Notes under the pieces: model-generated
Databases searched by the model: none
The model's input: only the letters and a program-made list of their open reading frames with translations
Told to the model about the DNA's origin: nothing
Origin: Yoonia sediminilitoris
Lineage (GTDB): Bacteria > Pseudomonadota > Alphaproteobacteria > Rhodobacterales > Rhodobacteraceae
Length of the DNA stretch: 64,000 nt
Reading direction: 5' to 3'
Assembly (NCBI RefSeq): GCF_003058085.1
Contig: NZ_QBUD01000006.1
Location: forward strand, 1 to 64,000
In this document: positions 1 to 64,000 of the stretch, piece after piece
How the letters are laid out: every line of letters begins with the position of its first letter
How positions within the stretch are numbered: the stretch's first letter is position 1
Translations under genes and position numbers: made by a program

Positions 1-96
1 GACCAGCACCTCACCGGCACGCGGGCCGTCAAGGTTGACCTCCATGATCTCAAGCGGCTTTCCAGCTTCAACAGCAACGGCGGCACGTGTTCGCAT
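1..96 (-). CDS. adhC: S-(hydroxymethyl)glutathione dehydrogenase / class III alcohol dehydrogenase, N-terminal fragment
   Basis: Only the first 32 codons are inside the window; the gene runs off the left edge. The reverse-strand reading starts at the ATG of 94-96 and gives MRTRAAVAVEAGKPLEIMEV followed by NLDGPRAGEVLV, which matches the characteristic start of class III zinc alcohol dehydrogenases. These oxidise the glutathione-formaldehyde adduct, using NAD, in cytoplasmic formaldehyde detoxification. The catalytic zinc ligands lie outside the window. The gene is divergent from the CIA30 gene, so their promoters share 97-277. Confidence 0.85.
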   Translation of the reverse strand, partial: MRTRAAVAVEAGKPLEIMEVNLDGPRAGEVLV

Positions 97-277
97 GACA
101 GGGGACCTTTACATTGAATTTCAGACATTGCACCGATTGTGGCACGCAAAAGTCGTAAGAGACAAGGACAAGACGGTCAAGCGAGCGCTGCATTTGGCCC
201 CGGTTGGCTGTTCTTTTGCGCCAGCAAGCCTAATTCATGGTAAAAAGATCCGCAGCAAGGCAGGAAAAGGGCAGAGC

Positions 278-766
278 ATGGGTAAGCGTGAGCAGGTCGC
301 CTTGGTACCCGAATGGGAGTATGTCGCGGATAGCGTGATGGGTGGCGTATCACAGGGCGAACTGACGTCCGGACGTGTTCAGGGCAGGACGGCGACACGA
401 CTGCATGGCCAAGTGTCATTAGAGAACAACGGCGGGTTCCTTCAGATGGCATTTGATCTGCGCCCTGATGGCGGTGCCGTTGATGTCAGCGCGTGGTCAG
501 GCATCGAAATGGACGTTTTTGGCAATGACGAAACCTATGACCTGCGGTTGCGGACAACCCAGTTGGCCCGTCCGTGGCAATCTTTTCGCGCTACTTTTGA
601 GGCCCCGAATGTCTGGACAGCCTTGCGCGTGCCCTTTGCCACATTCAAGCCGCACAGGATTGATGCAGACTTTGATCCGACCGGTTTGCGGCGCATGGGC
701 GTGCTTGCCGTCGGTCGTATATTCACCGCCGACGTAGCTGTGGCGGGCGTCAGGCTCTACCGGTGA
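278..766 (+). CDS. CIA30 family protein (NADH:ubiquinone oxidoreductase intermediate-associated protein 30 domain)
   Basis: The 162-residue product carries the CIA30 signature near its start (WEYVADSVMGGVSQGEL, then RLHGQVSLENNGGFLQM), with the usual beta-rich galactose-binding-like fold expected to cover the whole length. Eukaryotic relatives assist complex I assembly; bacterial members are of unknown function. The ATG at 278 is preferred because the open frame upstream of it (from 35) overlaps the divergent adhC start and has no family similarity. It is convergent with the histidine kinase gene and separated from it by a palindrome. Confidence 0.75.
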   Translation: MGKREQVALVPEWEYVADSVMGGVSQGELTSGRVQGRTATRLHGQVSLENNGGFLQMAFDLRPDGGAVDVSAWSGIEMDVFGNDETYDLRLRTTQLARPWQSFRATFEAPNVWTALRVPFATFKPHRIDADFDPTGLRRMGVLAVGRIFTADVAVAGVRLYR

Positions 767-778
767 TCTTTGTCACGC

Positions 779-798
779 AGATGGGTCAAGACCCATCT
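779..798. repeat. Palindromic extragenic hairpin, copy 1 (possible bidirectional terminator)
   Basis: Near-perfect palindrome built on GATGGGTC and GACCCATC, followed by TTACGC and a GCTTCAAAA-like tail. It lies between the converging ends of the CIA30 gene and the histidine kinase gene. A second copy with the same tail lies at 47851-47868 after cobN, so this is a repeated element and not a one-off terminator. Confidence 0.6.
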
Positions 799-807
799 TA
801 CGCTGCT

Positions 808-1734
808 TCAAAAGCTGATTTCGAAAGTCGCCCCTGACCCTTTGACCAGCCGTATTTCCGCCCCATGCGCCGCCAGCATCCGCTGCACGATTGCCAGCCC
901 CATCCCGGTGCCCCCACCATCGCGGTTGGTGGTGAAAAACGGTTCAAAAATGCGCGCCTGATTACCCGGTGAAATCCCCGGACCATCGTCAGACACAAGT
1001 AGCCGGTCAAGATAACACGACATGGTTACACTTGCGGCGCCATAGGTTTGCGCGTTCCCGATCAGATGCGTGCAGACCACATGCATCATATCATAGCTGA
1101 GCGGGATCACCCCGTCCTGCGCCACGCTGACGATGGGCCAGTCCGATACCAACTCAGACAATCTGCACCTGCCTGACTGCATCGGCTCATGCGCCCGCGC
1201 AAAGGCTTTTTGCTTTTCCAACAGCCCTTCCATACGGGCCGACGCGGTTGCTATGTTTCCCAGTAGTTTAGTGCGATCCTGCGCCGTCAGCCCGTCACTA
1301 TCCAAGAGTTCTGCCGCCCCGCGGATCGCGCTAAGGGGCGATTTCAACTCGTGGGTTACGTGATCCGCGTAGGACCGCAATACAGCCTCGCGCCCTCGCA
1401 GGGTTGCTGTCATCCGCAGAACAGCCTCGCCCAGTTCCGAAAACTCTGGCGTGCCAAAGTGCGCGGGCGGGTCAATCTGCCCTTCGCTGCGCGCAAAAGC
1501 GGTCAGGCTGCGCATCGGCTGCAAGACAAGACGCCACAGAAAATAGCCCAGCACGGCTGTCGCCACAAATGCCATCCAGCCGATCATCCATGCCGTTTCG
1601 CCCCAGCCCAATACACTGCCCGCGACCCGGAAATATCCAATGCCGACCAGCGGCAGAAAAAACACCGCCGCCAGCGTGCCCCCCAGCACAAAGGCCAAAG
1701 GAGGCCGCCATTTGGTGGTTATCCGCCGCGGCAT
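808..1734 (-). CDS. Two-component sensor histidine kinase
   Basis: A membrane-bound kinase of about 308 residues. Two hydrophobic segments lie in the first 70 residues, followed by a HAMP-like linker, then an H-box (HVTHELKSPLSAIRGA) with the phospho-accepting His near residue 128, and an ATPase domain with N, G1 (DDGPGIS) and G2 (GTGMGLAIV) boxes at the C-terminus. The ATG at 1734 is chosen because it gives a 16-bp overlap with the response regulator and removes a polar stretch before the first membrane segment; a start at 1785 is also open. It is the last gene of the DUF4173-regulator-kinase operon. The stimulus cannot be read from the sequence. Confidence 0.85.
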   Translation of the reverse strand: MPRRITTKWRPPLAFVLGGTLAAVFFLPLVGIGYFRVAGSVLGWGETAWMIGWMAFVATAVLGYFLWRLVLQPMRSLTAFARSEGQIDPPAHFGTPEFSELGEAVLRMTATLRGREAVLRSYADHVTHELKSPLSAIRGAAELLDSDGLTAQDRTKLLGNIATASARMEGLLEKQKAFARAHEPMQSGRCRLSELVSDWPIVSVAQDGVIPLSYDMMHVVCTHLIGNAQTYGAASVTMSCYLDRLLVSDDGPGISPGNQARIFEPFFTTNRDGGGTGMGLAIVQRMLAAHGAEIRLVKGSGATFEISF

Positions 1735-2399
1735 GTGCCCATCCGAATGCCGACGCCATGCACTGTTTCGATCGCATCCGCGCAACCTGCCGCCCCGAGT
1801 TTATTGCGCAGATTACGTAGGTGACTGTCCATGGTGCGGTCACTGACATGGACGTTTGTGCCATAGATCGCATCCACCAGTTGCGGCCGCGACAAGACAT
1901 TGTCAGGATAGCGCATGAGTTGCGCAATCAGCTCCATCTCGCGGGCCGTCAGCGTCACCGGCGCATCATTGATATGGCAAAGGTGCCTGTCAGGATCGAT
2001 GCTGAGCACGCCGCGCCGCATCACAACCTGACCCGGTGCGGCAGGTGCTGTACGCTTCATGATCGCGCGGACCCGTGCCACCAGTTCACGTGGCGAAAAC
2101 GGTTTTGGCACGTAGTCATCGGCCCCCAGTTCAAACCCCACCACGCGGTCAATCTCGTCCGCCTGGGCCGTCAGGAACAAGACAGGCACGTCCGAATCCT
2201 TGCGCAATTCGCGGCAGACGCTCAGCCCGTCCATTTCGGGCATCCCGATATCCAGCACAATCAGATCGGGGGTCAGGCTTTGCGCCTTTTCCAATGCCTC
2301 GCGCCCATCGACAGCCTCGGCCACCGCGAACCCGGCTTGCGTCAGCGCAATCCGCACCACATCGCGGATTTGCATATCATCATCGGCCACCAAAATCAT
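1719..2399 (-). CDS. OmpR/PhoB-family response regulator
   Basis: The 226-residue protein has an N-terminal receiver with the acidic cluster at residues 6-8, the phosphorylatable Asp in LIVLDIGMPEMDG (about residue 50) and the Lys in DDYVPKPFS, and a C-terminal winged helix (LTAREMELIAQLMRYP to THVHVSDRTMDSHLRNLRNK-like helix). It should be phosphorylated by the downstream kinase and bind DNA. Its start overlaps the stop of the DUF4173 gene in an ATGA configuration at 2396-2399, so translation is probably coupled. Confidence 0.88.
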   Translation of the reverse strand: MILVADDDMQIRDVVRIALTQAGFAVAEAVDGREALEKAQSLTPDLIVLDIGMPEMDGLSVCRELRKDSDVPVLFLTAQADEIDRVVGFELGADDYVPKPFSPRELVARVRAIMKRTAPAAPGQVVMRRGVLSIDPDRHLCHINDAPVTLTAREMELIAQLMRYPDNVLSRPQLVDAIYGTNVHVSDRTMDSHLRNLRNKLGAAGCADAIETVHGVGIRMGTCRGG

Positions 2400-3823
2400 T
2401 GCGACACCTCCAATTGCGCCAAACTACGGCGCAGCATCGCATTGCGGTAGCCCCATTCGCGCCAATCCTGCGGGATATGCAAGCGCGGGCGGCTGCGGTG
2501 GCATGGTGACGTGCCCTGCGCAAGCTCGAATGCGACAATCGCAGGCAGCGCCCCTTCGCTGAGCGTGCAAACATAGTGGTCACGCGGTCTGTCGTCGGCC
2601 AGATTATGCCGCGCGATGATCCCGTCGATGCTGACCAGCGACATCATATAAAGCGCCAACACCCCCAGCCCGCCTGCCCGCAGACCAAACCAACCGACTG
2701 TCTTGCGGCCTATCATCTGCACCAGCATCAACAGCAACCCAACAGCAACGACACACATCCAGACCAGCGCCGCCACCCGCAGCCGCGTCAACCCGTAAGC
2801 GTCGATATAAAGGTCGAGCCGCAAGAGCGAGGAGACAACCAGCAAGACTGTTTGCCCAACCCAAAGGTACATCAACCCACGCACCCACGGCCGATCTGTC
2901 AGGAATGGCTGTGCAATCAACGCAAAAACCCCCGCCAGCAGCGCCGTTACCAGCAGCGGATAGGCACCTTGGTGCGTGTACCGGGCATATGTCATTCCAC
3001 CGGGCAAGCTGACGCCGCCCCAGATGACCCCAATATCCATGAAGGTCTGCACCGCAAAGATCAGGTTGAAGACCACAAGTGCGCGCAGCACAGACCGGGC
3101 GTTGAACAAGCCAAGTTCAAAAGCCCTGAACTGCCGCTTTGACGGGTGCTGAAGTCCAAGCACGGACAACCGCAGGAACGGCCAGACCATCAGGGCGACG
3201 CCCAGCCAGAACAGGTGACGTGGCAGATCAAGTGAAACCCGGTTCAATAGCGCCATGGATCGCATCCAACCTTCGACAATCGGGTTGGCCGCCACAAGCA
3301 GCAGCAGGAACACGCCGCCGACCCCGACAGGCAGCAACCAATCGAACAGGGCGGATTTCACTGTGCCGCCTGTCGGGACCGCAAAGCGAATGCCCATCGC
3401 GTCACGCCATACCTGCACGGCTCCGCGCCCTGGCAGACGAAACATGGCGGAGAGGATTGCCACCATCGGGGGCTTTCCAAGCGCTGCATGCGCGGCAAAT
3501 CCCAAAAGCCCCGCAATGGCCAAACATACTGACAGAAATTGAACCTGTATAAATGCGGGGATCAGACAAACTGTCAGCGCGCCCCAGCCAATGGCCAGAT
3601 GCGACCAGCCAGTCTTGCCACTCAGCGTCATGTGGATCGCCGCTGCAATTGCGATAATCCAGCCAACAAGCCCAAGTCCCGCATCAGCGTGCCACAACAA
3701 GACATCAGCCAGCGCGACAATCACCAACATCACGACTGCAGGCGCACGCCACTTGCCTTGGCCATCATCGTCCAACCACCAACCGTCTTTTGCCAAACCT
3801 CGGGGCACGCCTCGCACAACCAT
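2396..3823 (-). CDS. DUF4173/DUF4153-type multi-pass membrane protein
   Basis: A 475-residue protein with about ten to twelve hydrophobic segments, spread from residue 28 to about 390, and a C-terminal soluble tail. The arrangement and the segments around LFDWLLPVGVGGVFLLLLVA and MTYARYTHQGAYPLLVTALL match the DUF4173 family of uncharacterised inner-membrane proteins. The TYARYTHQGAYPLL region is the most typical part. It is the first gene of an operon with a two-component system, which suggests that the membrane protein is either regulated by the pair or helps sensing. No enzyme function is known. Confidence 0.75.
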   Translation of the reverse strand: MVVRGVPRGLAKDGWWLDDDGQGKWRAPAVVMLVIVALADVLLWHADAGLGLVGWIIAIAAAIHMTLSGKTGWSHLAIGWGALTVCLIPAFIQVQFLSVCLAIAGLLGFAAHAALGKPPMVAILSAMFRLPGRGAVQVWRDAMGIRFAVPTGGTVKSALFDWLLPVGVGGVFLLLLVAANPIVEGWMRSMALLNRVSLDLPRHLFWLGVALMVWPFLRLSVLGLQHPSKRQFRAFELGLFNARSVLRALVVFNLIFAVQTFMDIGVIWGGVSLPGGMTYARYTHQGAYPLLVTALLAGVFALIAQPFLTDRPWVRGLMYLWVGQTVLLVVSSLLRLDLYIDAYGLTRLRVAALVWMCVVAVGLLLMLVQMIGRKTVGWFGLRAGGLGVLALYMMSLVSIDGIIARHNLADDRPRDHYVCTLSEGALPAIVAFELAQGTSPCHRSRPRLHIPQDWREWGYRNAMLRRSLAQLEVSQ

Positions 3824-3953
3824 TTTTCTAATCCTTCACTGCTCTTGTTGAGCGATGTGTTAAGGATCAAACGTGCATGTCAGGTCAGACAAATGTGCAG
3901 AAAATGCTTAGAGCGCGTTGATTGTATTCCAGCCGCTCGACGAATCCGTTCCC

Positions 3954-4080
3954 GCCCGGCTTTTGGGCCGGGCAGCCCCCGCCCCTCCCGTCGCGCCAGA
4001 GGCACGCCAATTGAATGCGGCATGCCTTCGGCATGACGGGAGGGGGCTTAACCCCACCCGGGGTCAGGGGCTGCCGTCGG
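3954..4080. repeat. Nested GC-rich inverted repeats, probable structured extragenic element
   Basis: Several complementary arms nest here: GCCCGGC at 3954-3960 with GCCGGGC at 3967-3973; GGCAGCCCC at 3971-3979 with GGGGCTGCC at 4067-4075; CCCCTCCCGTC at 3982-3992 with GACGGGAGGGG at 4035-4045; and CATGCC-TTC-GGCATG at 4021-4035. The region lies downstream of rpe and upstream of the DUF4173 gene, and could act as a terminator or processing signal for rpe. The rest of 3824-4108 shows no gene. Confidence 0.55.
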
Positions 4081-4108
4081 ATTGGTGCATGCCGCTTGTC
4101 AGGACACC

Positions 4109-4789
4109 TTATTGCTGCGCCGCTACACGGATCGCACGGATGTTGTCGCCATAGGGCGCGGGATTGGCGACGGAGCCACCCCGAAACACGGCTGAACCGG
4201 CAACCAGTACATCGGCTCCTGCATCGACAACCAGCGGTGTAGTCGTCGGATCGACACCGCCATCAATCTCGATATGGACCGGGCGATCACCGATCATCGC
4301 GCGCAAGGCACGAATTTTCGACGTCATATCAATGAACTTCTGGCCACCGAATCCGGGGTTGACCGTCATCACGCAAACCAGATCAACCATGTCCAGCAGT
4401 TCCGATACGGCTTCGGCAGGGGTGCCGGGGTTCAGGGCAACGCCTGCCTTCATACCCGCACCACGGATAGCTTGCAGGGTGCGGTGAATATGCGGGCCTG
4501 CCTCCACATGGGCGGTCAATACATCGGCCCCGGCTTTCGCGAAATCGTCGATATAGGGGTCCACCGGCGCAATCATCAGATGCACATCCATCACACCCTT
4601 GATATGGGGGCGGATGGCCGCGCAGGTGGCGGCCCCAAAAGTGATGTTGGGCACAAAATGGCCATCCATCACATCCACATGAATCCAGTCCGCGCCTTGC
4701 GCTTCGACAGCCGCACATTCGGCACCGAAATTTGCAAAGTCAGACGCAAGGATCGACGGGGCGATTTTAACGGTGCGATCAAAGGACAT
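4109..4789 (-). CDS. rpe: Ribulose-phosphate 3-epimerase
   Basis: Interconverts ribulose 5-phosphate and xylulose 5-phosphate in the pentose phosphate and Calvin-type pathways; cytoplasmic TIM barrel. The sequence shows the family landmarks: [15 protein letters not shown] at the N-terminus, [16 protein letters not shown] with metal-binding His and Asp, HLMI and [14 protein letters not shown] in the middle, and IDGGVDPTT with [13 protein letters not shown] at the end. The start [12 protein letters not shown] at 4789 gives the normal length of 226 residues; the open frame upstream has no family match. The reader is purine-rich upstream of the ATG. Confidence 0.95.
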
Positions 4790-4940
4790 GTGGAACCTCA
4801 TATTCAGTTGGGTGGGCCATAGCATGCACAAGGCAGAGTCTGGAATACCCCAACGCCATCCGATTGCCTGAAATTCGCGCATTTCGTCCACGCAGACGAT
4901 TTATGCTGCGCCGCAGCAACCCATCTGCTAGTTTGTCCCT

Positions 4941-5774
4941 ATGTTATTTACATTGAAACACAGCGATATCTTGAACGGGAATGCGCAGGTGCATCTGGCG
5001 CGGGCGACATTGACGCCAACCCGGCCCAAGGCGCTGCATGATCACGATTTTTTCGAACTGTTTTGGGTGCAGAACGGCAAGGTCCGGCATCATCTGCAAG
5101 ATCGGGCGGAAACGCTGACCGAAGGCGACTTGATCTTTATGCGTCCCGGACAGCCACATGCACTGCAAGGGCGGGGGGAACATGCGCTGATCGTGTCTAT
5201 CTCGATCCATCCGGGGACGATCAAGGCGCTTGTCAAACGCCACCCCGGTCTATGCGGCCACCTTTTCTGGGCCAAGGGGCCCATTGCGCAGACACACCGG
5301 AACATCCGGCAACTGGCCGCGCTGAACCATGCGGCCGTGCAATTGGAGCAAAGCGACTGCGGATCGCTGGCCGCCGAAGGGTTTCTTTTGCCACTTTGCG
5401 CCGAATTGACCGCCGACAACTTCCCCCCGGACATGCCAGGCTGGCTGACCGAGGCCTGCCGCGCGGCCAAAGACCCCGCGACCTTCAGGGACGGCGCCGC
5501 CGGACTGGTGGCCCTGACCGGCAAGGCACATCCTCACGTCAGCCGGATGATGCGCAAGCATCTTGGCATCACCCCATCGGATTACGTGAACCAGCAGCGC
5601 ATGGCGTTTGCCGCCCGCGCACTCATCACAGACGCTGAACCCGTCGGACAGATCGCGGCAGACTGCGGACTGCCCAATATGTCGCATTTTCACAAGCTGT
5701 TCAGGGCCGCCTATGGGCACACGCCACTGCAATATCGACAAAAATACCAGCGGCAGATTATCCAGCCGGTCTAA
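4941..5774 (+). CDS. AraC-family transcriptional regulator with N-terminal cupin domain
   Basis: The 277-residue product has a cupin-type sensor half (HDHDFFELFWVQNGKVRHHL, then EGDLIFMRPGQPHAL) and a C-terminal double helix-turn-helix of the AraC/XylS type (HVSRMMRKHLGITPSDYVNQ and IAADCGLPNMSHFHKLFRA, then YGHTPLQYR). Such proteins bind a small ligand and activate neighbouring genes. It is divergent from rpe and lies directly upstream of deoC and the aldehyde dehydrogenase on the same strand, so control of those genes is plausible but unproven. Confidence 0.88.
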   Translation: MLFTLKHSDILNGNAQVHLARATLTPTRPKALHDHDFFELFWVQNGKVRHHLQDRAETLTEGDLIFMRPGQPHALQGRGEHALIVSISIHPGTIKALVKRHPGLCGHLFWAKGPIAQTHRNIRQLAALNHAAVQLEQSDCGSLAAEGFLLPLCAELTADNFPPDMPGWLTEACRAAKDPATFRDGAAGLVALTGKAHPHVSRMMRKHLGITPSDYVNQQRMAFAARALITDAEPVGQIAADCGLPNMSHFHKLFRAAYGHTPLQYRQKYQRQIIQPV

Positions 5775-5852
5775 ACATTTGACCGTCCGGTCAAAACTTG
5801 CCAAGACACTGCCAAAGTGTAACGCTGTGATGGCAATGCGAGGGAGGCCGAC

Positions 5853-6848
5853 TTGCAAACAACCCAATCCCCGACCTTGACAACATCGCAGTTGCCGCAG
5901 GTCCACGAACCCCGCAATGACGGCATCCCGCTTGATCTTGATTGGGTGATGTCGGCGCAAGCCAACACATCGGCCATTGAGCGGCGCGCAAAGACCCTGC
6001 CTGGAAGGCGCAGCGTCAAGAAGGATTATCAGGCCGCATGGCTGTGCAAGGCCATCAGCCTGATGGACCTGACAACCCTTTCCGGCGACGATAGCGAGGG
6101 CCGCGTGCGCCGCCTGTGCGCCAAGGCCCGCCAACCTGTGCGCGCCGACATTCTAGAGGCCTTGGGCATGCCGGACCTGACGACCGGGGCAATCTGCGTC
6201 TATCACGAGATGGTCGCCACCGCCGTTGATGCTTTGCAAGGGTCGGGCATTCCTGTTGCGGCTGTCTCCACCGGGTTTCCCGCAGGTCTGTCGCCGTTCC
6301 ACCTGCGCATCGCTGAAATTGGCGAAAGCGTTGCCGCCGGAGCGGCCGAAATCGACATCGTGATCAGCCGCCGCCATGTGCTGACGGGCAACTGGCAGGC
6401 GCTCTACGATGAAATGCGCGAAATGCGCGCCGCTTGCGGTGATGCCCACGTCAAGGCGATCCTTGCCACGGGCGAGCTTGGCACGCTGCGCAACGTCGCC
6501 CGCGCCAGCCTGGTCTGCATGATGGCGGGCGCTGATTTCATCAAGACGTCTACCGGCAAAGAGCCCGTTAACGCCACCCTGCCTGTGACCCTGACAATGA
6601 TCCGCGCAATCCGCGACTATCAGGACCGCACAGGCATCAAGGTCGGATACAAACCCGCAGGCGGCATCAGCAAAGCCAAGGACGCGTTGGTCTATCTGTC
6701 GATGATCAAGGACGAACTGGGCGACCGCTGGCTGCAACCTGACCTGTTCCGTTTCGGCGCATCCAGCCTGCTGGGCGATATCGAACGCCAACTCGAACAT
6801 CATGTCACTGGCGCCTACAGCGCCCAGTGGCGGCACGCAATCGGATGA
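5853..6848 (+). CDS. deoC: Deoxyribose-phosphate aldolase (TTG start)
   Basis: Cleaves 2-deoxyribose 5-phosphate to glyceraldehyde 3-phosphate and acetaldehyde in deoxynucleoside catabolism. The class I aldolase core is clear: the Schiff-base Lys lies in ADFIKTSTGK and the second active-site Lys in VGYKPAGGIS. At 331 residues it is of the longer DeoC type with an N-terminal extension. The start is TTG at 5853, with a strong GGGAGG ribosome site at 5842-5847. The next enzyme, an aldehyde dehydrogenase, would be suited to oxidise the acetaldehyde product. Confidence 0.93.
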   Translation: MQTTQSPTLTTSQLPQVHEPRNDGIPLDLDWVMSAQANTSAIERRAKTLPGRRSVKKDYQAAWLCKAISLMDLTTLSGDDSEGRVRRLCAKARQPVRADILEALGMPDLTTGAICVYHEMVATAVDALQGSGIPVAAVSTGFPAGLSPFHLRIAEIGESVAAGAAEIDIVISRRHVLTGNWQALYDEMREMRAACGDAHVKAILATGELGTLRNVARASLVCMMAGADFIKTSTGKEPVNATLPVTLTMIRAIRDYQDRTGIKVGYKPAGGISKAKDALVYLSMIKDELGDRWLQPDLFRFGASSLLGDIERQLEHHVTGAYSAQWRHAIG

Positions 6849-7003
6849 GCGCGCACCAATCTCACGCAATCCGCCCGGCGGTACGCTGGGCAACCCCCGA
6901 CCGGCCCCGTCACATTGAAACTGTGCTGGGAAGACGTCGGCGGGGGCTTCACCACCACCCGCGGCCGGGAGCCGCCCTCAGCACTTGGGCAGCAGCATCA
7001 TGA
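6845..7003 (+). CDS. Possible 52-residue coupling ORF between deoC and the aldehyde dehydrogenase
   Basis: An open frame starts at an ATG that overlaps the deoC stop (ATGA at 6845-6848) and ends with a TGA overlapping the aldehyde dehydrogenase start (ATGA at 7000-7003). The product would begin MSAHQSHAIRPAVRW and is rich in Arg and His. No family is recognised, and third-position composition is not clearly coding. The double four-base overlap could be chance, or the frame could carry ribosomes to a downstream start that lacks a good ribosome site. Confidence 0.3.
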   Translation: MSAHQSHAIRPAVRWATPDRPRHIETVLGRRRRGLHHHPRPGAALSTWAAAS

Positions 7004-9318
7004 CTATCAAAGAAATCTTCGACACTATGGACTACGGCCCCGCCCCCGAAAGCAGCGCCGAAGCCCTGCAATGGCTGGCTGACCATGGCGGCATCGCCGG
7101 CCATTACATCAACGGCAAATGGGGCACGTTGCGCGACGACTTCCCCTCCAACAACCCGGCCACGGGTGAAAAGCTGGCAGGCGTCACCAAAGGCACGGCA
7201 GAGGAGGTCGCCGAGGCGGTCAAGGCCGCGCGCAAGGCGCAACCCGCGTGGGCCAAGTCGGGCCATAAACGCGCGCGCGTCCTCTATGCCATCGCGCGGC
7301 TGATGCAGAAACATGCGCGTTTGCTGGCCGTCATGGAAACGCTCGACAACGGCAAACCGATCCGGGAGTCCCGCGACATCGACGTGCCCCTTGCGATCAG
7401 GCACTTCTACCATCACGCAGGCTTTGCCCAACTGATGAAAGACGAACTGCCTGACCGCGCGGCTTTGGGTGTTTGCGGCCAAATCATCCCGTGGAACTTT
7501 CCCTTGCTGATGTTGGCATGGAAAATCGCACCCGCCCTCGCGATGGGCAATACGGTCGTCCTGAAACCGGCTGAATACACCTCGCTCACTGCGATGATCT
7601 TTGCGGAGATCTGCACAGAAGCAGGCGTGCCCCCCGGCGTGGTCAACATCGTGACCGGCGACGGCGAAACCGGTGCGGCGCTGGTCAACGCCGATGTCGA
7701 CAAGATCGCTTTCACAGGCTCTACCGAAGTCGGGCGCAAAATCCGCGAGGCCACAGCCGGGTCAGGCAAGGCCCTGTCCTTAGAACTGGGCGGCAAGTCG
7801 CCCTACATCGTCTTTGACGACGCCGACATGGATTCAGCGGTCGAAGGGCTGGTCGACGCCATCTGGTTCAATCAGGGGCAAGTCTGCTGTGCAGGGTCGC
7901 GCCTTCTGGTGCAGGAAGGCATCGCCGGCCGCTTCTATGCCAAGCTGAAATCGCGGATGGACGGGCTGCGCATCGGCGACCCGCTGGACAAATGCATCGA
8001 CGTGGGTGCCATCGTGGACCCGGTGCAGCTGGACCAGATCACAAGAATGGTCGGCGACAATACCGAAGGCGAAACATACCAGACCAAAGCACCCGCCGGC
8101 TGCTTCTATCCGCCCACGCTTATCACCGGCCTGTCCCCAGCATCAACGCTGATGCAAGAGGAAATCTTTGGCCCGGTGCTTGCCGCAACGACCTTCCGGA
8201 CACCGTCCGAGGCGGTGCAAATCGCCAACAACACGCGCTATGGGCTGGCTGCATCGGTCTGGTCGGAAAACATCAATCTGGCGCTTGATGTCGCCCCCAA
8301 ACTTGCCGCCGGGATCGTCTGGGTCAACGGCACCAACATGATGGATGCCGCTGCTGGCTTTGGCGGGGTCCGCGAAAGCGGCTTCGGGCGCGAAGGCGGC
8401 TGGGAGGGATTGTCTGGCTACACCAGACCCAAGCGCGACAGTAAACCGCTCAGGAAAATCGCGGCCTTCACGACCGAAGACGGCACCCCCGCCGACCCGC
8501 TTGACCGGACCGCCAAACTCTACATCGGCGGCAAACAGGCACGACCCGATGGTGGCTATTCCAAGCCGGTCTACAGCCCGAAAGGCAAGCTTCTGGGGCA
8601 TGCATCCACAGCCAACCGCAAAGATATCCGCAACGCGGTCGAGGCCTGCAATGCGGCCAAAGGCTGGTCAAAGACCACCGGCCACCTGCGGGCGCAAATT
8701 CTCTATTACATCGCTGAAAACCTCTCGGCCCGCAGCGACGAATTCGCAACCCGGATCAACAATATGACCGGCAACAAAACCGGCGCGGATGAAGTTGAAA
8801 CCGGCATCCGGACGCTCTTCACATATGCTGCATGGGCCGATAAATATGACGGGCAGGTGCATGGAGTGCCAATTCGCGGCGTGGCACTGGCCATGAAAGA
8901 ACCGGTCGGGAACATCGGTATCCTGTGCGACGACGGACAACCGCTCGCCGGACTGATCAACGCAATGGCGCCAGCCATCGCCATGGGCAACCGCGTGGTG
9001 CTCGCTGCCAGCGAACCCTTCCCGCTTGCCGCGACTGACTTCATCCAAATCCTTGAAACGTCTGATGTGCCCGGCGGTGTTGTCAACATCATCACCGGTA
9101 GCCATTCCGAATTGGCACCAACGCTGGCCAGCCATCTGGACATTGATGCCGTCTGGTCCTTTTCGAGCAGCGACCTGAGCGGTGTGATCGAAAGGGCAAG
9201 TGCCGGAAACCTCAAACGCACGTGGGTCAACAACCAACAGGCCATCACACCAAGCGCGCAAGATTACCTTGCCGCCAGCACCGAGGTCAAAAACATCTGG
9301 ATCCCCTACGGCGAATAG
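7000..9318 (+). CDS. Tandem-domain aldehyde dehydrogenase (ALDH16-like)
   Basis: A 772-residue protein with two aldehyde dehydrogenase modules. The first (about residues 1-480) is complete: IIPWNFPLLMLAWKIAPALA, the NAD-fold FTGSTEVGR, the general base in LELGGKSPYIVFDDAD, and the catalytic Cys near residue 296 in NQGQVCCAGSR. The second (about 490-772) keeps the fold (GNIGILCDDGQPLAGLINAMAPA) but lacks a catalytic Cys motif, as described for the ALDH16 family. The ATG at 7000 is preferred to the in-frame TTG at 6985. Its position after deoC suggests oxidation of acetaldehyde from deoxyribose breakdown. Confidence 0.88.
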   Translation: MTIKEIFDTMDYGPAPESSAEALQWLADHGGIAGHYINGKWGTLRDDFPSNNPATGEKLAGVTKGTAEEVAEAVKAARKAQPAWAKSGHKRARVLYAIARLMQKHARLLAVMETLDNGKPIRESRDIDVPLAIRHFYHHAGFAQLMKDELPDRAALGVCGQIIPWNFPLLMLAWKIAPALAMGNTVVLKPAEYTSLTAMIFAEICTEAGVPPGVVNIVTGDGETGAALVNADVDKIAFTGSTEVGRKIREATAGSGKALSLELGGKSPYIVFDDADMDSAVEGLVDAIWFNQGQVCCAGSRLLVQEGIAGRFYAKLKSRMDGLRIGDPLDKCIDVGAIVDPVQLDQITRMVGDNTEGETYQTKAPAGCFYPPTLITGLSPASTLMQEEIFGPVLAATTFRTPSEAVQIANNTRYGLAASVWSENINLALDVAPKLAAGIVWVNGTNMMDAAAGFGGVRESGFGREGGWEGLSGYTRPKRDSKPLRKIAAFTTEDGTPADPLDRTAKLYIGGKQARPDGGYSKPVYSPKGKLLGHASTANRKDIRNAVEACNAAKGWSKTTGHLRAQILYYIAENLSARSDEFATRINNMTGNKTGADEVETGIRTLFTYAAWADKYDGQVHGVPIRGVALAMKEPVGNIGILCDDGQPLAGLINAMAPAIAMGNRVVLAASEPFPLAATDFIQILETSDVPGGVVNIITGSHSELAPTLASHLDIDAVWSFSSSDLSGVIERASAGNLKRTWVNNQQAITPSAQDYLAASTEVKNIWIPYGE

Positions 9319-9321
9319 CCC

Positions 9322-9380
9322 CGGCTTCTTATGGCCAAAAATATCCTGGGGGAGGCCGCAAGGCCGGGGGCAACGCCCCC
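9322..9380. repeat. Extragenic motif with hairpin (copy of the transposon target motif)
   Basis: The segment contains GGCTTCTTATGGCCAAAAAT followed by ATCCTGGGGGAGGC, then GGCC-GCAA-GGCC and a GGGGGC-AAC-GCCCCC hairpin at 9366-9380. It lies between the convergent ends of the aldehyde dehydrogenase and DUF1523 genes and may terminate either transcript. A close relative of the first half is split by the transposon at 38182-38204 and 41409 onward. Confidence 0.55.
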
Positions 9381-9407
9381 ATCCCAAAAATCATGTCGGC
9401 GCAGCCG

Positions 9408-10091
9408 TCATTTCTTTGAACGCCACGTGTCCAGCCAGCGGCGCAAACGCCCGCGCTGCTCGGCCACGCCAGCCTGCACTTCGTCCAGCTGATCGCCCGC
9501 CGCATCCATCAACGGATCAACCGAACGTTCACGGAACTGCGCCCAGGCTGCACGCACAAACATCAACGCCACCATCAGAAAGATGAAGAACGCGATATTG
9601 ACCCAAGGGATGGGACGGTAGTCAGGACTGTCGATCTCACGGATCGAAATCGCGTTGGGGAAGATCGTCAGGAACCGGTTGCGCCAGCCATAATGGGTAA
9701 TCACAACCCATTTGGGCGCCTCAGCGGTCGAGACCAGTTGCTTGGCCTCACCCTGCAAATCACGGGTATCGAACTTGAAATAGGGCGGCCAGATAAACCC
9801 CGTATCCTCGTTGCGATAGATCATCACATCGTTGACTTCGCTGCCACGGATCAGGCCAAACAGGTAGGTCGGGCGCCGCACCGCATCAATGAACAGCACA
9901 TCGCGGTTGGCGGCCTCGGCACTGCCGCTGTCGGCCTGCGCAAAAAAGATGCGGTTGAACCGCCCGAAATCCTGCCGAATTGTATCGGTGCCGGTGATGC
10001 GGCCCACATCCTGACCGGGCAGCACATAATGCAGCAGGCTGCCAAGCAGCACGAACACCACAATGCGAATGATCATCTTGAACTTTTGCAT
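9408..10091 (-). CDS. DUF1523 family membrane-anchored protein
   Basis: The 227-residue product has an N-terminal hydrophobic anchor (IIRIVVFVLLGSLLHYVLPG), a periplasmic-type middle domain with YRNEDTGFIWPPYFKFDT and VVITHYGWRNRFLTIFPNAI, and a second hydrophobic segment (PWVNIAFFIFLMVALMFV) followed by a charged tail. These are the hallmarks of DUF1523, a family of unknown function typical of Rhodobacterales. It is the last gene of the eight-gene operon, 15 bp after the preceding gene. Confidence 0.82.
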   Translation of the reverse strand: MQKFKMIIRIVVFVLLGSLLHYVLPGQDVGRITGTDTIRQDFGRFNRIFFAQADSGSAEAANRDVLFIDAVRRPTYLFGLIRGSEVNDVMIYRNEDTGFIWPPYFKFDTRDLQGEAKQLVSTAEAPKWVVITHYGWRNRFLTIFPNAISIREIDSPDYRPIPWVNIAFFIFLMVALMFVRAAWAQFRERSVDPLMDAAGDQLDEVQAGVAEQRGRLRRWLDTWRSKK

Positions 10092-10106
10092 GGGTCTGCC
10101 TTCTCG

Positions 10107-10376
10107 TTAGTTGACGATATAGATGATCACCGAAATCGCGATCACGGGAACAACAAAAACCAAACCAATCAGTTTGGGGCGGATGGAGTTTTCATATTCA
10201 GTCATACCCTTGGCGACGAACGCATCCCTGTCCTCAGGGCCTGCGCCTTCGGGGGGGTCTTCGTCAAACTGGTCTTCCAACCGTTCGCGCCGGACCGACT
10301 TTGAATAGAGCGAAATTGAAAAATAGATGATCGTCAGGGCGATTGCACCAAACACAACCAACTTGATGAATTGCAT
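10107..10376 (-). CDS. Small bitopic or two-segment membrane protein
   Basis: An 89-residue protein with one hydrophobic segment at each end: IKLVVFGAIALTIIYFSISL near the N-terminus and LIGLVFVVPVIAISVIIYIV at the C-terminus, joined by an acidic, Pro-rich loop (EDQFDEDPPEGAGPEDRD). No family is recognised. The start at 10376 is chosen because the ATG overlaps the TGA of the DUF6638 gene by one base (TGATG), so translation is probably coupled. Confidence 0.75.
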   Translation of the reverse strand: MQFIKLVVFGAIALTIIYFSISLYSKSVRRERLEDQFDEDPPEGAGPEDRDAFVAKGMTEYENSIRPKLIGLVFVVPVIAISVIIYIVN

Positions 10377-11719
10377 CAACGTCTCCTTCCGACGGCACCC
10401 CATGGGCCCACTCGGGTGATCAAGTCAGCCCGTGGCCGCGCCTCTGGCTCTTCCATCGCGGCCTCGTGACCGAACAATTCCGCACGGGCCCCTGCCTTAT
10501 CGACTTGGTACTCGCGGGCAAGAAAATCAACGACATAGTCCTTCTTTTCATCCGGCCAGTGCGCGTATGACCGATAAAACAGTTCTTTGTGGCAGATGAA
10601 CAACTGCCTGATGTCCAGCGGCGACAACTCCGCCAACAGCCTGTTGACCAAATCGGCGTCCGCATGGGGTTTGGCGCGCAAAGTGTAGAAATAGGCCGGA
10701 TGCTCTGATGTGATCTTGGGCCATGGCCCGTCATCTTCTGCCCAGCGCACAAGTGCGGCCAGACCCTGCCACTCCTGAGGAAGGTCACGCGCATATTGTT
10801 GCCCCAGACGGCGCAGGTCGCGGCGGGTCGCGCGGGTCAAATCCGCGCCCATGTCGGCTGCAACGGACATGACGATAAAATCCATCTTCTGGCGCAGAAT
10901 GGCCGAGGCGTCGATCCCTCGGGCCTTGATCACGCTTTCCGTCAGGTCGTTCAATTTCAGGAACTTGGCGATGGCAGACCGATCATCAAGGGTGAAGGTA
11001 TAGGGAATGGGCAGATCATCCAATCTGTCACCTCCCACAATCGCCGCCGGGTGCGGGACTGACCGAAAGACATAAATCCCGCCAAAATGATCGGTCCAGA
11101 AGTTGTCCTGCGAAAATTCCATCCGCTTGAGCCGGACCGGATTGCGCATCACATCGCCCGTCTTTTTGGCCATGCCGATCATCTGGGCGATCAGCACATC
11201 ATTATGCCATGCGTCATCCTCGGTCTTGAAGCGGTTGATCATCTGGCCCAGTTTTTCGGCATCGGCCACAGTGCCGCTGGTGGTGTCGGCTTCGACCCTG
11301 ACCTTGCGGATATCAAACAGGCGCGCGGGCGTATCCGACAGGTAGACCGAATTTACCAACTCGCCCGCGACCGCGTCACGGGTTGTCAGGGCGAACAGTT
11401 GTGCTTGGTTTTCCATAATGAACTGCCGCAGGATGCTGCGCGACGTGGAGAATTTCGCATTCAGCAAAGGGGCTGTCACCTGATCGGTCGTCAACAAAAT
11501 GAACTGCCGGTTCACGCCCTGATGGTTCAGGTACAGATCATCGCCAAGCTCGTCCCCGACTTCCGGCGAATAGCCCGAAATATCGATATGAAACACATCC
11601 AGCGCGGTTTGTTTGCCGCACAGATGCATCAATGCCCGATTGTACCGTTCAACCAGCACCGGACTGTCCACGCGGACCAGATTGCCAAACATCAGGCCTT
11701 TTTCAATCAAACGGTGCAT
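10376..11719 (-). CDS. DUF6638 family protein
   Basis: A soluble 447-residue protein that resembles the DUF6638 family; recognised from its N-terminus (MHRLIEKGLMFGNLVRVDSP, LVERYNRAL) and general composition. No signal peptide or catalytic motif is visible. The family has no assigned function. It belongs to the operon with the AAA+ ATPase and the coiled-coil protein and is followed directly by the small membrane protein through a one-base stop/start overlap. Confidence 0.7.
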   Translation of the reverse strand: MHRLIEKGLMFGNLVRVDSPVLVERYNRALMHLCGKQTALDVFHIDISGYSPEVGDELGDDLYLNHQGVNRQFILLTTDQVTAPLLNAKFSTSRSILRQFIMENQAQLFALTTRDAVAGELVNSVYLSDTPARLFDIRKVRVEADTTSGTVADAEKLGQMINRFKTEDDAWHNDVLIAQMIGMAKKTGDVMRNPVRLKRMEFSQDNFWTDHFGGIYVFRSVPHPAAIVGGDRLDDLPIPYTFTLDDRSAIAKFLKLNDLTESVIKARGIDASAILRQKMDFIVMSVAADMGADLTRATRRDLRRLGQQYARDLPQEWQGLAALVRWAEDDGPWPKITSEHPAYFYTLRAKPHADADLVNRLLAELSPLDIRQLFICHKELFYRSYAHWPDEKKDYVVDFLAREYQVDKAGARAELFGHEAAMEEPEARPRADLITRVGPWGAVGRRR

Positions 11720-11777
11720 TCATATTCCCCAAGACCCAGAGGGCATCAACCCCGCGGCCCAACCCATGTGTATCATG

Positions 11778-12122
11778 CTACCACGTTTCCTTCACCCATT
11801 TGCGCGGCAACCCCGCGACCGACAGGATCATGATCGGTGCCCAGATCATCGCGGCAATCAACCCAAGTCGTCCGAAAAAGACGATATTGGCAAGCGCGCC
11901 CGCAGCCATAATTTCCGCCATCGGGGCGCCCTGCCACAGATACAGACAGAAAAAGAACGCAGCGCTGGCAGCGAAAAGCAGGATGCTGGACAGGAACGCA
12001 TTGAGGAACAGCGGCTTGACTCCTTCCGGTAGAAATCGCGCCAGAATGCGCGGCACGGCAAACCCCAACGCGGCCAAAACAAGCGCAGGCAAGAACAGAC
12101 TATCTGACAAAAGCTGCTCCAT
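11778..12122 (-). CDS. Small three-segment membrane protein
   Basis: The 114-residue product has three or four hydrophobic stretches (LFLPALVLAALGFAVPRILA, LFLNAFLSSILLFAASAAFF, then IVFFGRLGLIAAMIWAPIMI) with a short basic C-terminus (RKWVKETW). No family is recognised. It lies 43 bp downstream of the AAA+ ATPase gene and 58 bp upstream of the DUF6638 gene in the same operon, which suggests that this operon acts at the inner membrane. Confidence 0.72.
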   Translation of the reverse strand: MEQLLSDSLFLPALVLAALGFAVPRILARFLPEGVKPLFLNAFLSSILLFAASAAFFFCLYLWQGAPMAEIMAAGALANIVFFGRLGLIAAMIWAPIMILSVAGLPRKWVKETW

Positions 12123-12165
12123 CAGCGCGCCTTACTCTGGCCGGCCACCTGCCGTGCGCCTTGCA

Positions 12166-14106
12166 TCAGTCTTGCCCCTCCAGATACCGCCTTTTCGCTT
12201 CTTCCTGCCGTCCGAAATCGCGCACCATATTTGCGATCGCGACCTCGTCGGACTTGTCAGCATAGCGGAATTCGCTGTCGGCGTAGCGGTTGATTTCCTG
12301 TATCACCATGTCCACCGTAATTGGCTGGCGCAACTCTTCGATCATCGCCTTTTTGGTGTCGTAGTCTTTGAACAGGAACAACTCGGGGTCTTCCATCCAT
12401 TCATCGGGCAGCTCAAAGTCCATCGCCCGCACCTTCACGGCATCCGTGATGTTCTTGATCGCGCGACCGGTGAAACGTTCGTCAGCCTCCTGAATAGCCT
12501 TCAGATAGGTCCCCATCTTGGCGATGGTATCCAACGTACCAATCTCGGCCGACACGCGGTCATAGACGTTCAGCAACCCCTGCTCTTTGGGGCGGGCGTG
12601 GCCTGCAAAGGAAGCCGCGACCGCTTTCTTGATCTCTTGCGCGCTGAAAACCTCATGTGCGCCAACGGGGATGTCATGGTTCTTGCCCATCAGCAGATAC
12701 AGGATGTCGATGTAATCTTCGCGGGTTTGCGGCCCATCGACAAGAAAGCGGGCACCGGCGCGTTGGCGTAGCGCATCATCGACGTTTTCGGGATAGTTCG
12801 AAAACATCCCGAAGGTGCAGTTGCCCCGCACCACCGTGTTGGCCCCCGCAAAGCTTTCCATCAGGACAGCGGTAATTTCCAACTGGCCAGCCGATGATTG
12901 CCTGTCACCGCGCTTGCCCGCAAGTTGGTCAATATCGTCAATGGTGCCAAAGCCGATGACACGGGGATCAAGCACATTGTTGATAAAGGCCTTGGCATTC
13001 TGGCCCGACTTGCCCTGATAACTGTCGATATTGTCAGTGCTCAGGTTCTGATAGCGGAACGGATAGCCCGCGACCTGACAATAGTCGTTGATCAGACCCG
13101 CCATCATCTGGATCAGGGTCGTTTTCCCCGTCCCCGGCTTGCCGTCACCCATAAAGGTAAAGATGAAACCGCCCAGTTCGGCGAAGGGGTTCAGTTTGCG
13201 GTCAAAATCATAGGCCATGACCATCTTGGCCAGCTTCATCGCCTGATATTTGGCGATGTGATTGCCCACCACTTCGTTCGGCTTCTTGAACGTCATGGTC
13301 AGGGTAGAACCCTTGGCCTGACGGGCGGGCGAAAAGCCGTTGATCGTCAGATCATCCGCCTCGACCCGCCATGAGGCGTTGTTGAAGCTTTCCAACCGTC
13401 CCGCTGTGCTGGCACGGGCAGCGGCCTTTTCCATCAGTTGCTCGCAATAGGTCAGCGTCGTGGCGATGAATGTCGGTTCATCCTTGGCGAACTGGCCCAG
13501 TTTCTGGTCTAATTCCCACAGCGCACCGTGCAAGGCCAACGGCGCATTGTCGGTCAGCACCTCATCGACGCTGCCCACGTCAACGCTGGATTCGGTGGCA
13601 TAGGTGGCCAGCAGGAAAGAGGTCGCATTGGCAAATGTATAAAGGGCGACAAGCGATTCGGCGGCCAGAAACTCGGTGAAGGCAACCGACTGCGCCTCTG
13701 GCAGGCGGCCTTCGAGGTTCTGGCGCTTCATTTCGGTCAGCGCAGTCATGTCCGAGAAATTATCCGCGACAGTAAGCGCTATCGACAGGGCGCGGCGCAA
13801 AGCATGGCCTACCGCCGCCTGCGCAGGCGAAGTCAGCGGATCATCATCATCAGTTTCGGCAATCCGGTCCAACAGGCGCACGCCACTGGCCGGTGCGGAT
13901 GTACGGGACAACATGCCGGGCGTCGTGGATCGAAAGCGACGGCGCGTCGCGGCAACATCGGGGGACTTTTCAGGGGTCGTGACGGTCAGGCGGGGTTTGG
14001 CAATGCGCGGACTATGGTCCAGTTGCATCAACATTTCTGACGCCGGAATGTAATGCGCACGAATATCATCCTCGCGCAGTTCCATTTGATCACTTGATTG
14101 GCTCAT
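12166..14106 (-). CDS. AAA+ family ATPase
   Basis: A 646-residue protein. The first 270 residues are helical and Ala-rich with no recognised domain; the ATPase core follows, with Walker A GDGKPGTGKTTL near residues 318-329, a Walker-B-like VIGFGTIDDIDQLAG, and a sensor/arginine-finger region in MFSNYPENVDDALRQRAGAR. The C-terminal part is a helical lid. It probably acts as an oligomeric ATP-driven remodelling machine; its target is unknown. The ATG at 14106 has CCGGAGAC just upstream. The small lipoprotein gene ends 17 bp upstream. Confidence 0.82.
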   Translation of the reverse strand: MSQSSDQMELREDDIRAHYIPASEMLMQLDHSPRIAKPRLTVTTPEKSPDVAATRRRFRSTTPGMLSRTSAPASGVRLLDRIAETDDDDPLTSPAQAAVGHALRRALSIALTVADNFSDMTALTEMKRQNLEGRLPEAQSVAFTEFLAAESLVALYTFANATSFLLATYATESSVDVGSVDEVLTDNAPLALHGALWELDQKLGQFAKDEPTFIATTLTYCEQLMEKAAARASTAGRLESFNNASWRVEADDLTINGFSPARQAKGSTLTMTFKKPNEVVGNHIAKYQAMKLAKMVMAYDFDRKLNPFAELGGFIFTFMGDGKPGTGKTTLIQMMAGLINDYCQVAGYPFRYQNLSTDNIDSYQGKSGQNAKAFINNVLDPRVIGFGTIDDIDQLAGKRGDRQSSAGQLEITAVLMESFAGANTVVRGNCTFGMFSNYPENVDDALRQRAGARFLVDGPQTREDYIDILYLLMGKNHDIPVGAHEVFSAQEIKKAVAASFAGHARPKEQGLLNVYDRVSAEIGTLDTIAKMGTYLKAIQEADERFTGRAIKNITDAVKVRAMDFELPDEWMEDPELFLFKDYDTKKAMIEELRQPITVDMVIQEINRYADSEFRYADKSDEVAIANMVRDFGRQEEAKRRYLEGQD

Positions 14107-14123
14107 GATGTCTCCGGAGTTTT

Positions 14124-14297
14124 CTACTTCAAAATATCGCGGTGTTCGGACAGGGCGACCCGTGCGATGACGTCTTGGGCACCGGACGAAAATGACGTGT
14201 CGGCAGCAGGTCCATCAATCTGGAACACCGGGGCCCGGTCGGGTGCCGGGGTGCAGGCCGCAAGCCAGACACCAAGAAAGCAGAGTCGGATCAGCAT
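14124..14297 (-). CDS. Small lipoprotein (57 aa)
   Basis: A short gene that length cut-offs easily miss. Translation from the ATG at 14297 gives MLIRLCFLGVWLAACTPAPD, a classic lipoprotein signal peptide with the lipobox LAAC, then a 42-residue mature chain ending EHRDILK. A strong AAAGGGAGGT ribosome site precedes it. It lies 13 bp after the 373-residue gene and 17 bp before the AAA+ gene, on the same strand, so it is a true operon member. The mature part has no known domain. Confidence 0.8.
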   Translation of the reverse strand: MLIRLCFLGVWLAACTPAPDRAPVFQIDGPAADTSFSSGAQDVIARVALSEHRDILK

Positions 14298-14310
14298 TAT
14301 GACCTCCCTT

Positions 14311-15432
14311 TTAGCGATAACTCAGCACGCGTCCGCCATCATTGACGACAAACTTGCGCACATCATGAAACCCCGGCGGGTTGCGTTCGGCCAGCGCCTG
14401 ATAGGGGCGTTCCGGCATAATCAGGGCGCGCTCCATGCGGCTGGCCCCGGTGTCGCCACCACCACCCGCAAACGGATCAAGCGCAAAAATCTGACGCTCG
14501 ACCGACCCGAACCAGCCGGATTTCACATTCTCGACCCGCTCTGACACCAAATCCTCTTCGGTCCAGACCAGCGCCCAGTCGTCGCCTGCAGGCGCGTTGG
14601 CGGCGCGCAGCACATCGCGTAACGGGCCCGACTGCCGCGTAAAGGCGTTGGAGTACATCGGCCCGATGTGAAAACGACGCAGCCGCGTTGGGTGCAGGTC
14701 GTCAAAATCCTCGTCAAAACCGCGCGCGATGGTCAGCAGTTTCAGCCCGGCCACAGATTGCGCCATCAAATGCGCCTGCGCTTGAGGCCAGCGGGCTTCG
14801 TCCTTGGGCAGGCCTGTGCGACCTGTGTCCGCGACATCCATCAGATAGATCGTCGGCAGGTTGACCTGACTGTCATAGACCGCCCAATGGACCTGAAACA
14901 TCCGTCTGTCATCGGCATTCCGAAGCCAGACTGCTTGCGGGTCATTGCGCGCCCAGAATAAATCGCCCTTCGCCAATTCTTCGTAATAAAGCCGTTGGGA
15001 CAGGGCATATTGCAGTTTGGTTGGAATCTCCTGTTCGCCAAGGATCACACGGACCATTTCATCCTTCAGCGCTGCGACAGATGGTTGCGTCGCCAGATGC
15101 CTGTCGGCCTGCTGGGCATCATTGGCCATCTCAAGCAGTTCCTGATAGACAGGAAAGCCACTTTCGACCCGGTCAAACGTCAGCGCACCCGCATGGGCAT
15201 AGCGGCCCGCAAAATGGTATTTGTGTGCCATCGCCCGAAAGGTCCAGTTCAACCCCGTCAGGTAACGGGCCAGAATTTCGATCTCGCGCCGGTCAAAACG
15301 CCCTTCGGCCTGCATCGTCGCGGCCACTTTGGTCAGATGCTGGGTGATCTTGGCGAACTTACCGAAATAGCGGCGGGTGACGCGGGTATCTTCCAGCTTC
15401 ATGTGGTCGGATTGGAGGTCGGCTTGGGTCAT
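14311..15432 (-). CDS. Conserved hypothetical protein of the AAA+/DUF6638 operon
   Basis: A 373-residue soluble protein with no signal peptide and no motif that I recognise. The N-terminal 110 residues are helical (FGKFAKITQHLTKVAATMQA, with RREIEILARYLTGLNWTFRA), the C-terminal part is richer in strands. It is encoded between the coiled-coil protein and the small lipoprotein. The start could be the first ATG or the Met at residue 11 (MKLEDTRVTRRYFGK). Conserved gene order rather than sequence motifs supports a shared role with the ATPase. Confidence 0.7.
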   Translation of the reverse strand: MTQADLQSDHMKLEDTRVTRRYFGKFAKITQHLTKVAATMQAEGRFDRREIEILARYLTGLNWTFRAMAHKYHFAGRYAHAGALTFDRVESGFPVYQELLEMANDAQQADRHLATQPSVAALKDEMVRVILGEQEIPTKLQYALSQRLYYEELAKGDLFWARNDPQAVWLRNADDRRMFQVHWAVYDSQVNLPTIYLMDVADTGRTGLPKDEARWPQAQAHLMAQSVAGLKLLTIARGFDEDFDDLHPTRLRRFHIGPMYSNAFTRQSGPLRDVLRAANAPAGDDWALVWTEEDLVSERVENVKSGWFGSVERQIFALDPFAGGGGDTGASRMERALIMPERPYQALAERNPPGFHDVRKFVVNDGGRVLSYR

Positions 15433-15495
15433 GTCCTAATCCAACTCAAAACCAAGGTTCGTGCACTGCCGGCGATGCCGGGCCAAGACAACAAG

Positions 15496-16578
15496 TCAGC
15501 TCTCTGCCCCGTACTGGTTGCTATCGTGCTTCTCCACGATCTTCTGGAACCGGCGGATAAAGCGTTCGTCGGCCTTTGCTTTCTGTTCCAGCACATCGCG
15601 GGCAAAGACCATATGGTCTTCGTGGGCTTCCAGCATGTCGGCCATGCGTGCGTTGGTCGCCGACCCGATAGCGGCCATGGCTGTCTGTGCCTCTTGGTCC
15701 GTCTGCACGCCGATTTCGTTTATCTTGTGCGCCACGTCCTGCTGCTGGGCCGTCTTGAGCGACTTGAGCAAGGCGTCATAAAGCACAACCCGCTGCTTGG
15801 TATCTGTTTGCAACTTGTTAATCAGAACCATCTGCGTCGCTGCCTGATTTTGCAGTGAATCAATCCAGGTTTTGCCCTTTTCGATATAGCGTTCCAGCGT
15901 CTGCGATTTGGCAAGATAGACCTGCTCTTGCTGGACCATCTCGTTATATTTACCATTCAGCGCCTGCAATTCGGTTTCAAGGGCTGTGCGAGCGGCAGCA
16001 TCCTGTTCGACGGCAATCTTGCCCTCCAGCGTGATAATCTCCGGATCGGCAGCCATGATATCGGCACGGATTTTTTCAAGATCGGCGACCGTTGCCTCGC
16101 GCTCTTCCAATGTGGCGCCAAGGTTCTTGTTCACCGTCTCTTTTTGTTCATTCAGGACTGCCAACTGCCCTTCGAGCAGTTGCATGATCACGTCTGATTT
16201 GCTGATCAGGTCCTGCAACTTGTCATCAATGGATGCCGTGCGCATCCGCTCCTGCCGCATGCTGTCGGCTTTGCCCTTGCTGAAAATCCCGATGAAGGTT
16301 TCCATCCCGGTTTTTGAGCGCATTTCATCGAAGTCTTTGGAAAAGGCGGATGTGACATCATCCAGACCCATGATCAGCTCGGCGATATTGGCATCCATTG
16401 CGGCGGTATGCGCGTGCACCTCGTCCAGCGTGGCATTTTCGATATCGACGGAAATATCCGTGCCCTCGGCCATTTTCTGGCGCGCGGCTTCTATCCGGCT
16501 GGTCATCGCAGAAATCTTTGACTGGGCCTCGGCGACCTGCTTTTGCGATTCCTGAATCTGGGTCTCAAAATTTGCCAT
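15496..16578 (-). CDS. Long coiled-coil protein, first gene of the AAA+ operon
   Basis: A 360-residue protein made almost entirely of heptad-rich helices (for example QESQKQVAEAQSKISAMTSR and LEEREATVADLEKIRADI), without signal peptide or membrane segment. Architecture is reminiscent of TelA-type or PspA-type coiled-coil stress proteins, but no diagnostic motif is visible and homology is not claimed. It starts the eight-gene operon that continues through 9408. An upstream intergenic space of 130 bp to the transpeptidase gene should hold the operon promoter. Confidence 0.75.
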   Translation of the reverse strand: MANFETQIQESQKQVAEAQSKISAMTSRIEAARQKMAEGTDISVDIENATLDEVHAHTAAMDANIAELIMGLDDVTSAFSKDFDEMRSKTGMETFIGIFSKGKADSMRQERMRTASIDDKLQDLISKSDVIMQLLEGQLAVLNEQKETVNKNLGATLEEREATVADLEKIRADIMAADPEIITLEGKIAVEQDAAARTALETELQALNGKYNEMVQQEQVYLAKSQTLERYIEKGKTWIDSLQNQAATQMVLINKLQTDTKQRVVLYDALLKSLKTAQQQDVAHKINEIGVQTDQEAQTAMAAIGSATNARMADMLEAHEDHMVFARDVLEQKAKADERFIRRFQKIVEKHDSNQYGAES

Positions 16579-16708
16579 TCACAATCCCTCTTTTTTATTC
16601 GCTCCCAGATACTTATGCACCGGGTCACAGGTATTCAATGAAATCACGTGCCTCGCACGCTCCCGTTTGGGGCGAGTGTGACCCGACAAAATGGCAAAGA
16701 AAAGGCCC

Positions 16709-17494
16709 CTAGCTTTCGTCAAAGACGGGTGGGCGATCCAGCGCTTCGGCCTCTGGCCCCAGCAATTCCTCGGCCGAGATAATCTTGGGTGGAAGTTCGA
16801 CCCCGCGCTCATAATTTTCAGGATCAACGCGCAGCGATTCCTCGCGCGAGCGGATGTTGACCTGCATCGGCACCTCGATCTGGTCAAACAGGTGGATCAC
16901 ATCCTGATTGAACATGCGAATGCATCCGGCCGAACCGGAATTCCCAATGGAATCCAGATCGTTCGTGCCATGGATCCGGTAGAATGTGTCGCGATTGCCC
17001 CGGAACAGATAAAGCGCGCGTGCCCCCAGCGGGCTGCGCAAGCCCCCCGGGATACCGCCACGAAAGTCGCCGTAGACCTCTGGCTCGGTACGCAGCATGT
17101 TCTGCGTCGGTGTCCAGCCCGGCCACTTCCGCTTGAGCTTGATCGTGGCCATCCCGCGAATGGACCGCCCCGCGCGCCCGACGCCGACAGGATAGCGGGT
17201 CGTCGTGCCATCGGCCCGCACATGATACAGGAATTTGGCATAGGGATCGACATCGAGCGTATTCGGCCCCTGTTCTCCATTGTAAATGCCGGACATCCGG
17301 CGGTTCACGCCTTGCAGGTATCGGCTGGGAATGCCCGGCAGATTATAGCCTGAGTCTTCGATTGGTCCGTAGCCATCGATGAAATTGGTTGAACCAGCCG
17401 GCCCGGAGACCACAGGCGGCTGCGAGCAGGCGGCGACCGTGCCCAACATCATTGCACCAAAGGACCGTCTGGTCAGTTCACCTGTCGTTATCAT
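16709..17494 (-). CDS. L,D-transpeptidase (YkuD domain), Tat/lipobox signal
   Basis: Cross-links peptidoglycan stem peptides or attaches proteins to them in the periplasm. The YkuD catalytic motif is intact: IHGTNDLDSIGNSGSAGCIR, with the nucleophilic Cys in SAGCIRM. The N-terminus carries a twin-arginine stretch (TRRSFGAMMLGTVAAC) ending in a lipobox-like Cys, so the protein is probably Tat-exported and possibly lipidated. Total length is 261 residues. It stands between the coiled-coil gene (130 bp downstream) and fmt (135 bp upstream) and appears to be its own transcription unit. Confidence 0.9.
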   Translation of the reverse strand: MITTGELTRRSFGAMMLGTVAACSQPPVVSGPAGSTNFIDGYGPIEDSGYNLPGIPSRYLQGVNRRMSGIYNGEQGPNTLDVDPYAKFLYHVRADGTTTRYPVGVGRAGRSIRGMATIKLKRKWPGWTPTQNMLRTEPEVYGDFRGGIPGGLRSPLGARALYLFRGNRDTFYRIHGTNDLDSIGNSGSAGCIRMFNQDVIHLFDQIEVPMQVNIRSREESLRVDPENYERGVELPPKIISAEELLGPEAEALDRPPVFDES

Positions 17495-17629
17495 TCGTCA
17501 AACACCTGTCTTGCGCGAATCATCAGATAGCATCACGGCACTCAAAGGCGATAGCCGCGGACGCATTACGCTTTGATTCTGTTGCAAAACGCGCGCTTTT
17601 GCGCTGTCTCGCACATATTGACCGCCGGA

Positions 17630-18538
17630 TTATTCAGCGAAACCCAGCCTTTTGCCCAGATTTAGCCCGCGCAAAGCCTCTGCCGTTGGCATTGCCCGCT
17701 TGCCGGGACGTTGCAGATATGTGATTTCAACCGCCCCCTCGCCGCAGGCCACGGTAAAGTCGCCCAATAGGTCACCGGGCGCACCGCCACCCATCGCAAG
17801 CCGCGACCCAAGCAGTTTGACCCGCTCGCCCGATATGTCACACCAAGCGCCCGGAAAAGGCGAGAGCCCCCGGATCATCCGGTCTATCCGTTTGGCAGAC
17901 TGGTGCCAGTCGATACGGGCCTCGGCCTTGTCGATCTTGGCCGCGTAGGTGACGCCTTCCTCAGGCTGCGGCGCAGGAGTCAGGTTAGGCAATTGATCCA
18001 AAGCGCGAACAATCGCAGCAGCACCCATGGCCGACAACCTGTCATGCAGTTCACCGGTTGTTTCTTCGAGGCCAATGTCGGTTTCTTCGCGCAACAAAAC
18101 GGGTCCTGTATCCAATCCCGCCTCCATCTGCATGATGCAAACGCCCGTTTTGGCATCCCCCGCCATGATCGCACGGTGAATGGGGGCAGCCCCGCGCCAG
18201 CGCGGCAACAAAGATGCGTGGATATTGAGGCACCCCAATCGCGGCGCATCCAGAACCGCTTGGGGCAGGATCAACCCATAGGCAACCACAACGGCAATAT
18301 CGGCGCCCAGCGCGGCAAAATCATCCTGCGATTGTGCATCTTTCAATGATGCGGGGCAACGCACGGGCAACCCCAGCGCCTCGGCCCGTTTTTGCACCGG
18401 GCTGGGCCTGTCTTTCTTGCCACGCCCTGCCGGGCGCGGCGGTTGGCAATAGACGGCCACAATCTCGTGCCCCGCCCCGACCAGCGCATCAAGCACCGGG
18501 ACAGAAAATTCCGGGGTTCCCATAAAGACGATGCGCAC
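17630..18538 (-). CDS. fmt: Methionyl-tRNA formyltransferase (GTG start)
   Basis: Formylates the initiator methionyl-tRNA. Family landmarks: [19 protein letters not shown] at the N-terminus, [29 protein letters not shown] with the catalytic Asn and His, the following [15 protein letters not shown], and the C-terminal oligonucleotide-binding domain. The GTG at 18538 is chosen since it starts exactly at the conserved [11 protein letters not shown]; an upstream ATG at 18583 would add 15 unrelated residues. It follows three deformylase genes in one operon, the enzymes that later remove the formyl group. Confidence 0.95.
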
Positions 18539-18618
18539 TTGGTTTACCCCTTTGCTTGCGGTGCTACGGGCGCAGTAGGGCAAAACCGCTGGCTTCGCAA
18601 ATACCGCCCGCGCAGTAT

Positions 18619-19119
18619 CTACCCTGCGCGTAGCTTGCGGGCCTTCTTGATCAGCATATCGCGCTTGACCCGTGTGAGCCTGTCAAAGATCATCTTTCCG
18701 GCCAGATGATCGATCTGGTGCTGAACAGACGTCGCCCAAAGCCCGACGAAATCCTTTTCCTCGGTGACGCCCTCGGCATTCAGAAAACTGACCGTCACAG
18801 CGCGCGGGCGGCTGAGTTTCGCCCAGACACCGGGCAGATTTGGTGACCCTTCCTCGTGGTCGCGCAGTTGTGTGCTGGCGTGCAAAATGCGGGGGTTTGC
18901 CATGCGCACTGCCTGCCCGCGCGTGTCAGATGCATCGACAACGGCCAAGGCCAGCCCAACGCCCAATTGTGGGGCCGCCAGTCCGACACCGGGCATGGTG
19001 TCCATGGCGATGATCATCTCGTCCCACAGGGCGCGCACGTCATCGGTGATCTCGGACACGGGCACTGCAGGCGTTTTCAGGGATGGATGCGGCCACATCA
19101 CATAGGGACGATGGGTCAT
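18619..19119 (-). CDS. Peptide deformylase-like protein lacking catalytic residues
   Basis: A 166-residue paralogue of the upstream deformylases. Motif 1 is kept ([12 protein letters not shown]), but motif 2, normally EGCLS, reads EGSPN so the metal-binding Cys is lost, and motif 3, normally HExDH, reads HQIDH so the catalytic Glu is a Gln. It should therefore be inactive or have altered chemistry as a deformylase, perhaps acting as a regulatory or binding protein. The ATG overlaps the stop of the previous deformylase gene by four bases. Confidence 0.88.
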
Positions 19120-19577
19120 TGTTCTGTCCCTGTCTGGGTAATCAGTTTGCCGTCCAGATGGTCAAGTTCGTGGCAAATGCAGACCGCTTCAACATCTTCA
19201 AAACGCCCAGTCTTTTGCTGGCCATCCAAGTCCTGCCACGTCAGGTCAATCCAATGGGGGCGGGGCACAGCAAACGTGCGATCCGGGATCGAAAGACACC
19301 CTTCGGTGCCGACGGCCAAGTCAGCCGACATGTCGGTGATCCGTGGATTGACAAAAGCGCGGGGTGTCTTTGGCCCCTCTTTCCACGTTGTATCAATAAC
19401 AAAGAGACGGTCGGTCACGCCAATCTGCGGGGCGGCCAACCCACGGCCCGGGGCGGCGTACATCGTTTCAAACATATCCGCGACGAGGCCATCCAGACCG
19501 GCATCAAAATGACGCACCGGGGTGCAAACCTGCGCCAAAACCGGATCACCAATATAGCGCAGCGCTAGGACAGCCAC
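19116..19577 (-). CDS. def: Peptide deformylase, second copy
   Basis: Removes the N-formyl group from nascent polypeptides; metal-dependent cytoplasmic enzyme. All three motifs are intact: GRGLAAPQIGV, EGCLSIPD with the metal-ligand Cys, and HELDHLDGKL with the two ligand His and the catalytic Glu. Length is 153 residues, slightly short for the family. It starts two bases after the first deformylase gene ends and overlaps the third by four bases. Confidence 0.93.
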   Translation of the reverse strand: MAVLALRYIGDPVLAQVCTPVRHFDAGLDGLVADMFETMYAAPGRGLAAPQIGVTDRLFVIDTTWKEGPKTPRAFVNPRITDMSADLAVGTEGCLSIPDRTFAVPRPHWIDLTWQDLDGQQKTGRFEDVEAVCICHELDHLDGKLITQTGTEQ

Positions 19578-19579
19578 GG

Positions 19580-20101
19580 CTAACCCCTTGCCATTTCGCG
19601 CTTCAGCTTTTGCATTTTGCGGGTGATCATCTGGCGCTTGAGCGGCTTGAGGTAATCAATGAACAACTTGCCATCGAGATGGTCGATCTCGTGCTGCAAA
19701 CAGGTGGCCCACAGCCCGTCAAACTTCTCGCGCTGGGTTTTGCCATCAAGTCGCATCCATTCGATCTCGACCTCTTTGGGCCGTTCCACTTCGGCATATT
19801 GGTCAGGGATCGACAGGCACCCTTCCTCGTAGACAGATTTGTCGGGCGACGTCCAAACGACGGTTGGGTTGATCAGAACCAACGGGTTCGGGCTCGCATC
19901 CTCGTCCTTTTCACAATCTGCAACGACCAGCCGCGACATGACGGCAACCTGCGGCGCGGCCAGACCAATGCCCGGTGCATTATACATCGTTTCAAGCATA
20001 TCATCAGCCAACTGGCGCAAGTCATCGCTGACATTTGCCACAGGGTCAGCCATCTTTTTCAGGCGCGGGTCGGGATGGATAAGGATATTTCGTAAAGCCA
20101 T
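19580..20101 (-). CDS. def: Peptide deformylase, first copy
   Basis: A full-length 173-residue deformylase with intact GIGLAAPQVAV, EGCLSIPDQ and HEIDHLDGKLF motifs and the usual C-terminal basic helix (LKRQMITRKMQKLKREM). It is the canonical member of the trio and the first gene of the def-def-def-fmt operon. The promoter should lie in 20102-20210, divergent from the aminotransferase gene. Confidence 0.95.
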   Translation of the reverse strand: MALRNILIHPDPRLKKMADPVANVSDDLRQLADDMLETMYNAPGIGLAAPQVAVMSRLVVADCEKDEDASPNPLVLINPTVVWTSPDKSVYEEGCLSIPDQYAEVERPKEVEIEWMRLDGKTQREKFDGLWATCLQHEIDHLDGKLFIDYLKPLKRQMITRKMQKLKREMARG

Positions 20102-20210
20102 GCGCGTGATTTAGTCTTTCAATCCGCTCACCGCAAGAAGCAGTGCAAATTCGCCTTGCACCTGACGGCTGCGTGCGTAGCTTGCCGCGTGACCAAACCG
20201 GAGAAAGCCC

Positions 20211-21380
20211 ATGTCATTCGATAACGCCCCTGACCGCCGTAACACCCATTGTGAAAAATGGGACGGCATGGAGGCGATTTATGGTGTCAGCCCCGATGAA
20301 GGCATTGCCATGTGGGTGGCCGATACTGAGTTTCAGGCGCCCGATTGCATACAAAAGGCCGTCCAGGGCATGGTTGATCATGGGGTCTATGGCTATTTTG
20401 GCGATAACAGCGCGTATCTGGATGCGATCGGCTGGTGGATGGACACGCGCCATGGCTGGAAAATCGACCCTGCGTGGATCTTTACCACGCATGGGCTGGT
20501 GAACGGCACCGCAATGTGCGTCGATACCTTCACCAAACCCGGCGACGGGATCGTGCTTTTCACACCGGTCTATCACGCGTTTGAGCGGGTCATCAAAGCG
20601 GCTGGCCGCGAGGTCGTCTCGTGCGAGCTGGTCAACAACAATGGCCGCTACGAAATGGATTTTGCCGCCTATGACGCACAGATGACAGGCAAAGAAAGCA
20701 TGCTGATCCTCTGTTCGCCGCATAACCCCGGCGGGCGGGTCTGGTCGCGGGCCGAACTGGAAGATGTAGCTGCCTTCGCGCAGCGCCATGGCCTTATGTT
20801 GGTGTCAGATGAGATTCACCATGACCTGACGATGCCCGGTCAGCGCCATACCCCCATGGCTCTTATAGATGGAATTACCGACCGTCTGGTCATGATGACG
20901 GCCCCCACAAAGACCTTTAACATCGCGGGCTGCCACACTGGCAACGTGATTATCGAAGACCCTGATCTGCGCGCGCGATTCGCGGGCCGCATGGCCGCGT
21001 TGGGAATATCACCCAACAGCTTTGGCTTATTCATGACGACAGCAGCCTACAGCCCCGAAGGTGCGGCCTGGGTTGATGATTTACAGGCCTATCTGGATGG
21101 CAACCGCAAGCTGTTCGACGCCGGGGTCAACGCCATCCCCGGACTGGCATCAATGCCCCTTGAGGCGACCTATCTGGCGTGGGTCGATTTTTCGGGGACC
21201 GGCATGAGCAGTGACGAATTTACCGCCCGCGTCGAAAATCAGGCGAAGATCGCTGCAAACCGCGGACCAACCTTCGGGAAGGGCGGCGACAGCTTCCTGC
21301 GGTTCAACCTTGGCGCGCCACGGGCCCAGATTTCAGAGGCCGTGACACGGCTGCAAAGCGCATTTGGTGACTTGCAGTAG
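20211..21380 (+). CDS. MalY/PatB-type aminotransferase (cystathionine beta-lyase-like)
   Basis: A 389-residue fold-type I PLP enzyme. The PLP-binding Lys lies in TAPTKTFNIAGC, and ILCSPHNPGGRVW with SDEIHHDLTMPGQRH are typical of the MalY/PatB C-S lyase group, which cleaves cystathionine or related cysteine conjugates. The start at 20211 has CCGGAGAAAGCCC upstream. Divergent from the deformylase operon. Substrate cannot be fixed from sequence; cystathionine beta-lyase is the usual assignment. Confidence 0.88.
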   Translation: MSFDNAPDRRNTHCEKWDGMEAIYGVSPDEGIAMWVADTEFQAPDCIQKAVQGMVDHGVYGYFGDNSAYLDAIGWWMDTRHGWKIDPAWIFTTHGLVNGTAMCVDTFTKPGDGIVLFTPVYHAFERVIKAAGREVVSCELVNNNGRYEMDFAAYDAQMTGKESMLILCSPHNPGGRVWSRAELEDVAAFAQRHGLMLVSDEIHHDLTMPGQRHTPMALIDGITDRLVMMTAPTKTFNIAGCHTGNVIIEDPDLRARFAGRMAALGISPNSFGLFMTTAAYSPEGAAWVDDLQAYLDGNRKLFDAGVNAIPGLASMPLEATYLAWVDFSGTGMSSDEFTARVENQAKIAANRGPTFGKGGDSFLRFNLGAPRAQISEAVTRLQSAFGDLQ

Positions 21381-21462
21381 TTCAGGCACGGGGCAGAAAC
21401 ACCCCTACCCTCAATTGCTTACCGCGCGGCTGCAAACAGCCCCTTGCATGACCAGTTAGTCG

Positions 21463-21810
21463 CTAATTTTCCAGCAACCCGGCTGGCACAAAATCAGGCC
21501 GGACAAAATCAGCAGCAGGCTGGGTGACGACCGGGGTCGCCCACTTGAATTCAAAAACGCGCTCATCACCATCATCCGCAGACGACACGACAAGGCACTT
21601 ATACAAATGCTGGGGACCATCATAAATATCAACATAGCCGCGCAGCCGGTCAGATCCATCAAGATCAAGCGCAAAGCCACTGTCCCAGAACCGACGGATA
21701 CGGTACGTCTGATCACCATCATGTACAGAAAGACGACCTTTCGCTCGCCGCGCTGACTTTCGCGCCTCTTCCAGACCAAGGCGTACGGCCTCCGGTAAAA
21801 AACTAAACAT
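21463..21810 (-). CDS. Conserved hypothetical protein
   Basis: A 115-residue soluble protein starting MFSFLPEAVRLGLEEARKSA. The N-terminal part is a short basic helix; the rest is strand-rich (YRIRRFWDSGFALDLDG, RGYVDIYDGPQHLYKCLVVS). It resembles small uncharacterised proteins of Rhodobacterales, but no family name can be assigned. The start at 21810 is preferred because the longer reading frame to 21882 adds a non-conserved-looking hydrophobic extension. A GGCTG-CAAA-CAGCC hairpin at 21427-21440 separates its end from that of the aminotransferase gene. Confidence 0.65.
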   Translation of the reverse strand: MFSFLPEAVRLGLEEARKSARRAKGRLSVHDGDQTYRIRRFWDSGFALDLDGSDRLRGYVDIYDGPQHLYKCLVVSSADDGDERVFEFKWATPVVTQPAADFVRPDFVPAGLLEN

Positions 21811-21909
21811 CACAAACCCTTTCCACACTCCACCAATCATGGACTCCAAAAGGTAAATATCAAGTGACAAAATCCGCCGCATCGCGGCATAAACGTTGGA
21901 AATACCTTA

Positions 21910-22680
21910 TTAACTTGCGTTAACCTTTGGGCGCAAAACATGCGGACGGGCCGCATCATAGAGCGCGCTATCAGGGAATCCGTGCGAATCGCTGAGGGCT
22001 GGGCCAACAAGGATCAAGGCAGTGCGTGTGATCTTGGCCGCGCGCACTTTTTCGCGGACATCGGTCAGAGTGCCTCTGATGATCTGCTGATCCGGCCAGC
22101 CGACCCGATAGATGATGGCCACAGGGCAGTCCGCACCATAAAACGGGATTAACTGCCGCTCGATCTCGCGCAAGGCGCGCACGCCCAGATGAATAGCCAA
22201 TGTCGCACCGGTGCGGGCAAAATTCTCAAGCGTTTCACCCGCAGGCATCGCGGTCGATTTCATCGACATGCGGGTCAGGATGATGGATTGGGCCACCTCC
22301 GGGATCGTCAGTTCGGTACCCAAAGCGGCGGCAGCAGCAGCATAGGCGGGCACGCCGGGAATGATCTGGTAATCGATGCCATCCGCCTTCAGGCGCCGTA
22401 TCTGCTCGGCAATGGCGCCATAAAGTGACGGATCACCCGAATGCACACGGGCCACATTTTGCCCCTGCCTATGGGCCTCCAATATTGCCGCATGGGTTTG
22501 ATCCAGCGTCATGGGGGCCGTATCCATGATACGGGCACCCGATGGGGCGCAGGCCACAACCTCTGACGGCACAAGCGACCCTGCATATAGGCACACAGGA
22601 CATTCCCCGATAATCCGCGCTGCCTTGAGTGTCAGCAACTCCGGGTCGCCAGGTCCGGCACCAATAAAGAAAACGGTCAT
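21910..22680 (-). CDS. cobM: Precorrin-4 C11-methyltransferase
   Basis: SAM-dependent corrin-ring methylase of aerobic cobalamin synthesis. The tetrapyrrole methylase fold is evident: MTVFFIGAGPGDPELLTLKA at the N-terminus, RVHSGDPSLYGAIAEQI (substrate loop), QIIPGVPAYAAAAAALG, and CPVAIIYRVGWPDQQIIRGT. Length 256 residues is normal. The start at 22680 is chosen at the conserved MTVFFIGAGPGD; an upstream extension is unrelated. It is the last gene of the minus-strand cob operon. Confidence 0.93.
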   Translation of the reverse strand: MTVFFIGAGPGDPELLTLKAARIIGECPVCLYAGSLVPSEVVACAPSGARIMDTAPMTLDQTHAAILEAHRQGQNVARVHSGDPSLYGAIAEQIRRLKADGIDYQIIPGVPAYAAAAAALGTELTIPEVAQSIILTRMSMKSTAMPAGETLENFARTGATLAIHLGVRALREIERQLIPFYGADCPVAIIYRVGWPDQQIIRGTLTDVREKVRAAKITRTALILVGPALSDSHGFPDSALYDAARPHVLRPKVNAS

Positions 22681-22735
22681 ATCATCACCTCCAACGGGAT
22701 GGCGGGTGGGGCGCATGTCGCATAGCGACACAGCG

Positions 22736-24556
22736 TCACCCTGCCAGATCCCCATCAATCTTGCGGGCATAGCCGCGCGGCGTGTACATGCGCGGCCCCT
22801 CACCCAATGCCGCCAACCGCGAATGGGACGACCCCACCAGAACCACGGTCAGCATATCAACCTCATCCACCTCAAGCGCATCAAGACGGCGATAGCGGAT
22901 TTCTTCCTCGGGGCGCCCCAATGACGATGCAAGCATCACCGGCGTATCTGCCGGGCGATGCTGTAACAAAATATCACGCGCCTCGGCCAGCAAGGTCCGG
23001 CGGCGCTTCGACACCGGATTATAGAAGGCAATGACAAAATCGCCTGCGGCGGCGGCCTTCAGACGCTTGAGAATATCATCTCGCGGGGTCAGCAAATCCG
23101 ACAATGAAATGGCGCAGAAATCATGGCCCAGCGGGGCACCTGCACGGGCAGCCGCCCCTTGCAACGCACTAACACCGGGCGAACAAATCACCTCAACCCT
23201 GCGGGCAGCGTCAGAGACACCCATCTGATCCTGTGCGCGGTCCAGCAATTCAAACACCAGCGCACCCATCGCGTAAATCCCCGCATCGCCAGAGCATACA
23301 AGTGCGACATTCTTGCCTTTCCCCGCTTGTTCCAATGCATAGCGGCAGCGGTCCTCTTCTCCGCCCAGCGGAAAGTCCGACCGCTCTTTCCCGACGGCTA
23401 GCGGCCCCAACAGATCAATATATAGCCCGTAGCCCACCAGCTCTTCCGCCTCGGACACCAGCCTTGATACTTCCGGCGTCCGCCATGCCGCCTGTCCGGG
23501 ACCGATGCCGACAACAGACAAGCGCCCGCGCGACCGGCCACCCAACCCACTAATCGGCGCGTCAGTCTGCGCAAGCGCACAGGTCGCATTTCCCGATTTA
23601 CGTTTTGGCAGACGCAGCGTCCCGGCCGTACCGGCCTGCGCCAGCGCCGCCGCTTCAGACACGCCATGTGTGCCCACTTCGGCAAAGACAACGTCTGACG
23701 GATGCATCAGACGGTCAGTCAATGCTTCCAGCTCGGCAGGCTCAAAGACACGCAATGGCACGTCAAATGCAGTGGCCAGTGCGATCACACCTGGCTCATC
23801 CGCTTTCAGCGACAGCGTATTGACAGAGTGGATAGCGGCAGGGGCAACACCCGCTTCTGCCAGCCCATTGGCTACCAGATCGGCCAGTTCCTCCACAGGA
23901 CAATTACGGGCACATCCGACGCCCAGCGCGAACCGCTGCGGCGCAAACTGGATATGACCGGTGCCCAAGTCCGGCACAGGTGCAACAGAACAGGTAATGC
24001 GCAAGCCATCCCCCTGTGGCAGGCCCTGCAACCACGTGGCCTCTCCTGCCTCGGGCCCTTCCAACTGTGCGCCCGCACCCGACAGCAAAATCGCCATCGC
24101 CTCTTTGGCGTGCTGCGGGTTGACCAATCGCCAGCCCGCAGGCGGCTCATCCAGCGCCACGCCAAGGGCCACATCGCCTGCCGTCGTCACGGCCGCAACG
24201 GCACCCAGCGCATGCGATACCTCGCGCGCCAAACGGTTGGCACCGCGATGCCCGCCCAAAAGCGGCACCACGACCGCGCCATCATCAGACACCGAAATAA
24301 CCGGCGGCTCTGTCACTTTATCGGACAGCAAAGGCGCAACCGCGCGGATTAGAATGCCTGATGCACACACGCCGATAACCGGCACACCCGCTGCAAAAAG
24401 ATCGCGCATATGATCTAGTGCATTCGCAAAAAATGCATCGGCCCTGTCAACACGTCCCGCACGGCCATGCACCTGCGCACCCAAGGTGGCTGCGACGCGG
24501 TGGGCCACAGCCTCGCCCGCGCGTGACAGGGCCAAAACAACCGGTTTCAAAGCCAT
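22736..24556 (-). CDS. cobJ: CbiG/CobE - precorrin-3B C17-methyltransferase fusion
   Basis: A 606-residue two-part enzyme. Residues 1 to about 330 form a CbiG-like region (GVCASGILIRAVAPLL, PLLGGHRGANRLAREV) ending in a CobE-type domain (GVGCARNCPVEELADLV). Residues about 345-606 are a complete CobJ methylase (LSVVGIGPGQAAWRTPE, ALVCSGDAGIYAMGALVFEL, EVICSPGVSALQGAAARAGA, VIAFYNPVSKRR). CobJ catalyses ring contraction and C17 methylation of precorrin-3B. Its start overlaps cobI by ten bases. Confidence 0.92.
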   Translation of the reverse strand: MALKPVVLALSRAGEAVAHRVAATLGAQVHGRAGRVDRADAFFANALDHMRDLFAAGVPVIGVCASGILIRAVAPLLSDKVTEPPVISVSDDGAVVVPLLGGHRGANRLAREVSHALGAVAAVTTAGDVALGVALDEPPAGWRLVNPQHAKEAMAILLSGAGAQLEGPEAGEATWLQGLPQGDGLRITCSVAPVPDLGTGHIQFAPQRFALGVGCARNCPVEELADLVANGLAEAGVAPAAIHSVNTLSLKADEPGVIALATAFDVPLRVFEPAELEALTDRLMHPSDVVFAEVGTHGVSEAAALAQAGTAGTLRLPKRKSGNATCALAQTDAPISGLGGRSRGRLSVVGIGPGQAAWRTPEVSRLVSEAEELVGYGLYIDLLGPLAVGKERSDFPLGGEEDRCRYALEQAGKGKNVALVCSGDAGIYAMGALVFELLDRAQDQMGVSDAARRVEVICSPGVSALQGAAARAGAPLGHDFCAISLSDLLTPRDDILKRLKAAAAGDFVIAFYNPVSKRRRTLLAEARDILLQHRPADTPVMLASSLGRPEEEIRYRRLDALEVDEVDMLTVVLVGSSHSRLAALGEGPRMYTPRGYARKIDGDLAG

Positions 24557-25296
24557 GGATCGGCCCCCTTGGTCAGAAGTATCATCGAAAAATAAGGCGC
24601 TTTGTCGGGGGCATCCGCCAAAGGCAATATAACCTCATCAGGCAATGTCGCGCGCGCGGCATAACGGGCCTTAGCCGTCAGGCCCAAATCAGCGATGACA
24701 GCGCGTATCTTGGGCAAATGGCGGCCAACTTTCATGATCACCACGCTCTCTGCCCCTTCAATGCGGGTCCGCAGTTCAGCCTCGGGCAATGGGCCCGGCA
24801 GGATCGTCAGACGTTCATTGCGGGCCACCAACGGCATGCCTGCCCGCGCGGCACAGGCTGTCACCGACGTGACACCCGGCACGACCTCAACATGATATCG
24901 GTCGCTCAAACGGGCGAACAGATACATGAAAGAGCCGTAGAAAAACGGGTCACCCTCGCACAGGCAAATCACGTCCTCTCCTGCATCCAGCGCCAGCGCA
25001 ATCGATGCGGCGCCAGTATCATAAGCCGCCTGTGCCGGCGCACGTTCAACAGACATCGGGACATCCATCGCAATCTCTTGCGCATCATCCGCAATCAGGT
25101 CAGCCGCAATCGCGCGGGCAAAACTTTGCGCACCCGCCAAGGTCGGGTAAGCCACAACGCGGGCCGCCGCGATCAATCGGGCGGCGCGCAATGTGATCAG
25201 ATCCGGGGCACCGGGGCCAAGGCCCACACCATACAGCGTCCCCTTGCGGGACGGCGGGTGGGACGATGACGCCAGCCGAGTGTCACCGTCCGTCAT
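24547..25296 (-). CDS. cobI: Precorrin-2 C20-methyltransferase
   Basis: Methylates precorrin-2 at C20, the first dedicated step after uroporphyrinogen methylation. Signatures: LYGVGLGPGAPDLITLRAAR, VICLCEGDPFFYGSFMYLF and VEVVPGVTSVTACAARAGMP. The start at 25296 (MTDGDTRLASSS) overlaps the cobL stop as ATGA; an ATG six codons earlier at 25314 is also possible. Length about 249 residues, normal for CobI. Confidence 0.93.
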   Translation of the reverse strand: MTDGDTRLASSSHPPSRKGTLYGVGLGPGAPDLITLRAARLIAAARVVAYPTLAGAQSFARAIAADLIADDAQEIAMDVPMSVERAPAQAAYDTGAASIALALDAGEDVICLCEGDPFFYGSFMYLFARLSDRYHVEVVPGVTSVTACAARAGMPLVARNERLTILPGPLPEAELRTRIEGAESVVIMKVGRHLPKIRAVIADLGLTAKARYAARATLPDEVILPLADAPDKAPYFSMILLTKGADPWL

Positions 25297-26495
25297 CGCT
25301 TCACCAAACTCCATTGGGTGACAGGCATCGACGGGCGCCAGCCGGTCATGCTGCCAACAGGTTCTGCGCGATGGACCGACAGCTTCACCAAATCACCGCC
25401 ATATTCCTTTTGCAGCGCAATCAACACAGCTTCGCTTTCCAGCGTCACGGCATTGGCCACCAAACGGCCCAAAGGACGCAGGGCCGCCCATGCAGCGTCA
25501 AAGGTCTGCACACTCAAACCGCCGCCAATGAAAATCGCATCCGGCGGCGCCAATCCGTCCAGCGCCTCAGGCACAGTGCCGTCAATCAACTCCAGCTTTG
25601 GGACACCCAGGGCCAGTGCATTGGCCGCGGCCATGGCGCGCCGGTCCGCGCGCGGCTCAATCCCTACTGCACGTGCATAGCGGGCGGCGCGCATCCATTC
25701 GATGGCAACCGATCCGCAGCCGCTGCCAATGTCCCACAGTAACGCCCCGCGCATTGGCATCAGCTTGGCAACCGTTGCTGCGCGCACCTCTTGCTTGGTC
25801 ATCGTGCCGTCAGACTGAAACAAATCATCGGCCAGCCCCGGCACACGTGGCAGCAAGGCCGCATCAGGGGCGGCAACACATTCCACCGCCAGCGTGTTGA
25901 AGGCCGGCACGGTATGGTCCCAGCTTTCTGCCACCCCGTCAAAGCGCGCCTCATCCTTGCCACCCATCGCTGCAAGCACGGTCATCCGCGACGCACCAAA
26001 TCCCCGCGCAGTCAAAAACTGCGCAATTTGTGATGGTGTCTCGGCCCCTGTGGTGAGGATCAACAGACGCACATCCGGCTGGATAAAGGCGATCATCTGC
26101 TCGACCGGGCGACCATGCACGGTCAGCGTCTCCACATCAGGCAAGGACCAGCCCATGCGGGCCGCTGCCAGTTGAAAGGCCGACAATTGCGGATGATAGA
26201 CAATCTCGGCAGGCGGAATTGACCGGCCAATGCGGGCGCCGACCGAATACCAAAGCGGATCACCTGTGGCCAACACGACAACGCGCTGGCCGCGCATCTT
26301 CTCGATCGTGGCAATCAGCGCATCAAACGGATGCGGCCAAGCAACGCGCCTGGCAGTCAGATTATCGGCCAGTGAATGGTGACGCTCCCCCCCCACAATG
26401 ACCTCTGCCGCTTCTACAACGGCACGGCTGGCGGGGGTCAGACCGTCCATGCCATCTTCGCCGATCCCGACAATATGCAGCCAAGGGTCAGCCAT
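25293..26495 (-). CDS. cobL: Precorrin-6Y C5,15-methyltransferase (decarboxylating)
   Basis: Bifunctional enzyme: the N-terminal CbiE-type methylase (LHIVGIGEDGMDGLTPASR, VVVLATGDPLWYSVGARI) and C-terminal CbiT-type decarboxylating methylase (LWDIGSGCGSVAIEWMRAA, with PPDAIFIGGGLS). It methylates C5 and C15 and removes the acetate carboxyl of ring C. The start at 26495 (MADPWLHIVGIGED) fits the family and overlaps cobH by eight bases. Length about 400 residues. Confidence 0.93.
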   Translation of the reverse strand: MADPWLHIVGIGEDGMDGLTPASRAVVEAAEVIVGGERHHSLADNLTARRVAWPHPFDALIATIEKMRGQRVVVLATGDPLWYSVGARIGRSIPPAEIVYHPQLSAFQLAAARMGWSLPDVETLTVHGRPVEQMIAFIQPDVRLLILTTGAETPSQIAQFLTARGFGASRMTVLAAMGGKDEARFDGVAESWDHTVPAFNTLAVECVAAPDAALLPRVPGLADDLFQSDGTMTKQEVRAATVAKLMPMRGALLWDIGSGCGSVAIEWMRAARYARAVGIEPRADRRAMAAANALALGVPKLELIDGTVPEALDGLAPPDAIFIGGGLSVQTFDAAWAALRPLGRLVANAVTLESEAVLIALQKEYGGDLVKLSVHRAEPVGSMTGWRPSMPVTQWSLVKR

Positions 26496-27123
26496 CTTCG
26501 GGCACCCCCACAGCCAAGGCATTCACAGCCGCAGACGCCATCGCAGACCCCCCGCGTCTGCCGCGCAGGGCCGCAAAGGCACAGCCGCGCGGGTTTGCAG
26601 CCAGTTCGGCCTTGCTTTCGGCAGCCCCCACAAACCCCACGGGAAAGCCAAGGATCACCGCAGGGCGGGGCCAGCCTGCGTCAAGCAACTCCAGCAGATG
26701 AAACAGGGAAGTCGGCGCATTTCCGATGGCGACGACAGCCCCGTCAATGTGATCGCGCCAAAGCTCAACCGCTGCAGCAGAGCGCGTATTGCCAATGCTG
26801 GCAGCCAAGTCCGGCACGGCGGGATCATTCAGGGTGACGATCACATCATTTTCGGCAGGCAAATAGCGCCGGATGATCCCCGCGCCGACCATTTCACAGT
26901 CACACAGCACAGGCGCGCCCGCTTCAAGTGCGGCGCGACCGGCGGCTGCAACGTCAGCGGAATAGGCAAGACGGTCAGCCACTTCAACCATACCGCAGGC
27001 GTGAATGAGCCGCGTCAGTAGCGGATGCAGATCAGGCGGAAAACGGTCCAGCCGGGCCTCGGCCCGGACTGTCGCAAAGCTTTGCGCATAGATTGCTGCG
27101 GGGTTTGTTTCGTAGGGACGCAC
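26488..27123 (-). CDS. cobH: Precorrin-8X methylmutase (probable GTG start)
   Basis: Moves the C11 methyl group to C12 to form hydrogenobyrinic acid. Typical features: NPAAIYAQSFATVRAEA near the start, RLIHACGMVEVADRL with the catalytic His, VLCDCEMVGAGI, and the C-terminal PVGFVGAAESKAEL and GRRGGSAMASAAVNAL. GTG at 27123 puts the start right before RPYETNP, as in homologues, and AAGGAC lies upstream; an ATG at 27183 in frame would add 20 atypical residues. Confidence 0.9.
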   Translation of the reverse strand: MRPYETNPAAIYAQSFATVRAEARLDRFPPDLHPLLTRLIHACGMVEVADRLAYSADVAAAGRAALEAGAPVLCDCEMVGAGIIRRYLPAENDVIVTLNDPAVPDLAASIGNTRSAAAVELWRDHIDGAVVAIGNAPTSLFHLLELLDAGWPRPAVILGFPVGFVGAAESKAELAANPRGCAFAALRGRRGGSAMASAAVNALAVGVPEDG

Positions 27124-27191
27124 GGGCGGTCCTTGGCAAAGAAGGGTTTGTGCCGGGGCAACCGGCAGAATGATGAGCGACAAAAAGAGCG

Positions 27192-28400
27192 TTACGCCTT
27201 TTTCGTTTTACGTGCGCTTTCCGGACCGTGCGGATGGTGCGCATGGGGATAGACGGCGTGGTGATGATGGTGGTGGTCATGATCGTGATCGTGGCTATGC
27301 CCGTGATCATGGTGGTGGTGATGGTCGTGCTGCGCCTCAAGTCGGCAAAGCCCTGTGCAGAACGTGTCACACAGGGCGCAATCGGCCACGTTTGACCCCG
27401 GTGCATTGGCACCCTGCCCTTCAACGTGGTGATGGTGACTTTCCTGCACCGCGCCGACCTCGCTTTCAAAGCCAACAACCTGTGTGCGGTATTTGCAAAG
27501 GACACAGGTGGGCGGCGGCACTTCTCCAAAGGCCGGATGGGTGCGGTCTGCTGCGCTGATTGTCCGCGTCGTGCCGTTTTCAAGTGCCAACACCTGACTG
27601 CGATAGCCGCACAGGCCACAGTTGGGCGGCGGATTGTCACTGTTCTGTTCCTTGATCCGTTCGGCAAAGGTTTCCAGAACCTTTGGATGATCGCCCAGAT
27701 AACCCGCCTTGACGAAATCAATATCGGAGTGTTCTGCAGCGACCTGATCGGTAAAGCCGTAAATCCGGTCAATCAGGATGCCCGAAAACAGAAAATAGGG
27801 AAAGACAATGACGCGCTTGTAAGGCAGGCGCGCCACATGTTGCAGGCAGGGTTCGACAAGCGGGAACGTCACCCCCGAATAGCCGACCTCGCACCAGCCA
27901 AAACCCATGCCTTCCTGGACCATACGGGCGATCTTGGCGACATTGCCATTCGCATCCGGGTCAGAGGCACCACGACCAATCACGACCAGACAGGTTTCGG
28001 CCAACGGCAGTTCGCCCAAATCGGCATTCGCTTTGTCCACAGCCTCTTGCACCCGCCCGGCGGCGGCGGCGATCATCTTGGGATCGACGCCCAGCTCACG
28101 CCCGTAGGATACGGCAATATCATGCTTGGCGGCATAGGTATTGAGGACCGTGGGGATGTCGTTCTTGGCGTGCATCGCCGCGAAAAGCATACCGGGGACG
28201 GCAAGAATACGGTCGCAACCGGCGTCGCGCAAACGGTCCAGACCGTCACGGATGACCGGATTGGCAAATTCCAGATAGCCATAATCCGTGACCCAATCGT
28301 CAGGTAGATAGGCGGGCAACTTTTCGGCCAGCGTGGCAAATTCATCCACGGCTGACTGGCTGCGCGACCCATGCCCACAGATCATGACACCGGTTTTCAT
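27192..28400 (-). CDS. cbiX: CbiX-like sirohydrochlorin cobaltochelatase with CxxC motifs and His-rich tail
   Basis: A 402-residue protein with two chelatase halves. MKTGVMICGHGSRSQSAVDE carries the metal-binding His of class II chelatases. The C-terminal third holds three Cys pairs (CGLCGY, CVLCKY, CALCDTFC) of the type used for iron-sulfur binding in long CbiX proteins, and then a very His-rich stretch (residues about 355-392) for metal storage or delivery. In an aerobic cob cluster it may insert metal or supply cobalt, or make an early cobalt intermediate. The ATG overlaps the stop of the upstream small protein gene by four bases. Confidence 0.85.
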   Translation of the reverse strand: MKTGVMICGHGSRSQSAVDEFATLAEKLPAYLPDDWVTDYGYLEFANPVIRDGLDRLRDAGCDRILAVPGMLFAAMHAKNDIPTVLNTYAAKHDIAVSYGRELGVDPKMIAAAAGRVQEAVDKANADLGELPLAETCLVVIGRGASDPDANGNVAKIARMVQEGMGFGWCEVGYSGVTFPLVEPCLQHVARLPYKRVIVFPYFLFSGILIDRIYGFTDQVAAEHSDIDFVKAGYLGDHPKVLETFAERIKEQNSDNPPPNCGLCGYRSQVLALENGTTRTISAADRTHPAFGEVPPPTCVLCKYRTQVVGFESEVGAVQESHHHHVEGQGANAPGSNVADCALCDTFCTGLCRLEAQHDHHHHHDHGHSHDHDHDHHHHHHAVYPHAHHPHGPESARKTKKA

Positions 28401-28609
28401 GCGGCTTCCTCTTCCATCTCTTCTTCGGCCTCAGCGTCAGATTCGGCCTTCTTGCCCTTCAGGGCGCCCCAGATCGCGGCAAGGCCAGCCAGTCCGATGG
28501 CCGCGCCGGCAACCCAATGGTCATGACCCGCAACATCAGCCCAGTGGCCGGGGTGTGCCGCCGCCGCAGTGGCCGCAAAGATCATGATCATGGACAGTCC
28601 AAATCGCAT
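28397..28609 (-). CDS. Small membrane protein, DUF6732-like, leading the cob operon
   Basis: A 70-residue protein with an N-terminal signal-like hydrophobic stretch, a His-rich mature start (AAHPGHWADVAGHDHWVAG), one membrane segment (AAIGLAGLAAIWGALKG) and an acidic Glu-rich tail. It matches the DUF6732-type proteins found before cobalamin genes in Rhodobacterales. The His residues hint at a role in cobalt handling, which is inference. First gene of the minus-strand cob operon. Confidence 0.7.
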   Translation of the reverse strand: MRFGLSMIMIFAATAAAAHPGHWADVAGHDHWVAGAAIGLAGLAAIWGALKGKKAESDAEAEEEMEEEAA

Positions 28610-28914
28610 GTCGCATTCCTCTGTTTTCGCGTGACCAGAGGACCGGTAAACCGGTGTTCGGACGACGTGGTGCTTTGGCCCCCGTTCTGGGTCGACCGCG
28701 ACACCTCCAACCGCTCTGGCCCACGTCGGGCTTCGTCATTCGTCGGTATAGCCACACAGTACAGGCGGGGCAAACCCATAAACGACAATCCGGGCAACGG
28801 TCCCGTCAGGGTGCTATTGTGCATATGCGCACCGTTCCTGCGCCCTGAGCGGTCTTTGTTCATCAAGGCTCATCGCCTATCTGACGGCAAACGAACTTTG
28901 AAAGGAACACAGAA
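28610..28914. promoter_or_regulatory. Divergent intergenic region with leader hairpins
   Basis: No gene is seen. Immediately upstream of the minus-strand start at 28609 lie TCCTCTG (28617-28623) and CAGAGGA (28636-28642), a perfect 7-bp stem that could hide or present the ribosome site, adjoined by a second stem ACCGGT-AA-ACCGGT at 28642-28655. No B12-box was found on either strand. The right end holds AAAGGAAC before the plus-strand gene at 28915. Confidence 0.45.
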
Positions 28915-29889
28915 ATGGGCCAACTTGTAGACGGCATCTGGCACGATGTTTGGTACGACACCAAGAAATCCGGCGGGGCCTTTGTCCGGTCGACCGCGAA
29001 ATTCCGCAACTGGATCACGGCAGATGGCTCTGCCGGGCCATCAGGAGATGCCGGGTTCAAGGCAGAAAGCGGACGCTATCATCTTTACGTGTCCTATGCC
29101 TGTCCGTGGGCCCACCGCACGTTGATCTTTCGTTCCCTCAAAGGGCTGACCGAGCACATCAGCGTTTCTGTCGTGCACCCGGACATGTTGTCAGACGGAT
29201 GGACATTCGAGACAGACGATCATGGTGCCACGGGCGACACCCTGTTTGGCCTGCCGTTTGCGCGCGACATCTATCTGCGGGCCGACCCCAAGATTTCAGG
29301 GCGCGTTACCGTGCCTATTCTGTGGGACAAACAGCAGAACACCATCGTGTCGAATGAAAGCTCCGAGATTATTCGCATGTTCAACAGCGCATTTGACGAG
29401 ATAACCGGCAACACCGACGACTACTGGCCACAAGACCTGCGCGCCGAGATCGAGCCAATCAATGCACGGATCTATGACACGTTGAACAACGGGGTCTACA
29501 AAAGCGGCTTTGCGACCACCCAAGAGGCCTATGACGCGGCTGTAGGCCCCCTGTTTGACACGCTTGACTGGCTTGAAGACCATCTGGGGAAGAATCGCTA
29601 TCTGATGGGTGACAGGATCACCGAAGCAGACTGGCGGCTTTGGACAACATTGGTGCGGTTCGACATGGTCTACCACCTGCATTTCAAATGTAATCGCAAG
29701 CGGATCATGGATTATCCCAATATCATGGGATTTGCGCGCGAATTATATCAGTGGGACGGCGTGGAAGAAACAGTGAACATGGACCATATCGTCCGGCATT
29801 ATCACTACAGTCACGATACGATTAACCCCAACCGGATCATTCCGACCAATCCGATAATCAACTGGCACGCTCCACACCAGCGTGGCTAG
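28915..29889 (+). CDS. Glutathionyl-hydroquinone reductase (ECM4/YqjG type glutathione transferase)
   Basis: Reduces glutathionyl-hydroquinones through a catalytic Cys. The signature SYACPWAHRTL is present, with the nucleophile at Cys63, and the C-terminal helical domain shows the family pattern (NGVYKSGFATTQEAYDAAV, LEDHLGKNRYLMGDRITEAD, then LWTTLVRFDMVYHLHFKCN). Length 324 residues is normal. The 3' end overlaps the tail of the convergent receiver gene by 32 bases. Confidence 0.93.
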   Translation: MGQLVDGIWHDVWYDTKKSGGAFVRSTAKFRNWITADGSAGPSGDAGFKAESGRYHLYVSYACPWAHRTLIFRSLKGLTEHISVSVVHPDMLSDGWTFETDDHGATGDTLFGLPFARDIYLRADPKISGRVTVPILWDKQQNTIVSNESSEIIRMFNSAFDEITGNTDDYWPQDLRAEIEPINARIYDTLNNGVYKSGFATTQEAYDAAVGPLFDTLDWLEDHLGKNRYLMGDRITEADWRLWTTLVRFDMVYHLHFKCNRKRIMDYPNIMGFARELYQWDGVEETVNMDHIVRHYHYSHDTINPNRIIPTNPIINWHAPHQRG

Positions 29890-30244
29890 GGCACCCATAA
29901 TGATGGACAATCGCGGCCAGGTCAGCTGGCGGGGTCGCGGTTTCAATCAGGGCGCGGGCATTCGCGCTGTGTGAAAAGATCGACCCATCAGAAAAGAACG
30001 TCGTATCGGTGACAAAGACCACGTTGGCGCGCGGCTGTCGGAACTGAACAAAATCGGCGACAGTCAGTGGGCTGCCCTCTTTCAACACAAGATCAATGAC
30101 GACCACGTCGAAGGAGTCGCTTTGGACCAGAGCCAGCGCGTGCTGTCCCGTTTCGACATGAACGACCCGGGCGTTCAAACGCTCTAGGTGTCGCTTCCAT
30201 ATCTTGCCGAGTTCGGCGTTGCTCTGTACAATCAGGACGTGCAT
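29858..30244 (-). CDS. Stand-alone receiver-like protein with partly lost active site
   Basis: A 128-residue single-domain protein with the CheY-like alternation of strands and helices. The phospho-acceptor Asp is kept (FDVVVIDLVLKEG), and a Thr follows in NVVFVTDTTF, but the usual acidic pair after the first strand is replaced by Ser-Asn (IVQSNAEL) and the conserved Lys before the last helix is absent (ETATPPADL). Phosphorylation chemistry is therefore doubtful. It has no kinase neighbour, and its 3' end overlaps the convergent reductase gene. Confidence 0.72.
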   Translation of the reverse strand: MHVLIVQSNAELGKIWKRHLERLNARVVHVETGQHALALVQSDSFDVVVIDLVLKEGSPLTVADFVQFRQPRANVVFVTDTTFFSDGSIFSHSANARALIETATPPADLAAIVHHYGCPSHAGVERAS

Positions 30245-30468
30245 TTTTACTCCAGCAGCCTATGATTTCTTCACATAAGAACGGGATTCACTCAAAAAAT
30301 AAATCCCAAATTCGCACTAAAATCTATGAATTCAGGTGTGTGCTGAAATCCCTAACGAAGTGTTAACACGCATTAAGATCCTTTACCAAAAGACAGGGAT
30401 GGATAGCAAACCTTGTGATTCCGGCTGGAATCCGCTTGAAAGACCGCACGCAGAATGGGCGAATAGAA

Positions 30469-30843
30469 ATGACGACATGGATCACGACGTGCGACACATG
30501 CAAATTGGACGGTTGGGAAGGTCGCGATACGGCCAAGACCGATGGTGAGTCTTTTGCGGAATTGATCGAAACTGCGGCCGCAGGGCAGGTCGCCGTCCGC
30601 ACCCGCCGCGTGTCTTGCCTGATGGGATGCAAGAATGCCTGCAACGTCGCCATTCAGGGAAAAGGCAAGCTGAACTACACTTTAGGGGCTTTTGTCCCCT
30701 CGCATGAGGCCGCCGAAGGCATTGTGGCCTATGCCTTAGCCCATGCCGAAAGTGACACAGGTCGGATGCCTTTTCGCGAATGGCCCCAAGCGATCAAAGG
30801 CCATTTTGTGACGCGCCACCCACCACTGCCGGACGATTCATGA
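30469..30843 (+). CDS. DUF1636 family metal-binding protein
   Basis: A 124-residue protein with a thioredoxin-like ferredoxin pattern: TTCDTCKLDGW near the N-terminus and RRVSCLMGCKNACNVAI in the middle, giving four or five Cys suited to bind a 2Fe-2S cluster. DUF1636 proteins occur with cobalamin genes in alphaproteobacteria; the role is not established. The start at 30469 is preferred since the upstream extension is unrelated. It overlaps cobC by four bases (ATGA). Confidence 0.82.
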   Translation: MTTWITTCDTCKLDGWEGRDTAKTDGESFAELIETAAAGQVAVRTRRVSCLMGCKNACNVAIQGKGKLNYTLGAFVPSHEAAEGIVAYALAHAESDTGRMPFREWPQAIKGHFVTRHPPLPDDS

Positions 30844-31775
30844 ACCTGAAACGCGATCACGGTGGCGGGCTGGATGCGGCGATTGCCAGATATGGGGGAA
30901 CGCGCGCGGACTGGCTGGACCTTTCCACGGGAATTAATCCCATGCCCTACCCAATGCCACGCCTGCCTGCCGATGCGTGGACGGCGCTGCCTGACGCTGC
31001 CGCGTTTGACAGGCTTTATGGGCTGGCACGCGGGTTTTGGCAGGTCCCCCAGAGGGCCGCTATTCTGGGCGCGAGTGGCGCTTCTCCCATTATTGCAGCC
31101 CTGCCGCGCATACTTCCCAAGGGCGAAGTCAGCATCTCGGGTCCGACCTATAATGAGCATGGCGCGGCCTTTCAGGCGGCTGGCTGGGACTTGGGTCAAG
31201 ACCCAAGCCACGTGCTTGTTGCGGTGCACCCCAACAATCCCGACGGATACCTTTGGCACGCGGATCAACTGACCGCCCCCTATACCATCATCGACGAAAG
31301 CTTTGCCGATGTTGATCCTGCCGGATCCCTCATCCATCTGGCTGACCGTCCCGGCACGATCATCCTGAAGAGTTTCGGCAAGTTCTGGGGGTTTGCCGGA
31401 CTGCGGCTGGGGTTTGCCATTGGCGACCCTGATCTTATTGCGCAACTGGCAGAGATCATCGGCCCCTGGCAGGTGTCCGGACCAGCGATTGCCATCGGTG
31501 CCGAGGCACTGGCTGACCCGCAGTGGGCCGATGAAACCCGCGCCCGCCTGTCCACCGATTCCGCACGCCTTGATAATCTGATGACCAGCAAAGGCGCAGA
31601 ACTCGTCGGCGGCACGACCCTGTTCAGGCTCTACAAGGTGCAGGATGCCGCCGCAGCCCAGGCCCATCTGGCCAAAAGCCACGTCTGGTCACGCATATTC
31701 CCTTATGCCGGTGACTGGCTGCGTCTTGGCCTGCCCGGCCATGGCCGCTGGGCGCAACTGGAAAGTGCCCTTTGA
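30840..31775 (+). CDS. cobC: Threonine-phosphate decarboxylase
   Basis: PLP-dependent enzyme that makes (R)-1-amino-2-propanol phosphate for the cobalamin nucleotide loop. Family landmarks: [14 protein letters not shown] at the start, [27 protein letters not shown] and the PLP Lys in [20 protein letters not shown]. The start at 30840 overlaps the DUF1636 stop by four bases and the end overlaps cobD by four. Named CobC in the aerobic pathway (CobD in Salmonella). Confidence 0.92.
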
Positions 31776-32668
31776 CACTGATCCTTGGCATGTTGCTGGA
31801 TGCGGTTTTGGGTGAGCCACGCTGGCTTTGGTCGCGTCTGCCGCACCCGGCGATCCTGATGGGCCAGCTCGTTGGCTGGTTTGACCGGCATTATAACAGC
31901 GGCCAACACCGGCGGCTGTCTGGTGTGTTGGCAATGTTGGTCCTATGTGCCCTTGCAGGTGCATCAGGCTGGGTCCTGCACATGCTGCCCGGGCAAATTG
32001 TCGACATCGTGATCCTCGCCATTCTGCTGGCCCAGAAATCGCTTGTGCAACATGTTCAGGCCGTGAGTGATGCCTTGCGCCTGTCACTGGGTGATGGCAG
32101 GCGCGCCGTGGCCATGATCGTTGGGCGCGACACCCGCGACCAAGATGCCCCTGCTGTGGCGCGCGCAGCGATCGAAAGCGCGGCCGAGAATATGTCCGAT
32201 GGCGTTATTGCCCCGATCTTCTGGTTTGCCGTCGCGGGGCTGCCCGGATTGCTGATCTACAAGATCACAAACACTGCCGACAGCATGATTGGCTACAAAA
32301 CCCCCCGCCACAAGGCCTTTGGCTGGGCGGCCGCACGGCTGGATGATCTGTTGAACCTGATTCCCGCACGGCTGACGGCCCTACTGATCTGGCTCGTCAC
32401 AAACCGGCCCGATGCCCGCGCCATTATTGCCGAAGCGCCCCTGCATCGGTCCCCCAATGCAGGCTGGCCCGAGGCTGCGATGGCCCACGGTCTGAATGTC
32501 GCCCTGAGTGGACCGCGCTGCTATGCGGGACAGATCATGGACTATCCCTTTGTGAATGATGAAGGTGAGCGCACCCTTGAGCCTGACCATATTGACCAAG
32601 CCGTGCAAGTGCTGTGGCGCACATGGGCGCTGGCGCTACTGGGCTTTGGCGCAATTGCGCTGCTGTAG
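31772..32668 (+). CDS. cobD: Adenosylcobinamide-phosphate synthase (TTG start)
   Basis: Integral membrane enzyme that joins the aminopropanol arm to adenosylcobyric acid (CbiB in Salmonella). Typical parts: [60 protein letters not shown], and the C-terminal SRCYAGQ-like segment (LSGPRCYAG). It has four to five membrane segments over 298 residues. The start is TTG at 31772, overlapping the cobC stop (TTGA), typical translational coupling. Confidence 0.93.
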
Positions 32669-32722
32669 TTTGCGCCCTTGCAAACGCCTGCTAGGGTTGC
32701 GTGAACCGAACGGAGTATCGTC

Positions 32723-33892
32723 ATGCGCCTTGTCACTGCCCTTGCTTTTTCATTGCTCACCGGCGCTGCGTCCGCCCAGACTTGCGGCGGTCCGGTGCCC
32801 GCCTTTATCGCAGGCATCAAGGCCGAGGCGCAGTCCAAAGGCATTCCCGCCGCCACGATAGATGCATTTTTCCAAGGCGCGCAAATTGATCAAGGCGTGT
32901 TGAAAGCAGACCGCGCTCAGGGGGTATTTCAAAAGGATTTCATCAGTTTTTCCCGCGCCCTGATCAGCCAGAACCGGATTGATAACGGGCGCATCTACGG
33001 ACAGCGCAACGATGCAACCTTTCGCGAGATCGAGCGGCGCTTTGGCATCCCGCGCGGCGTGCTTCTGGCCTTCTGGGCGTTTGAAACCGACTATGGCCAA
33101 GTCCAGGGCAGCTTCAACACCCGCAACGCGCTGCTGACGCTGGCGCATGATTGCCGCAGGCCCGACCTGTTCCGCCCGCAACTGATCGCGGCGATTGAGC
33201 TTTATCGGCGCGGCGGGATGGACCCGGCAAGTACAACGGGTGCGTGGGCCGGAGAAATCGGGCAGTTGCAGAAATTGCCCCGCGAGATCGTCGAAAAGGG
33301 ACTGGACGGCGATGGCGACGGTGTGGTGAACCTCAAGACCTCATCCGCAGACGCGCTGATGACAGGGGCCAATGTACTGTCGTCGCTTGGATGGCGCCCG
33401 AATGAACCATGGCTCCAGGAAATCATCGTGCCCGCCGGATTGGACTGGTCGCAAACCGGACTGAACCACAAGGCGCGCGTGTCCGACTGGGCCGCACGTG
33501 GCGTGCAGGCACGTCAAGGGTCGCTGGGCCCTGCGAACCTGCCCGCTTCCATCTTGCTGCCAATGGGGCGCAACGGGCCTGCATTTATCGCCTATCCGAA
33601 TTTTGAGGTCTATTTCGACTGGAACAAAAGCTTTGTCTACGTCACCACCGCCGCCTATTTCGGCACAAGGCTGCAAGGCGCGCCTGTCTATAACGCAGGC
33701 AACCCGTCCGCCCCGCTTAGCGGGCCACAGATGCAGCAGTTGCAACAAAAGCTGACAACACTTGGATATGACGTCGGAGGGATCGACGGAATTCTTGGGG
33801 CAAAGACACGCGAAGCCGTGCAGGCTGTACAGATCAGGTTGGGATTGCCCGCCGACGCATGGCCAACTGTCCAGTTGCTGAATGCGCTTTGA
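32723..33892 (+). CDS. Lytic murein transglycosylase (MltB-type) with peptidoglycan-binding domain
   Basis: A periplasmic enzyme that cleaves peptidoglycan glycan strands. The N-terminus is a cleavable signal peptide (MRLVTALAFSLLTGAASAQ). The catalytic Glu lies in LLAFWAFETDYGQVQGSFNT, and the family region continues through GAWAGEIGQLQKLPREIVEK and DGDGDGVVNLKTSSADALMT. A C-terminal PG_binding_1 domain (LQQKLTTLGYDVGGIDGILG) anchors it to the wall. A single gene, 54 bp after cobD. Confidence 0.92.
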   Translation: MRLVTALAFSLLTGAASAQTCGGPVPAFIAGIKAEAQSKGIPAATIDAFFQGAQIDQGVLKADRAQGVFQKDFISFSRALISQNRIDNGRIYGQRNDATFREIERRFGIPRGVLLAFWAFETDYGQVQGSFNTRNALLTLAHDCRRPDLFRPQLIAAIELYRRGGMDPASTTGAWAGEIGQLQKLPREIVEKGLDGDGDGVVNLKTSSADALMTGANVLSSLGWRPNEPWLQEIIVPAGLDWSQTGLNHKARVSDWAARGVQARQGSLGPANLPASILLPMGRNGPAFIAYPNFEVYFDWNKSFVYVTTAAYFGTRLQGAPVYNAGNPSAPLSGPQMQQLQQKLTTLGYDVGGIDGILGAKTREAVQAVQIRLGLPADAWPTVQLLNAL

Positions 33893-34065
33893 TTTCCCGA
33901 TGATTGCCTAGCTCCTGCACATCTCGTTTGTCTGCTCTGCAGGACAAAGCAGCCGGATGCTGACGCAGGTTTTATCCATTCGAGACCACTCAGAAAGGTC
34001 ACTGCGATATATAAATCTTTAACGGAAAATGGCGCGGACTTGTATGCTCAAGTCAGCTTGTTGAT

Positions 34066-34089
34066 TAAAAAGGGGGCGCTTGGCCCCCT
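34066..34089 (-). terminator. Rho-independent terminator of the small secreted protein gene
   Basis: GGGGGC-GCTTG-GCCCCC-type stem at 34071-34089 with an A-run at 34066-34071, which reads as a T-run after the stem on the minus strand. It lies 20 bp beyond the stop at 34110, in the right orientation to end that gene. Confidence 0.8.
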
Positions 34090-34109
34090 CAGAATAGTGC
34101 CTTCAAACG

Positions 34110-34328
34110 TCAATCTTTCTCCGCGACGTTCTTCTTGCCCTTATCATTTGCTGGTCCGGCAATGTTACCCCAACCGCCCGTGAAATTTTTTGCTGGAACG
34201 CTTGCATTATCCCCAGATTGCAATGCGTCTCTCATATTTTGAGCCTTGTCTTTCTGAGTATGCCCGTCCGCGAATGCAGCGGTACACAACGCGACGGCGG
34301 TCACAGCGGAAATTGTGATAAGTTTCAT
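34110..34328 (-). CDS. Small secreted hypothetical protein
   Basis: A 72-residue protein starting MKLITISAVTAVALCTAAFA, a clear signal peptide with cleavage after AFA, leaving a mature hydrophilic chain of about 52 residues (DGHTQKDKAQNMRDALQSGD onward) rich in Asn, Lys and Gly. A GGGAGAAGG ribosome site sits before the ATG. No family is recognised; the mature part is probably periplasmic and largely unstructured. The upstream 34329-34601 holds no other gene. Confidence 0.75.
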   Translation of the reverse strand: MKLITISAVTAVALCTAAFADGHTQKDKAQNMRDALQSGDNASVPAKNFTGGWGNIAGPANDKGKKNVAEKD

Positions 34329-34601
34329 CTTGCCTTCTCCCATTTGGTTAACATAGACTTGTACGCCGTGATGTAATTTTCGGATCACATTTTTTCCGAT
34401 TGTAGCTTTGACCGCACGATGGTCATCCTTTGCCTGTTGCCGGATAATCGTCATGCTTTCTCCGGAAGAAGTGACATCGCCTATGAGATGGGACCGCTCC
34501 GGGCTGCAAGCAGACATTTGCACAAAGACCTCATTGGCGCGGAATTAAGATGGAGTCGCCGCCACAGCGTCTCTTGTCGTGGCGGTGTAGCCTTGGTGCG
34601 G

Positions 34602-37600
34602 CTAAGCCACCATCGCTGACGCCTTTTTCAGATCGACGGACACCAGTTGCGACACGCCCTGTTCGCCCATTGTCACGCCGAACAGACGATCCATCCTGCT
34701 CATCGTGACAGCGTGGTGCGTGATGATCAGGAAACGTGTGTCGGTGCGGCGGGTCATTTCGTCCAGCAGGTCGCAGAAACGGGTGACGTTGGCGTCGTCC
34801 AAGGGCGCGTCGACCTCATCCAGCACACAAATCGGGGCGGGGTTGGCAAGGAACACCGCAAATATCAGCGCCAGCGCCGTCAGCGTCTGTTCGCCCCCTG
34901 ACAGCAGCGACAGGGTGCTGAGTTTCTTGCCCGGCGGTTGGCACATGATTTCCAGCCCCGCCTCAAGCGGATCATCGGATTCCACCAAGACCAGCTTGGC
35001 CTCACCGCCGCCGAACAGATGGGTAAAGAGCAGTCCGAAATTTTCGTTCACCTGCTCAAACGCTGTCAGCAACCGCTCGCGACCTTCCTTGTTCAGACTG
35101 GCAATGCCAGAGCGCAAAGCCGCAATGGCCGCTTCAAGGTCTGTCTTTTCGGACACCAGCGCGTCATGTTCGACCTGCACTTCCTTGGCGTCTTCTTCGG
35201 CGCGCAGGTTGACGGCGCCCAACGCGTCACGCTGGCGTTTCAGCGCATTGACCTGCCCTTCGACCACATCAGATGCGGGCATGTCATCGACCGCAACATC
35301 CAGTGTTTCCAACAGCTTGTCCGGCGTCACATCCTGTGCCTCAACAATACGCTGTGCTGCATAGGCGACGGTTTCGCGGGCTGCATCTGCGCGAGCTTCG
35401 GACCGTGCGCGGGCCTCGCGGGCCTCTGACGCCAGCCGTTCTGCGTCTCGCTCGTGATGGCTGATATCGCGCAGCACGGTTTCGGCTTCGGCCAGAACGT
35501 CGGCAGACTGTCTGCGCCGCTCTTCCGCTTCATCAATCGCGTCGGCCAGTTCCGACCGTTTGGCAGCAATCAGCTCCGGCGCTTCGGTGGCTTCGGCCAG
35601 TTCAGCCTCGGACGCGGCTTTGCGTTCGGCCAGTTCCGCCGTGCGCTTGTTTGCTGTCTCAAGGCGGTGCTTCCAGCCAGAGATTTCCTTCGTGATTTCC
35701 TGACTGCGCTTGAGGCGCGCTTCACCTTCGCGACGCACCTCGTCATGGGCAGAGCGGCGGGACATCATCGTGATGCGCGCCGCCTCTACAGTCATTTTGA
35801 CATCTTCGACAGAGGCGCGGGCGGCATCCAGATCACCCAGATCACGGGCGGCTTTTTCCGCCTCTGCCAACGCCCTGCGCGCCGCAATCGCTTCCTCTTC
35901 GTGACGTTTCATCGCAAGGCCAAAGCTTTCCAGCTTGCCTTGGCTCAGGTTGCGGTCGGCCTCGGCGCGGCTGGCGGCGCGGTTTGCCTCGCCCACTTCG
36001 CGGTCAGCATTGCGGCGAGCCACACGGGCGGCATGGTCGGCTTCGGTCAGATCTTTCAACAGATCCGTCAGCCCCTCATGGGCCTCGGCTGCGGCCTCGG
36101 CTTTGGCGGTCGCGGTTTCCAGATCGCCCCGTAGCTCCGACAAGCGGTTCAGTTGCTGCAAGCGCAGCGCCGCCGCCGATGGTGCATCTTCGGCACCGGC
36201 GCGGAAACCGTCCCAGCGCCACAAATCGCCTTGCAATGACACAAGCCGCTGGCCGGGCTTCAGATCGGCTTGCAGGCGGGGGCCGTCGGCCTGTTCGACC
36301 AGACCAACTTGCGACATGCGGCGCGCCAGCACGTCGGGCACGGTGACATGGTCCGTCAGCACGGTGACATTATCGGGCAAGGGTTGCGCGGCAGAATAGG
36401 CAGGCAGCAAAGCCCAGCCCGACGGCGCATCGCCCCCCACGGCAGGCGCGCGCAAATCATCGGCCAAGGCCGCGCCCAGCGCTTTCTCGTAGCCGCTATC
36501 GACCCCCAACAGATCAAGGACCTGCCCACCCTCGGCGGTGTCACGCTCGACCATTTTGGCCAATGCATTGACCTCGGCACGCAGCGCGTTTGCCTCGCCT
36601 TCCGCCTCGGAGCGCAAGCCGCGCGCGTCACTTTCGCGGGCCTGTGTATCGGCGCGGGCTGCCTCTGCTTCGGTCAGCGCATCCTCGGCGGCCTCTGCGG
36701 CGGCGACAGCCTGTGCTTCTGCCTCACTGGCCGCAGCAAAATCGGCTTCGGCCGTAGCAAGGGCGGTCTGTGCTTGTGCCATGGCGTCTTTGGCGCGGGC
36801 GGCTTCGGCTTCACTCTTCTCAAGAGTGGTCCGGTTATCATCCAACAGACGCTGCGCCGATTGGTGGCGCGCGGCCAGGCGGGCAACATCCTCCGTCAAC
36901 TGGGCTGAGTCAGCTTCACGCTGTTGCAGAATGCCTGCGGCTTCGCGGGCGGCTGCATGGGCTTCTTCCAGACGTTCCTCGTGGCCCTGACCTGCCTTGG
37001 CAATCTCGCGCGCTTCCCATTCAAGCCGCTCAATGGTTTCGCCAGCATCCTTGTTCAACCCGCTTTCACGGTCCATATCGCGGCCCAACTGGTCAATCCG
37101 GGCGCGCAAGGTCTCGATCATCTCGAGCGCACGTTCCTCCTGATCCTTCAGCGTATCACGCTGGACCTGCAGCCGCTGCAAGACAGCGGCAGCAATCGCT
37201 TCCTCTTCACGCAACGCAGGCAAGGCGTCCTCGGCGGTCTGCCGGCTTTTCGATGTCTCGCGGGCTGTTTTTTCGGCTTGCGCTGCGGCTGTGGTGCGGG
37301 CACGCAGCTGTTCTGTCGCGGCAAACAGAGCTTCATCCGCTTCCTTCCAGCGGCGGTACAGCAGCATACCTTCCGCTTTGCGCAGCTTTTCACCGATATC
37401 GCGGTATCGGGCCGCCTGTCGGGCCTGCCGGGCCAACTGCCCCAGTTGCGTAGCCAACTGCTCGATCACGTCGTCGACACGGGTCAGGTTTGTTTCCGCA
37501 CCTTTCAGCTTCAGTTCGGCTTCGTGGCGCCGCTGATAAAGGCCCGAGATACCTGCAGCCTCTTCCAGAATCCGACGACGGGCCTTGGGTTTGGCGTTGA

Positions 37601-38057
37601 TCAGTTCCGAAATCTGGCCCTGCCGGACAAGTGCCGGCGAATGGGCCCCGGTCGAGGCATCGGCAAACAGCATCTGCACATCTCGGGCGCGGACATCCTT
37701 GACGCCTACCTTATAGGCAGAGCCTGCGTCACGGGTGATCCGGCGCACAATCTCAAGCTGGTCGGAATCGTTGAAGCTGGCAGGCGCAAGACGTTCGCTA
37801 TTATCGATGATCAACGAAACTTCTGCGAAATTCCTCGCAGGCCGGGTCGAGGCCCCGGCGAAAATGACATCCTCCATGCCACCGCCGCGCATCGCCTTGG
37901 GGCGGTTTTCCCCCATGACCCAGCGCAAGGCCTCCAACAGATTGGACTTGCCGCAACCATTGGGACCGACAACACCTGTCAGCCCATCCGCGATAATCAA
38001 ATCGGTGGGGTCAACAAAGCTTTTGAAGCCATTCAACCTGAGCTTACTAAACCGCAA
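34602..38057 (-). CDS. smc: Chromosome segregation protein SMC (probable TTG start)
   Basis: A 1151-residue condensin ATPase that folds and segregates the chromosome. Walker A (VVGPNGCGKSNLLEALRWVM) lies at the N-terminus, long coiled coils flank a hinge at about residues 500-640, and the C-terminal head holds the signature LSLLSGGEQTLTALALIFA and Walker B PICVLDEVDAPLDDANV. The TTG at 38057 with AAGGCGGAA upstream starts at the conserved RFSKLRLNGFKSF; an ATG eight codons earlier (38081) is the alternative. The region between hinge and coils shows the Ala/Glu richness usual for the family. Confidence 0.95.
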   Translation of the reverse strand: MRFSKLRLNGFKSFVDPTDLIIADGLTGVVGPNGCGKSNLLEALRWVMGENRPKAMRGGGMEDVIFAGASTRPARNFAEVSLIIDNSERLAPASFNDSDQLEIVRRITRDAGSAYKVGVKDVRARDVQMLFADASTGAHSPALVRQGQISELINAKPKARRRILEEAAGISGLYQRRHEAELKLKGAETNLTRVDDVIEQLATQLGQLARQARQAARYRDIGEKLRKAEGMLLYRRWKEADEALFAATEQLRARTTAAAQAEKTARETSKSRQTAEDALPALREEEAIAAAVLQRLQVQRDTLKDQEERALEMIETLRARIDQLGRDMDRESGLNKDAGETIERLEWEAREIAKAGQGHEERLEEAHAAAREAAGILQQREADSAQLTEDVARLAARHQSAQRLLDDNRTTLEKSEAEAARAKDAMAQAQTALATAEADFAAASEAEAQAVAAAEAAEDALTEAEAARADTQARESDARGLRSEAEGEANALRAEVNALAKMVERDTAEGGQVLDLLGVDSGYEKALGAALADDLRAPAVGGDAPSGWALLPAYSAAQPLPDNVTVLTDHVTVPDVLARRMSQVGLVEQADGPRLQADLKPGQRLVSLQGDLWRWDGFRAGAEDAPSAAALRLQQLNRLSELRGDLETATAKAEAAAEAHEGLTDLLKDLTEADHAARVARRNADREVGEANRAASRAEADRNLSQGKLESFGLAMKRHEEEAIAARRALAEAEKAARDLGDLDAARASVEDVKMTVEAARITMMSRRSAHDEVRREGEARLKRSQEITKEISGWKHRLETANKRTAELAERKAASEAELAEATEAPELIAAKRSELADAIDEAEERRRQSADVLAEAETVLRDISHHERDAERLASEAREARARSEARADAARETVAYAAQRIVEAQDVTPDKLLETLDVAVDDMPASDVVEGQVNALKRQRDALGAVNLRAEEDAKEVQVEHDALVSEKTDLEAAIAALRSGIASLNKEGRERLLTAFEQVNENFGLLFTHLFGGGEAKLVLVESDDPLEAGLEIMCQPPGKKLSTLSLLSGGEQTLTALALIFAVFLANPAPICVLDEVDAPLDDANVTRFCDLLDEMTRRTDTRFLIITHHAVTMSRMDRLFGVTMGEQGVSQLVSVDLKKASAMVA

Positions 38058-38203
38058 CGGTATTCCGCCTTCTGATTCCACGAGGTAGGAAAAGTTGACC
38101 CATCTGCGGCACCACTGTCAACGCAGCCCCGCAGCATCTGGTCAAAAGTAGCGACTTATCCCCAAGATATTGCGGTTCTCCGCTTCTTATGGCCGAAAAT
38201 ATC

Positions 38204-38228
38204 CGGCCTTATGTATCAAATGCACCAA
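38204..38228 (+). repeat. Left terminal inverted repeat of the transposon
   Basis: Begins CGGCCTTATGTATCAAATG and continues to CACCAA; its exact reverse complement is at 41385-41409. If the outermost base is excluded the arms are 24 bp and the flanking duplication reads as 10 bp (GAAAATATCC), so the boundary is uncertain by one base. Confidence 0.93.
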
Positions 38229-38230
38229 GT

Positions 38231-39142
38231 TCAGTCGAACAAATCATCTTGGTCGTTCAAGTCTTCCAGAACCTCCTTTACGGATTCAACCGCATAGGTT
38301 TCTGAAATAAGTTCATTGTCATAGCCATAGCGCATTTCAACCGCCACCATGCAGCGAAGTGCGTCTCCGGGCCTTACATCTTGTTTTCTGCTTTGGAAAG
38401 AATCAACGAACTCGCTGTCCTCCATGCGCACAGAAATGGACCTCTTCCCGTGACGAAGTTCCCATTTGGAATTTCCAAGGTAGTCAGGCTTTTTAACAGC
38501 AAGTATCATTTCCGCAGGCGGCATCTTGATTGTTTCTTTCGTCGCCAGTTCTGCCAATTCTTCTGGGTTAATATCCACAGTCAGATCAACCTCGACGCGA
38601 CCTTCATCTCCCTCAAAGAAAATTCTGTCGTTAGGGCCAAGCATTTTCTTTGCATCTTGAAGCTGCTTCGCGATTTCCACTAGCCCAGACGGGTCAGGTG
38701 GCGCGTAGTCTGGCAATCGCCGTACATCTGTTTCAGCCGCTAGATCGCGTATCTCTTTTCTCAGTTCTTGAAGACTTCTAGGCGCATCGTCCTGATCTAC
38801 CCACCGCAATACAACGTATTTGGCGCGAACTAAATACTTCCCAACGGCAGGTCGCCAATCGAGGTCCTTTAGGGCTTGGTCATCTGTTGATCTGAGTGCG
38901 TTCTTTAGCCAGACTTTCAAGCTACCAATTTCGACGTCTTCTAGGACCATTACAGGTGTGATGCTGGAATCTACCGATTTAGCAAGTATCCGGTCCAAAG
39001 CCTCAAAAGATCGAATTAGTTCAGTGGCGGCTGTGAACACTCTAGTTGGCGATTCCTCGCCCTTTTTGAAGTCCACAATGACAGCGAAGTCCGCATCTTC
39101 TGGCTTGCCAGGGTCGCGATCCGTGGTTGTAATCTTCGCCAT
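38231..39142 (-). CDS. Passenger protein of the transposon, unknown function (303 aa)
   Basis: A soluble, acidic protein with no signal peptide or membrane segment. The N-terminal 100 residues are mixed (ADFAVIVDFKKGEESPTRVF), the centre has a helical stretch (SLQELRKEIRDLAAETDVRR), and the C-terminal part is strand-rich (SKWELRHGKRSISVRMEDSE), ending DLNDQDDLFD. I do not recognise a family. Its stop is two bases inside the left terminal repeat, so it belongs to the element. It is probably co-transcribed with the DUF6471 gene 16 bp upstream. Confidence 0.78.
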   Translation of the reverse strand: MAKITTTDRDPGKPEDADFAVIVDFKKGEESPTRVFTAATELIRSFEALDRILAKSVDSSITPVMVLEDVEIGSLKVWLKNALRSTDDQALKDLDWRPAVGKYLVRAKYVVLRWVDQDDAPRSLQELRKEIRDLAAETDVRRLPDYAPPDPSGLVEIAKQLQDAKKMLGPNDRIFFEGDEGRVEVDLTVDINPEELAELATKETIKMPPAEMILAVKKPDYLGNSKWELRHGKRSISVRMEDSEFVDSFQSRKQDVRPGDALRCMVAVEMRYGYDNELISETYAVESVKEVLEDLNDQDDLFD

Positions 39143-39158
39143 TCATGTGCGCCTTTTC

Positions 39159-39398
39159 CTATAAGCGGATTTCTAAGCAACCTATTGACTCTAAACATAG
39201 AATCATAAACGCGGCTGAAAATCCACCCCTACTGATCTTATTGTTTAGGTTCCGCTCATTTTCCTGAACTCCCTTTTCAGAAAGTAGTGCGGCCAGTTGT
39301 GCATATGTTACACCCCGCCTCTTTAACTCACCCTTAAGCAGGTTTTTTGCCTTAGCCTCAAACTCAACATTTACAGGGTCTGACTTACGCAGCGTCAT
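39159..39398 (-). CDS. DUF6471 domain protein (passenger)
   Basis: A 79-residue protein with the DUF6471 pattern: AKNLLKGELKRRGVTYAQLA, LNNKISRGGFSAAFMILCLE, then a short end. The arrangement is helix-turn-helix-like and such proteins are assumed to bind DNA. It is first in a two-gene passenger operon and could regulate itself, the transposase or the 303-residue protein. It is divergent from the transposase with 91 bp between the starts. Confidence 0.8.
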   Translation of the reverse strand: MTLRKSDPVNVEFEAKAKNLLKGELKRRGVTYAQLAALLSEKGVQENERNLNNKISRGGFSAAFMILCLESIGCLEIRL

Positions 39399-39489
39399 TT
39401 ATCACCTCAAAATATCATCGTATTTAATGACATACACCCTTGTAATTGCCGATACAAGTATCCATATATGATGCACAACATCATCGGAT

Positions 39490-40461
39490 ATGGATACAAT
39501 GGCCCAACACTTCCTCCTTTCAGCAGCATCTCGGACGCTTTCTTTGCGTTCGATTTACAAGGCTGGTGAGGATGCGGCCTATGAGACGTTCTGTCAGATG
39601 CGCTGGCCTGAGACAGGCGGTGAAGCCGTATGCCCATGCTGCGGCTTTGATGAAGCCTACAAGATCACCACGCGCCGCAAGTTCAAGTGTAAGGCGTGCC
39701 ACCACCAGTTCAGCGTGACCAGCGGCACAATCTTTGCCAGCCGCAAAATGGACTTTGTGGACCTGCTGGCGGCGATCTGCATTCTTGTGAACGCTTCCAA
39801 GGGCGTGAGCATGGTTCAGCTTTCCCGTGATCTGGACTGCCAGTACAAAACGGCTTTTGTTCTGGCCCACAAAATCCGTGAGGCGATGGCGACAGAGGTC
39901 CACACGGGCGAAGTTCTTGAAGGTCACGTTGAGATTGATGGTGCATACTTTGGCGGTCACATCCGCCCTGAGAACGCCAAGAAGGACCGCAAGGACCGTC
40001 GCTTGAAGCGTCACCAGACAGGCAAGCGCCGCGTTGTAATTGCCATGCGTGAGCGTGAGGGACGTACCCTGCCATTCGTGGGCCAGTCTGAGGCCGAAGG
40101 TGTCGCGCTGGCGAACGAGAACGTCTCGCGCATGTCCACCATGTCAGCGGATGAAGCAAGTCACTGGGATGAATTGCACATGGGATGGCACGTTGACCGC
40201 GTGAACCACTCCGATATTTACAGCGACCACGGCAAGCACACCAACATGGTGGAAAGCTTCTTTAGCCGCCTGCGCAACATGATCGAAGGCCAGCACCACG
40301 GTGTTAGCCCCAAGTACCTGCACCAGTATGCAAACCACTCTGCATGGTTGGAAGACAACCGCCGCACCGACAACGGCACACTGGCGCATATCGTTGTGTC
40401 TAATGCCATGGACGCGCCCGTAAGCCGTAACTGGAAGGGTTACTGGCAGCGGGCAGCATAG
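39490..40461 (+). CDS. IS1595-family transposase (ISXO2-like DDE domain)
   Basis: A 323-residue transposase. An N-terminal zinc ribbon (AVCPCC at about residues 46-51 and FKCKAC at 66-70) precedes a helix-turn-helix region and the DDE catalytic domain, with acidic residues in VEIDGAYFGG (Asp150), the SADEASHWDEL region (Asp221) and NMVESFFSRLR (Glu255). It should cut and paste the whole 38204-41409 element. The gene is intact. A start at the Met of residue 4 (39499) is also possible. Confidence 0.93.
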   Translation: MDTMAQHFLLSAASRTLSLRSIYKAGEDAAYETFCQMRWPETGGEAVCPCCGFDEAYKITTRRKFKCKACHHQFSVTSGTIFASRKMDFVDLLAAICILVNASKGVSMVQLSRDLDCQYKTAFVLAHKIREAMATEVHTGEVLEGHVEIDGAYFGGHIRPENAKKDRKDRRLKRHQTGKRRVVIAMREREGRTLPFVGQSEAEGVALANENVSRMSTMSADEASHWDELHMGWHVDRVNHSDIYSDHGKHTNMVESFFSRLRNMIEGQHHGVSPKYLHQYANHSAWLEDNRRTDNGTLAHIVVSNAMDAPVSRNWKGYWQRAA

Positions 40462-40532
40462 TGACAGATGTTGTGAGAACATTTGTGAACGATACTAGAC
40501 GACGCGATTATGGATATGGTAAACAAAAAATT

Positions 40533-40563
40533 GAGGCGGTCAGGTCACTACACCTGCCGCCTC
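40533..40563. terminator. Strong hairpin after the transposase gene
   Basis: GAGGCGG-T-CAGGT pairs with ACCTG-CCGCCTC around a CACTAC loop, a 12-bp stem with one bulge. An A-run (AAACAAAAAA) precedes it, so the T-run is on the minus strand and the structure would terminate minus-strand transcription best; on the plus strand it may still protect the transposase message or block read-through. Confidence 0.6.
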
Positions 40564-40684
40564 TGTTTCGAACCAGCCATTTGGGGGCTAGTTTGTGTGA
40601 TCACTCCATCTTTTCGCATGGGGGAGTCGCATCGTCAAGTCTCCAGATGGCGTTACCGTAACGCCAAAAAAGGAGATTTATCCT

Positions 40685-40960
40685 ATGGCAAGCTTTCTTA
40701 TTTCTTACGACCTCAACGGGCCGAATCCGTCTCACAAGCAGATGGATGATCTGATTCCGAAGATCGCGGCAACATATGGCCGCGTTCTCGAAACAGTATG
40801 GTGGGTTGAGTACTCGGGGACTGCAATGCAGCTTCGTGACCGGCTTCGCACCACTCTCCGGAAAGAGGATTCTCTAATGGTGTGTGAGTGTAAGGTCGCC
40901 GCATGGCACAATCTCCTGATTAATGATGCTGCCCTCAAGAAAGCAATTGAAGCAGCCTAA
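40685..40960 (+). CDS. SinR/Cas2-fold small protein (passenger)
   Basis: A 91-residue protein, MASFLISYDLNGPNPSHKQM at the start, then RVLETVWWVEYSGTAMQLRD and KEDSLMVCECKVAAWHNLL. The early ISYDL strand and the WW-V-Y middle fit the SinR/Cas2/VapD-like ferredoxin fold of small nucleic-acid-associated proteins. A very good AAAGGAG site lies 8 to 9 bases before the ATG. No CRISPR array or cas1 is nearby, so it is not a CRISPR adaptation protein; an antitoxin-, nuclease- or regulator-like role is possible. It is inside the transposon. Confidence 0.68.
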   Translation: MASFLISYDLNGPNPSHKQMDDLIPKIAATYGRVLETVWWVEYSGTAMQLRDRLRTTLRKEDSLMVCECKVAAWHNLLINDAALKKAIEAA

Positions 40961-40993
40961 AGTAAGGCGACAAAATGACTCGGGGCTGGCCTC

Positions 40994-41341
40994 TTACTGG
41001 GCCAGCTTCCACAAACACCCATCCGGCCCACCCTCGCGCACAACCTTGCCATTGTCCTCTAGCCTCAAAAGCGCCTGATACGCGCGATTTCTGGCCGCTC
41101 TGAGCGATATCTCTGGCCTGTGGTCCATGACAAGGTGCGAAAGCTGCCACGTGCTTTGCGGACCGATCCTGAGACCGTCCATCACGATCCGCTTGGCCAT
41201 ACCCCGCTTTAGTGGCGCATTATGGGCGATCCCCGACCATTCAACGCCACGCATTAGCAGTAAGCCTTCTGCCACCTTGCCTTGTGGTCCGCCCTGCTTT
41301 GCCAGCGCCAATAGCGCGTTGTTGATTGTCCTGTCCTGCAT
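40994..41341 (-). CDS. Winged-helix-like hypothetical protein (passenger)
   Basis: A 115-residue basic protein, MQDRTINNALLALAKQGGPQ at the start, with a C-terminal winged-helix-like pattern (ARNRAYQALLRLEDNGKVVR, then EGGPDGCLWKLAQ). It probably binds DNA or RNA; no family name can be given. It is the outermost gene at the right end of the transposon, 43 bp from the right terminal repeat, transcribed inward toward the SinR-like gene with which it converges. Confidence 0.65.
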   Translation of the reverse strand: MQDRTINNALLALAKQGGPQGKVAEGLLLMRGVEWSGIAHNAPLKRGMAKRIVMDGLRIGPQSTWQLSHLVMDHRPEISLRAARNRAYQALLRLEDNGKVVREGGPDGCLWKLAQ

Positions 41342-41384
41342 GGGGGCAGCTTATCGCATTCCCCCACTGGGGGATTCACAAAAG

Positions 41385-41409
41385 TTGGTGCATTTGATAC
41401 ATAAGGCCG
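41385..41409 (-). repeat. Right terminal inverted repeat of the transposon
   Basis: Exact reverse complement of the 25-bp left end at 38204-38228. The duplication AAAATATC follows at 41410-41417. Confidence 0.93.
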
Positions 41410-41520
41410 AAAATATCCCCGCCGGAGGCATCTGATCTGTCAACCTGCGCCGCCATCAACCCTGTAAATGTCGGTTTCCACCTTGACGCCTGCCCTTCCA
41501 AGGGCGCACAACATAAGCGC

Positions 41521-41706
41521 ACGGTTCCCCGACAGCGCCAAGCGCCAGGGGATCAAATGGGAATGTGGAATGGTCGATCCGTACAGGAGACCACACGCCA
41601 CAGCCGCCCCCGCGACTGTATGCGGAGAGTGCCTTGCTAAAGAGCCACTGGGCAACCGGGAAGGCAGCAAGGTGCATCGACCCGCAAGCCAGGAGACCAG
41701 CCATGC
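41521..41706 (+). promoter_or_regulatory. Cobalamin riboswitch
   Basis: Conserved blocks of the adenosylcobalamin riboswitch appear in order: GGTTCCCC near the start, GGGAATGTGG, CACAGCCGCCCCCGCGACTG (about 41606), GAGCCACTGG, GGGAAGGC, and the B12-box GCAAGCCAGGAGACC at 41684-41698. It is in the same orientation as hupE-cobW-cobN-cobO and ends 120 bp before hupE. When bound by cobalamin it should lower expression of this operon. The stretch CGGGGTGTTCCGTGGGG downstream may be part of the expression platform. Confidence 0.93.
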
Positions 41707-41825
41707 ACCGGAGCAGTTGCTTCGGACGACAACAACGGACGGGGTGTTCCGTGGGGGTAAGGTCGCCGGACAGGTGGCCACTCCATGAAATCCCCCCTTT
41801 ATTCACGATCCTAAAGGGGACAGAC

Positions 41826-42467
41826 ATGAAAAAGATTTTGACAACAGCGGGCTTGATTTTGGCCGCGACACCCGCTCTTGCACACCACCCGCTGGGCGGC
41901 CTGCCGATGGAGACCTTTACCCATGGGCTTGCGTCCGGTGTGGGCCACCCTGTGCTCGGGTTTGACCACCTGTTCTTTGTGGTCGCCATGGGTATCGCCG
42001 CACTCTTCACCGCCAACCGTCTGGCAACGCCTGCCGCCTATATTGGCGCGATGCTGGCGGGTTGCGCCCTGATGTATGCGGGCATCGCCATGCCCATCGC
42101 TGAAACCATGATTGTGCTGTCACTGATCGTGGTAGGGGGCATTGTGCTGTCCGGCAAGGCGCTGTCAACGCCGGTTGCGATGCTGGTCTTTGCAGGCTTT
42201 GGTCTGTTTCACGGGTCGGCCTTTGGGGCTTCCATCGCAGGCCAGGAAGGCGGCATCGGCGGCGCGGTTCTGCTTGGCTACCTGATCGGGCTGGGTGCGA
42301 TCCAGTATCTGATCGCCGTCGGCGCTGGCTGGGCGATCCGGAAACTGGGCGCATCCGATGCACGGGCGATGAACGCACGCCTAGGCGGAGCGATGGTTGC
42401 AGGCGTCGGCCTGTTCCTTGCCCTCGAAATCGTCGAAGGCCCGCTGGTCGCGTTGATCGCAGCCTAA
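41826..42467 (+). CDS. hupE: HupE/UreJ-family cobalt/nickel transporter
   Basis: A 213-residue membrane protein with signal-like N-terminus (MKKILTTAGLILAATPALAH), the family motif HPLGG and GVGHPVLGFDHLFFVVAMGI with metal-binding His residues, and six predicted segments. The His cluster directly after the signal suits import of cobalt or nickel. A riboswitch upstream and cobW-cobN downstream point to cobalt for cobalamin. The ATG at 41826 has AAAGGGGAC before it; the long upstream frame is the riboswitch. Confidence 0.9.
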   Translation: MKKILTTAGLILAATPALAHHPLGGLPMETFTHGLASGVGHPVLGFDHLFFVVAMGIAALFTANRLATPAAYIGAMLAGCALMYAGIAMPIAETMIVLSLIVVGGIVLSGKALSTPVAMLVFAGFGLFHGSAFGASIAGQEGGIGGAVLLGYLIGLGAIQYLIAVGAGWAIRKLGASDARAMNARLGGAMVAGVGLFLALEIVEGPLVALIAA

Positions 42468-42546
42468 GACGCTCGCAAATCGACCTTGTGGCGGTCCCCT
42501 GCGGGGGCCGTCATTTGGCTTTGTCTACCCTGTCAGGAAACACCAA

Positions 42547-43608
42547 ATGCCCGCCAAAATCCCCGCCACTGTGGTCACAGGCTTTCTTGGGGCCGGAAAA
42601 ACCACACTGATCCGCCACATGCTGCAAAACGCGAATGGCAAGAAAATCGCTCTGATTATCAATGAATTTGGCGATCTCGGGGTGGACGGCGACATCCTCA
42701 AGGGCTGTGGCGATGACGTCTGCACGCCCGACGATGTTGTGGAACTGTCCAACGGCTGTATCTGCTGCACGGTGGCTGATGATTTCATCCCGACGATGGA
42801 AAAACTGCTCAACCGCACGGACAAGCCCGACCATATCGTGATCGAAACCTCCGGTCTCGCCCTGCCGCAACCGCTGGTGCGCGCTTTCAACTGGCCGGGC
42901 ATCTCCACCCGCGTCACCGTTGATGGGGTCGTGACCGTTGTGGATGGCCGCGCCGTCCACGACGGCCAGTTTGCCCATAACGTCGCGGCAGTAGATGCCC
43001 AGCGCGCGCAGGACGACAACCTTGACCATGACACGCCGCTTTCCGAATTATTCGAAGATCAGATTGCCTGCGCCGATATGATCGTCGTCAACAAGACAGA
43101 CCTGCTGGACCCACCCGAGGCCGACGCGTTGACGTCCCGTTTGCAATCCCAAAGCCGCGCGGGCGTGCAGGTGGTCAAGGCCTCCATGGGTGCCCTGCCC
43201 GTTGATGTGTTGCTGGGGCAGGGAATCGGCGCAGAGGACGATCTGGCCGCCCGCCACGAAATCCATCACCACCATCATCACGATGATGACGAAGATGACC
43301 ACGATCACGCCCATGAACACGGCCATGACGAGTTCGAGAGTTTCATTGTCAGCCGCGGCGAAATTACCGATGCAACCGCATTTGCAGGTCAAGTGGCTGA
43401 GGTGATCCGCAGCCACAATATCCTGCGCCTCAAGGGATTTGTGGCGGTCACAGGCAAGCCAATGCGCCAAACATTGCAGGCGGTCGGGCCACGGGTCGAT
43501 ACCTATTTCGATCAGCCCTTTGGCGACGCACCGCGCGAAACCCGGCTGGTTGTCATTGGCGAAGCCGGCCTTGATCAGACAGCCATCACCGCCGCCCTCC
43601 AAGCCTGA
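42547..43608 (+). CDS. cobW: CobW-family GTPase, metal chaperone for cobalamin synthesis
   Basis: A 353-residue G3E GTPase. It has Walker A TGFLGAGKTTLIRHML (Lys18), the metal-binding GCICCTV motif at about residue 75, and NKTD for guanine recognition. A His-rich stretch between about residues 239 and 258 is flanked by acidic residues, as in cobalt-delivering members. CobW is thought to bring cobalt to the CobNST chelatase, and cobN follows one gene later. Confidence 0.95.
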   Translation: MPAKIPATVVTGFLGAGKTTLIRHMLQNANGKKIALIINEFGDLGVDGDILKGCGDDVCTPDDVVELSNGCICCTVADDFIPTMEKLLNRTDKPDHIVIETSGLALPQPLVRAFNWPGISTRVTVDGVVTVVDGRAVHDGQFAHNVAAVDAQRAQDDNLDHDTPLSELFEDQIACADMIVVNKTDLLDPPEADALTSRLQSQSRAGVQVVKASMGALPVDVLLGQGIGAEDDLAARHEIHHHHHHDDDEDDHDHAHEHGHDEFESFIVSRGEITDATAFAGQVAEVIRSHNILRLKGFVAVTGKPMRQTLQAVGPRVDTYFDQPFGDAPRETRLVVIGEAGLDQTAITAALQA

Positions 43609-43616
43609 AACCCGCC

Positions 43617-44066
43617 ATGATTATCGTCGAACGCAGCGACCCGCATCACCCGCAAGCCAAGGCTTTGCTCAAGCAAAGCCACGCCCTGATGCAGGCGCTG
43701 TTTCCGCCAGAGGATAATTTCTATCTGGAAATTGACGATCTGGTTGCCCCTGATATCCACTTCTATACCGGCCGGATCGGCGATGACATCCTCGGCACCG
43801 GGGCATTGCGCATCACTCCCCACTACGGCGAAGTCAAATCAATGTTCGTCTCCGAGGCCGCGCGCGGCAAGGGCATCGCCGACGCCATCCTGCGCCAGAT
43901 CATCGATCAGGCCCGCGCAGAAGGGCTGCCGGTCGTCAAACTGGAAACGGGCGATGTCTTGCATGCGGCCCACAGGCTGTATGCGCGCCATGGTTTTGTG
44001 GAATGCGGCACCTTTGGGCAGTATCTGGATGTGAAGTCATCGCTCTTCATGGAATTGAAACTGTGA
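43617..44066 (+). CDS. GNAT-family N-acetyltransferase
   Basis: A 149-residue acetyltransferase of the PA4866/YafP-like group. The acetyl-CoA loop region is VSEAARGKGIADAILRQIID, and the C-terminal part HAAHRLYARHGFVECGTFGQ has the usual motif B pattern. Substrate unknown. It lies 8 bp after cobW and 91 bp before cobN on the same strand, so it is probably co-expressed with the cobalamin genes although a role there is unknown. Confidence 0.88.
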   Translation: MIIVERSDPHHPQAKALLKQSHALMQALFPPEDNFYLEIDDLVAPDIHFYTGRIGDDILGTGALRITPHYGEVKSMFVSEAARGKGIADAILRQIIDQARAEGLPVVKLETGDVLHAAHRLYARHGFVECGTFGQYLDVKSSLFMELKL

Positions 44067-44157
44067 AAGCCCTCACTGTCAGCGTGGGCGACTTTGATAG
44101 GCACCAATCTTCTTTCTTTGCCTGCGTGCTTAGCTTGATCTTGCAAGGACACATCTG

Positions 44158-47100
44158 ATGCATCTGCTTGCGGCCACCCCCGGCGCTATCTCTGACGGGA
44201 CAGAGCCGGTTGATCTGGGACAGACCCCTGCAGATGTTGTGATCATCTCGGCTGCGGATACCGAACTTGCCGCCCTGTCAGAAGCACGCGCGCAAATGGA
44301 CGCGCCCCCCGGCCTGCGTCTGGCCAACATGATGCATCTGACGCACCCGATGTCGGTTGATCTGCATCTGGACGATTGCGCCACAAAATCGCGACTGGTG
44401 ATTGCACGCATCCTTGGCGGCGCGGGCTACTGGAAATACGGGCTGACGCAATATGCCGCGCGCCTGTTCGAAGCAGGTATCCCTTTTGCCGCCCTGCCCG
44501 GTGACGACAAGCCTGATCAGGAATTGCGCGACCTCTCGACCGTTGCGGCAGAAGACTACGACAATCTCTGGTCCTATTTCGTCGAAGGCGGGCCGGAAAA
44601 CAGCACCAACCTGCTGCGCTATGCCAAGGCGATGCTTGACGGCAGCGATAAACCGCTTGGGCCTGCGCCACTGCTGCGGGCCGGTGTCTATTGGCCCGGT
44701 GCCGGACTGGCAGGGCTGGACACGGCCCGGGCAGCATGGACCAATGGCGCACCCATCGTGCCCATCATCTTTTACAGGGCCTTGGTGCAAGGGGGCGGGT
44801 TGAACCCGATTAACCGGCTCACGCGCAGCCTCAGCCGGGCGGGGCTGAATCCGCTACCCATATTCGTGGCCAGCCTCAAGGATCCGGTCAGCACGGCTAC
44901 GCTGAACAGTCTTTTTACCGCAGTGCCACCCGATGTGATCTTGAATTGCACCGCTTTTGCCGTCGGCTCTGCGCATGATGGTGACAACAGTCCGCTCAAT
45001 CCCCTGCTCGCCAACAATGCGCCTATCTTTCAGGTGATCCTGTCCGGCAGCACCGAAAGCACGTGGGCCGACGGCCTGCACGGGCTGACCGGGCGCGATA
45101 TCGCCATGAACGTGGCCCTGCCCGAAGTGGACGGGCGCATCCTGTCGCGTGCGGTCAGCTTCAAGGGCGAAGCGTTCTTTGACGAGGCGACAGAATGCCC
45201 GATTGCGACATATCAGGCGCAAGGGGACAGAATCGACTTTGTCAGCCAACTGGCGAAAGGCTGGGCGCAACTACGCCAGACGCGCCCAGCCGATAAGAAG
45301 GTCGCACTGATTCTCGCCAATTATCCCAACAAAGACGGGCGTCTTGCCAACGGAGTCGGGCTTGATACGCCCGCGGCCACGGTGCATGTGCTCAACCTGC
45401 TGCAATCACAGGGTTATGCGGTGACGCCGCCCGATGATAGCCGCGCCCTGATGGACCAATTGATGACAGGACCGACCAATTGGCTGACCGATCGCGCGGA
45501 CAAGGAAGGCGGGGAATTTCTGACCCTCGACCTCTACCAGTCGTATTTCGCGGCACTACCATGGACGATCAAAGAACAGATCACGTCGCGCTGGGGCGCA
45601 CCGGCGGATGATCCGTTCGTCCGGCCCGCGACAGATACGCAAAGCGCGGGGTTTGCGCTGTCGATCCACCGTTTTGGCAATGCGGTTGTCGGGCTGCAAC
45701 CAGCACGCGGCTATAACATCGACCCGACCGATACCTACCATTCGCCTGACCTTGTGCCGCCGCACAACTATCTGGCCTTCTATTTCTGGCTGCGCCACCA
45801 TTGGGGGGCCAATGCAGTTGTGCACATGGGCAAACACGGGAACCTCGAATGGCTGCCGGGAAAGGCGGTGGCCCTGTCGCAAGATTGCTGGCCAGAGGCC
45901 GTCTTTGGCCCCACACCACACATCTACCCTTTCATCGTCAATGATCCGGGCGAAGGCACGCAGGCCAAGCGGCGCACCGCTGCGGTCATCATCGACCACC
46001 TGACGCCACCACTGACACGGGCTGAAAGCTACGGTCCCCTGCGCGATCTTGAGGCGCTGGTTGATGAATATTACGAGGCCGCCGGGGTAGATCCGCGCAG
46101 GATCGACCATTTACGGCGCGAAATCCTGTCTTTGTCCGACGTAACAGGGTTGGCAAAGGATGCGGGCTTTACGGGGGACGGCGAAAGCGACCTTGGCAAG
46201 CTCGATGCGTATTTGTGCGAGTTGAAAGAGGCGCAAATCCGCGACGGGCTGCATATCTTTGGACAGTCGCCAGAAGGGCGGCAAGAGATCGATCTGGCCA
46301 TCGCACTTGCGCGTGTCCCACGCGGCGACGGCAAAGCGGGCAATGCGTCGTTGCTTAGGGCATTGGCCCATGATCTTGGACTTGGCTTTGATCCCCTTGA
46401 TTGCGACCTTGCAGGCATTGCTGCTGAAAAACCGCCTTTGCTGGACGATGGCACGACCTGGCGCACAAATGGCGACACAGTGGAAAAACTCGAAAATCTT
46501 TGCCAGCAACTCCTGCGGGATGGGGGGTGGGGCCATGTGGGGTTTGCCCCACGAGCGACACAACCCGTCCTTGACGCCATCAACAGCGACATTCTGCAAA
46601 GGATCAAAGCCTGCGGGCAGCTTGAGGGGGCGGGGCTCCTCAGCGCCCTCAAAGGACACTTCGTCGCCCCCGGCCCGTCCGGCGCACCGACCCGCGGGCG
46701 GCTCGATGTGCTGCCAACGGGACGAAACTTCTTTAGCGTGGACAGCCGGGCCGTCCCCACTCCAACAGCTTGGGCTCTTGGATGGAAGTCAGCAAATCTT
46801 TTGATTGAAAAACATCTTCAGGACCATGGCGATTGGCCACGCACAATGCTTGTCACGGCGTGGGGCACAGCAAATATGCGCACCGGCGGCGATGACATTG
46901 CCCAGGCACTGGCCCTGATGGGGGTCAAGCCAAAGTGGGATGCCGCCAACAGGCGGGTCACCGGCTTTGAAGTGCTGCCACAATCGGTTCTCGGTCGCCC
47001 TCGGGTGGATGTGACCTTGCGCATCTCGGGCTTTTTCCGGGATGCATTTCCGCAACTCATCGATCTGGTGGACAGTGCTGCGCGCGCTGTGCAATCGCTG

Positions 47101-47847
47101 GATGAACCCGCCGATCTGAACCCTGCGGCAGCCCGCACCCGGCAAGGTGAAAATGCAACGCGCGTCTTTGGGTCCAAACCCGGTGCCTACGGTGCTGGCC
47201 TGCAAGCACTGATTGATGAACGTATCTGGACCGACAAATCCGACTTTGCCGACGCCTATCTTGAATGGGGCAGCTATGCCTATGGGGCCGGTGCCGCCGG
47301 ACGTCAGGACAGGACTGCGTTTGAAACACGGCTGTCACAGGCCGAGGCCCTCGTCCAGAATCAGGACAATCGCGAGCATGATATTCTTGACAGCGACGAC
47401 TATTATCAGTTCGAGGGCGGTGCGGCGGCTGCCGTAAGCACATTGCAGGGCCGCGACCGGCCGATCTATCACAATGACCATTCCCGTCCGGAACGCCCTG
47501 TCATTCGCACCTTGGAAGACGAGATCGGTCGCGTTGTGCGCAGCCGCGTCGTGAACCCCAAGTGGATCGATGGAGTCAAGCGTCATGGCTACAAGGGCGC
47601 GTTTGAGATCGTGGCCACTGTCGATTACCTCTTTGCCTTTGCTGCCACGACAGGGACCGTCAGGAATCATCATTTCGATCTGGTCGAAGAGGCCTTTATC
47701 CAAGACGACACAACCCGCGACTTCATCGCTGATGCAAACGCCCCAGCCCTGAAAGAGATCGCCCAGCGCCTGCAAGAAGCCATTGACCGCAATCTGTGGC
47801 AGCCCAAATCAAACTCGGCCCGTGCCCGCATCGCGGGGCTGCTGTAG
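44158..47847 (+). CDS. cobN: Cobaltochelatase subunit CobN
   Basis: Large subunit (1229 residues) of the ATP-dependent CobNST chelatase that inserts cobalt into hydrogenobyrinic acid diamide. The family pattern is present throughout: ILGGAGYWKYGLTQYA near residue 90, WLPGKAVALSQDCWPEAVFG with HMGKHGNLEW about residue 555, VTAWGTANMRTGGDDIAQAL and LRISGFFRDAFPQLIDL in the last third, and PKWIDGVKRHGYKGAFEI at the end. Length is normal. CobS and CobT are not in the window. Confidence 0.96.
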   Translation: MHLLAATPGAISDGTEPVDLGQTPADVVIISAADTELAALSEARAQMDAPPGLRLANMMHLTHPMSVDLHLDDCATKSRLVIARILGGAGYWKYGLTQYAARLFEAGIPFAALPGDDKPDQELRDLSTVAAEDYDNLWSYFVEGGPENSTNLLRYAKAMLDGSDKPLGPAPLLRAGVYWPGAGLAGLDTARAAWTNGAPIVPIIFYRALVQGGGLNPINRLTRSLSRAGLNPLPIFVASLKDPVSTATLNSLFTAVPPDVILNCTAFAVGSAHDGDNSPLNPLLANNAPIFQVILSGSTESTWADGLHGLTGRDIAMNVALPEVDGRILSRAVSFKGEAFFDEATECPIATYQAQGDRIDFVSQLAKGWAQLRQTRPADKKVALILANYPNKDGRLANGVGLDTPAATVHVLNLLQSQGYAVTPPDDSRALMDQLMTGPTNWLTDRADKEGGEFLTLDLYQSYFAALPWTIKEQITSRWGAPADDPFVRPATDTQSAGFALSIHRFGNAVVGLQPARGYNIDPTDTYHSPDLVPPHNYLAFYFWLRHHWGANAVVHMGKHGNLEWLPGKAVALSQDCWPEAVFGPTPHIYPFIVNDPGEGTQAKRRTAAVIIDHLTPPLTRAESYGPLRDLEALVDEYYEAAGVDPRRIDHLRREILSLSDVTGLAKDAGFTGDGESDLGKLDAYLCELKEAQIRDGLHIFGQSPEGRQEIDLAIALARVPRGDGKAGNASLLRALAHDLGLGFDPLDCDLAGIAAEKPPLLDDGTTWRTNGDTVEKLENLCQQLLRDGGWGHVGFAPRATQPVLDAINSDILQRIKACGQLEGAGLLSALKGHFVAPGPSGAPTRGRLDVLPTGRNFFSVDSRAVPTPTAWALGWKSANLLIEKHLQDHGDWPRTMLVTAWGTANMRTGGDDIAQALALMGVKPKWDAANRRVTGFEVLPQSVLGRPRVDVTLRISGFFRDAFPQLIDLVDSAARAVQSLDEPADLNPAAARTRQGENATRVFGSKPGAYGAGLQALIDERIWTDKSDFADAYLEWGSYAYGAGAAGRQDRTAFETRLSQAEALVQNQDNREHDILDSDDYYQFEGGAAAAVSTLQGRDRPIYHNDHSRPERPVIRTLEDEIGRVVRSRVVNPKWIDGVKRHGYKGAFEIVATVDYLFAFAATTGTVRNHHFDLVEEAFIQDDTTRDFIADANAPALKEIAQRLQEAIDRNLWQPKSNSARARIAGLL

Positions 47848-47850
47848 AAG

Positions 47851-47868
47851 GATGGGTCATGACCCATC
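47851..47868. repeat. Palindromic extragenic hairpin, copy 2
   Basis: Perfect 18-bp palindrome GATGGGTCATGACCCATC followed by TTACGCCCCTTCAAA, matching the copy at 779-798 with its TTACGCTGCTTCAAAA tail. It lies directly after the cobN stop and may act as a terminator or processing site between cobN and cobO. Confidence 0.7.
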
Positions 47869-47988
47869 TTACGCCCCTTCAAAGGTCGGCCCGGAACTGA
47901 CAAAAATGGCGATCTGGCCACCTTTGGCTGTTGTACCATAGGCCAATTGATCGCCCCCCGTTACGCTTACACCGCAAAGGAGCCCCCG

Positions 47989-48597
47989 ATGACCGAAGAT
48001 ACCGACCGCCACGCAATGAAAATGGCCAAGAAAAAGGCCGCCCGCGACAAGATCATGGCGACAAAGACCGACCAGAAGGGACTGATCATCGTACATACGG
48101 GCAAAGGTAAAGGCAAATCATCTGCCGCCTTTGGCATGATCTTTCGTTGCATTGCCCATGACATGAAATGTGCCGTGGTCCAGTTCATCAAGGGCGGCAT
48201 GTCCACAGGCGAGCGGGATCTGATCCTGTCGAAGTTCACCGACATCTGCGCATTCCACACCATGGGCGAAGGCTTTACCTGGGAAACACAGGACAAATCC
48301 CGCGATACCGAAATGGCGCAAGCCGCCTGGGCCAAGGCCAAGGAACTGATTTTGGACGAAAGCAACCACATGGTGCTGCTGGACGAAATCAACATTGCCT
48401 TGCGATATGGCTATGTTGATATTGCCGATGTCGTCACATTCCTGCGTGACCACAAGCCTCACATGACCCATGTGGTCCTGACCGGGCGAAATGCGCACGA
48501 GGACCTGATTGAACTGGCCGATTTGGTCACGGAAATGGAACTGGTCAAGCATCCCTTCCGATCGGGAATCAAGGCGCAGATTGGGGTTGAATATTAA
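47989..48597 (+). CDS. cobO: Cob(I)yrinic acid a,c-diamide adenosyltransferase
   Basis: Transfers the adenosyl group from ATP to the corrin cobalt. The P-loop IVHTGKGKGKSSAAFG and the later MVLLDEINIALRYGY and VVLTGRNAHEDLIELADLVT are diagnostic for the CobO/BtuR type. Length 202 residues. The ATG at 47989 follows AAAGGAG; an in-frame upstream start is unlikely. It completes the riboswitch-led cobalamin operon. Confidence 0.95.
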   Translation: MTEDTDRHAMKMAKKKAARDKIMATKTDQKGLIIVHTGKGKGKSSAAFGMIFRCIAHDMKCAVVQFIKGGMSTGERDLILSKFTDICAFHTMGEGFTWETQDKSRDTEMAQAAWAKAKELILDESNHMVLLDEINIALRYGYVDIADVVTFLRDHKPHMTHVVLTGRNAHEDLIELADLVTEMELVKHPFRSGIKAQIGVEY

Positions 48598-48690
48598 AAC
48601 GTCACGCGAAAGGCCCGTCGTGCGGCAGGCGTGATGTGCTCTGAATCTGTAGGGTCAGAGCCCAAGGGCAGCCGAACCCTGGCCCCTGAT

Positions 48691-49194
48691 TCAAATCAGG
48701 TCGCGGGGTACAATGAATGCCGCACAGGTCCCGGTTCCCCAATGCAATTGGGCCCAGTCATTGATGTCAAAGTCAATGACGGTCACAGCGCCGGTCGGAT
48801 AGGCCGGGAATCGGTCATGATCCGGTGGTGTTGCGACCAACAGGTTTGCCGCAATGCCAATCCCCGGGTTATGTCCAATCAACCCAACAGTCTGCACCGT
48901 TTGCTTTCTGAGCAGATCAAGCAGCGTACCGGGTGCCGCATGATAGAGGTTTGGATCCAAAAGCAATTCCGGCGCATGTGACAGTTGCGCAAGGGCCAGC
49001 TTTGCAGTTTCCAGCGTCCGGGCGGAATCTGAACATAATACCAGATCAGGGCACAAACCCTGACCTGCCATCCAGTCACCGATAGCCGTTGCAGATTTCA
49101 CCCCGCGATCGTTCAAGACCCGCGCGTGGTCGTCCGCATCAATGTCGTCCCAGCTTGATTTTGCATGCCGGATAAGTATCAGACGCTTTGTCAT
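48691..49194 (-). CDS. sixA: SixA-type phosphohistidine phosphatase
   Basis: A 167-residue member of the histidine phosphatase superfamily. The catalytic motif LILIRHAKSSW lies at residues 5-15, followed by LVLCSDSARTLETA and the second His in VGLIGHNPGIGIAANLL. Related proteins dephosphorylate phosphohistidine signalling proteins. It starts within the four-base overlap (ATGA) of the upstream ferredoxin-like gene. Not related to the convergent cobalamin genes. Confidence 0.88.
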   Translation of the reverse strand: MTKRLILIRHAKSSWDDIDADDHARVLNDRGVKSATAIGDWMAGQGLCPDLVLCSDSARTLETAKLALAQLSHAPELLLDPNLYHAAPGTLLDLLRKQTVQTVGLIGHNPGIGIAANLLVATPPDHDRFPAYPTGAVTVIDFDINDWAQLHWGTGTCAAFIVPRDLI

Positions 49195-49832
49195 AGAAAG
49201 GCTTTCATGTGGAAGGCGGCTTGTTCCGGCAGGCGTCGCCCTTTGCCGACCGGGCAGGCATGCCGGGCAAGGCAGCCCGCTGTCATGCAGCTGTTTTCTG
49301 GCACCCGCAGGTGCGACTTGCAGGCCGCGACGTCATACCCATCAGCAAATGCGTCAACCGGGCAGGCAGACAGGCACGGCATGTCGGAACAGCTGTCGCA
49401 GGGTTTGGTGCCGCGGGCTGCCGGCATCTCTGCCTGCACCAGTAGGGCCCCGCGAAAAGACACAAACAAGCCCACTTGCGCATGAACCAGAAACCCGATG
49501 GGCGAGGCCCAGAACTGCCCGGTCCGCAAGGCCCATGTGTGGAATGGCTGATAGGGCGGCCCGCCAAACGGGTAAAGCGCGTGCCCCTGATATTCGCTGG
49601 CAATCCGGTCCAGATGCCTTCTTGACCAACGATCCAGCGCATCCGGCCCGCCACCTGCGTATTCAGAGCTTTGGCAGAAAGAGACCCAGAAATTGGGCTC
49701 GTCCGGCCCGATCAGCAGCAAGCTGCCTGTTTCCGCGGGCAGACCATCGGTGGGCGTTACAGCAAAGCTACCCAGATTTCGCAGGCCGATGTCACCAAGA
49801 CTGTCGTCCAATTCAGTAGTGGTTTTCTTCAT
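49191..49832 (-). CDS. Ferredoxin-like 4Fe-4S protein
   Basis: A 213-residue protein with a C-terminal iron-sulfur Cys set: KPCDSCSDMPCLSACPVDAF and later NSCMTAGCLARHACPVGKG. The pattern resembles the ferredoxin part of epoxyqueuosine reductase-like proteins, but the corrinoid-binding half is missing and the N-terminal half (PNFWVSFCQSSEY) has no recognised fold. The role is probably electron transfer. Overlaps the sixA gene and the upstream small secreted-protein gene, each by four bases. Confidence 0.8.
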   Translation of the reverse strand: MKKTTTELDDSLGDIGLRNLGSFAVTPTDGLPAETGSLLLIGPDEPNFWVSFCQSSEYAGGGPDALDRWSRRHLDRIASEYQGHALYPFGGPPYQPFHTWALRTGQFWASPIGFLVHAQVGLFVSFRGALLVQAEMPAARGTKPCDSCSDMPCLSACPVDAFADGYDVAACKSHLRVPENSCMTAGCLARHACPVGKGRRLPEQAAFHMKAFL

Positions 49833-50146
49833 AAATGCGTCCAGCGTGGCGGTATACGTGGGGTCGGGCCATCACTGCCAACGATAACTGCGTTGCTACT
49901 GCACTGGTAGATGCCGCTGCCACCACCAAACATGCCTGTGTCCGAAGGAAAGGGGCTGTCAATGGTCTGCCCCATCACGCCAGCCGACCCGACAAGATCA
50001 TATGTCGCTGTCTCAACCGCCCACGCCCCTGCCCCGCCCGCAAAACTGTCCGTATCAACCTGCCATGTGCCAAGCAGGCAATCATCAATGGCGAAACCGG
50101 CGGTGGCAGACAGGCACAGGGCGGCAGCCGTTGGCAAGATACGCAT
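49829..50146 (-). CDS. Small secreted protein with Cys pair, possibly internally shortened
   Basis: A 105-residue protein with signal peptide MRILPTAAALCLSATAGFAI and two further Cys (DDCLLGTWQVDTDSF and GIYQCSSNAVIV) probably forming a disulfide. The GTWQVD start and the YxC-strand-PxxWTHL end resemble small lipocalin-like secreted proteins in which the middle would be longer, so internal loss is possible. Function unknown. The ATG of the ferredoxin-like gene overlaps its stop by four bases. Confidence 0.65.
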   Translation of the reverse strand: MRILPTAAALCLSATAGFAIDDCLLGTWQVDTDSFAGGAGAWAVETATYDLVGSAGVMGQTIDSPFPSDTGMFGGGSGIYQCSSNAVIVGSDGPTPRIPPRWTHL

Positions 50147-50215
50147 GATGCGCTTTTCCTTTGCGAGACGTCAGCAAACGATAACATGCGCAGCAAATTA
50201 TGAAATGTCATAAAA

Positions 50216-51091
50216 TCAGCGCGGTTCGCGGATGATCGATCCCGCACCATGTTCGGTGAAAAGTTCAAGCAGGCTGGCGTTTGGCAGACGCCCATCCAGA
50301 ATCACGACGGCCCGCACGCCCTTTTCCAGTGCCTCAAGCGCTGTTTCGGTCTTGGGGATCATCCCGCCCGCGATTGATCCATCCGCGATCATGGCGCGCA
50401 CCTGATCTGGCGACAGTTGTGTCACCACTTCGCCGCTGGCGTCTTTGACGCCCGGCACATCCGTCAGCAGCAAAAGCCGGTCAGCCCGCAGCGCGCCCGC
50501 GATGGCCCCGGCGGCCGTATCCCCATTGACGTTGAATGTCTCAAGCATGTCCATGCCCGTCGCCACGGGCGCCACAACGGGAATGATGCCCGCACTGAAC
50601 AAATCGCGCAGCACCTGCACATTCATCTCGACCGGCTTGCCTACAAACCCCAGTTCCGGGCCGTCCGCTTCGGCCACCATCAGGTCATCGTCTTTGCCAG
50701 ACAACCCAACGGCGCGACCGCCTTCATCCATGATCGCCTGCACGATGCGTTTGTTGACCAGCCCGGTAAGGACCATTTCCACCACTTCGACGGTATTTTT
50801 GTCAGTGACCCGCTTGCCCCGGATGAATTCGGATTTGATCCCCAGCTTGTCCAGCATTTCGTTGATCATGGGCCCGCCACCATGCACGACCACCGGGTTC
50901 ATGCCGACCTGCTTCATCAACACGATGTCGCGGGCAAATTCCGCCATCGCAGTGGCGTCCCCCATGGCATTCCCGCCGAACTTCACTACCACGATTGCCC
51001 CAGAATAGCGCTGCAAATAAGGAAGCGCCTCGGAAAGCGTTCTTGCGGTTGCGATCCAGTCACGGTTCATATCTTGGGTCCTTGTCTTCAT
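50216..51091 (-). CDS. argB: Acetylglutamate kinase
   Basis: Second step of arginine synthesis, phosphorylating N-acetylglutamate. Signatures are complete: [51 protein letters not shown] and the C-terminal [20 protein letters not shown] with [11 protein letters not shown]. Length 291 residues. The ATG at 51091 overlaps the stop of engB by four bases; a Met seven codons later (51070) is also a family-like start. Confidence 0.95.
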
Positions 51092-51735
51092 GCGATACCT
51101 GCGATGATGGCGCGCAGTGTCTTGATCCCGTCGCCCTTCTCCGAAGAGGTCAGGATCAGTTCAGGGTATGCGGCGGGGTGTTTGGCCAGTGCGGCGCGAG
51201 TCTTGGCCAGACTGTCCTCAAGCGCCTTGCCCTTGAGCTTGTCCACCTTCGTCATGACCACCTGAAATGTCACCGCAGAGCTGTCGAGCAGCGACATGAT
51301 TTCTTCGTCCACGGCCTTTGCACCGTGACGCGCATCAATCAGCACGAAAACACGGCGCAGGGTCTGGCGCCCGGACAGATATTGTTTCAGCAAACGCTGC
51401 CACTTTTCGACGACAGGCAGCGGCGCATTGGCAAAGCCATAGCCGGGCAGATCGACCACATAGATGTCACCCGCCGTGAAAAAGTTGATCTCCTGCGTGC
51501 GGCCCGGCGTGTTGGAGGCGCGCGCCAGCCCCTTGCGGCCAGTCAGCGCGTTGATCAGCGAGGATTTACCGACGTTGGAGCGGCCTGCAAAGCAAATCTC
51601 GACCCGGTCCGCGGGGGGCAGACCATCCATCGCCACGACACCTTTGACGAATTCAGTTTCGCCTGCGAACAGCAGACGTCCCTTTTCCATCATGGCATCG
51701 TCAGGCTGCTTTGCCTCCGGGAAACGCATTTCCAT
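51088..51735 (-). CDS. engB: Ribosome biogenesis GTPase EngB (YihA/YsxC)
   Basis: A 215-residue GTPase needed for late 50S assembly. G-boxes: [18 protein letters not shown] (G1), TPGRTQEI (G2), [10 protein letters not shown] (G3), VMTKVDKLK (G4) and TSSEKGDG (G5). The ATG shares one base with the TAA of the MOSC gene (TAATG), and its stop overlaps argB. Confidence 0.95.
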
Positions 51736-52493
51736 TAATTCAGCACCTCTGCCCTGTCATTTATCGCGATCGTACCGGACTTGGTCACAGTGGCATAGAT
51801 GCCAAAATTCTGGTGGTTCCAGCCTCTCCGCAATGCATCCAGTGTGTCGGCATCGCGCTTACCGGTGCGCGGATTGGCCATCGTCGCCTTGCAGCGTTGG
51901 ATGGGGGATTGCACATGTAATTCTGCGCTGCCGATCCGCAGGGTCTTGCCGACCCAATTTTCTTCTTCCCATGCGTCAGTGCCATCAAGCCAGATGTTGC
52001 CCCGCCAGCGTTCGGTTTCCAGCGGTTGGCTCAATTGCGCCGCAACTGCTTTGTGGGACGCGCGCGTCATGATCGAAATTGAGGGAAAGTCAGTATCTGT
52101 CATGCCTCTTTGCGGGGCGGCGACCACAGCCTGTGGCTGCGCCCGGTCTGCAGGGCACAGGGGCGCGACCCATGACAGGAACCCTGCGTGTTCCGCAGGG
52201 TCATCGGGCCGAAAGCTGTGGCTGCCCAGTTGGTCATGCCGCAAGGTAACGGTGCCTGTGGTTTCATCAACTGTCGCCCAAATGCCCGCGAGCGTGGGCG
52301 TGCCCGTTGTAATCATAAAATTCCGGCACATGGCCCATTGCGGATCGTCGGCATTCCACTTGCTGGCGTCATGGGTCACGGCCCAACGCCTGTCCCAAGG
52401 CATTGTCTGCCCTTGGGCAAGCGTCACCGTTTCAAGCGCCTCGCGGCCGTGACTTTTGATCGGATGCCGCCAAAGCGCGGCGACAGTGACCAT
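51735..52493 (-). CDS. MOSC domain-containing protein
   Basis: A 252-residue protein with an N-terminal MOSC_N strand region (LWRHPIKSHGREALETVTLA, WAVTHDASKW) and a MOSC core near RCKATMANPRTGKRDADTL that contains the conserved Cys. MOSC proteins carry molybdenum- or sulfur-transfer activity. No ligand gene is adjacent. Its start immediately abuts yidC, so the order yidC-MOSC-engB-argB is probably one transcript. Confidence 0.88.
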   Translation of the reverse strand: MVTVAALWRHPIKSHGREALETVTLAQGQTMPWDRRWAVTHDASKWNADDPQWAMCRNFMITTGTPTLAGIWATVDETTGTVTLRHDQLGSHSFRPDDPAEHAGFLSWVAPLCPADRAQPQAVVAAPQRGMTDTDFPSISIMTRASHKAVAAQLSQPLETERWRGNIWLDGTDAWEEENWVGKTLRIGSAELHVQSPIQRCKATMANPRTGKRDADTLDALRRGWNHQNFGIYATVTKSGTIAINDRAEVLN

Positions 52494-54314
52494 TTACTTG
52501 TCCTCGGACTTGCCTGTGGTCGCAGATTTGCCCCGCTTGAACCCGGATTTGATGTTTCCAAACACATCAGGTTTGTTCCCGAGGCTCCGCAGGATCACAT
52601 ACTGCTGGCCAAAGGTGATGATGTTGTTGGTAATCCAGTAAACCACCAGACCGGAGGCAAACGACCCAAGCATGAACATAAAGACCCACGGCATCCACGC
52701 AAAGATCATCTGTTGCGTCGGATCAGTTGGGGCGGGGTTCAGTTTTTGCTGCAACCACATCGAAACACCAAGCAGGATCGGCAGGATACCAATCATAATC
52801 AGCGCAAGGAACGACCCCGGCTCTGGCGCGGCCCATGGCAGCAGCCCAAACAGGTTCATCAGCGATGACGGGTCAGGCGCGCTTAGGTCCTTGATCCAGC
52901 CAAACCACGGGGCGTGACGCAATTCGATCGTGACAAAGATCACCTTGTAGAGCGAAAAGAAGATCGGAATTTGCAGAAGAATAGGCAAACAACCGGCAGC
53001 CGGGTTTACTTTCTTTTCCTTGTACAGCTTCATCATGCCCTGCTGCATGGCCGCGCGGTCGTCGCCGGCCTTTTCTTTCAGGGCTTCCATTTCGGGCTGC
53101 AATTCCTTCATGCGGGCCATGGAAACGGATGATTTATAGGTCAGCGGCAGCACCAGCGCCTTGAGGATAAAGGTCAGCGCAATGATCGACCAACCCATGT
53201 TGCCGATAAAGGCATTGAGGTAGTGCAGCAGCGCAAAAATCGGCTTGGTCAGGAAAAAGAACCAACCCCAGTCAATGCTGTCCAGAAATCCTGGAACCGG
53301 CGCTTCGGAGTCATCTTGGTAGTTGCGGATCGATTCCCATTCCTTTGCGCCCGCAAAAAAGCGGGTCGAAACAGTCGCCGTACCGCCTGCAGACACCACC
53401 TGAGGGGCCATGATTGCTTCGGCCTGATAAATGTCGCGATTGTCGAAATAACGCACGCTGGCCCGGAACGGCGCTTCGGCAGCAGGGATCAGGTTTGTCA
53501 TCCAATAGTGGTCGGTCCAGCCGATCCAGCCGTTTTGCGTCACTTCCTTGCGCGCGTCGGGCCCATCTGGCTCGAAATCAACGATGTCGTCATAGTCTGT
53601 TTCGGTCAACTCACCGTCTGTCATCTGCACCAGACCTTCGTGCAGGATGAAGAAGTTCTTCATGTCGTCAGGTTCGGAATAACGCCGGATCAGGCCATAG
53701 GGCCGTGACGTGAAATCACCTGATCCATTGTTGATGACCGACTGATCAAAAGTGAACATGAACTCATCGTCAACAGAGATACGGGTCTGGAACTGCTGCC
53801 CCTGCCCGTTGTCCCAACCCAGCGTAACAGGCGTGTCAGGGGTCAGCGTGTCACCTTCGATCAATGACCAGATCGTTTCGTCGTTGGGGGCGCTTTCCGC
53901 GTCACCTGTCCAGCCAAACAGCGCCAGATAGGCATCTGTTTCGCCCACAGGCCGCATCAGGCGTACGGTGTCGGCACCCGGATCAAGCGTTTCGCGGTAG
54001 TTGGTCAGCGCCAGATCATCTATGCGACCGCCCCGCAGTGACAAGGACCCCGAAAACTGTGCAGTTTCAATTACGACACGCGCCGCGTCGGCACGGTCTG
54101 CGGGCGCTGTCGGGTCTGCGGCACCGCCGGACACTGCACCGTCACCGGTACCACTTTCCACAATTGGCACGGTTGACCCAGTTGCCGTTTCGCCCGCGAC
54201 TTCGGCGGGCACATCGACGGGTGCCTCTGGTGGCGGAAAAATCAAGGTCCAAGCCAGAATAACGGCAAAGCTCAGCACCGTGGCAAGGATAAGGTTCTTG
54301 TTCTGGTCGTCCAT
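52494..54314 (-). CDS. yidC: Membrane protein insertase YidC
   Basis: Inserts and folds inner-membrane proteins. N-terminal anchor NLILATVLSFAVILAWTLIF, then a large periplasmic beta domain (about residues 60-350) and five conserved segments: YLNAFIGNMGWSIIALTFIL, LYKEKKVNPAAGCLPILLQI, IPIFFSLYKVIFVTIELRHA and so on to GLVVYWITNNIITFGQQYVI. The ATG at 54314 (MDDQNKNLILATVL) matches homologues; a start five codons earlier at 54329 is also open. Length about 606 residues. Confidence 0.95.
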   Translation of the reverse strand: MDDQNKNLILATVLSFAVILAWTLIFPPPEAPVDVPAEVAGETATGSTVPIVESGTGDGAVSGGAADPTAPADRADAARVVIETAQFSGSLSLRGGRIDDLALTNYRETLDPGADTVRLMRPVGETDAYLALFGWTGDAESAPNDETIWSLIEGDTLTPDTPVTLGWDNGQGQQFQTRISVDDEFMFTFDQSVINNGSGDFTSRPYGLIRRYSEPDDMKNFFILHEGLVQMTDGELTETDYDDIVDFEPDGPDARKEVTQNGWIGWTDHYWMTNLIPAAEAPFRASVRYFDNRDIYQAEAIMAPQVVSAGGTATVSTRFFAGAKEWESIRNYQDDSEAPVPGFLDSIDWGWFFFLTKPIFALLHYLNAFIGNMGWSIIALTFILKALVLPLTYKSSVSMARMKELQPEMEALKEKAGDDRAAMQQGMMKLYKEKKVNPAAGCLPILLQIPIFFSLYKVIFVTIELRHAPWFGWIKDLSAPDPSSLMNLFGLLPWAAPEPGSFLALIMIGILPILLGVSMWLQQKLNPAPTDPTQQMIFAWMPWVFMFMLGSFASGLVVYWITNNIITFGQQYVILRSLGNKPDVFGNIKSGFKRGKSATTGKSEDK

Positions 54315-54552
54315 GCGATAACCGCCCATTTTTCCGCGTCAAAGTCTGGGGGCCGTTCAACCCGCGCAGGGCGCAAAGGTCAAGCGGTTTTGGCCGAATA
54401 ATGGGCAAATCCCCTAGTTGTTATAGGCGCGGGTCACATCTATTGACCCGATCACGTGTCGTTTTCACCCCTTTCAAGTTTGTTGGCAACATGAACCATT
54501 GCATGACCGCAGGTAGCTAACTACCGTCGCGCATTGGGTATTGGAGGAAACT

Positions 54553-56490
54553 GTGCTTGGCACACTAGACCACAAACTTGACGTAAAGCTGATTGGCCTG
54601 TTTTCCATGACAGGTCCCGATGCGCAGTCCGTTCTGCCAAAATCCCGCAAATCGTTGGGGCTTTTGGCGTTTCTGGCCTTCAACTACGACAAGCCAATAT
54701 CGCGGTCTCGCCTGATTGACCTGTTCTGGCATGACCGTGACCCCGAGCAGGGGCGCGGCAGCCTGCGACAGTGCCTGCATGAATTGCGCAAATGTCTGGG
54801 TCCGGACCATCTGGATGCGCTTGAGGTGTCGCGCAATACGGTGCTTTTGCGCTCAGACGGGATCAATTTCGACCTGTGGGACCGTGACGGGCAGCTTGAC
54901 TATACATTGTGCGAACCCCTTCTGGATGATCTCGACCCCGTCGCACCTGTGTTCGACGACTGGTTGTTTGAATGCAGGCGGGTTGTTCTGGCCGGGCAGA
55001 TGCGCGAGGCCGAAAAGGACCTTGATGCACTTGATGTTACGCGCGACTCCGAGCAGGCGGAATTGATCGCACAAGCGATGACCACACTTGACCCCACCAA
55101 CGAACCTGCCAGCCGCAGCCTGATGACCGCCCTTGCCGCACAAGGCAAATTGTCGGCTGTGCGCGCTGAATTCGACCGGTTGGAGCGCGCGCTGAAAGCA
55201 GACGGGTTCACTATCACCGAAACAACCAACCTTTTGTTTCGGTCATTGCAGGCCAGCCCGGACAGCCCGACCAGTCAGACAGTCGCCGCACACCCGATCA
55301 ACCAGATACCCGCCATTGCATTGCAACTGACAAACACGCCCGGCGATGACAGCGTTGTCCAGATCTACGCACAGCCCTTGCTTGACGAATGTCTGATGCG
55401 CATGTCCAGCGTGCCAGAGTTGCGCATTGTCGCCCAAAGCGGCGATGATCTGTCTGCGGAAGTCAGCTTTGTGTTCGAATGCGGTATTCGCCAGAAGGAC
55501 AACATCTGTCTATGTACGTTGCGCCTGATCGAGCGAAACACACGGCAAATCGTCTGGAGTTCGCGGCAGTCGATTGACGCGGACAAGTTTCATGAGCAGC
55601 TGGATGTGGTCGCAGATCTGACCACATCGGCCGTCATCGCAGCCATCGAGCGGTTCGAAACCCGACAGATGCACGCTCAAAACCTGCCGCCGCAAACACC
55701 CTACGCCTATTACCTGCGCTCCAAGGATACGTTCTTTAAGGCCGCTGATCCGGGCTACGTGAAGTCGGTCGAGGCCGATCTTGTAACGGCGCTTGAGATC
55801 GACCCAGAGTTCGAGCCAGCCTGCGCCCAGCTGATACAGATCTGGAACACCGGTGCATTCATGAGCGAACCGGGGCTTGATATGCAGCCCGGGCGGGTCA
55901 AGGCGCGCGCCTTGGCCGAAAGGTTACTCACGATCAATTCGATGCATCCAAACGCGCATATCGCGATGTCGTGGTGTCAGATGTGGACGCAAAATTTCGT
56001 CTCCGCCGAACGCCATATCGAACGCGCCATCGCATTGGCCCCCTATGAGGCGCACAGGCTGAACGCCATCGGCACCGCGCTTGTCTATCTTGGCCGTCTG
56101 GAAGATGCCGAACATTGGTATCATCAGGCACAAAGCCGGATGCTGCACGAACTGGACTACCAGCGTACCGATTACGGAGAGCTTTATTATTTCAAGCGGG
56201 ATTATGAACTTGCGCTGAGCTGGCTGAACTTCGGCGAACGGCGCGCACCCTACCGCACCCATTTCTGGACCGCCCTGACGCTGGCCCAATTGGGCCACCT
56301 GAGCGGCGCAATGGCCGAGGTCGAGGCAATGACGTCATTGGTCGAAAAACGATGGGTCGGCACCACGCCCTGTAATGCCGCGAGCGTTGCAGAGTGGCTG
56401 TTGCAAACAGTCCCCCTGCGCCGCGAAACCGACCGCGATGTTCTGCGCGAAGGGCTCAGCAAGATCGGTCTTGGCAACGTGAAGTTCTAG
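54553..56490 (+). CDS. SARP/BTAD-type transcriptional regulator with TPR-like C-terminus (GTG start)
   Basis: A 645-residue regulator. Residues about 1-95 form an OmpR-like winged helix (LLAFLAFNYDKPISRSRLID, with GRGSLRQCLHELRKCLG), followed by a BTAD-type helical domain to about 230, a strand-rich TolB-like middle, and TPR-like helices (HIERAIALAPYEAHRLNAIG, AEHWYHQAQSRML). The GTG at 54553 has a GGAGG at 54543-54547. It ends 24 bp from the end of the convergent TfuA gene, and is the natural candidate for controlling that cluster, which is inference. Confidence 0.85.
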   Translation: MLGTLDHKLDVKLIGLFSMTGPDAQSVLPKSRKSLGLLAFLAFNYDKPISRSRLIDLFWHDRDPEQGRGSLRQCLHELRKCLGPDHLDALEVSRNTVLLRSDGINFDLWDRDGQLDYTLCEPLLDDLDPVAPVFDDWLFECRRVVLAGQMREAEKDLDALDVTRDSEQAELIAQAMTTLDPTNEPASRSLMTALAAQGKLSAVRAEFDRLERALKADGFTITETTNLLFRSLQASPDSPTSQTVAAHPINQIPAIALQLTNTPGDDSVVQIYAQPLLDECLMRMSSVPELRIVAQSGDDLSAEVSFVFECGIRQKDNICLCTLRLIERNTRQIVWSSRQSIDADKFHEQLDVVADLTTSAVIAAIERFETRQMHAQNLPPQTPYAYYLRSKDTFFKAADPGYVKSVEADLVTALEIDPEFEPACAQLIQIWNTGAFMSEPGLDMQPGRVKARALAERLLTINSMHPNAHIAMSWCQMWTQNFVSAERHIERAIALAPYEAHRLNAIGTALVYLGRLEDAEHWYHQAQSRMLHELDYQRTDYGELYYFKRDYELALSWLNFGERRAPYRTHFWTALTLAQLGHLSGAMAEVEAMTSLVEKRWVGTTPCNAASVAEWLLQTVPLRRETDRDVLREGLSKIGLGNVKF

Positions 56491-56513
56491 GGGCAACCCC
56501 GTTCATTCTGACC

Positions 56514-57251
56514 CTATGGCTCGAACACCGCGCGGCGCATTCTTTTGTAGGACGGGGTCAGCGGCGGTGCAAAACTTTGGGAGATTGCGGGCAGTTCGCG
56601 GGTCTTGTCCTTGGAGATACGGTTAAGCATCGCAATCGCATCAAGGCGCTTTCGTTGCACATGCGCCTGCGCAAGCAGTGTTTGCAGCTTCTCGGCAGCG
56701 CTTTGGTCCGTGGACCCTTCGGCAGCAACCTTCGACCATGTGCGTTTGGGGTAATAGATCTTGCGAGATTTCTCGCTCAGCCGTTGGACCTCGAATGCGG
56801 TCAGCATACCCCTGTTGCGCAAAGCGTCCAATGTCGCATCAACGTCGACCTGTGCCACGTTCAGCGCAGGGTATCCCAACTCTGCCGGACCATGGTTGAC
56901 GGCCACCTCGGCATCGGACTCCAGCCTGCCGTCATGGTAGGCCTCAAACACTTCGCCAATACCGATCATTCCGTAGGTTGACAGTTCGCTCGCGCGCAAG
57001 GCCCCCATGGAAGCCGCGCCATAGACGTGGCAACCAGCCGACAGCGCCTCAAGGATTTCCTTGTGCAATACCCCCGGACGAGACCCGAAAAACCCATCGA
57101 CAATTCCGATAAACCGCGGCGGGCGATTGTTCTTCAGTAACCGCAGGACATCGCCACGCCCCACGGGGGGCATGAATTGCATCTGCGGGAATGTTTCGCG
57201 GTCCCTTCTGGTCAGGCTTGGTCCGGCAAAGATGATGGCAGAGTTATTCAT
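56514..57251 (-). CDS. TfuA-like protein
   Basis: A 245-residue protein with the TfuA core: IIFAGPSLTRRDRETFP, PRFIGIVDGFFGSRPGVLHK, EILEALSAGCHVYGAASMGA, LRASELSTYGMIGIGEVFEA. TfuA proteins work with YcaO enzymes to place thioamide bonds in peptide backbones (known for methanogen McrA and thioamide peptides, and first named for trifolitoxin). The start at 57251 overlaps the YcaO stop by eight bases (ATGAATAA). It is the last gene of the cluster and is convergent with the SARP gene. Confidence 0.88.
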   Translation of the reverse strand: MNNSAIIFAGPSLTRRDRETFPQMQFMPPVGRGDVLRLLKNNRPPRFIGIVDGFFGSRPGVLHKEILEALSAGCHVYGAASMGALRASELSTYGMIGIGEVFEAYHDGRLESDAEVAVNHGPAELGYPALNVAQVDVDATLDALRNRGMLTAFEVQRLSEKSRKIYYPKRTWSKVAAEGSTDQSAAEKLQTLLAQAHVQRKRLDAIAMLNRISKDKTRELPAISQSFAPPLTPSYKRMRRAVFEP

Positions 57252-58497
57252 GGTCCGCGCTCCTGTAACGATTACCGCGCGTTGGACCTTTGCTGGTGAG
57301 ATACCCAAGACCGGGAACAAAGACGCGCACAACGTGGATCGGTAGATCCGCTTTACTCAGATCGACCACATAGATTTTTTCCAATCCGGCTGCGGTCAGT
57401 TTCCGGGTCAGAATATCGAGATCACCCATTGGCGATGTGCCTGCCGCGCACGCATCAAAACATCTTGTCTTGTCAGCGGTTTGCAGGTCTGCGGCCATTT
57501 CCAGAAGACGGCCCAGATTACCGTCAGCGATTGTGTCATAGCGGCGATCCGTCAGGTCATCGCGGGCACCCGCGATGCAGGTCAGCCGACTTTGCGCGGC
57601 TTCGGTGATCGCGCGCACAAGGGCAGTCTGCGGGTCAAGGTGACAGCCACAGCCCAAGCCCGGTTGCGCCCTCGGCCGCCCATGACCAGGCACGGACTGG
57701 TCGACCGAAAACAGGGTCGCACGCATGGCAGGCACGCCAATGTCGTTGGTCAGATCGTGGATAAAGACGTGGAAACCGGCACTTGCGATCAAATCCAACA
57801 GGGTCTTTGCATCCCCGGTGCACGCATCCAGCATGTGGGGATGGCACAGACGCGCGGCGCGATCCTGTGGGGTCATGTGGGCGAAATCGGCGATGCAGTC
57901 ACGCTCGATCAATTCGTGCAGGCCGGACACGATCGCCTCAGTCAGGCTGTTGCCAGACGCCAGACCATTCGTTGTCCGATGAAAACCCTTGTGTTGCGGC
58001 GCTTGAGTGTAATCCTTGCCGATCAGATCAATCGGCAGCGCGACTACGCGGTCTGCTATGATGTCGCGCCCCTCCAGAATAGTTAACTCCTGATCCCAGA
58101 CGGGCGGGTCTGACATCGGCAGACTCTCCAGATCGGTTGCCTCCATCAGGTCCAAGCCGCTGATTTGCTGGAATGGACCATCAAGGTTTTCGGCGTGCCA
58201 ACCCTCAGCCGCCTCCATCGCGGCAGAAACACGGGCAGCGGGCAGCGTCATGCCCTTGCCCTGCGCCACAGACAAGGACCGCCCCAAAGGCCGAATAGCC
58301 TGTGCCACCGGAATGCCGATGCGGTCAAGCCCGGTGATATCGGCAAGCCGTGTTATCCCCATTCTGGGCAGATAGGGCGTGATTTTTTCCAGCGTGTCCT
58401 GTGGCGGACAAATCCGATGTTGCCAGCATTTCTGGCGGGTGTCGGTCAGGGCAGTCTGTACCCCGCCCGACACATCGGAAGAGCGCGTCTTAGTCAT
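57244..58497 (-). CDS. YcaO-domain ATP-dependent peptide-modifying enzyme
   Basis: A 417-residue YcaO protein: ITPYLPRMGITRLADITGLD, AMEAAEGWHAENL with the ATP/Mg-binding Glu pattern, ASGNSLTEAIVSGLHELIER and LVRAITEAAQSRLTCIAGAR. It activates backbone amides with ATP for attack, forming azolines or thioamides. It lacks the PxPxP tail typical of azoline-forming cyclodehydratases and has a TfuA partner, favouring thioamidation. The start at 58497 overlaps the 196-residue gene by eight bases; the longer frame upstream is a shadow of the repeats. Confidence 0.9.
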   Translation of the reverse strand: MTKTRSSDVSGGVQTALTDTRQKCWQHRICPPQDTLEKITPYLPRMGITRLADITGLDRIGIPVAQAIRPLGRSLSVAQGKGMTLPAARVSAAMEAAEGWHAENLDGPFQQISGLDLMEATDLESLPMSDPPVWDQELTILEGRDIIADRVVALPIDLIGKDYTQAPQHKGFHRTTNGLASGNSLTEAIVSGLHELIERDCIADFAHMTPQDRAARLCHPHMLDACTGDAKTLLDLIASAGFHVFIHDLTNDIGVPAMRATLFSVDQSVPGHGRPRAQPGLGCGCHLDPQTALVRAITEAAQSRLTCIAGARDDLTDRRYDTIADGNLGRLLEMAADLQTADKTRCFDACAAGTSPMGDLDILTRKLTAAGLEKIYVVDLSKADLPIHVVRVFVPGLGYLTSKGPTRGNRYRSADHE

Positions 58498-59080
58498 CAG
58501 AGTCTGCTGCATCGCCGAAGTCGGCCGCGTCGCCGAAATCTGCCGCATCGCCAAAGTCGGCCGCGTCACCAAAGTCGGCTGCATCCCCCGAACCCTTGAT
58601 ATTCGCGTCCTCACGCCCCGCGAACACGGCGGAAAAGGCGACCTCTTCCAGCGCGAAATCAGCAAGCTGGTCTTTGGTGATCCCTTCGTCATTGTCGCGG
58701 GTACGGCGCAATGCGGCAAGTGCACTGGCGTTTTCGGCCGAGGTCCGCAGAACATAGCAACAGCGCTTGTCATCCGCCGCAAGCCCTAGTGGGACAAAGC
58801 CGCGCGCCACAAAATAGGTGCCCACCGGATCATCGGGCTGCCGGAAAACAACCAGATGCGGGTTCCTCAATCCGCCGCCACTTGCCAAATTCACCTCTCC
58901 GAACCGCTCGTGGCGCTTTTCCGTGAAATCCTCGACGTTTGTAATGTTGCCCGCCAAGCCGGGAATCACATCATCACCAAGCGGGGTGACGCCCGTGCCG
59001 GTCACCTGATTGATCCATTCCTTTGTCGCGATGGCGGCTTTTCCGTTCTGTGTGTAAACAACTGCAAATATTTCTGACAT
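58490..59080 (-). CDS. Candidate modification substrate with C-terminal GDAADF repeats
   Basis: A 196-residue protein, no signal peptide. Residues 1-163 form a mixed, probably folded region starting MSEIFAVVYTQNGKAAIATK, with two adjacent Cys in KRCCYVLRT. Residues 165-194 are five tandem six-residue units, four of GDAADF and a last GDAADS, before SDD. Its gene is followed, with eight bases of overlap, by YcaO and TfuA. A leader/core precursor is the favoured reading, but the N-terminal region is long for a leader and could be an accessory domain. A GGGAAGAG site precedes the ATG. Confidence 0.75.
   Translation of the reverse strand: MSEIFAVVYTQNGKAAIATKEWINQVTGTGVTPLGDDVIPGLAGNITNVEDFTEKRHERFGEVNLASGGGLRNPHLVVFRQPDDPVGTYFVARGFVPLGLAADDKRCCYVLRTSAENASALAALRRTRDNDEGITKDQLADFALEEVAFSAVFAGREDANIKGSGDAADFGDAADFGDAADFGDAADFGDAADSDD
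58499..58588 (-). repeat. Five 18-bp coding tandem repeats (GDAADF units)
   Basis: Codons vary between units at third positions (for example GAT or GAC, GCA, GCG or GCC, TTT or TTC, GGT or GGC) while the peptide stays fixed apart from the last Phe to Ser change. The DNA repeats have therefore diverged under constraint on the protein. Confidence 0.9.
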
Positions 59081-59095
59081 TACTCTTCCCTTGGT

Positions 59096-61417
59096 TCACA
59101 TTTCTTGCTGGGCGCCTTGCGCCCTTATTTTGTCGGCTATCTGGGGCAGTTGTTCAAGAAACCGCGCCTTTGCCTGGCTGTCGGGCAGGCTGGCATGAAG
59201 TGCCGCACTGATCCGGACCACATTCTCGTCGAATTGAACATCGGACCCATAGCTGATGACATCTGCGCCTCGGGCGGCCGCTGCGGCATCATGCGGGATC
59301 ATATGCTGAATGACCTCCTGTTGCAGATTGATCAGCCAGCGCAGGTCCGGGCGATCTGCGATGCCAAGCTTCAGCCCGGGATCCCTCAGCAGGGCAAGCA
59401 GCTCCCGCGTGCCCCGATCTGCCGTGTGCCCGTCGAAATCGTCGGTATAGCGGATGGCCTGCATCAGTTCAGCCAGTTCACTGTGCTTGAGGATTGACGA
59501 AACTTTCTCCGTGGCCGGACCAAAAATCGGGCTTGCGTCGTCTGACTGGTAACTCACAAAAACGGGCCACGCATAAACAGGCCGCCCGACTTTGGGCAAA
59601 TAGACGGTCTGAAAGGTGAAATCATGCCCGCCGCCGGGATGGTCATGCAGCCAGCCGGGGCGCACAAAGGGTATTGGCGTCCGGAACTCGACCTGCCCGT
59701 TGGGCAGCGTTGTAACGCTGGCCCTTTGCAACTGATTCATCCCGCCGCGACCGCCTAGCCGGATCGGCCTGAGTTTGTATTCGTATGACCTGCCGCGTCC
59801 GACATCCGACCAAGGGTCGCGGGATTCGCGCCTGACCAACAGGAACAACCGCCCCGACCCGAACCGAAAATCCAGATCATGGCCCATGCCCGTCACCATG
59901 TCAGCAGCGCCGCGCATCACGACGGTGCCCGTCAGCGGCTCGTAACAGGTCTTGAGCGACCCGTTCGCGTAATATTTGGCCAGAAAAACCTTGCGGTCGT
60001 TTGATCTGTCGAACCGGTCTGGGTCTACATCCAGTTCCATTTTCATCAGAAAATCACCCATGCTCGGGTTTGATTTGATCTTTAGCTTGGCCCGGCGACT
60101 ATCGGAAAAAGCGCGCTGACCGGCGGCAATCTGGTCAAACGGGGCATGAAACAACTGCATTTTTTCGCGGGCTGTAAAATCAACACCGGCATCGGGCGCA
60201 AGGGACGCCTTGAAGGCGCGGTCAGAGCGGACGCTGCGCGCACGACTGCGCGCCGGCGCATCATTGATCGACGCAAAGTAATAGTCCATGACGCTGCCCA
60301 GCGGGTAAAAGGCCCCATAGTTGGTCCAAGACCTTGCGTGCGGTTCGCTGCGGCCCAAGGCAGGCCCAAAAAGATTACGCTGCCATGGGTGCGGCAGGTT
60401 CAGCAAATGTGTCAGTTCATGCAAGACCGCAAAGCGGATACGGTATCCAATGGCCTTGATATCCGCTTCGCTGGCTGTTGCGTGATCAAAGGGCACGTCG
60501 TTTTGCGCATTATAGGCTGTGATATAGCTCGACAGGATTTCATACGGAAAGATCGCGGCAACCGTGCGGTTTTGATGGGTCTGAACAGGGTTTGAAAGGC
60601 CCGGCACACGGCCCTGCGGGATATTGTTTTCATCGTCATCATCGTTCAGTGCCGAATAAAAAATATCGAAGGTGAACGGATGCTCTGGCGGGGCGTCCAA
60701 CGCCCGCAAATAGCCATCAAGGCTGCCCAGAACAGGTTTACCAAAGACCTTGCCACCTTTGATTTTCTCGACCTTTGCGATTTCGACTGACACTCCCGTC
60801 TGGCTAAAGCTGTCCAGAACATCAAAATTCTCAGTCTCCGGCAGATATTTCCCCAACGCGAAATCAAGGACATGCTGCATGAACAGGTCCTTATAAAGTG
60901 TCTCGTCCAAGGCAGCGCGCAGAAAGATACGGCGGAAGGTGGGGGAATGACCAACCTGTTTCGACAGCGCACCATCCAGCGCTTTTTTGTCCCCGTTTAT
61001 CAGGGAAAACTGGCAGTCACGAAGCGTGGCTGTTGGGGCAGTCTCATCAAACCGGCATGTGAGTACCAGCTTTTCACGGCGGCGTGTGCGCCCCTTTGAT
61101 CGGGTCACGGCGCAGACAGCGGCCACGTCCCAACCCAAAGTATCCCTTGGCAGATACAGCGCCTCACTGCGCCAGGACATCATCCATTTGTCGGCGCGTT
61201 CATCCTCTGGCGTGGTGCCATCAAACAAGTCACCGCTGATCATGGCGTTGTCAGGATCGACGCGCAAAATCATGAGGCATTGCTTCTGGTGCGCACCACT
61301 CTGGAGCGTTACCACCAACTCGTAGCGGCCCTTGCGGGGGACAAGCAGCCCGCAATCCGCACTTTCCGCAGGGGCATAAAGCGTAGGATCATCCAAGAGC
61401 TGTTCAATTTGATTCAT
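59096..61417 (-). CDS. Large metzincin-like zinc metalloprotease
   Basis: A 773-residue protein without signal peptide or membrane segment, hence probably cytoplasmic. The zinc site is VLHELTHLLNLPH (His333, Glu334, His337, His343), spaced as in metzincins but with Asn at the usual Gly position, and a Met-turn GSVMDYYF (Met377) follows 34 residues on. The N-terminal 150 and C-terminal 350 residues have no recognised domain. It is 15 bp upstream of the repeat-protein gene in the same operon; cleaving the modified peptide is a natural hypothesis. Met at 61417 is preferred to the GTG at 61432. Confidence 0.82.
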   Translation of the reverse strand: MNQIEQLLDDPTLYAPAESADCGLLVPRKGRYELVVTLQSGAHQKQCLMILRVDPDNAMISGDLFDGTTPEDERADKWMMSWRSEALYLPRDTLGWDVAAVCAVTRSKGRTRRREKLVLTCRFDETAPTATLRDCQFSLINGDKKALDGALSKQVGHSPTFRRIFLRAALDETLYKDLFMQHVLDFALGKYLPETENFDVLDSFSQTGVSVEIAKVEKIKGGKVFGKPVLGSLDGYLRALDAPPEHPFTFDIFYSALNDDDDENNIPQGRVPGLSNPVQTHQNRTVAAIFPYEILSSYITAYNAQNDVPFDHATASEADIKAIGYRIRFAVLHELTHLLNLPHPWQRNLFGPALGRSEPHARSWTNYGAFYPLGSVMDYYFASINDAPARSRARSVRSDRAFKASLAPDAGVDFTAREKMQLFHAPFDQIAAGQRAFSDSRRAKLKIKSNPSMGDFLMKMELDVDPDRFDRSNDRKVFLAKYYANGSLKTCYEPLTGTVVMRGAADMVTGMGHDLDFRFGSGRLFLLVRRESRDPWSDVGRGRSYEYKLRPIRLGGRGGMNQLQRASVTTLPNGQVEFRTPIPFVRPGWLHDHPGGGHDFTFQTVYLPKVGRPVYAWPVFVSYQSDDASPIFGPATEKVSSILKHSELAELMQAIRYTDDFDGHTADRGTRELLALLRDPGLKLGIADRPDLRWLINLQQEVIQHMIPHDAAAAARGADVISYGSDVQFDENVVRISAALHASLPDSQAKARFLEQLPQIADKIRAQGAQQEM

Positions 61418-61477
61418 GCATTTTTCTCTCACCTAAGCCATTCAATGCGCAAACCATGGCCAAGGTTTGTCGATCAC

Positions 61478-61529
61478 AAAAAAAGCTGCGTTGGCACACC
61501 ATGGGGGACAAACATGGCGGCCAACGCAG
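61478..61529 (-). terminator. Strong rho-independent terminator after the peroxidase gene
   Basis: CTGCGTTGGC at 61486-61495 pairs with GCCAACGCAG at 61520-61529, with an inner CCATG/CATGG, and a run of seven A at 61478-61484 gives a T-run on the minus strand. It ends the peroxidase transcript 14 bp after its stop and separates it from the protease operon. Confidence 0.85.
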
Positions 61530-61542
61530 GTGACGCGCAAGT

Positions 61543-62943
61543 CTAGGGGAGGTCAAGAACGCGCATCAAACTTTCAAAACTTTCAATCGTTACGCCGGAA
61601 ATGGCTGTACTGTCTGTGGGGTGCCACAGCCCGGTCGTCGCACCACGCTGAAGGAGGGCGGAAGCATGATCGTTACTCAAAATACCAACTAACGTCTCTG
61701 CCACGAGGGTTGAGCCAAGTGGACCTAATCGTTTGCCCTGTCCGAGGATTTCAGCCTCTTTCAGGATGTAGACACAAAGTGGGGTCTGGCGGGCAAAAGT
61801 GCGCACAGCCGTCAGATCTGTTGGTGCGATGACAGGAATCTCTGTACCCTGTGTCTTGTTCAATTGTGCTATGCAGGCCTGCGCGGATGGCAGATTCAAC
61901 CGCTGGTTCTGGTACAATGTGCGGCTGTCCAGTTTGCGGGATGTCGCTTGGCTGTCTGTGTTGGTCAGATGCGCCAAAGCGGGGGGAATCCCAAGCTTGA
62001 ACTCCAACGGGATCGGCTGGTGCTCTGGCGCCGCCAACCGGCAGCCTGCCCGAAAGGCGCGGTAGAGGGTGGCACGGCCGTCCAGAACGCGCTTTAACAC
62101 ATCGCGGTCACAAATTTGCGGCAGATAATCGTGCAAGATGAGCCAATGATAATGCAGCCGCACCTCGCGACGTGCCCAGGCATGTACCTGCGCATAATCG
62201 TTGTCGGCACGGGGCAGTGGATAGCAATCCACGAATGCGTTGTGCAGACTCAGCAGCGCCAGATGCAGGGCCGATAGGTCTGGCGACCTGTCATTGCGGC
62301 TGTCGCCGATGACAGCGCGGTGCAGGTTCAGTGCGCCATCACGCCGGATGAACAATTCACGGGCATCTTGCGGCAAATCCAGAAGGTCTTTGCGTGTGAT
62401 TGCCTCGTCTGCGCCCTGCTTCATCACCTGATGCAGGCGCACCAGATCGTGCGGCCCTTTCTGGCGCAACGCTGTGGCTGTGGCAGTCGCAGTCACTTCC
62501 GTCGGCGTGAACCGGCCAATCCGCATTTTTGCAGGGTCATTGCTGTCGCGCAACAGCGCGCTGAACCTGCGCAACGCGGGATGGGTGACACGCGGATTAC
62601 CATATATACTGTCCAGCGCCAGACGACCCGACTTTTCATTGACCAGTACATGTCTGATCCGATTGCGGGCGCGCGGCGTGACCTGCGAGCCTGTCACGCG
62701 CAGATATTCGGGGTCAGTTGCTGTCTGTTGCGCAATATCGTTGAGGATAAACCGGCCGATATGGGCCATTGCCGCAGGCATCTGCCGTGGGCGTGCCGGT
62801 GTCAGTTCCGCGCAAAGCGCGTCAAGGCCGCCCAACGTAGTGTGATCGTAAGCTGCGCCATCGGCATCCGGAAACATATAATCGAAACCGGTGCAGTCGT
62901 CGGTGTCATGATCATGATGAGGGGCCCTTTCGTGTGGGGTCAT
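61543..62943 (-). CDS. Bacterial animal-type haem peroxidase
   Basis: A 466-residue protein of the An_peroxidase superfamily. Diagnostic parts are GDSRNDRSPDLSALHLALLS with the LHNAFVD helix, LHYHWLILHDYLPQI, and LGSTLVAETLVGILSNDHAS near the C-terminus. The N-terminus is His/Asp-rich (HHDHDTDD). No signal peptide is visible. It should use hydrogen peroxide to oxidise small organics or protein side chains. The Met at 62943 is preferred to one at 62952. It is upstream of the protease-YcaO-TfuA operon on the same strand, with a terminator between. Confidence 0.88.
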   Translation of the reverse strand: MTPHERAPHHDHDTDDCTGFDYMFPDADGAAYDHTTLGGLDALCAELTPARPRQMPAAMAHIGRFILNDIAQQTATDPEYLRVTGSQVTPRARNRIRHVLVNEKSGRLALDSIYGNPRVTHPALRRFSALLRDSNDPAKMRIGRFTPTEVTATATATALRQKGPHDLVRLHQVMKQGADEAITRKDLLDLPQDARELFIRRDGALNLHRAVIGDSRNDRSPDLSALHLALLSLHNAFVDCYPLPRADNDYAQVHAWARREVRLHYHWLILHDYLPQICDRDVLKRVLDGRATLYRAFRAGCRLAAPEHQPIPLEFKLGIPPALAHLTNTDSQATSRKLDSRTLYQNQRLNLPSAQACIAQLNKTQGTEIPVIAPTDLTAVRTFARQTPLCVYILKEAEILGQGKRLGPLGSTLVAETLVGILSNDHASALLQRGATTGLWHPTDSTAISGVTIESFESLMRVLDLP

Positions 62944-63316
62944 GCAGTACATGCCTATTTGCCTTTGCCGTTAGGTTCTGTTGGTGCCCCGAAGGTCGAA
63001 AGCCCCGGGATCAAAGTTAACATCATCAAAAAGCACGCCCGTTAACGCTGGGTCAGCCAAACGCTACTAAATCGTTAAAACGACAGACCCCACGAAATTT
63101 GATAAAGCGGTTCAAATCCATATTTGCGCCGAAAAATCACGCAAAAACAGATACCTATAAGAATTTCAAATTTATTAACGTGGATTTGACGCGGGGTTCA
63201 CCCGCACCTGATTAACTGTCTTTGCAGGCCAATATCGGGGCCAGCCGCACTGCATTCACAGTGTGTTTTGACGGTTAACCCTTGCGTTGCACAGGCAACC
63301 TGTGAGGACGATTGAG
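62944..63316. promoter_or_regulatory. AT-rich divergent intergenic region
   Basis: No gene is seen. It separates the peroxidase gene from the divergent membrane protein gene and is clearly AT-richer than its surroundings around 63050-63190, so both promoters should lie here. A GCGGG-GTTCA-CCCGC stem is at about 63190-63204, and CACTG-CATTCA-CAGTG at about 63248-63263. Confidence 0.4.
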
Positions 63317-64000
63317 ATGATGAATTTGACTGCATATGACCACACCCGGAGCCGCCAGTACCATCCTGATCCCGCGCTCGGACGCAGGCAGCACGCGGAC
63401 TATCTTGACAGTCAAAGGCGGATGGCGACCCGCGTGGGGCTGGTTGCCATGGGGTTGCCCGTGCTGCTGGCCGCTGGTGCGCTGATTAGCGCAGCCTGTT
63501 TCCACGACTCGATGAGCCACTTTTATTACGCGCCTGTTCTGGGAAGCGTCTTTGTCGGGGGGCTGATATTGATTGGCGCCTTTCTGTTGGCCTACCAAGG
63601 CGAAAACAGCACCGAGAAATGGCTCGCGTCAATAGCCGGGATCGGCGCAATTGGTGTCGCGGTCATACCTGCAAACGGGCCCGGGTGCGCAATGACCGAA
63701 TTGCATCTGCGCACCTCTGTCATCCTGTCGTGGGACGCGGAACTGATGCAGTTTGTGCCCGCGCAAGGCACCCCGATGACATTTGCCATGTTTCAGTATG
63801 CCCATATGCTGCATTCCCTCAGCGCAATCGGGCTGTTTCTATTCATGGCCTACTACGCATTCTTTGTCTTTACGCGGGTGGTGCCAGAGCGGCATTTGGA
63901 AAAAGACGGCAGGCTGACGCCTGCCAAGGCCGCGCGGAACCGGGCCTATCGTCTTTTTGGCGTTCTGATTCTGATCGGCATGGTCGGTTTGGCAGTGCGC
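63317..64000 (+). CDS. Multi-pass membrane protein, C-terminally cut by the window
   Basis: An open frame from the ATG at 63317 (a second ATG follows immediately) runs to the window end with 228 codons. After a soluble N-terminus (MMNLTAYDHTRSRQYHPDPA) it shows hydrophobic segments: VGLVAMGLPVLLAAGALISA, VLGSVFVGGLILIGAFLLAY, SIAGIGAIGVAVIPANG, then AIGLFLFMAYYAFFVFTRVV and LFGVLILIGMVGLAV. The MSHFYYAPVLGSVFVGGLI part resembles an uncharacterised family with SxxYY and VFVG motifs. Function unknown. Confidence 0.78.
   Translation, partial: MMNLTAYDHTRSRQYHPDPALGRRQHADYLDSQRRMATRVGLVAMGLPVLLAAGALISAACFHDSMSHFYYAPVLGSVFVGGLILIGAFLLAYQGENSTEKWLASIAGIGAIGVAVIPANGPGCAMTELHLRTSVILSWDAELMQFVPAQGTPMTFAMFQYAHMLHSLSAIGLFLFMAYYAFFVFTRVVPERHLEKDGRLTPAKAARNRAYRLFGVLILIGMVGLAVR

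What the first reader, a model, noticed from the sequence alone, without database searches (positions are those of the whole stretch)
56514..61417. TfuA-YcaO peptide-modification locus with a dedicated metalloprotease
Metalloprotease, repeat-tailed protein, YcaO and TfuA are four consecutive minus-strand genes; the last three are joined by 8-nt overlaps, indicating a fixed stoichiometric unit. YcaO plus TfuA is the established pair for backbone thioamidation (methanogen McrA, thioamide peptides) and TfuA comes from the trifolitoxin system. No dehydrogenase partner for azole formation and no PxPxP YcaO tail is present, so thioamidation is the likely chemistry. The association with a large cytosolic metzincin-like protease and a haem peroxidase does not match a characterised RiPP class that I know of.
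Basis: partly seen in the sequence, partly recalled or inferred. Interest (0 to 1): 0.93.

Follow-up and report, generated by a model that had tools for sequence, protein, structure and literature searches.

The report
Repeat-tailed peptide precursor with own protease
Four adjacent genes encode a protein with a zinc-protease motif, a protein ending in five copies of a six-residue repeat, and the YcaO and TfuA enzymes; the enzymes likely put sulphur into the repeats and the protease would then cut them free, a peptide-making layout for which our searches found no published description.

Summary
Window 56514-61417 (minus strand) carries metalloprotease (MP), repeat-tailed protein, YcaO and TfuA; the last three genes overlap by 8 nt. 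The tail is five GDAADF-type units whose codons differ almost only synonymously (33 synonymous, 4 non-synonymous of 60 codon pairs), so the units are selected as protein.

The cassette is real and rare. Their proteins diverge (23-33% identity) but keep A-x-D twice, six residues apart, at the C-terminus. The haem peroxidase is not conserved.

A parallel layout occurs in other Alphaproteobacteria, including Rhizobium johnstonii 3841: YcaO, TfuA, an unrelated HExxH...E protease, and a 155-293 aa protein ending in short repeats at 8 of 16 loci read (VSGAK, VSGAR, SRAVMA, VGRSDL, SRSGG). The unit is not obligate: some loci lack the protease or YcaO-TfuA.

Best reading: thioamide-type RiPP-like systems with protein-sized, multi-core precursors and dedicated zinc proteases. 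A published 20-120 aa precursor search would exclude the 196-aa protein. Chemistry, cleavage and product are inferred.

The parts
59096..61417 (-). MP: 773-aa protein with HExxHxxxxxH zinc motif; predicted N-terminal beta-barrel (about 21-159) and metzincin-like catalytic region (about 158-432)
58490..59080 (-). Repeat-tailed protein, 196 aa, proposed precursor/carrier
   Evidence: Same position in 4 of 4 MP loci; 23-33% identity; no homologue at E <= 1e-3 in two searches of the 5.8-billion protein set, which see only relatives sharing short words
58490..58588 (-). C-terminal tail: five 18-nt units GDAADF x4, GDAADS, then DD and stop; proposed multi-core
   Evidence: Tandem repeat 58501-58585; synonymous codon differences between units; A-x-D ... 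A-x-D invariant in 4 of 4
57244..58497 (-). YcaO (417 aa), proposed ATP-dependent backbone thioamidation enzyme
   Evidence: PF02624 1.6e-64; nearest solved structure MJ1094; MP-linked YcaOs form one clade, support 100/98
56514..57251 (-). TfuA (245 aa), partner of YcaO
   Evidence: PF07812 3.8e-41; NF033432 200.5 bits, below its 235.2 cut-off
54541..56490 (+). BTAD/TPR (SARP-type) regulator, convergent with the operon (3' ends 24 nt apart); proposed pathway regulator
   Evidence: PF03704 4.5e-06 plus TPR and Trans_reg_C matches; homologue in the same place and orientation in L005, L006, L007, 38-43% identity

Best explanation
This is predicted to be a peptide-maturation operon in which YcaO and TfuA likely turn backbone amides of the GDAADF repeat tail (58490-58588) into thioamides and the co-encoded metalloprotease would then cut the modified tail from its carrier domain. 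Shown here: gene order and overlaps, enzyme families, zinc motif, a repeat tail under protein-level selection, recurrence of the cassette with a convergent BTAD/TPR regulator in three other Rhodobacterales records, and a parallel layout with a different zinc-motif protein. Inferred: (1) the repeat protein is the substrate (about 0.8); (2) the chemistry is thioamidation, possibly one per repeat and perhaps at the glycine (about 0.7 for thioamidation; the residue is a guess); (3) the metalloprotease acts on the repeat protein (about 0.55); (4) short thioamidated peptides are released (about 0.4). The roughly 164-residue N-terminal part would serve as carrier and recognition domain, and the BTAD/TPR protein would control the operon.
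For: YcaO and TfuA adjacent and overlapping. The YcaO profile best matches MJ1094. YcaO-TfuA is described as the thioamide-forming pair (PMC8120280, abstract), and in thiovarsolin a repeat-bearing precursor plus YcaO and TfuA suffices for thioamidated units (PMC6511847, passages). The tail is selected unit by unit, and A-x-D at 6-residue spacing is kept in 4 of 4 MP loci although the rest diverges. A tailed protein beside an HExxH protein recurs with an unrelated protease: 9 of 34 YcaO loci carry the HExxH...E type; in 8 of 8 not cut by a contig end a 167-293 aa protein lies beside it, 6 of these 8 with tandem 5-6 residue tails. Motif residues are intact in 7 of 7 and 9 of 9. Tandem arrays lie near YcaO: 11 of 14 within 4 kb (261 kb), 3 in the remaining 321 kb, p = 0.011 (window not counted; the 11 include two in L064 and one in L065 not tied to a precursor, while one of the 3 far ones, L016, is the repeat protein itself at 4.2 kb). 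The four MP-linked YcaOs form one clade.
Against: No chemistry can be seen in sequence. The unit is not obligate: 2 Paracoccus loci have YcaO, TfuA and a related repeat-tailed protein without an HExxH protein in the stretch read; 2 Rhizobium loci have protease plus repeat protein with no TfuA on the same plasmid. In 6 of 8 Rhizobium/Sinorhizobium plasmid loci read, and in L065 and L068, the tail has no clear repeat. Repeats in L005, L006 and L007 are only two units and not significant when any lag is allowed (p 0.09, 0.05, 0.18). N-domains of the two layouts, and of small precursors elsewhere, do not match by profile. The AF2 model of the repeat protein is uninformative (pLDDT 38.8). No exporter was recognised among the seven proteins scanned.
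Confidence: 0.5

Rival explanations
1. The modified protein itself is the product: YcaO-TfuA would thioamidate the tail, and the intact tail binds and restrains the co-encoded zinc protease (a pro-inhibitor or client), with no peptide released.
For: The large carrier domain (about 164 aa) is unlike a short leader. Protease and repeat protein stay adjacent even without TfuA on the plasmid, which points to a direct protease-tail relation. Thioamidation of whole proteins has precedents in McrA (PMC5589413) and uL16 (PMC13063428), both seen as search listing with start of abstract. No exporter recognised among the proteins scanned.
Against: Individually selected, near-identical units look more like multiple cores than one binding site; Paracoccus loci keep the tail without the protease nearby.
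Confidence: 0.25
2. An ordinary thioamidated RiPP cluster of the thiovarsolin kind whose protease is incidental; only the large precursor is unusual.
For: Repeating cores with YcaO-TfuA are known (PMC6511847, passages); 21 of 34 YcaO loci carry neither MP nor the HExxH...E protease.
Against: MP lies directly upstream of the precursor in 4 of 4 loci, and an unrelated HExxH protein lies beside a tailed protein in 8 others.
Confidence: 0.15
3. YcaO-TfuA modify something else (the protease, the peroxidase or a ribosomal protein) and the tail is a passive interaction or solubility tag.
For: Tails without repeats occur with YcaO-TfuA; some loci lack one partner.
Against: The repeat protein overlaps YcaO by 8 nt and lies between MP and YcaO in all 4 MP loci; tail units are conserved at nearly every residue.
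Confidence: 0.1

Closest known systems
Thiovarsolin cluster (varA, varY, varT; Streptomyces varsoviensis)
   Same: YcaO plus TfuA acting on a precursor with tandem repeated cores; thioamide in each released unit (PMC6511847, passages)
   Different: Precursor found by a 20-120 aa search, APR core, heme-oxygenase-like tailoring enzyme, no specific protease in the cluster; here a 196-aa carrier, acidic GDAADF tail and a 773-aa zinc-motif protein in the operon
McrA-glycine thioamidation pair (YcaO-TfuA of methanogens)
   Same: Closest NCBIfam models and (recalled identity of MJ1094) closest solved YcaO; thioamidation of a full-size protein
   Different: Both NCBIfam models below their curated cut-offs; proposed substrate here is a co-operonic repeat-tailed protein, with a protease
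Trifolitoxin and other TfuA-YcaO clusters
   Same: YcaO plus TfuA; Malit et al. report 613 TfuA-related gene-cluster families (PMC8120280, abstract, sections 12-13)
   Different: In the main text of that paper the strings protease, proteinase and metallo do not occur and peptidase only as a prolyl endopeptidase; supplements not seen. Trifolitoxin details are recalled, not tested
Metzincin proteases (ADAM/adamalysin-like)
   Different: No Pfam family match; Asn at the usual Gly of the motif; Met-turn-like Met in only 3 of 7 members (motif definitions recalled); extra N-terminal beta-barrel

Membership tests
TfuA-YcaO thioamide RiPP systems | Adjacent YcaO and TfuA genes | tested here: met
   PF02624 and PF07812 above cut-off, 8-nt overlap
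TfuA-YcaO thioamide RiPP systems | No azole dehydrogenase or E1-like partner among the genes beside them | tested here: met
   Pfam and NCBIfam of the six proteins 54541-62952 show none
TfuA-YcaO thioamide RiPP systems | Precursor of 20-120 aa (the RiPPER window) beside them | tested here: not met
   The candidate that overlaps YcaO and is kept in 4 of 4 loci has 196 aa; window size from PMC6511847. This is a search convention more than a chemical definition
TfuA-YcaO thioamide RiPP systems | Thioamide in the product | not testable with these tools
   Needs mass spectrometry
Thiovarsolin family | Tandem repeated cores in the substrate | tested here: met
   Five 6-residue units
Thiovarsolin family | APR-type core and heme-oxygenase-like VarO | tested here: not met
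   Core is GDAADF; no such family among the flanking proteins scanned
McrA-glycine thioamidation proteins (TIGR03266, NF033432) | Scores above the curated cut-offs | tested here: not met
   220.3 against 365 and 200.5 against 235.2 bits
Metzincins | HExxHxxGxxH zinc motif | tested here: inconclusive
   Three His and Glu identical in 7 of 7; Gly replaced by Asn in 7 of 7
Metzincins | Met-turn | tested here: inconclusive
   [SE][WV][MT]xY stretch; Met in 3 of 7, Thr in 4 of 7 including the window's own
Metzincins | Metzincin fold | tested here: inconclusive
   [not shown]
Protease activity of MP | Cuts a peptide bond in the repeat protein | not testable with these tools
   Needs purified protein

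The most novel reading that the evidence does not exclude
A distinct RiPP-like class of Alphaproteobacteria: protein-sized carriers display tandem 5-6 residue cores, YcaO-TfuA thioamidates every unit, and zinc proteases of two unrelated families have been recruited independently to cut each unit free, with the chemistry of the tail (acidic GDAADF against basic VSGAK/R) matched to the protease; missed so far because searches stop at 120-residue precursors.
Probability: 0.35. Interest if true: 0.8.

Novelty: new variant of a known kind. Interest (0 to 1): 0.62.

Why it matters
If true, precursors of thioamidated peptides can be full-size proteins with repeated C-terminal cores, so length-limited mining has overlooked a branch that occurs on many rhizobial plasmids (124 plasmid records hold the related protease) and scattered through Rhodobacterales. 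It would supply a dedicated maturation protease, which the thiovarsolin paper noted as absent from its cluster (PMC6511847), and a compact three-gene test bed (carrier, YcaO, TfuA) with five near-identical sites in one substrate. A kindred layout lies in Rhizobium johnstonii 3841, so function can be tested in a named strain.

Full report
1. The observation. The four minus-strand genes are present at the stated coordinates. YcaO and TfuA are certain by Pfam. The repeat protein and YcaO share ATGACTAA, YcaO and TfuA share ATGAATAA, so both overlaps are 8 nt; MP and the repeat protein are 15 nt apart. The tail is five units, GDAADF four times and GDAADS once. Between units, 33 of 60 codon pairs differ synonymously and 4 non-synonymously, the latter all from one residue. 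The units are therefore selected as protein and are not a fresh DNA duplication.

3. Recurrence of the exact cassette. A scan of the 84,980-species genome collection with the MP profile gave four loci, three of them real (L008 matched over 17 residues only). All three (L005 Shimia MAG, L006 Histidinibacterium aquaticum, L007 Rhodobacteraceae MAG) read MP, 170-200 aa protein, YcaO, TfuA, and then a convergent regulator 38-43% identical to the window's 54541-56490. The proteins at the repeat position share 23-33% identity with the window's, yet A167, D169, A173 and D175 in the tail are invariant in 4 of 4. The two-unit tails of L005-L007 are weak taken singly. The four YcaOs form one clade with support 100/98. 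MP was found in 1 of 295 genomes drawn from the family (only the window's own), and YcaO at E <= 1e-30 in 1 of 56 genomes of the genus (again its own). In 4 of 5 congeners read, the gene next to yidC is the homologue of the window contig's 66676-67683 gene, so the locus sits at a rearranged, probably acquired site.

4. The parallel layout. YcaO searches brought 30 further loci, some from the same genome; with the window and the three MP loci, 34 in all, and TfuA was found beside YcaO in 33 of 34 (not L063). Nine of 34 carry, instead of MP, a protein of about 420-440 aa (L061: open frame 532) with HExxH plus a downstream Glu (9 of 9 intact), unrelated to MP by profile, with sub-threshold M36/M4 matches. 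Beside it, in 8 of 8 loci not cut by a contig end, lies a 167-293 aa protein; 6 of 8 end in tandem VSGAK, VSGAR, SRAVMA or VGRSDL units, and 5 of these 6 finish in a short acidic end. In these 6 the units differ mainly or only synonymously. In PLSDB this protease is in 124 plasmid records, 115 of them Rhizobium. Of 8 such plasmid loci read, 6 have YcaO and TfuA in front (no clear repeat in their tails) and 2 (R. etli CFN 42 p42c, Rhizobium sp. NZLR1; SRSGG repeats) do not, with no TfuA on either plasmid. The layout is present in R. johnstonii 3841 pRL11. Two Paracoccus plasmids have YcaO, TfuA and a related protein with GMSV-type repeats but no HExxH protein in the stretch read.

5. Mechanism. 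YcaO and TfuA resemble the thioamide kind, and in thiovarsolin a repeat-bearing precursor with YcaO and TfuA is enough to give thioamidated units (PMC6511847, passages). The co-operonic, unit-by-unit selected repeat tail is the best substrate candidate. The recurrent pairing of a tailed protein with a zinc-motif protein, through two unrelated families, suggests that the protease acts on that protein; whether it releases peptides or is held by the tail is open. Loci lacking one partner show that the modules can be separated. The haem peroxidase-like neighbour (61543-62952) is not conserved: L007 has a vanadium bromoperoxidase there (390.7 bits), L005 a GDSL-trypsin protein.

6. Novelty. Searches of the held papers found no description of YcaO-TfuA with a co-operonic metalloprotease and protein-sized repeat-tailed substrate; most hits were seen only as listings with the start of the abstract. 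Of Malit et al. (PMC8120280) I saw the outline, abstract, sections 12 and 13 and term searches of the main text; supplements could not be opened, so single clusters of this kind may sit there unnamed. Of PMC6511847 and PMC8719888 I saw passages. RiPPER's 20-120 aa window would exclude the 196-aa protein. I file it as a new variant of TfuA-YcaO systems.

Noticed in passing
window 61543-62952 (-): Protein with a weak animal-haem-peroxidase match (PF03098, E 0.0035, below cut-off) directly upstream of MP; in L007 the same place holds a vanadium bromoperoxidase, an unrelated peroxidase family.
   Followed up: partly
window 52494-54329 and 63287-67683 (contig C6): yidC is separated from the neighbour it has in 4 of 5 congeners read, which lies inverted at 66676-67683; the locus sits in a rearranged stretch.
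   Followed up: partly
L094 8347-8949, L095 8353-8958: R. etli CFN 42 p42c and Rhizobium sp. NZLR1 p1: HExxH...E protease plus protein ending in SRSGG repeats, next to an adenylate/guanylate cyclase-domain gene, with no TfuA on the plasmid.
   Followed up: partly
L102 8599-9159, L103 5730-6230: Paracoccus denitrificans and P. kondratievae: YcaO, TfuA and a protein with GMSV-type repeats, but no HExxH protein in the stretch read.
   Followed up: partly
L049 9820-10056, L050 9749-9928, L056 8096-8272, L105 5653-5850, L106 5455-5796: Small proteins with an RGADGRL[YF] motif beside YcaO-TfuA and large cyclase-related proteins, some with Crp regulators; those of L050 and L056 end in doubled SAEIF/SADLY units.
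   Followed up: partly
L054 10127-10543, L052 9699-10652, L064 9943-13309: Longer repeats next to YcaO: RHAANFIGTTPDDSQ (15 residues), DADAGRWA[VI][TS]P units (317-aa protein), and very long 15/30-nt arrays of unclear frame.
   Followed up: no
34 YcaO loci; L108 3677-5668: Proteins matching the cyclase-TPR or BTAD-TPR regulators lie near many of the YcaO-TfuA pairs, and a BTAD regulator gene lies before YcaO-TfuA in R. johnstonii 3841 pRL11.
   Followed up: no
[not shown]
   Followed up: partly
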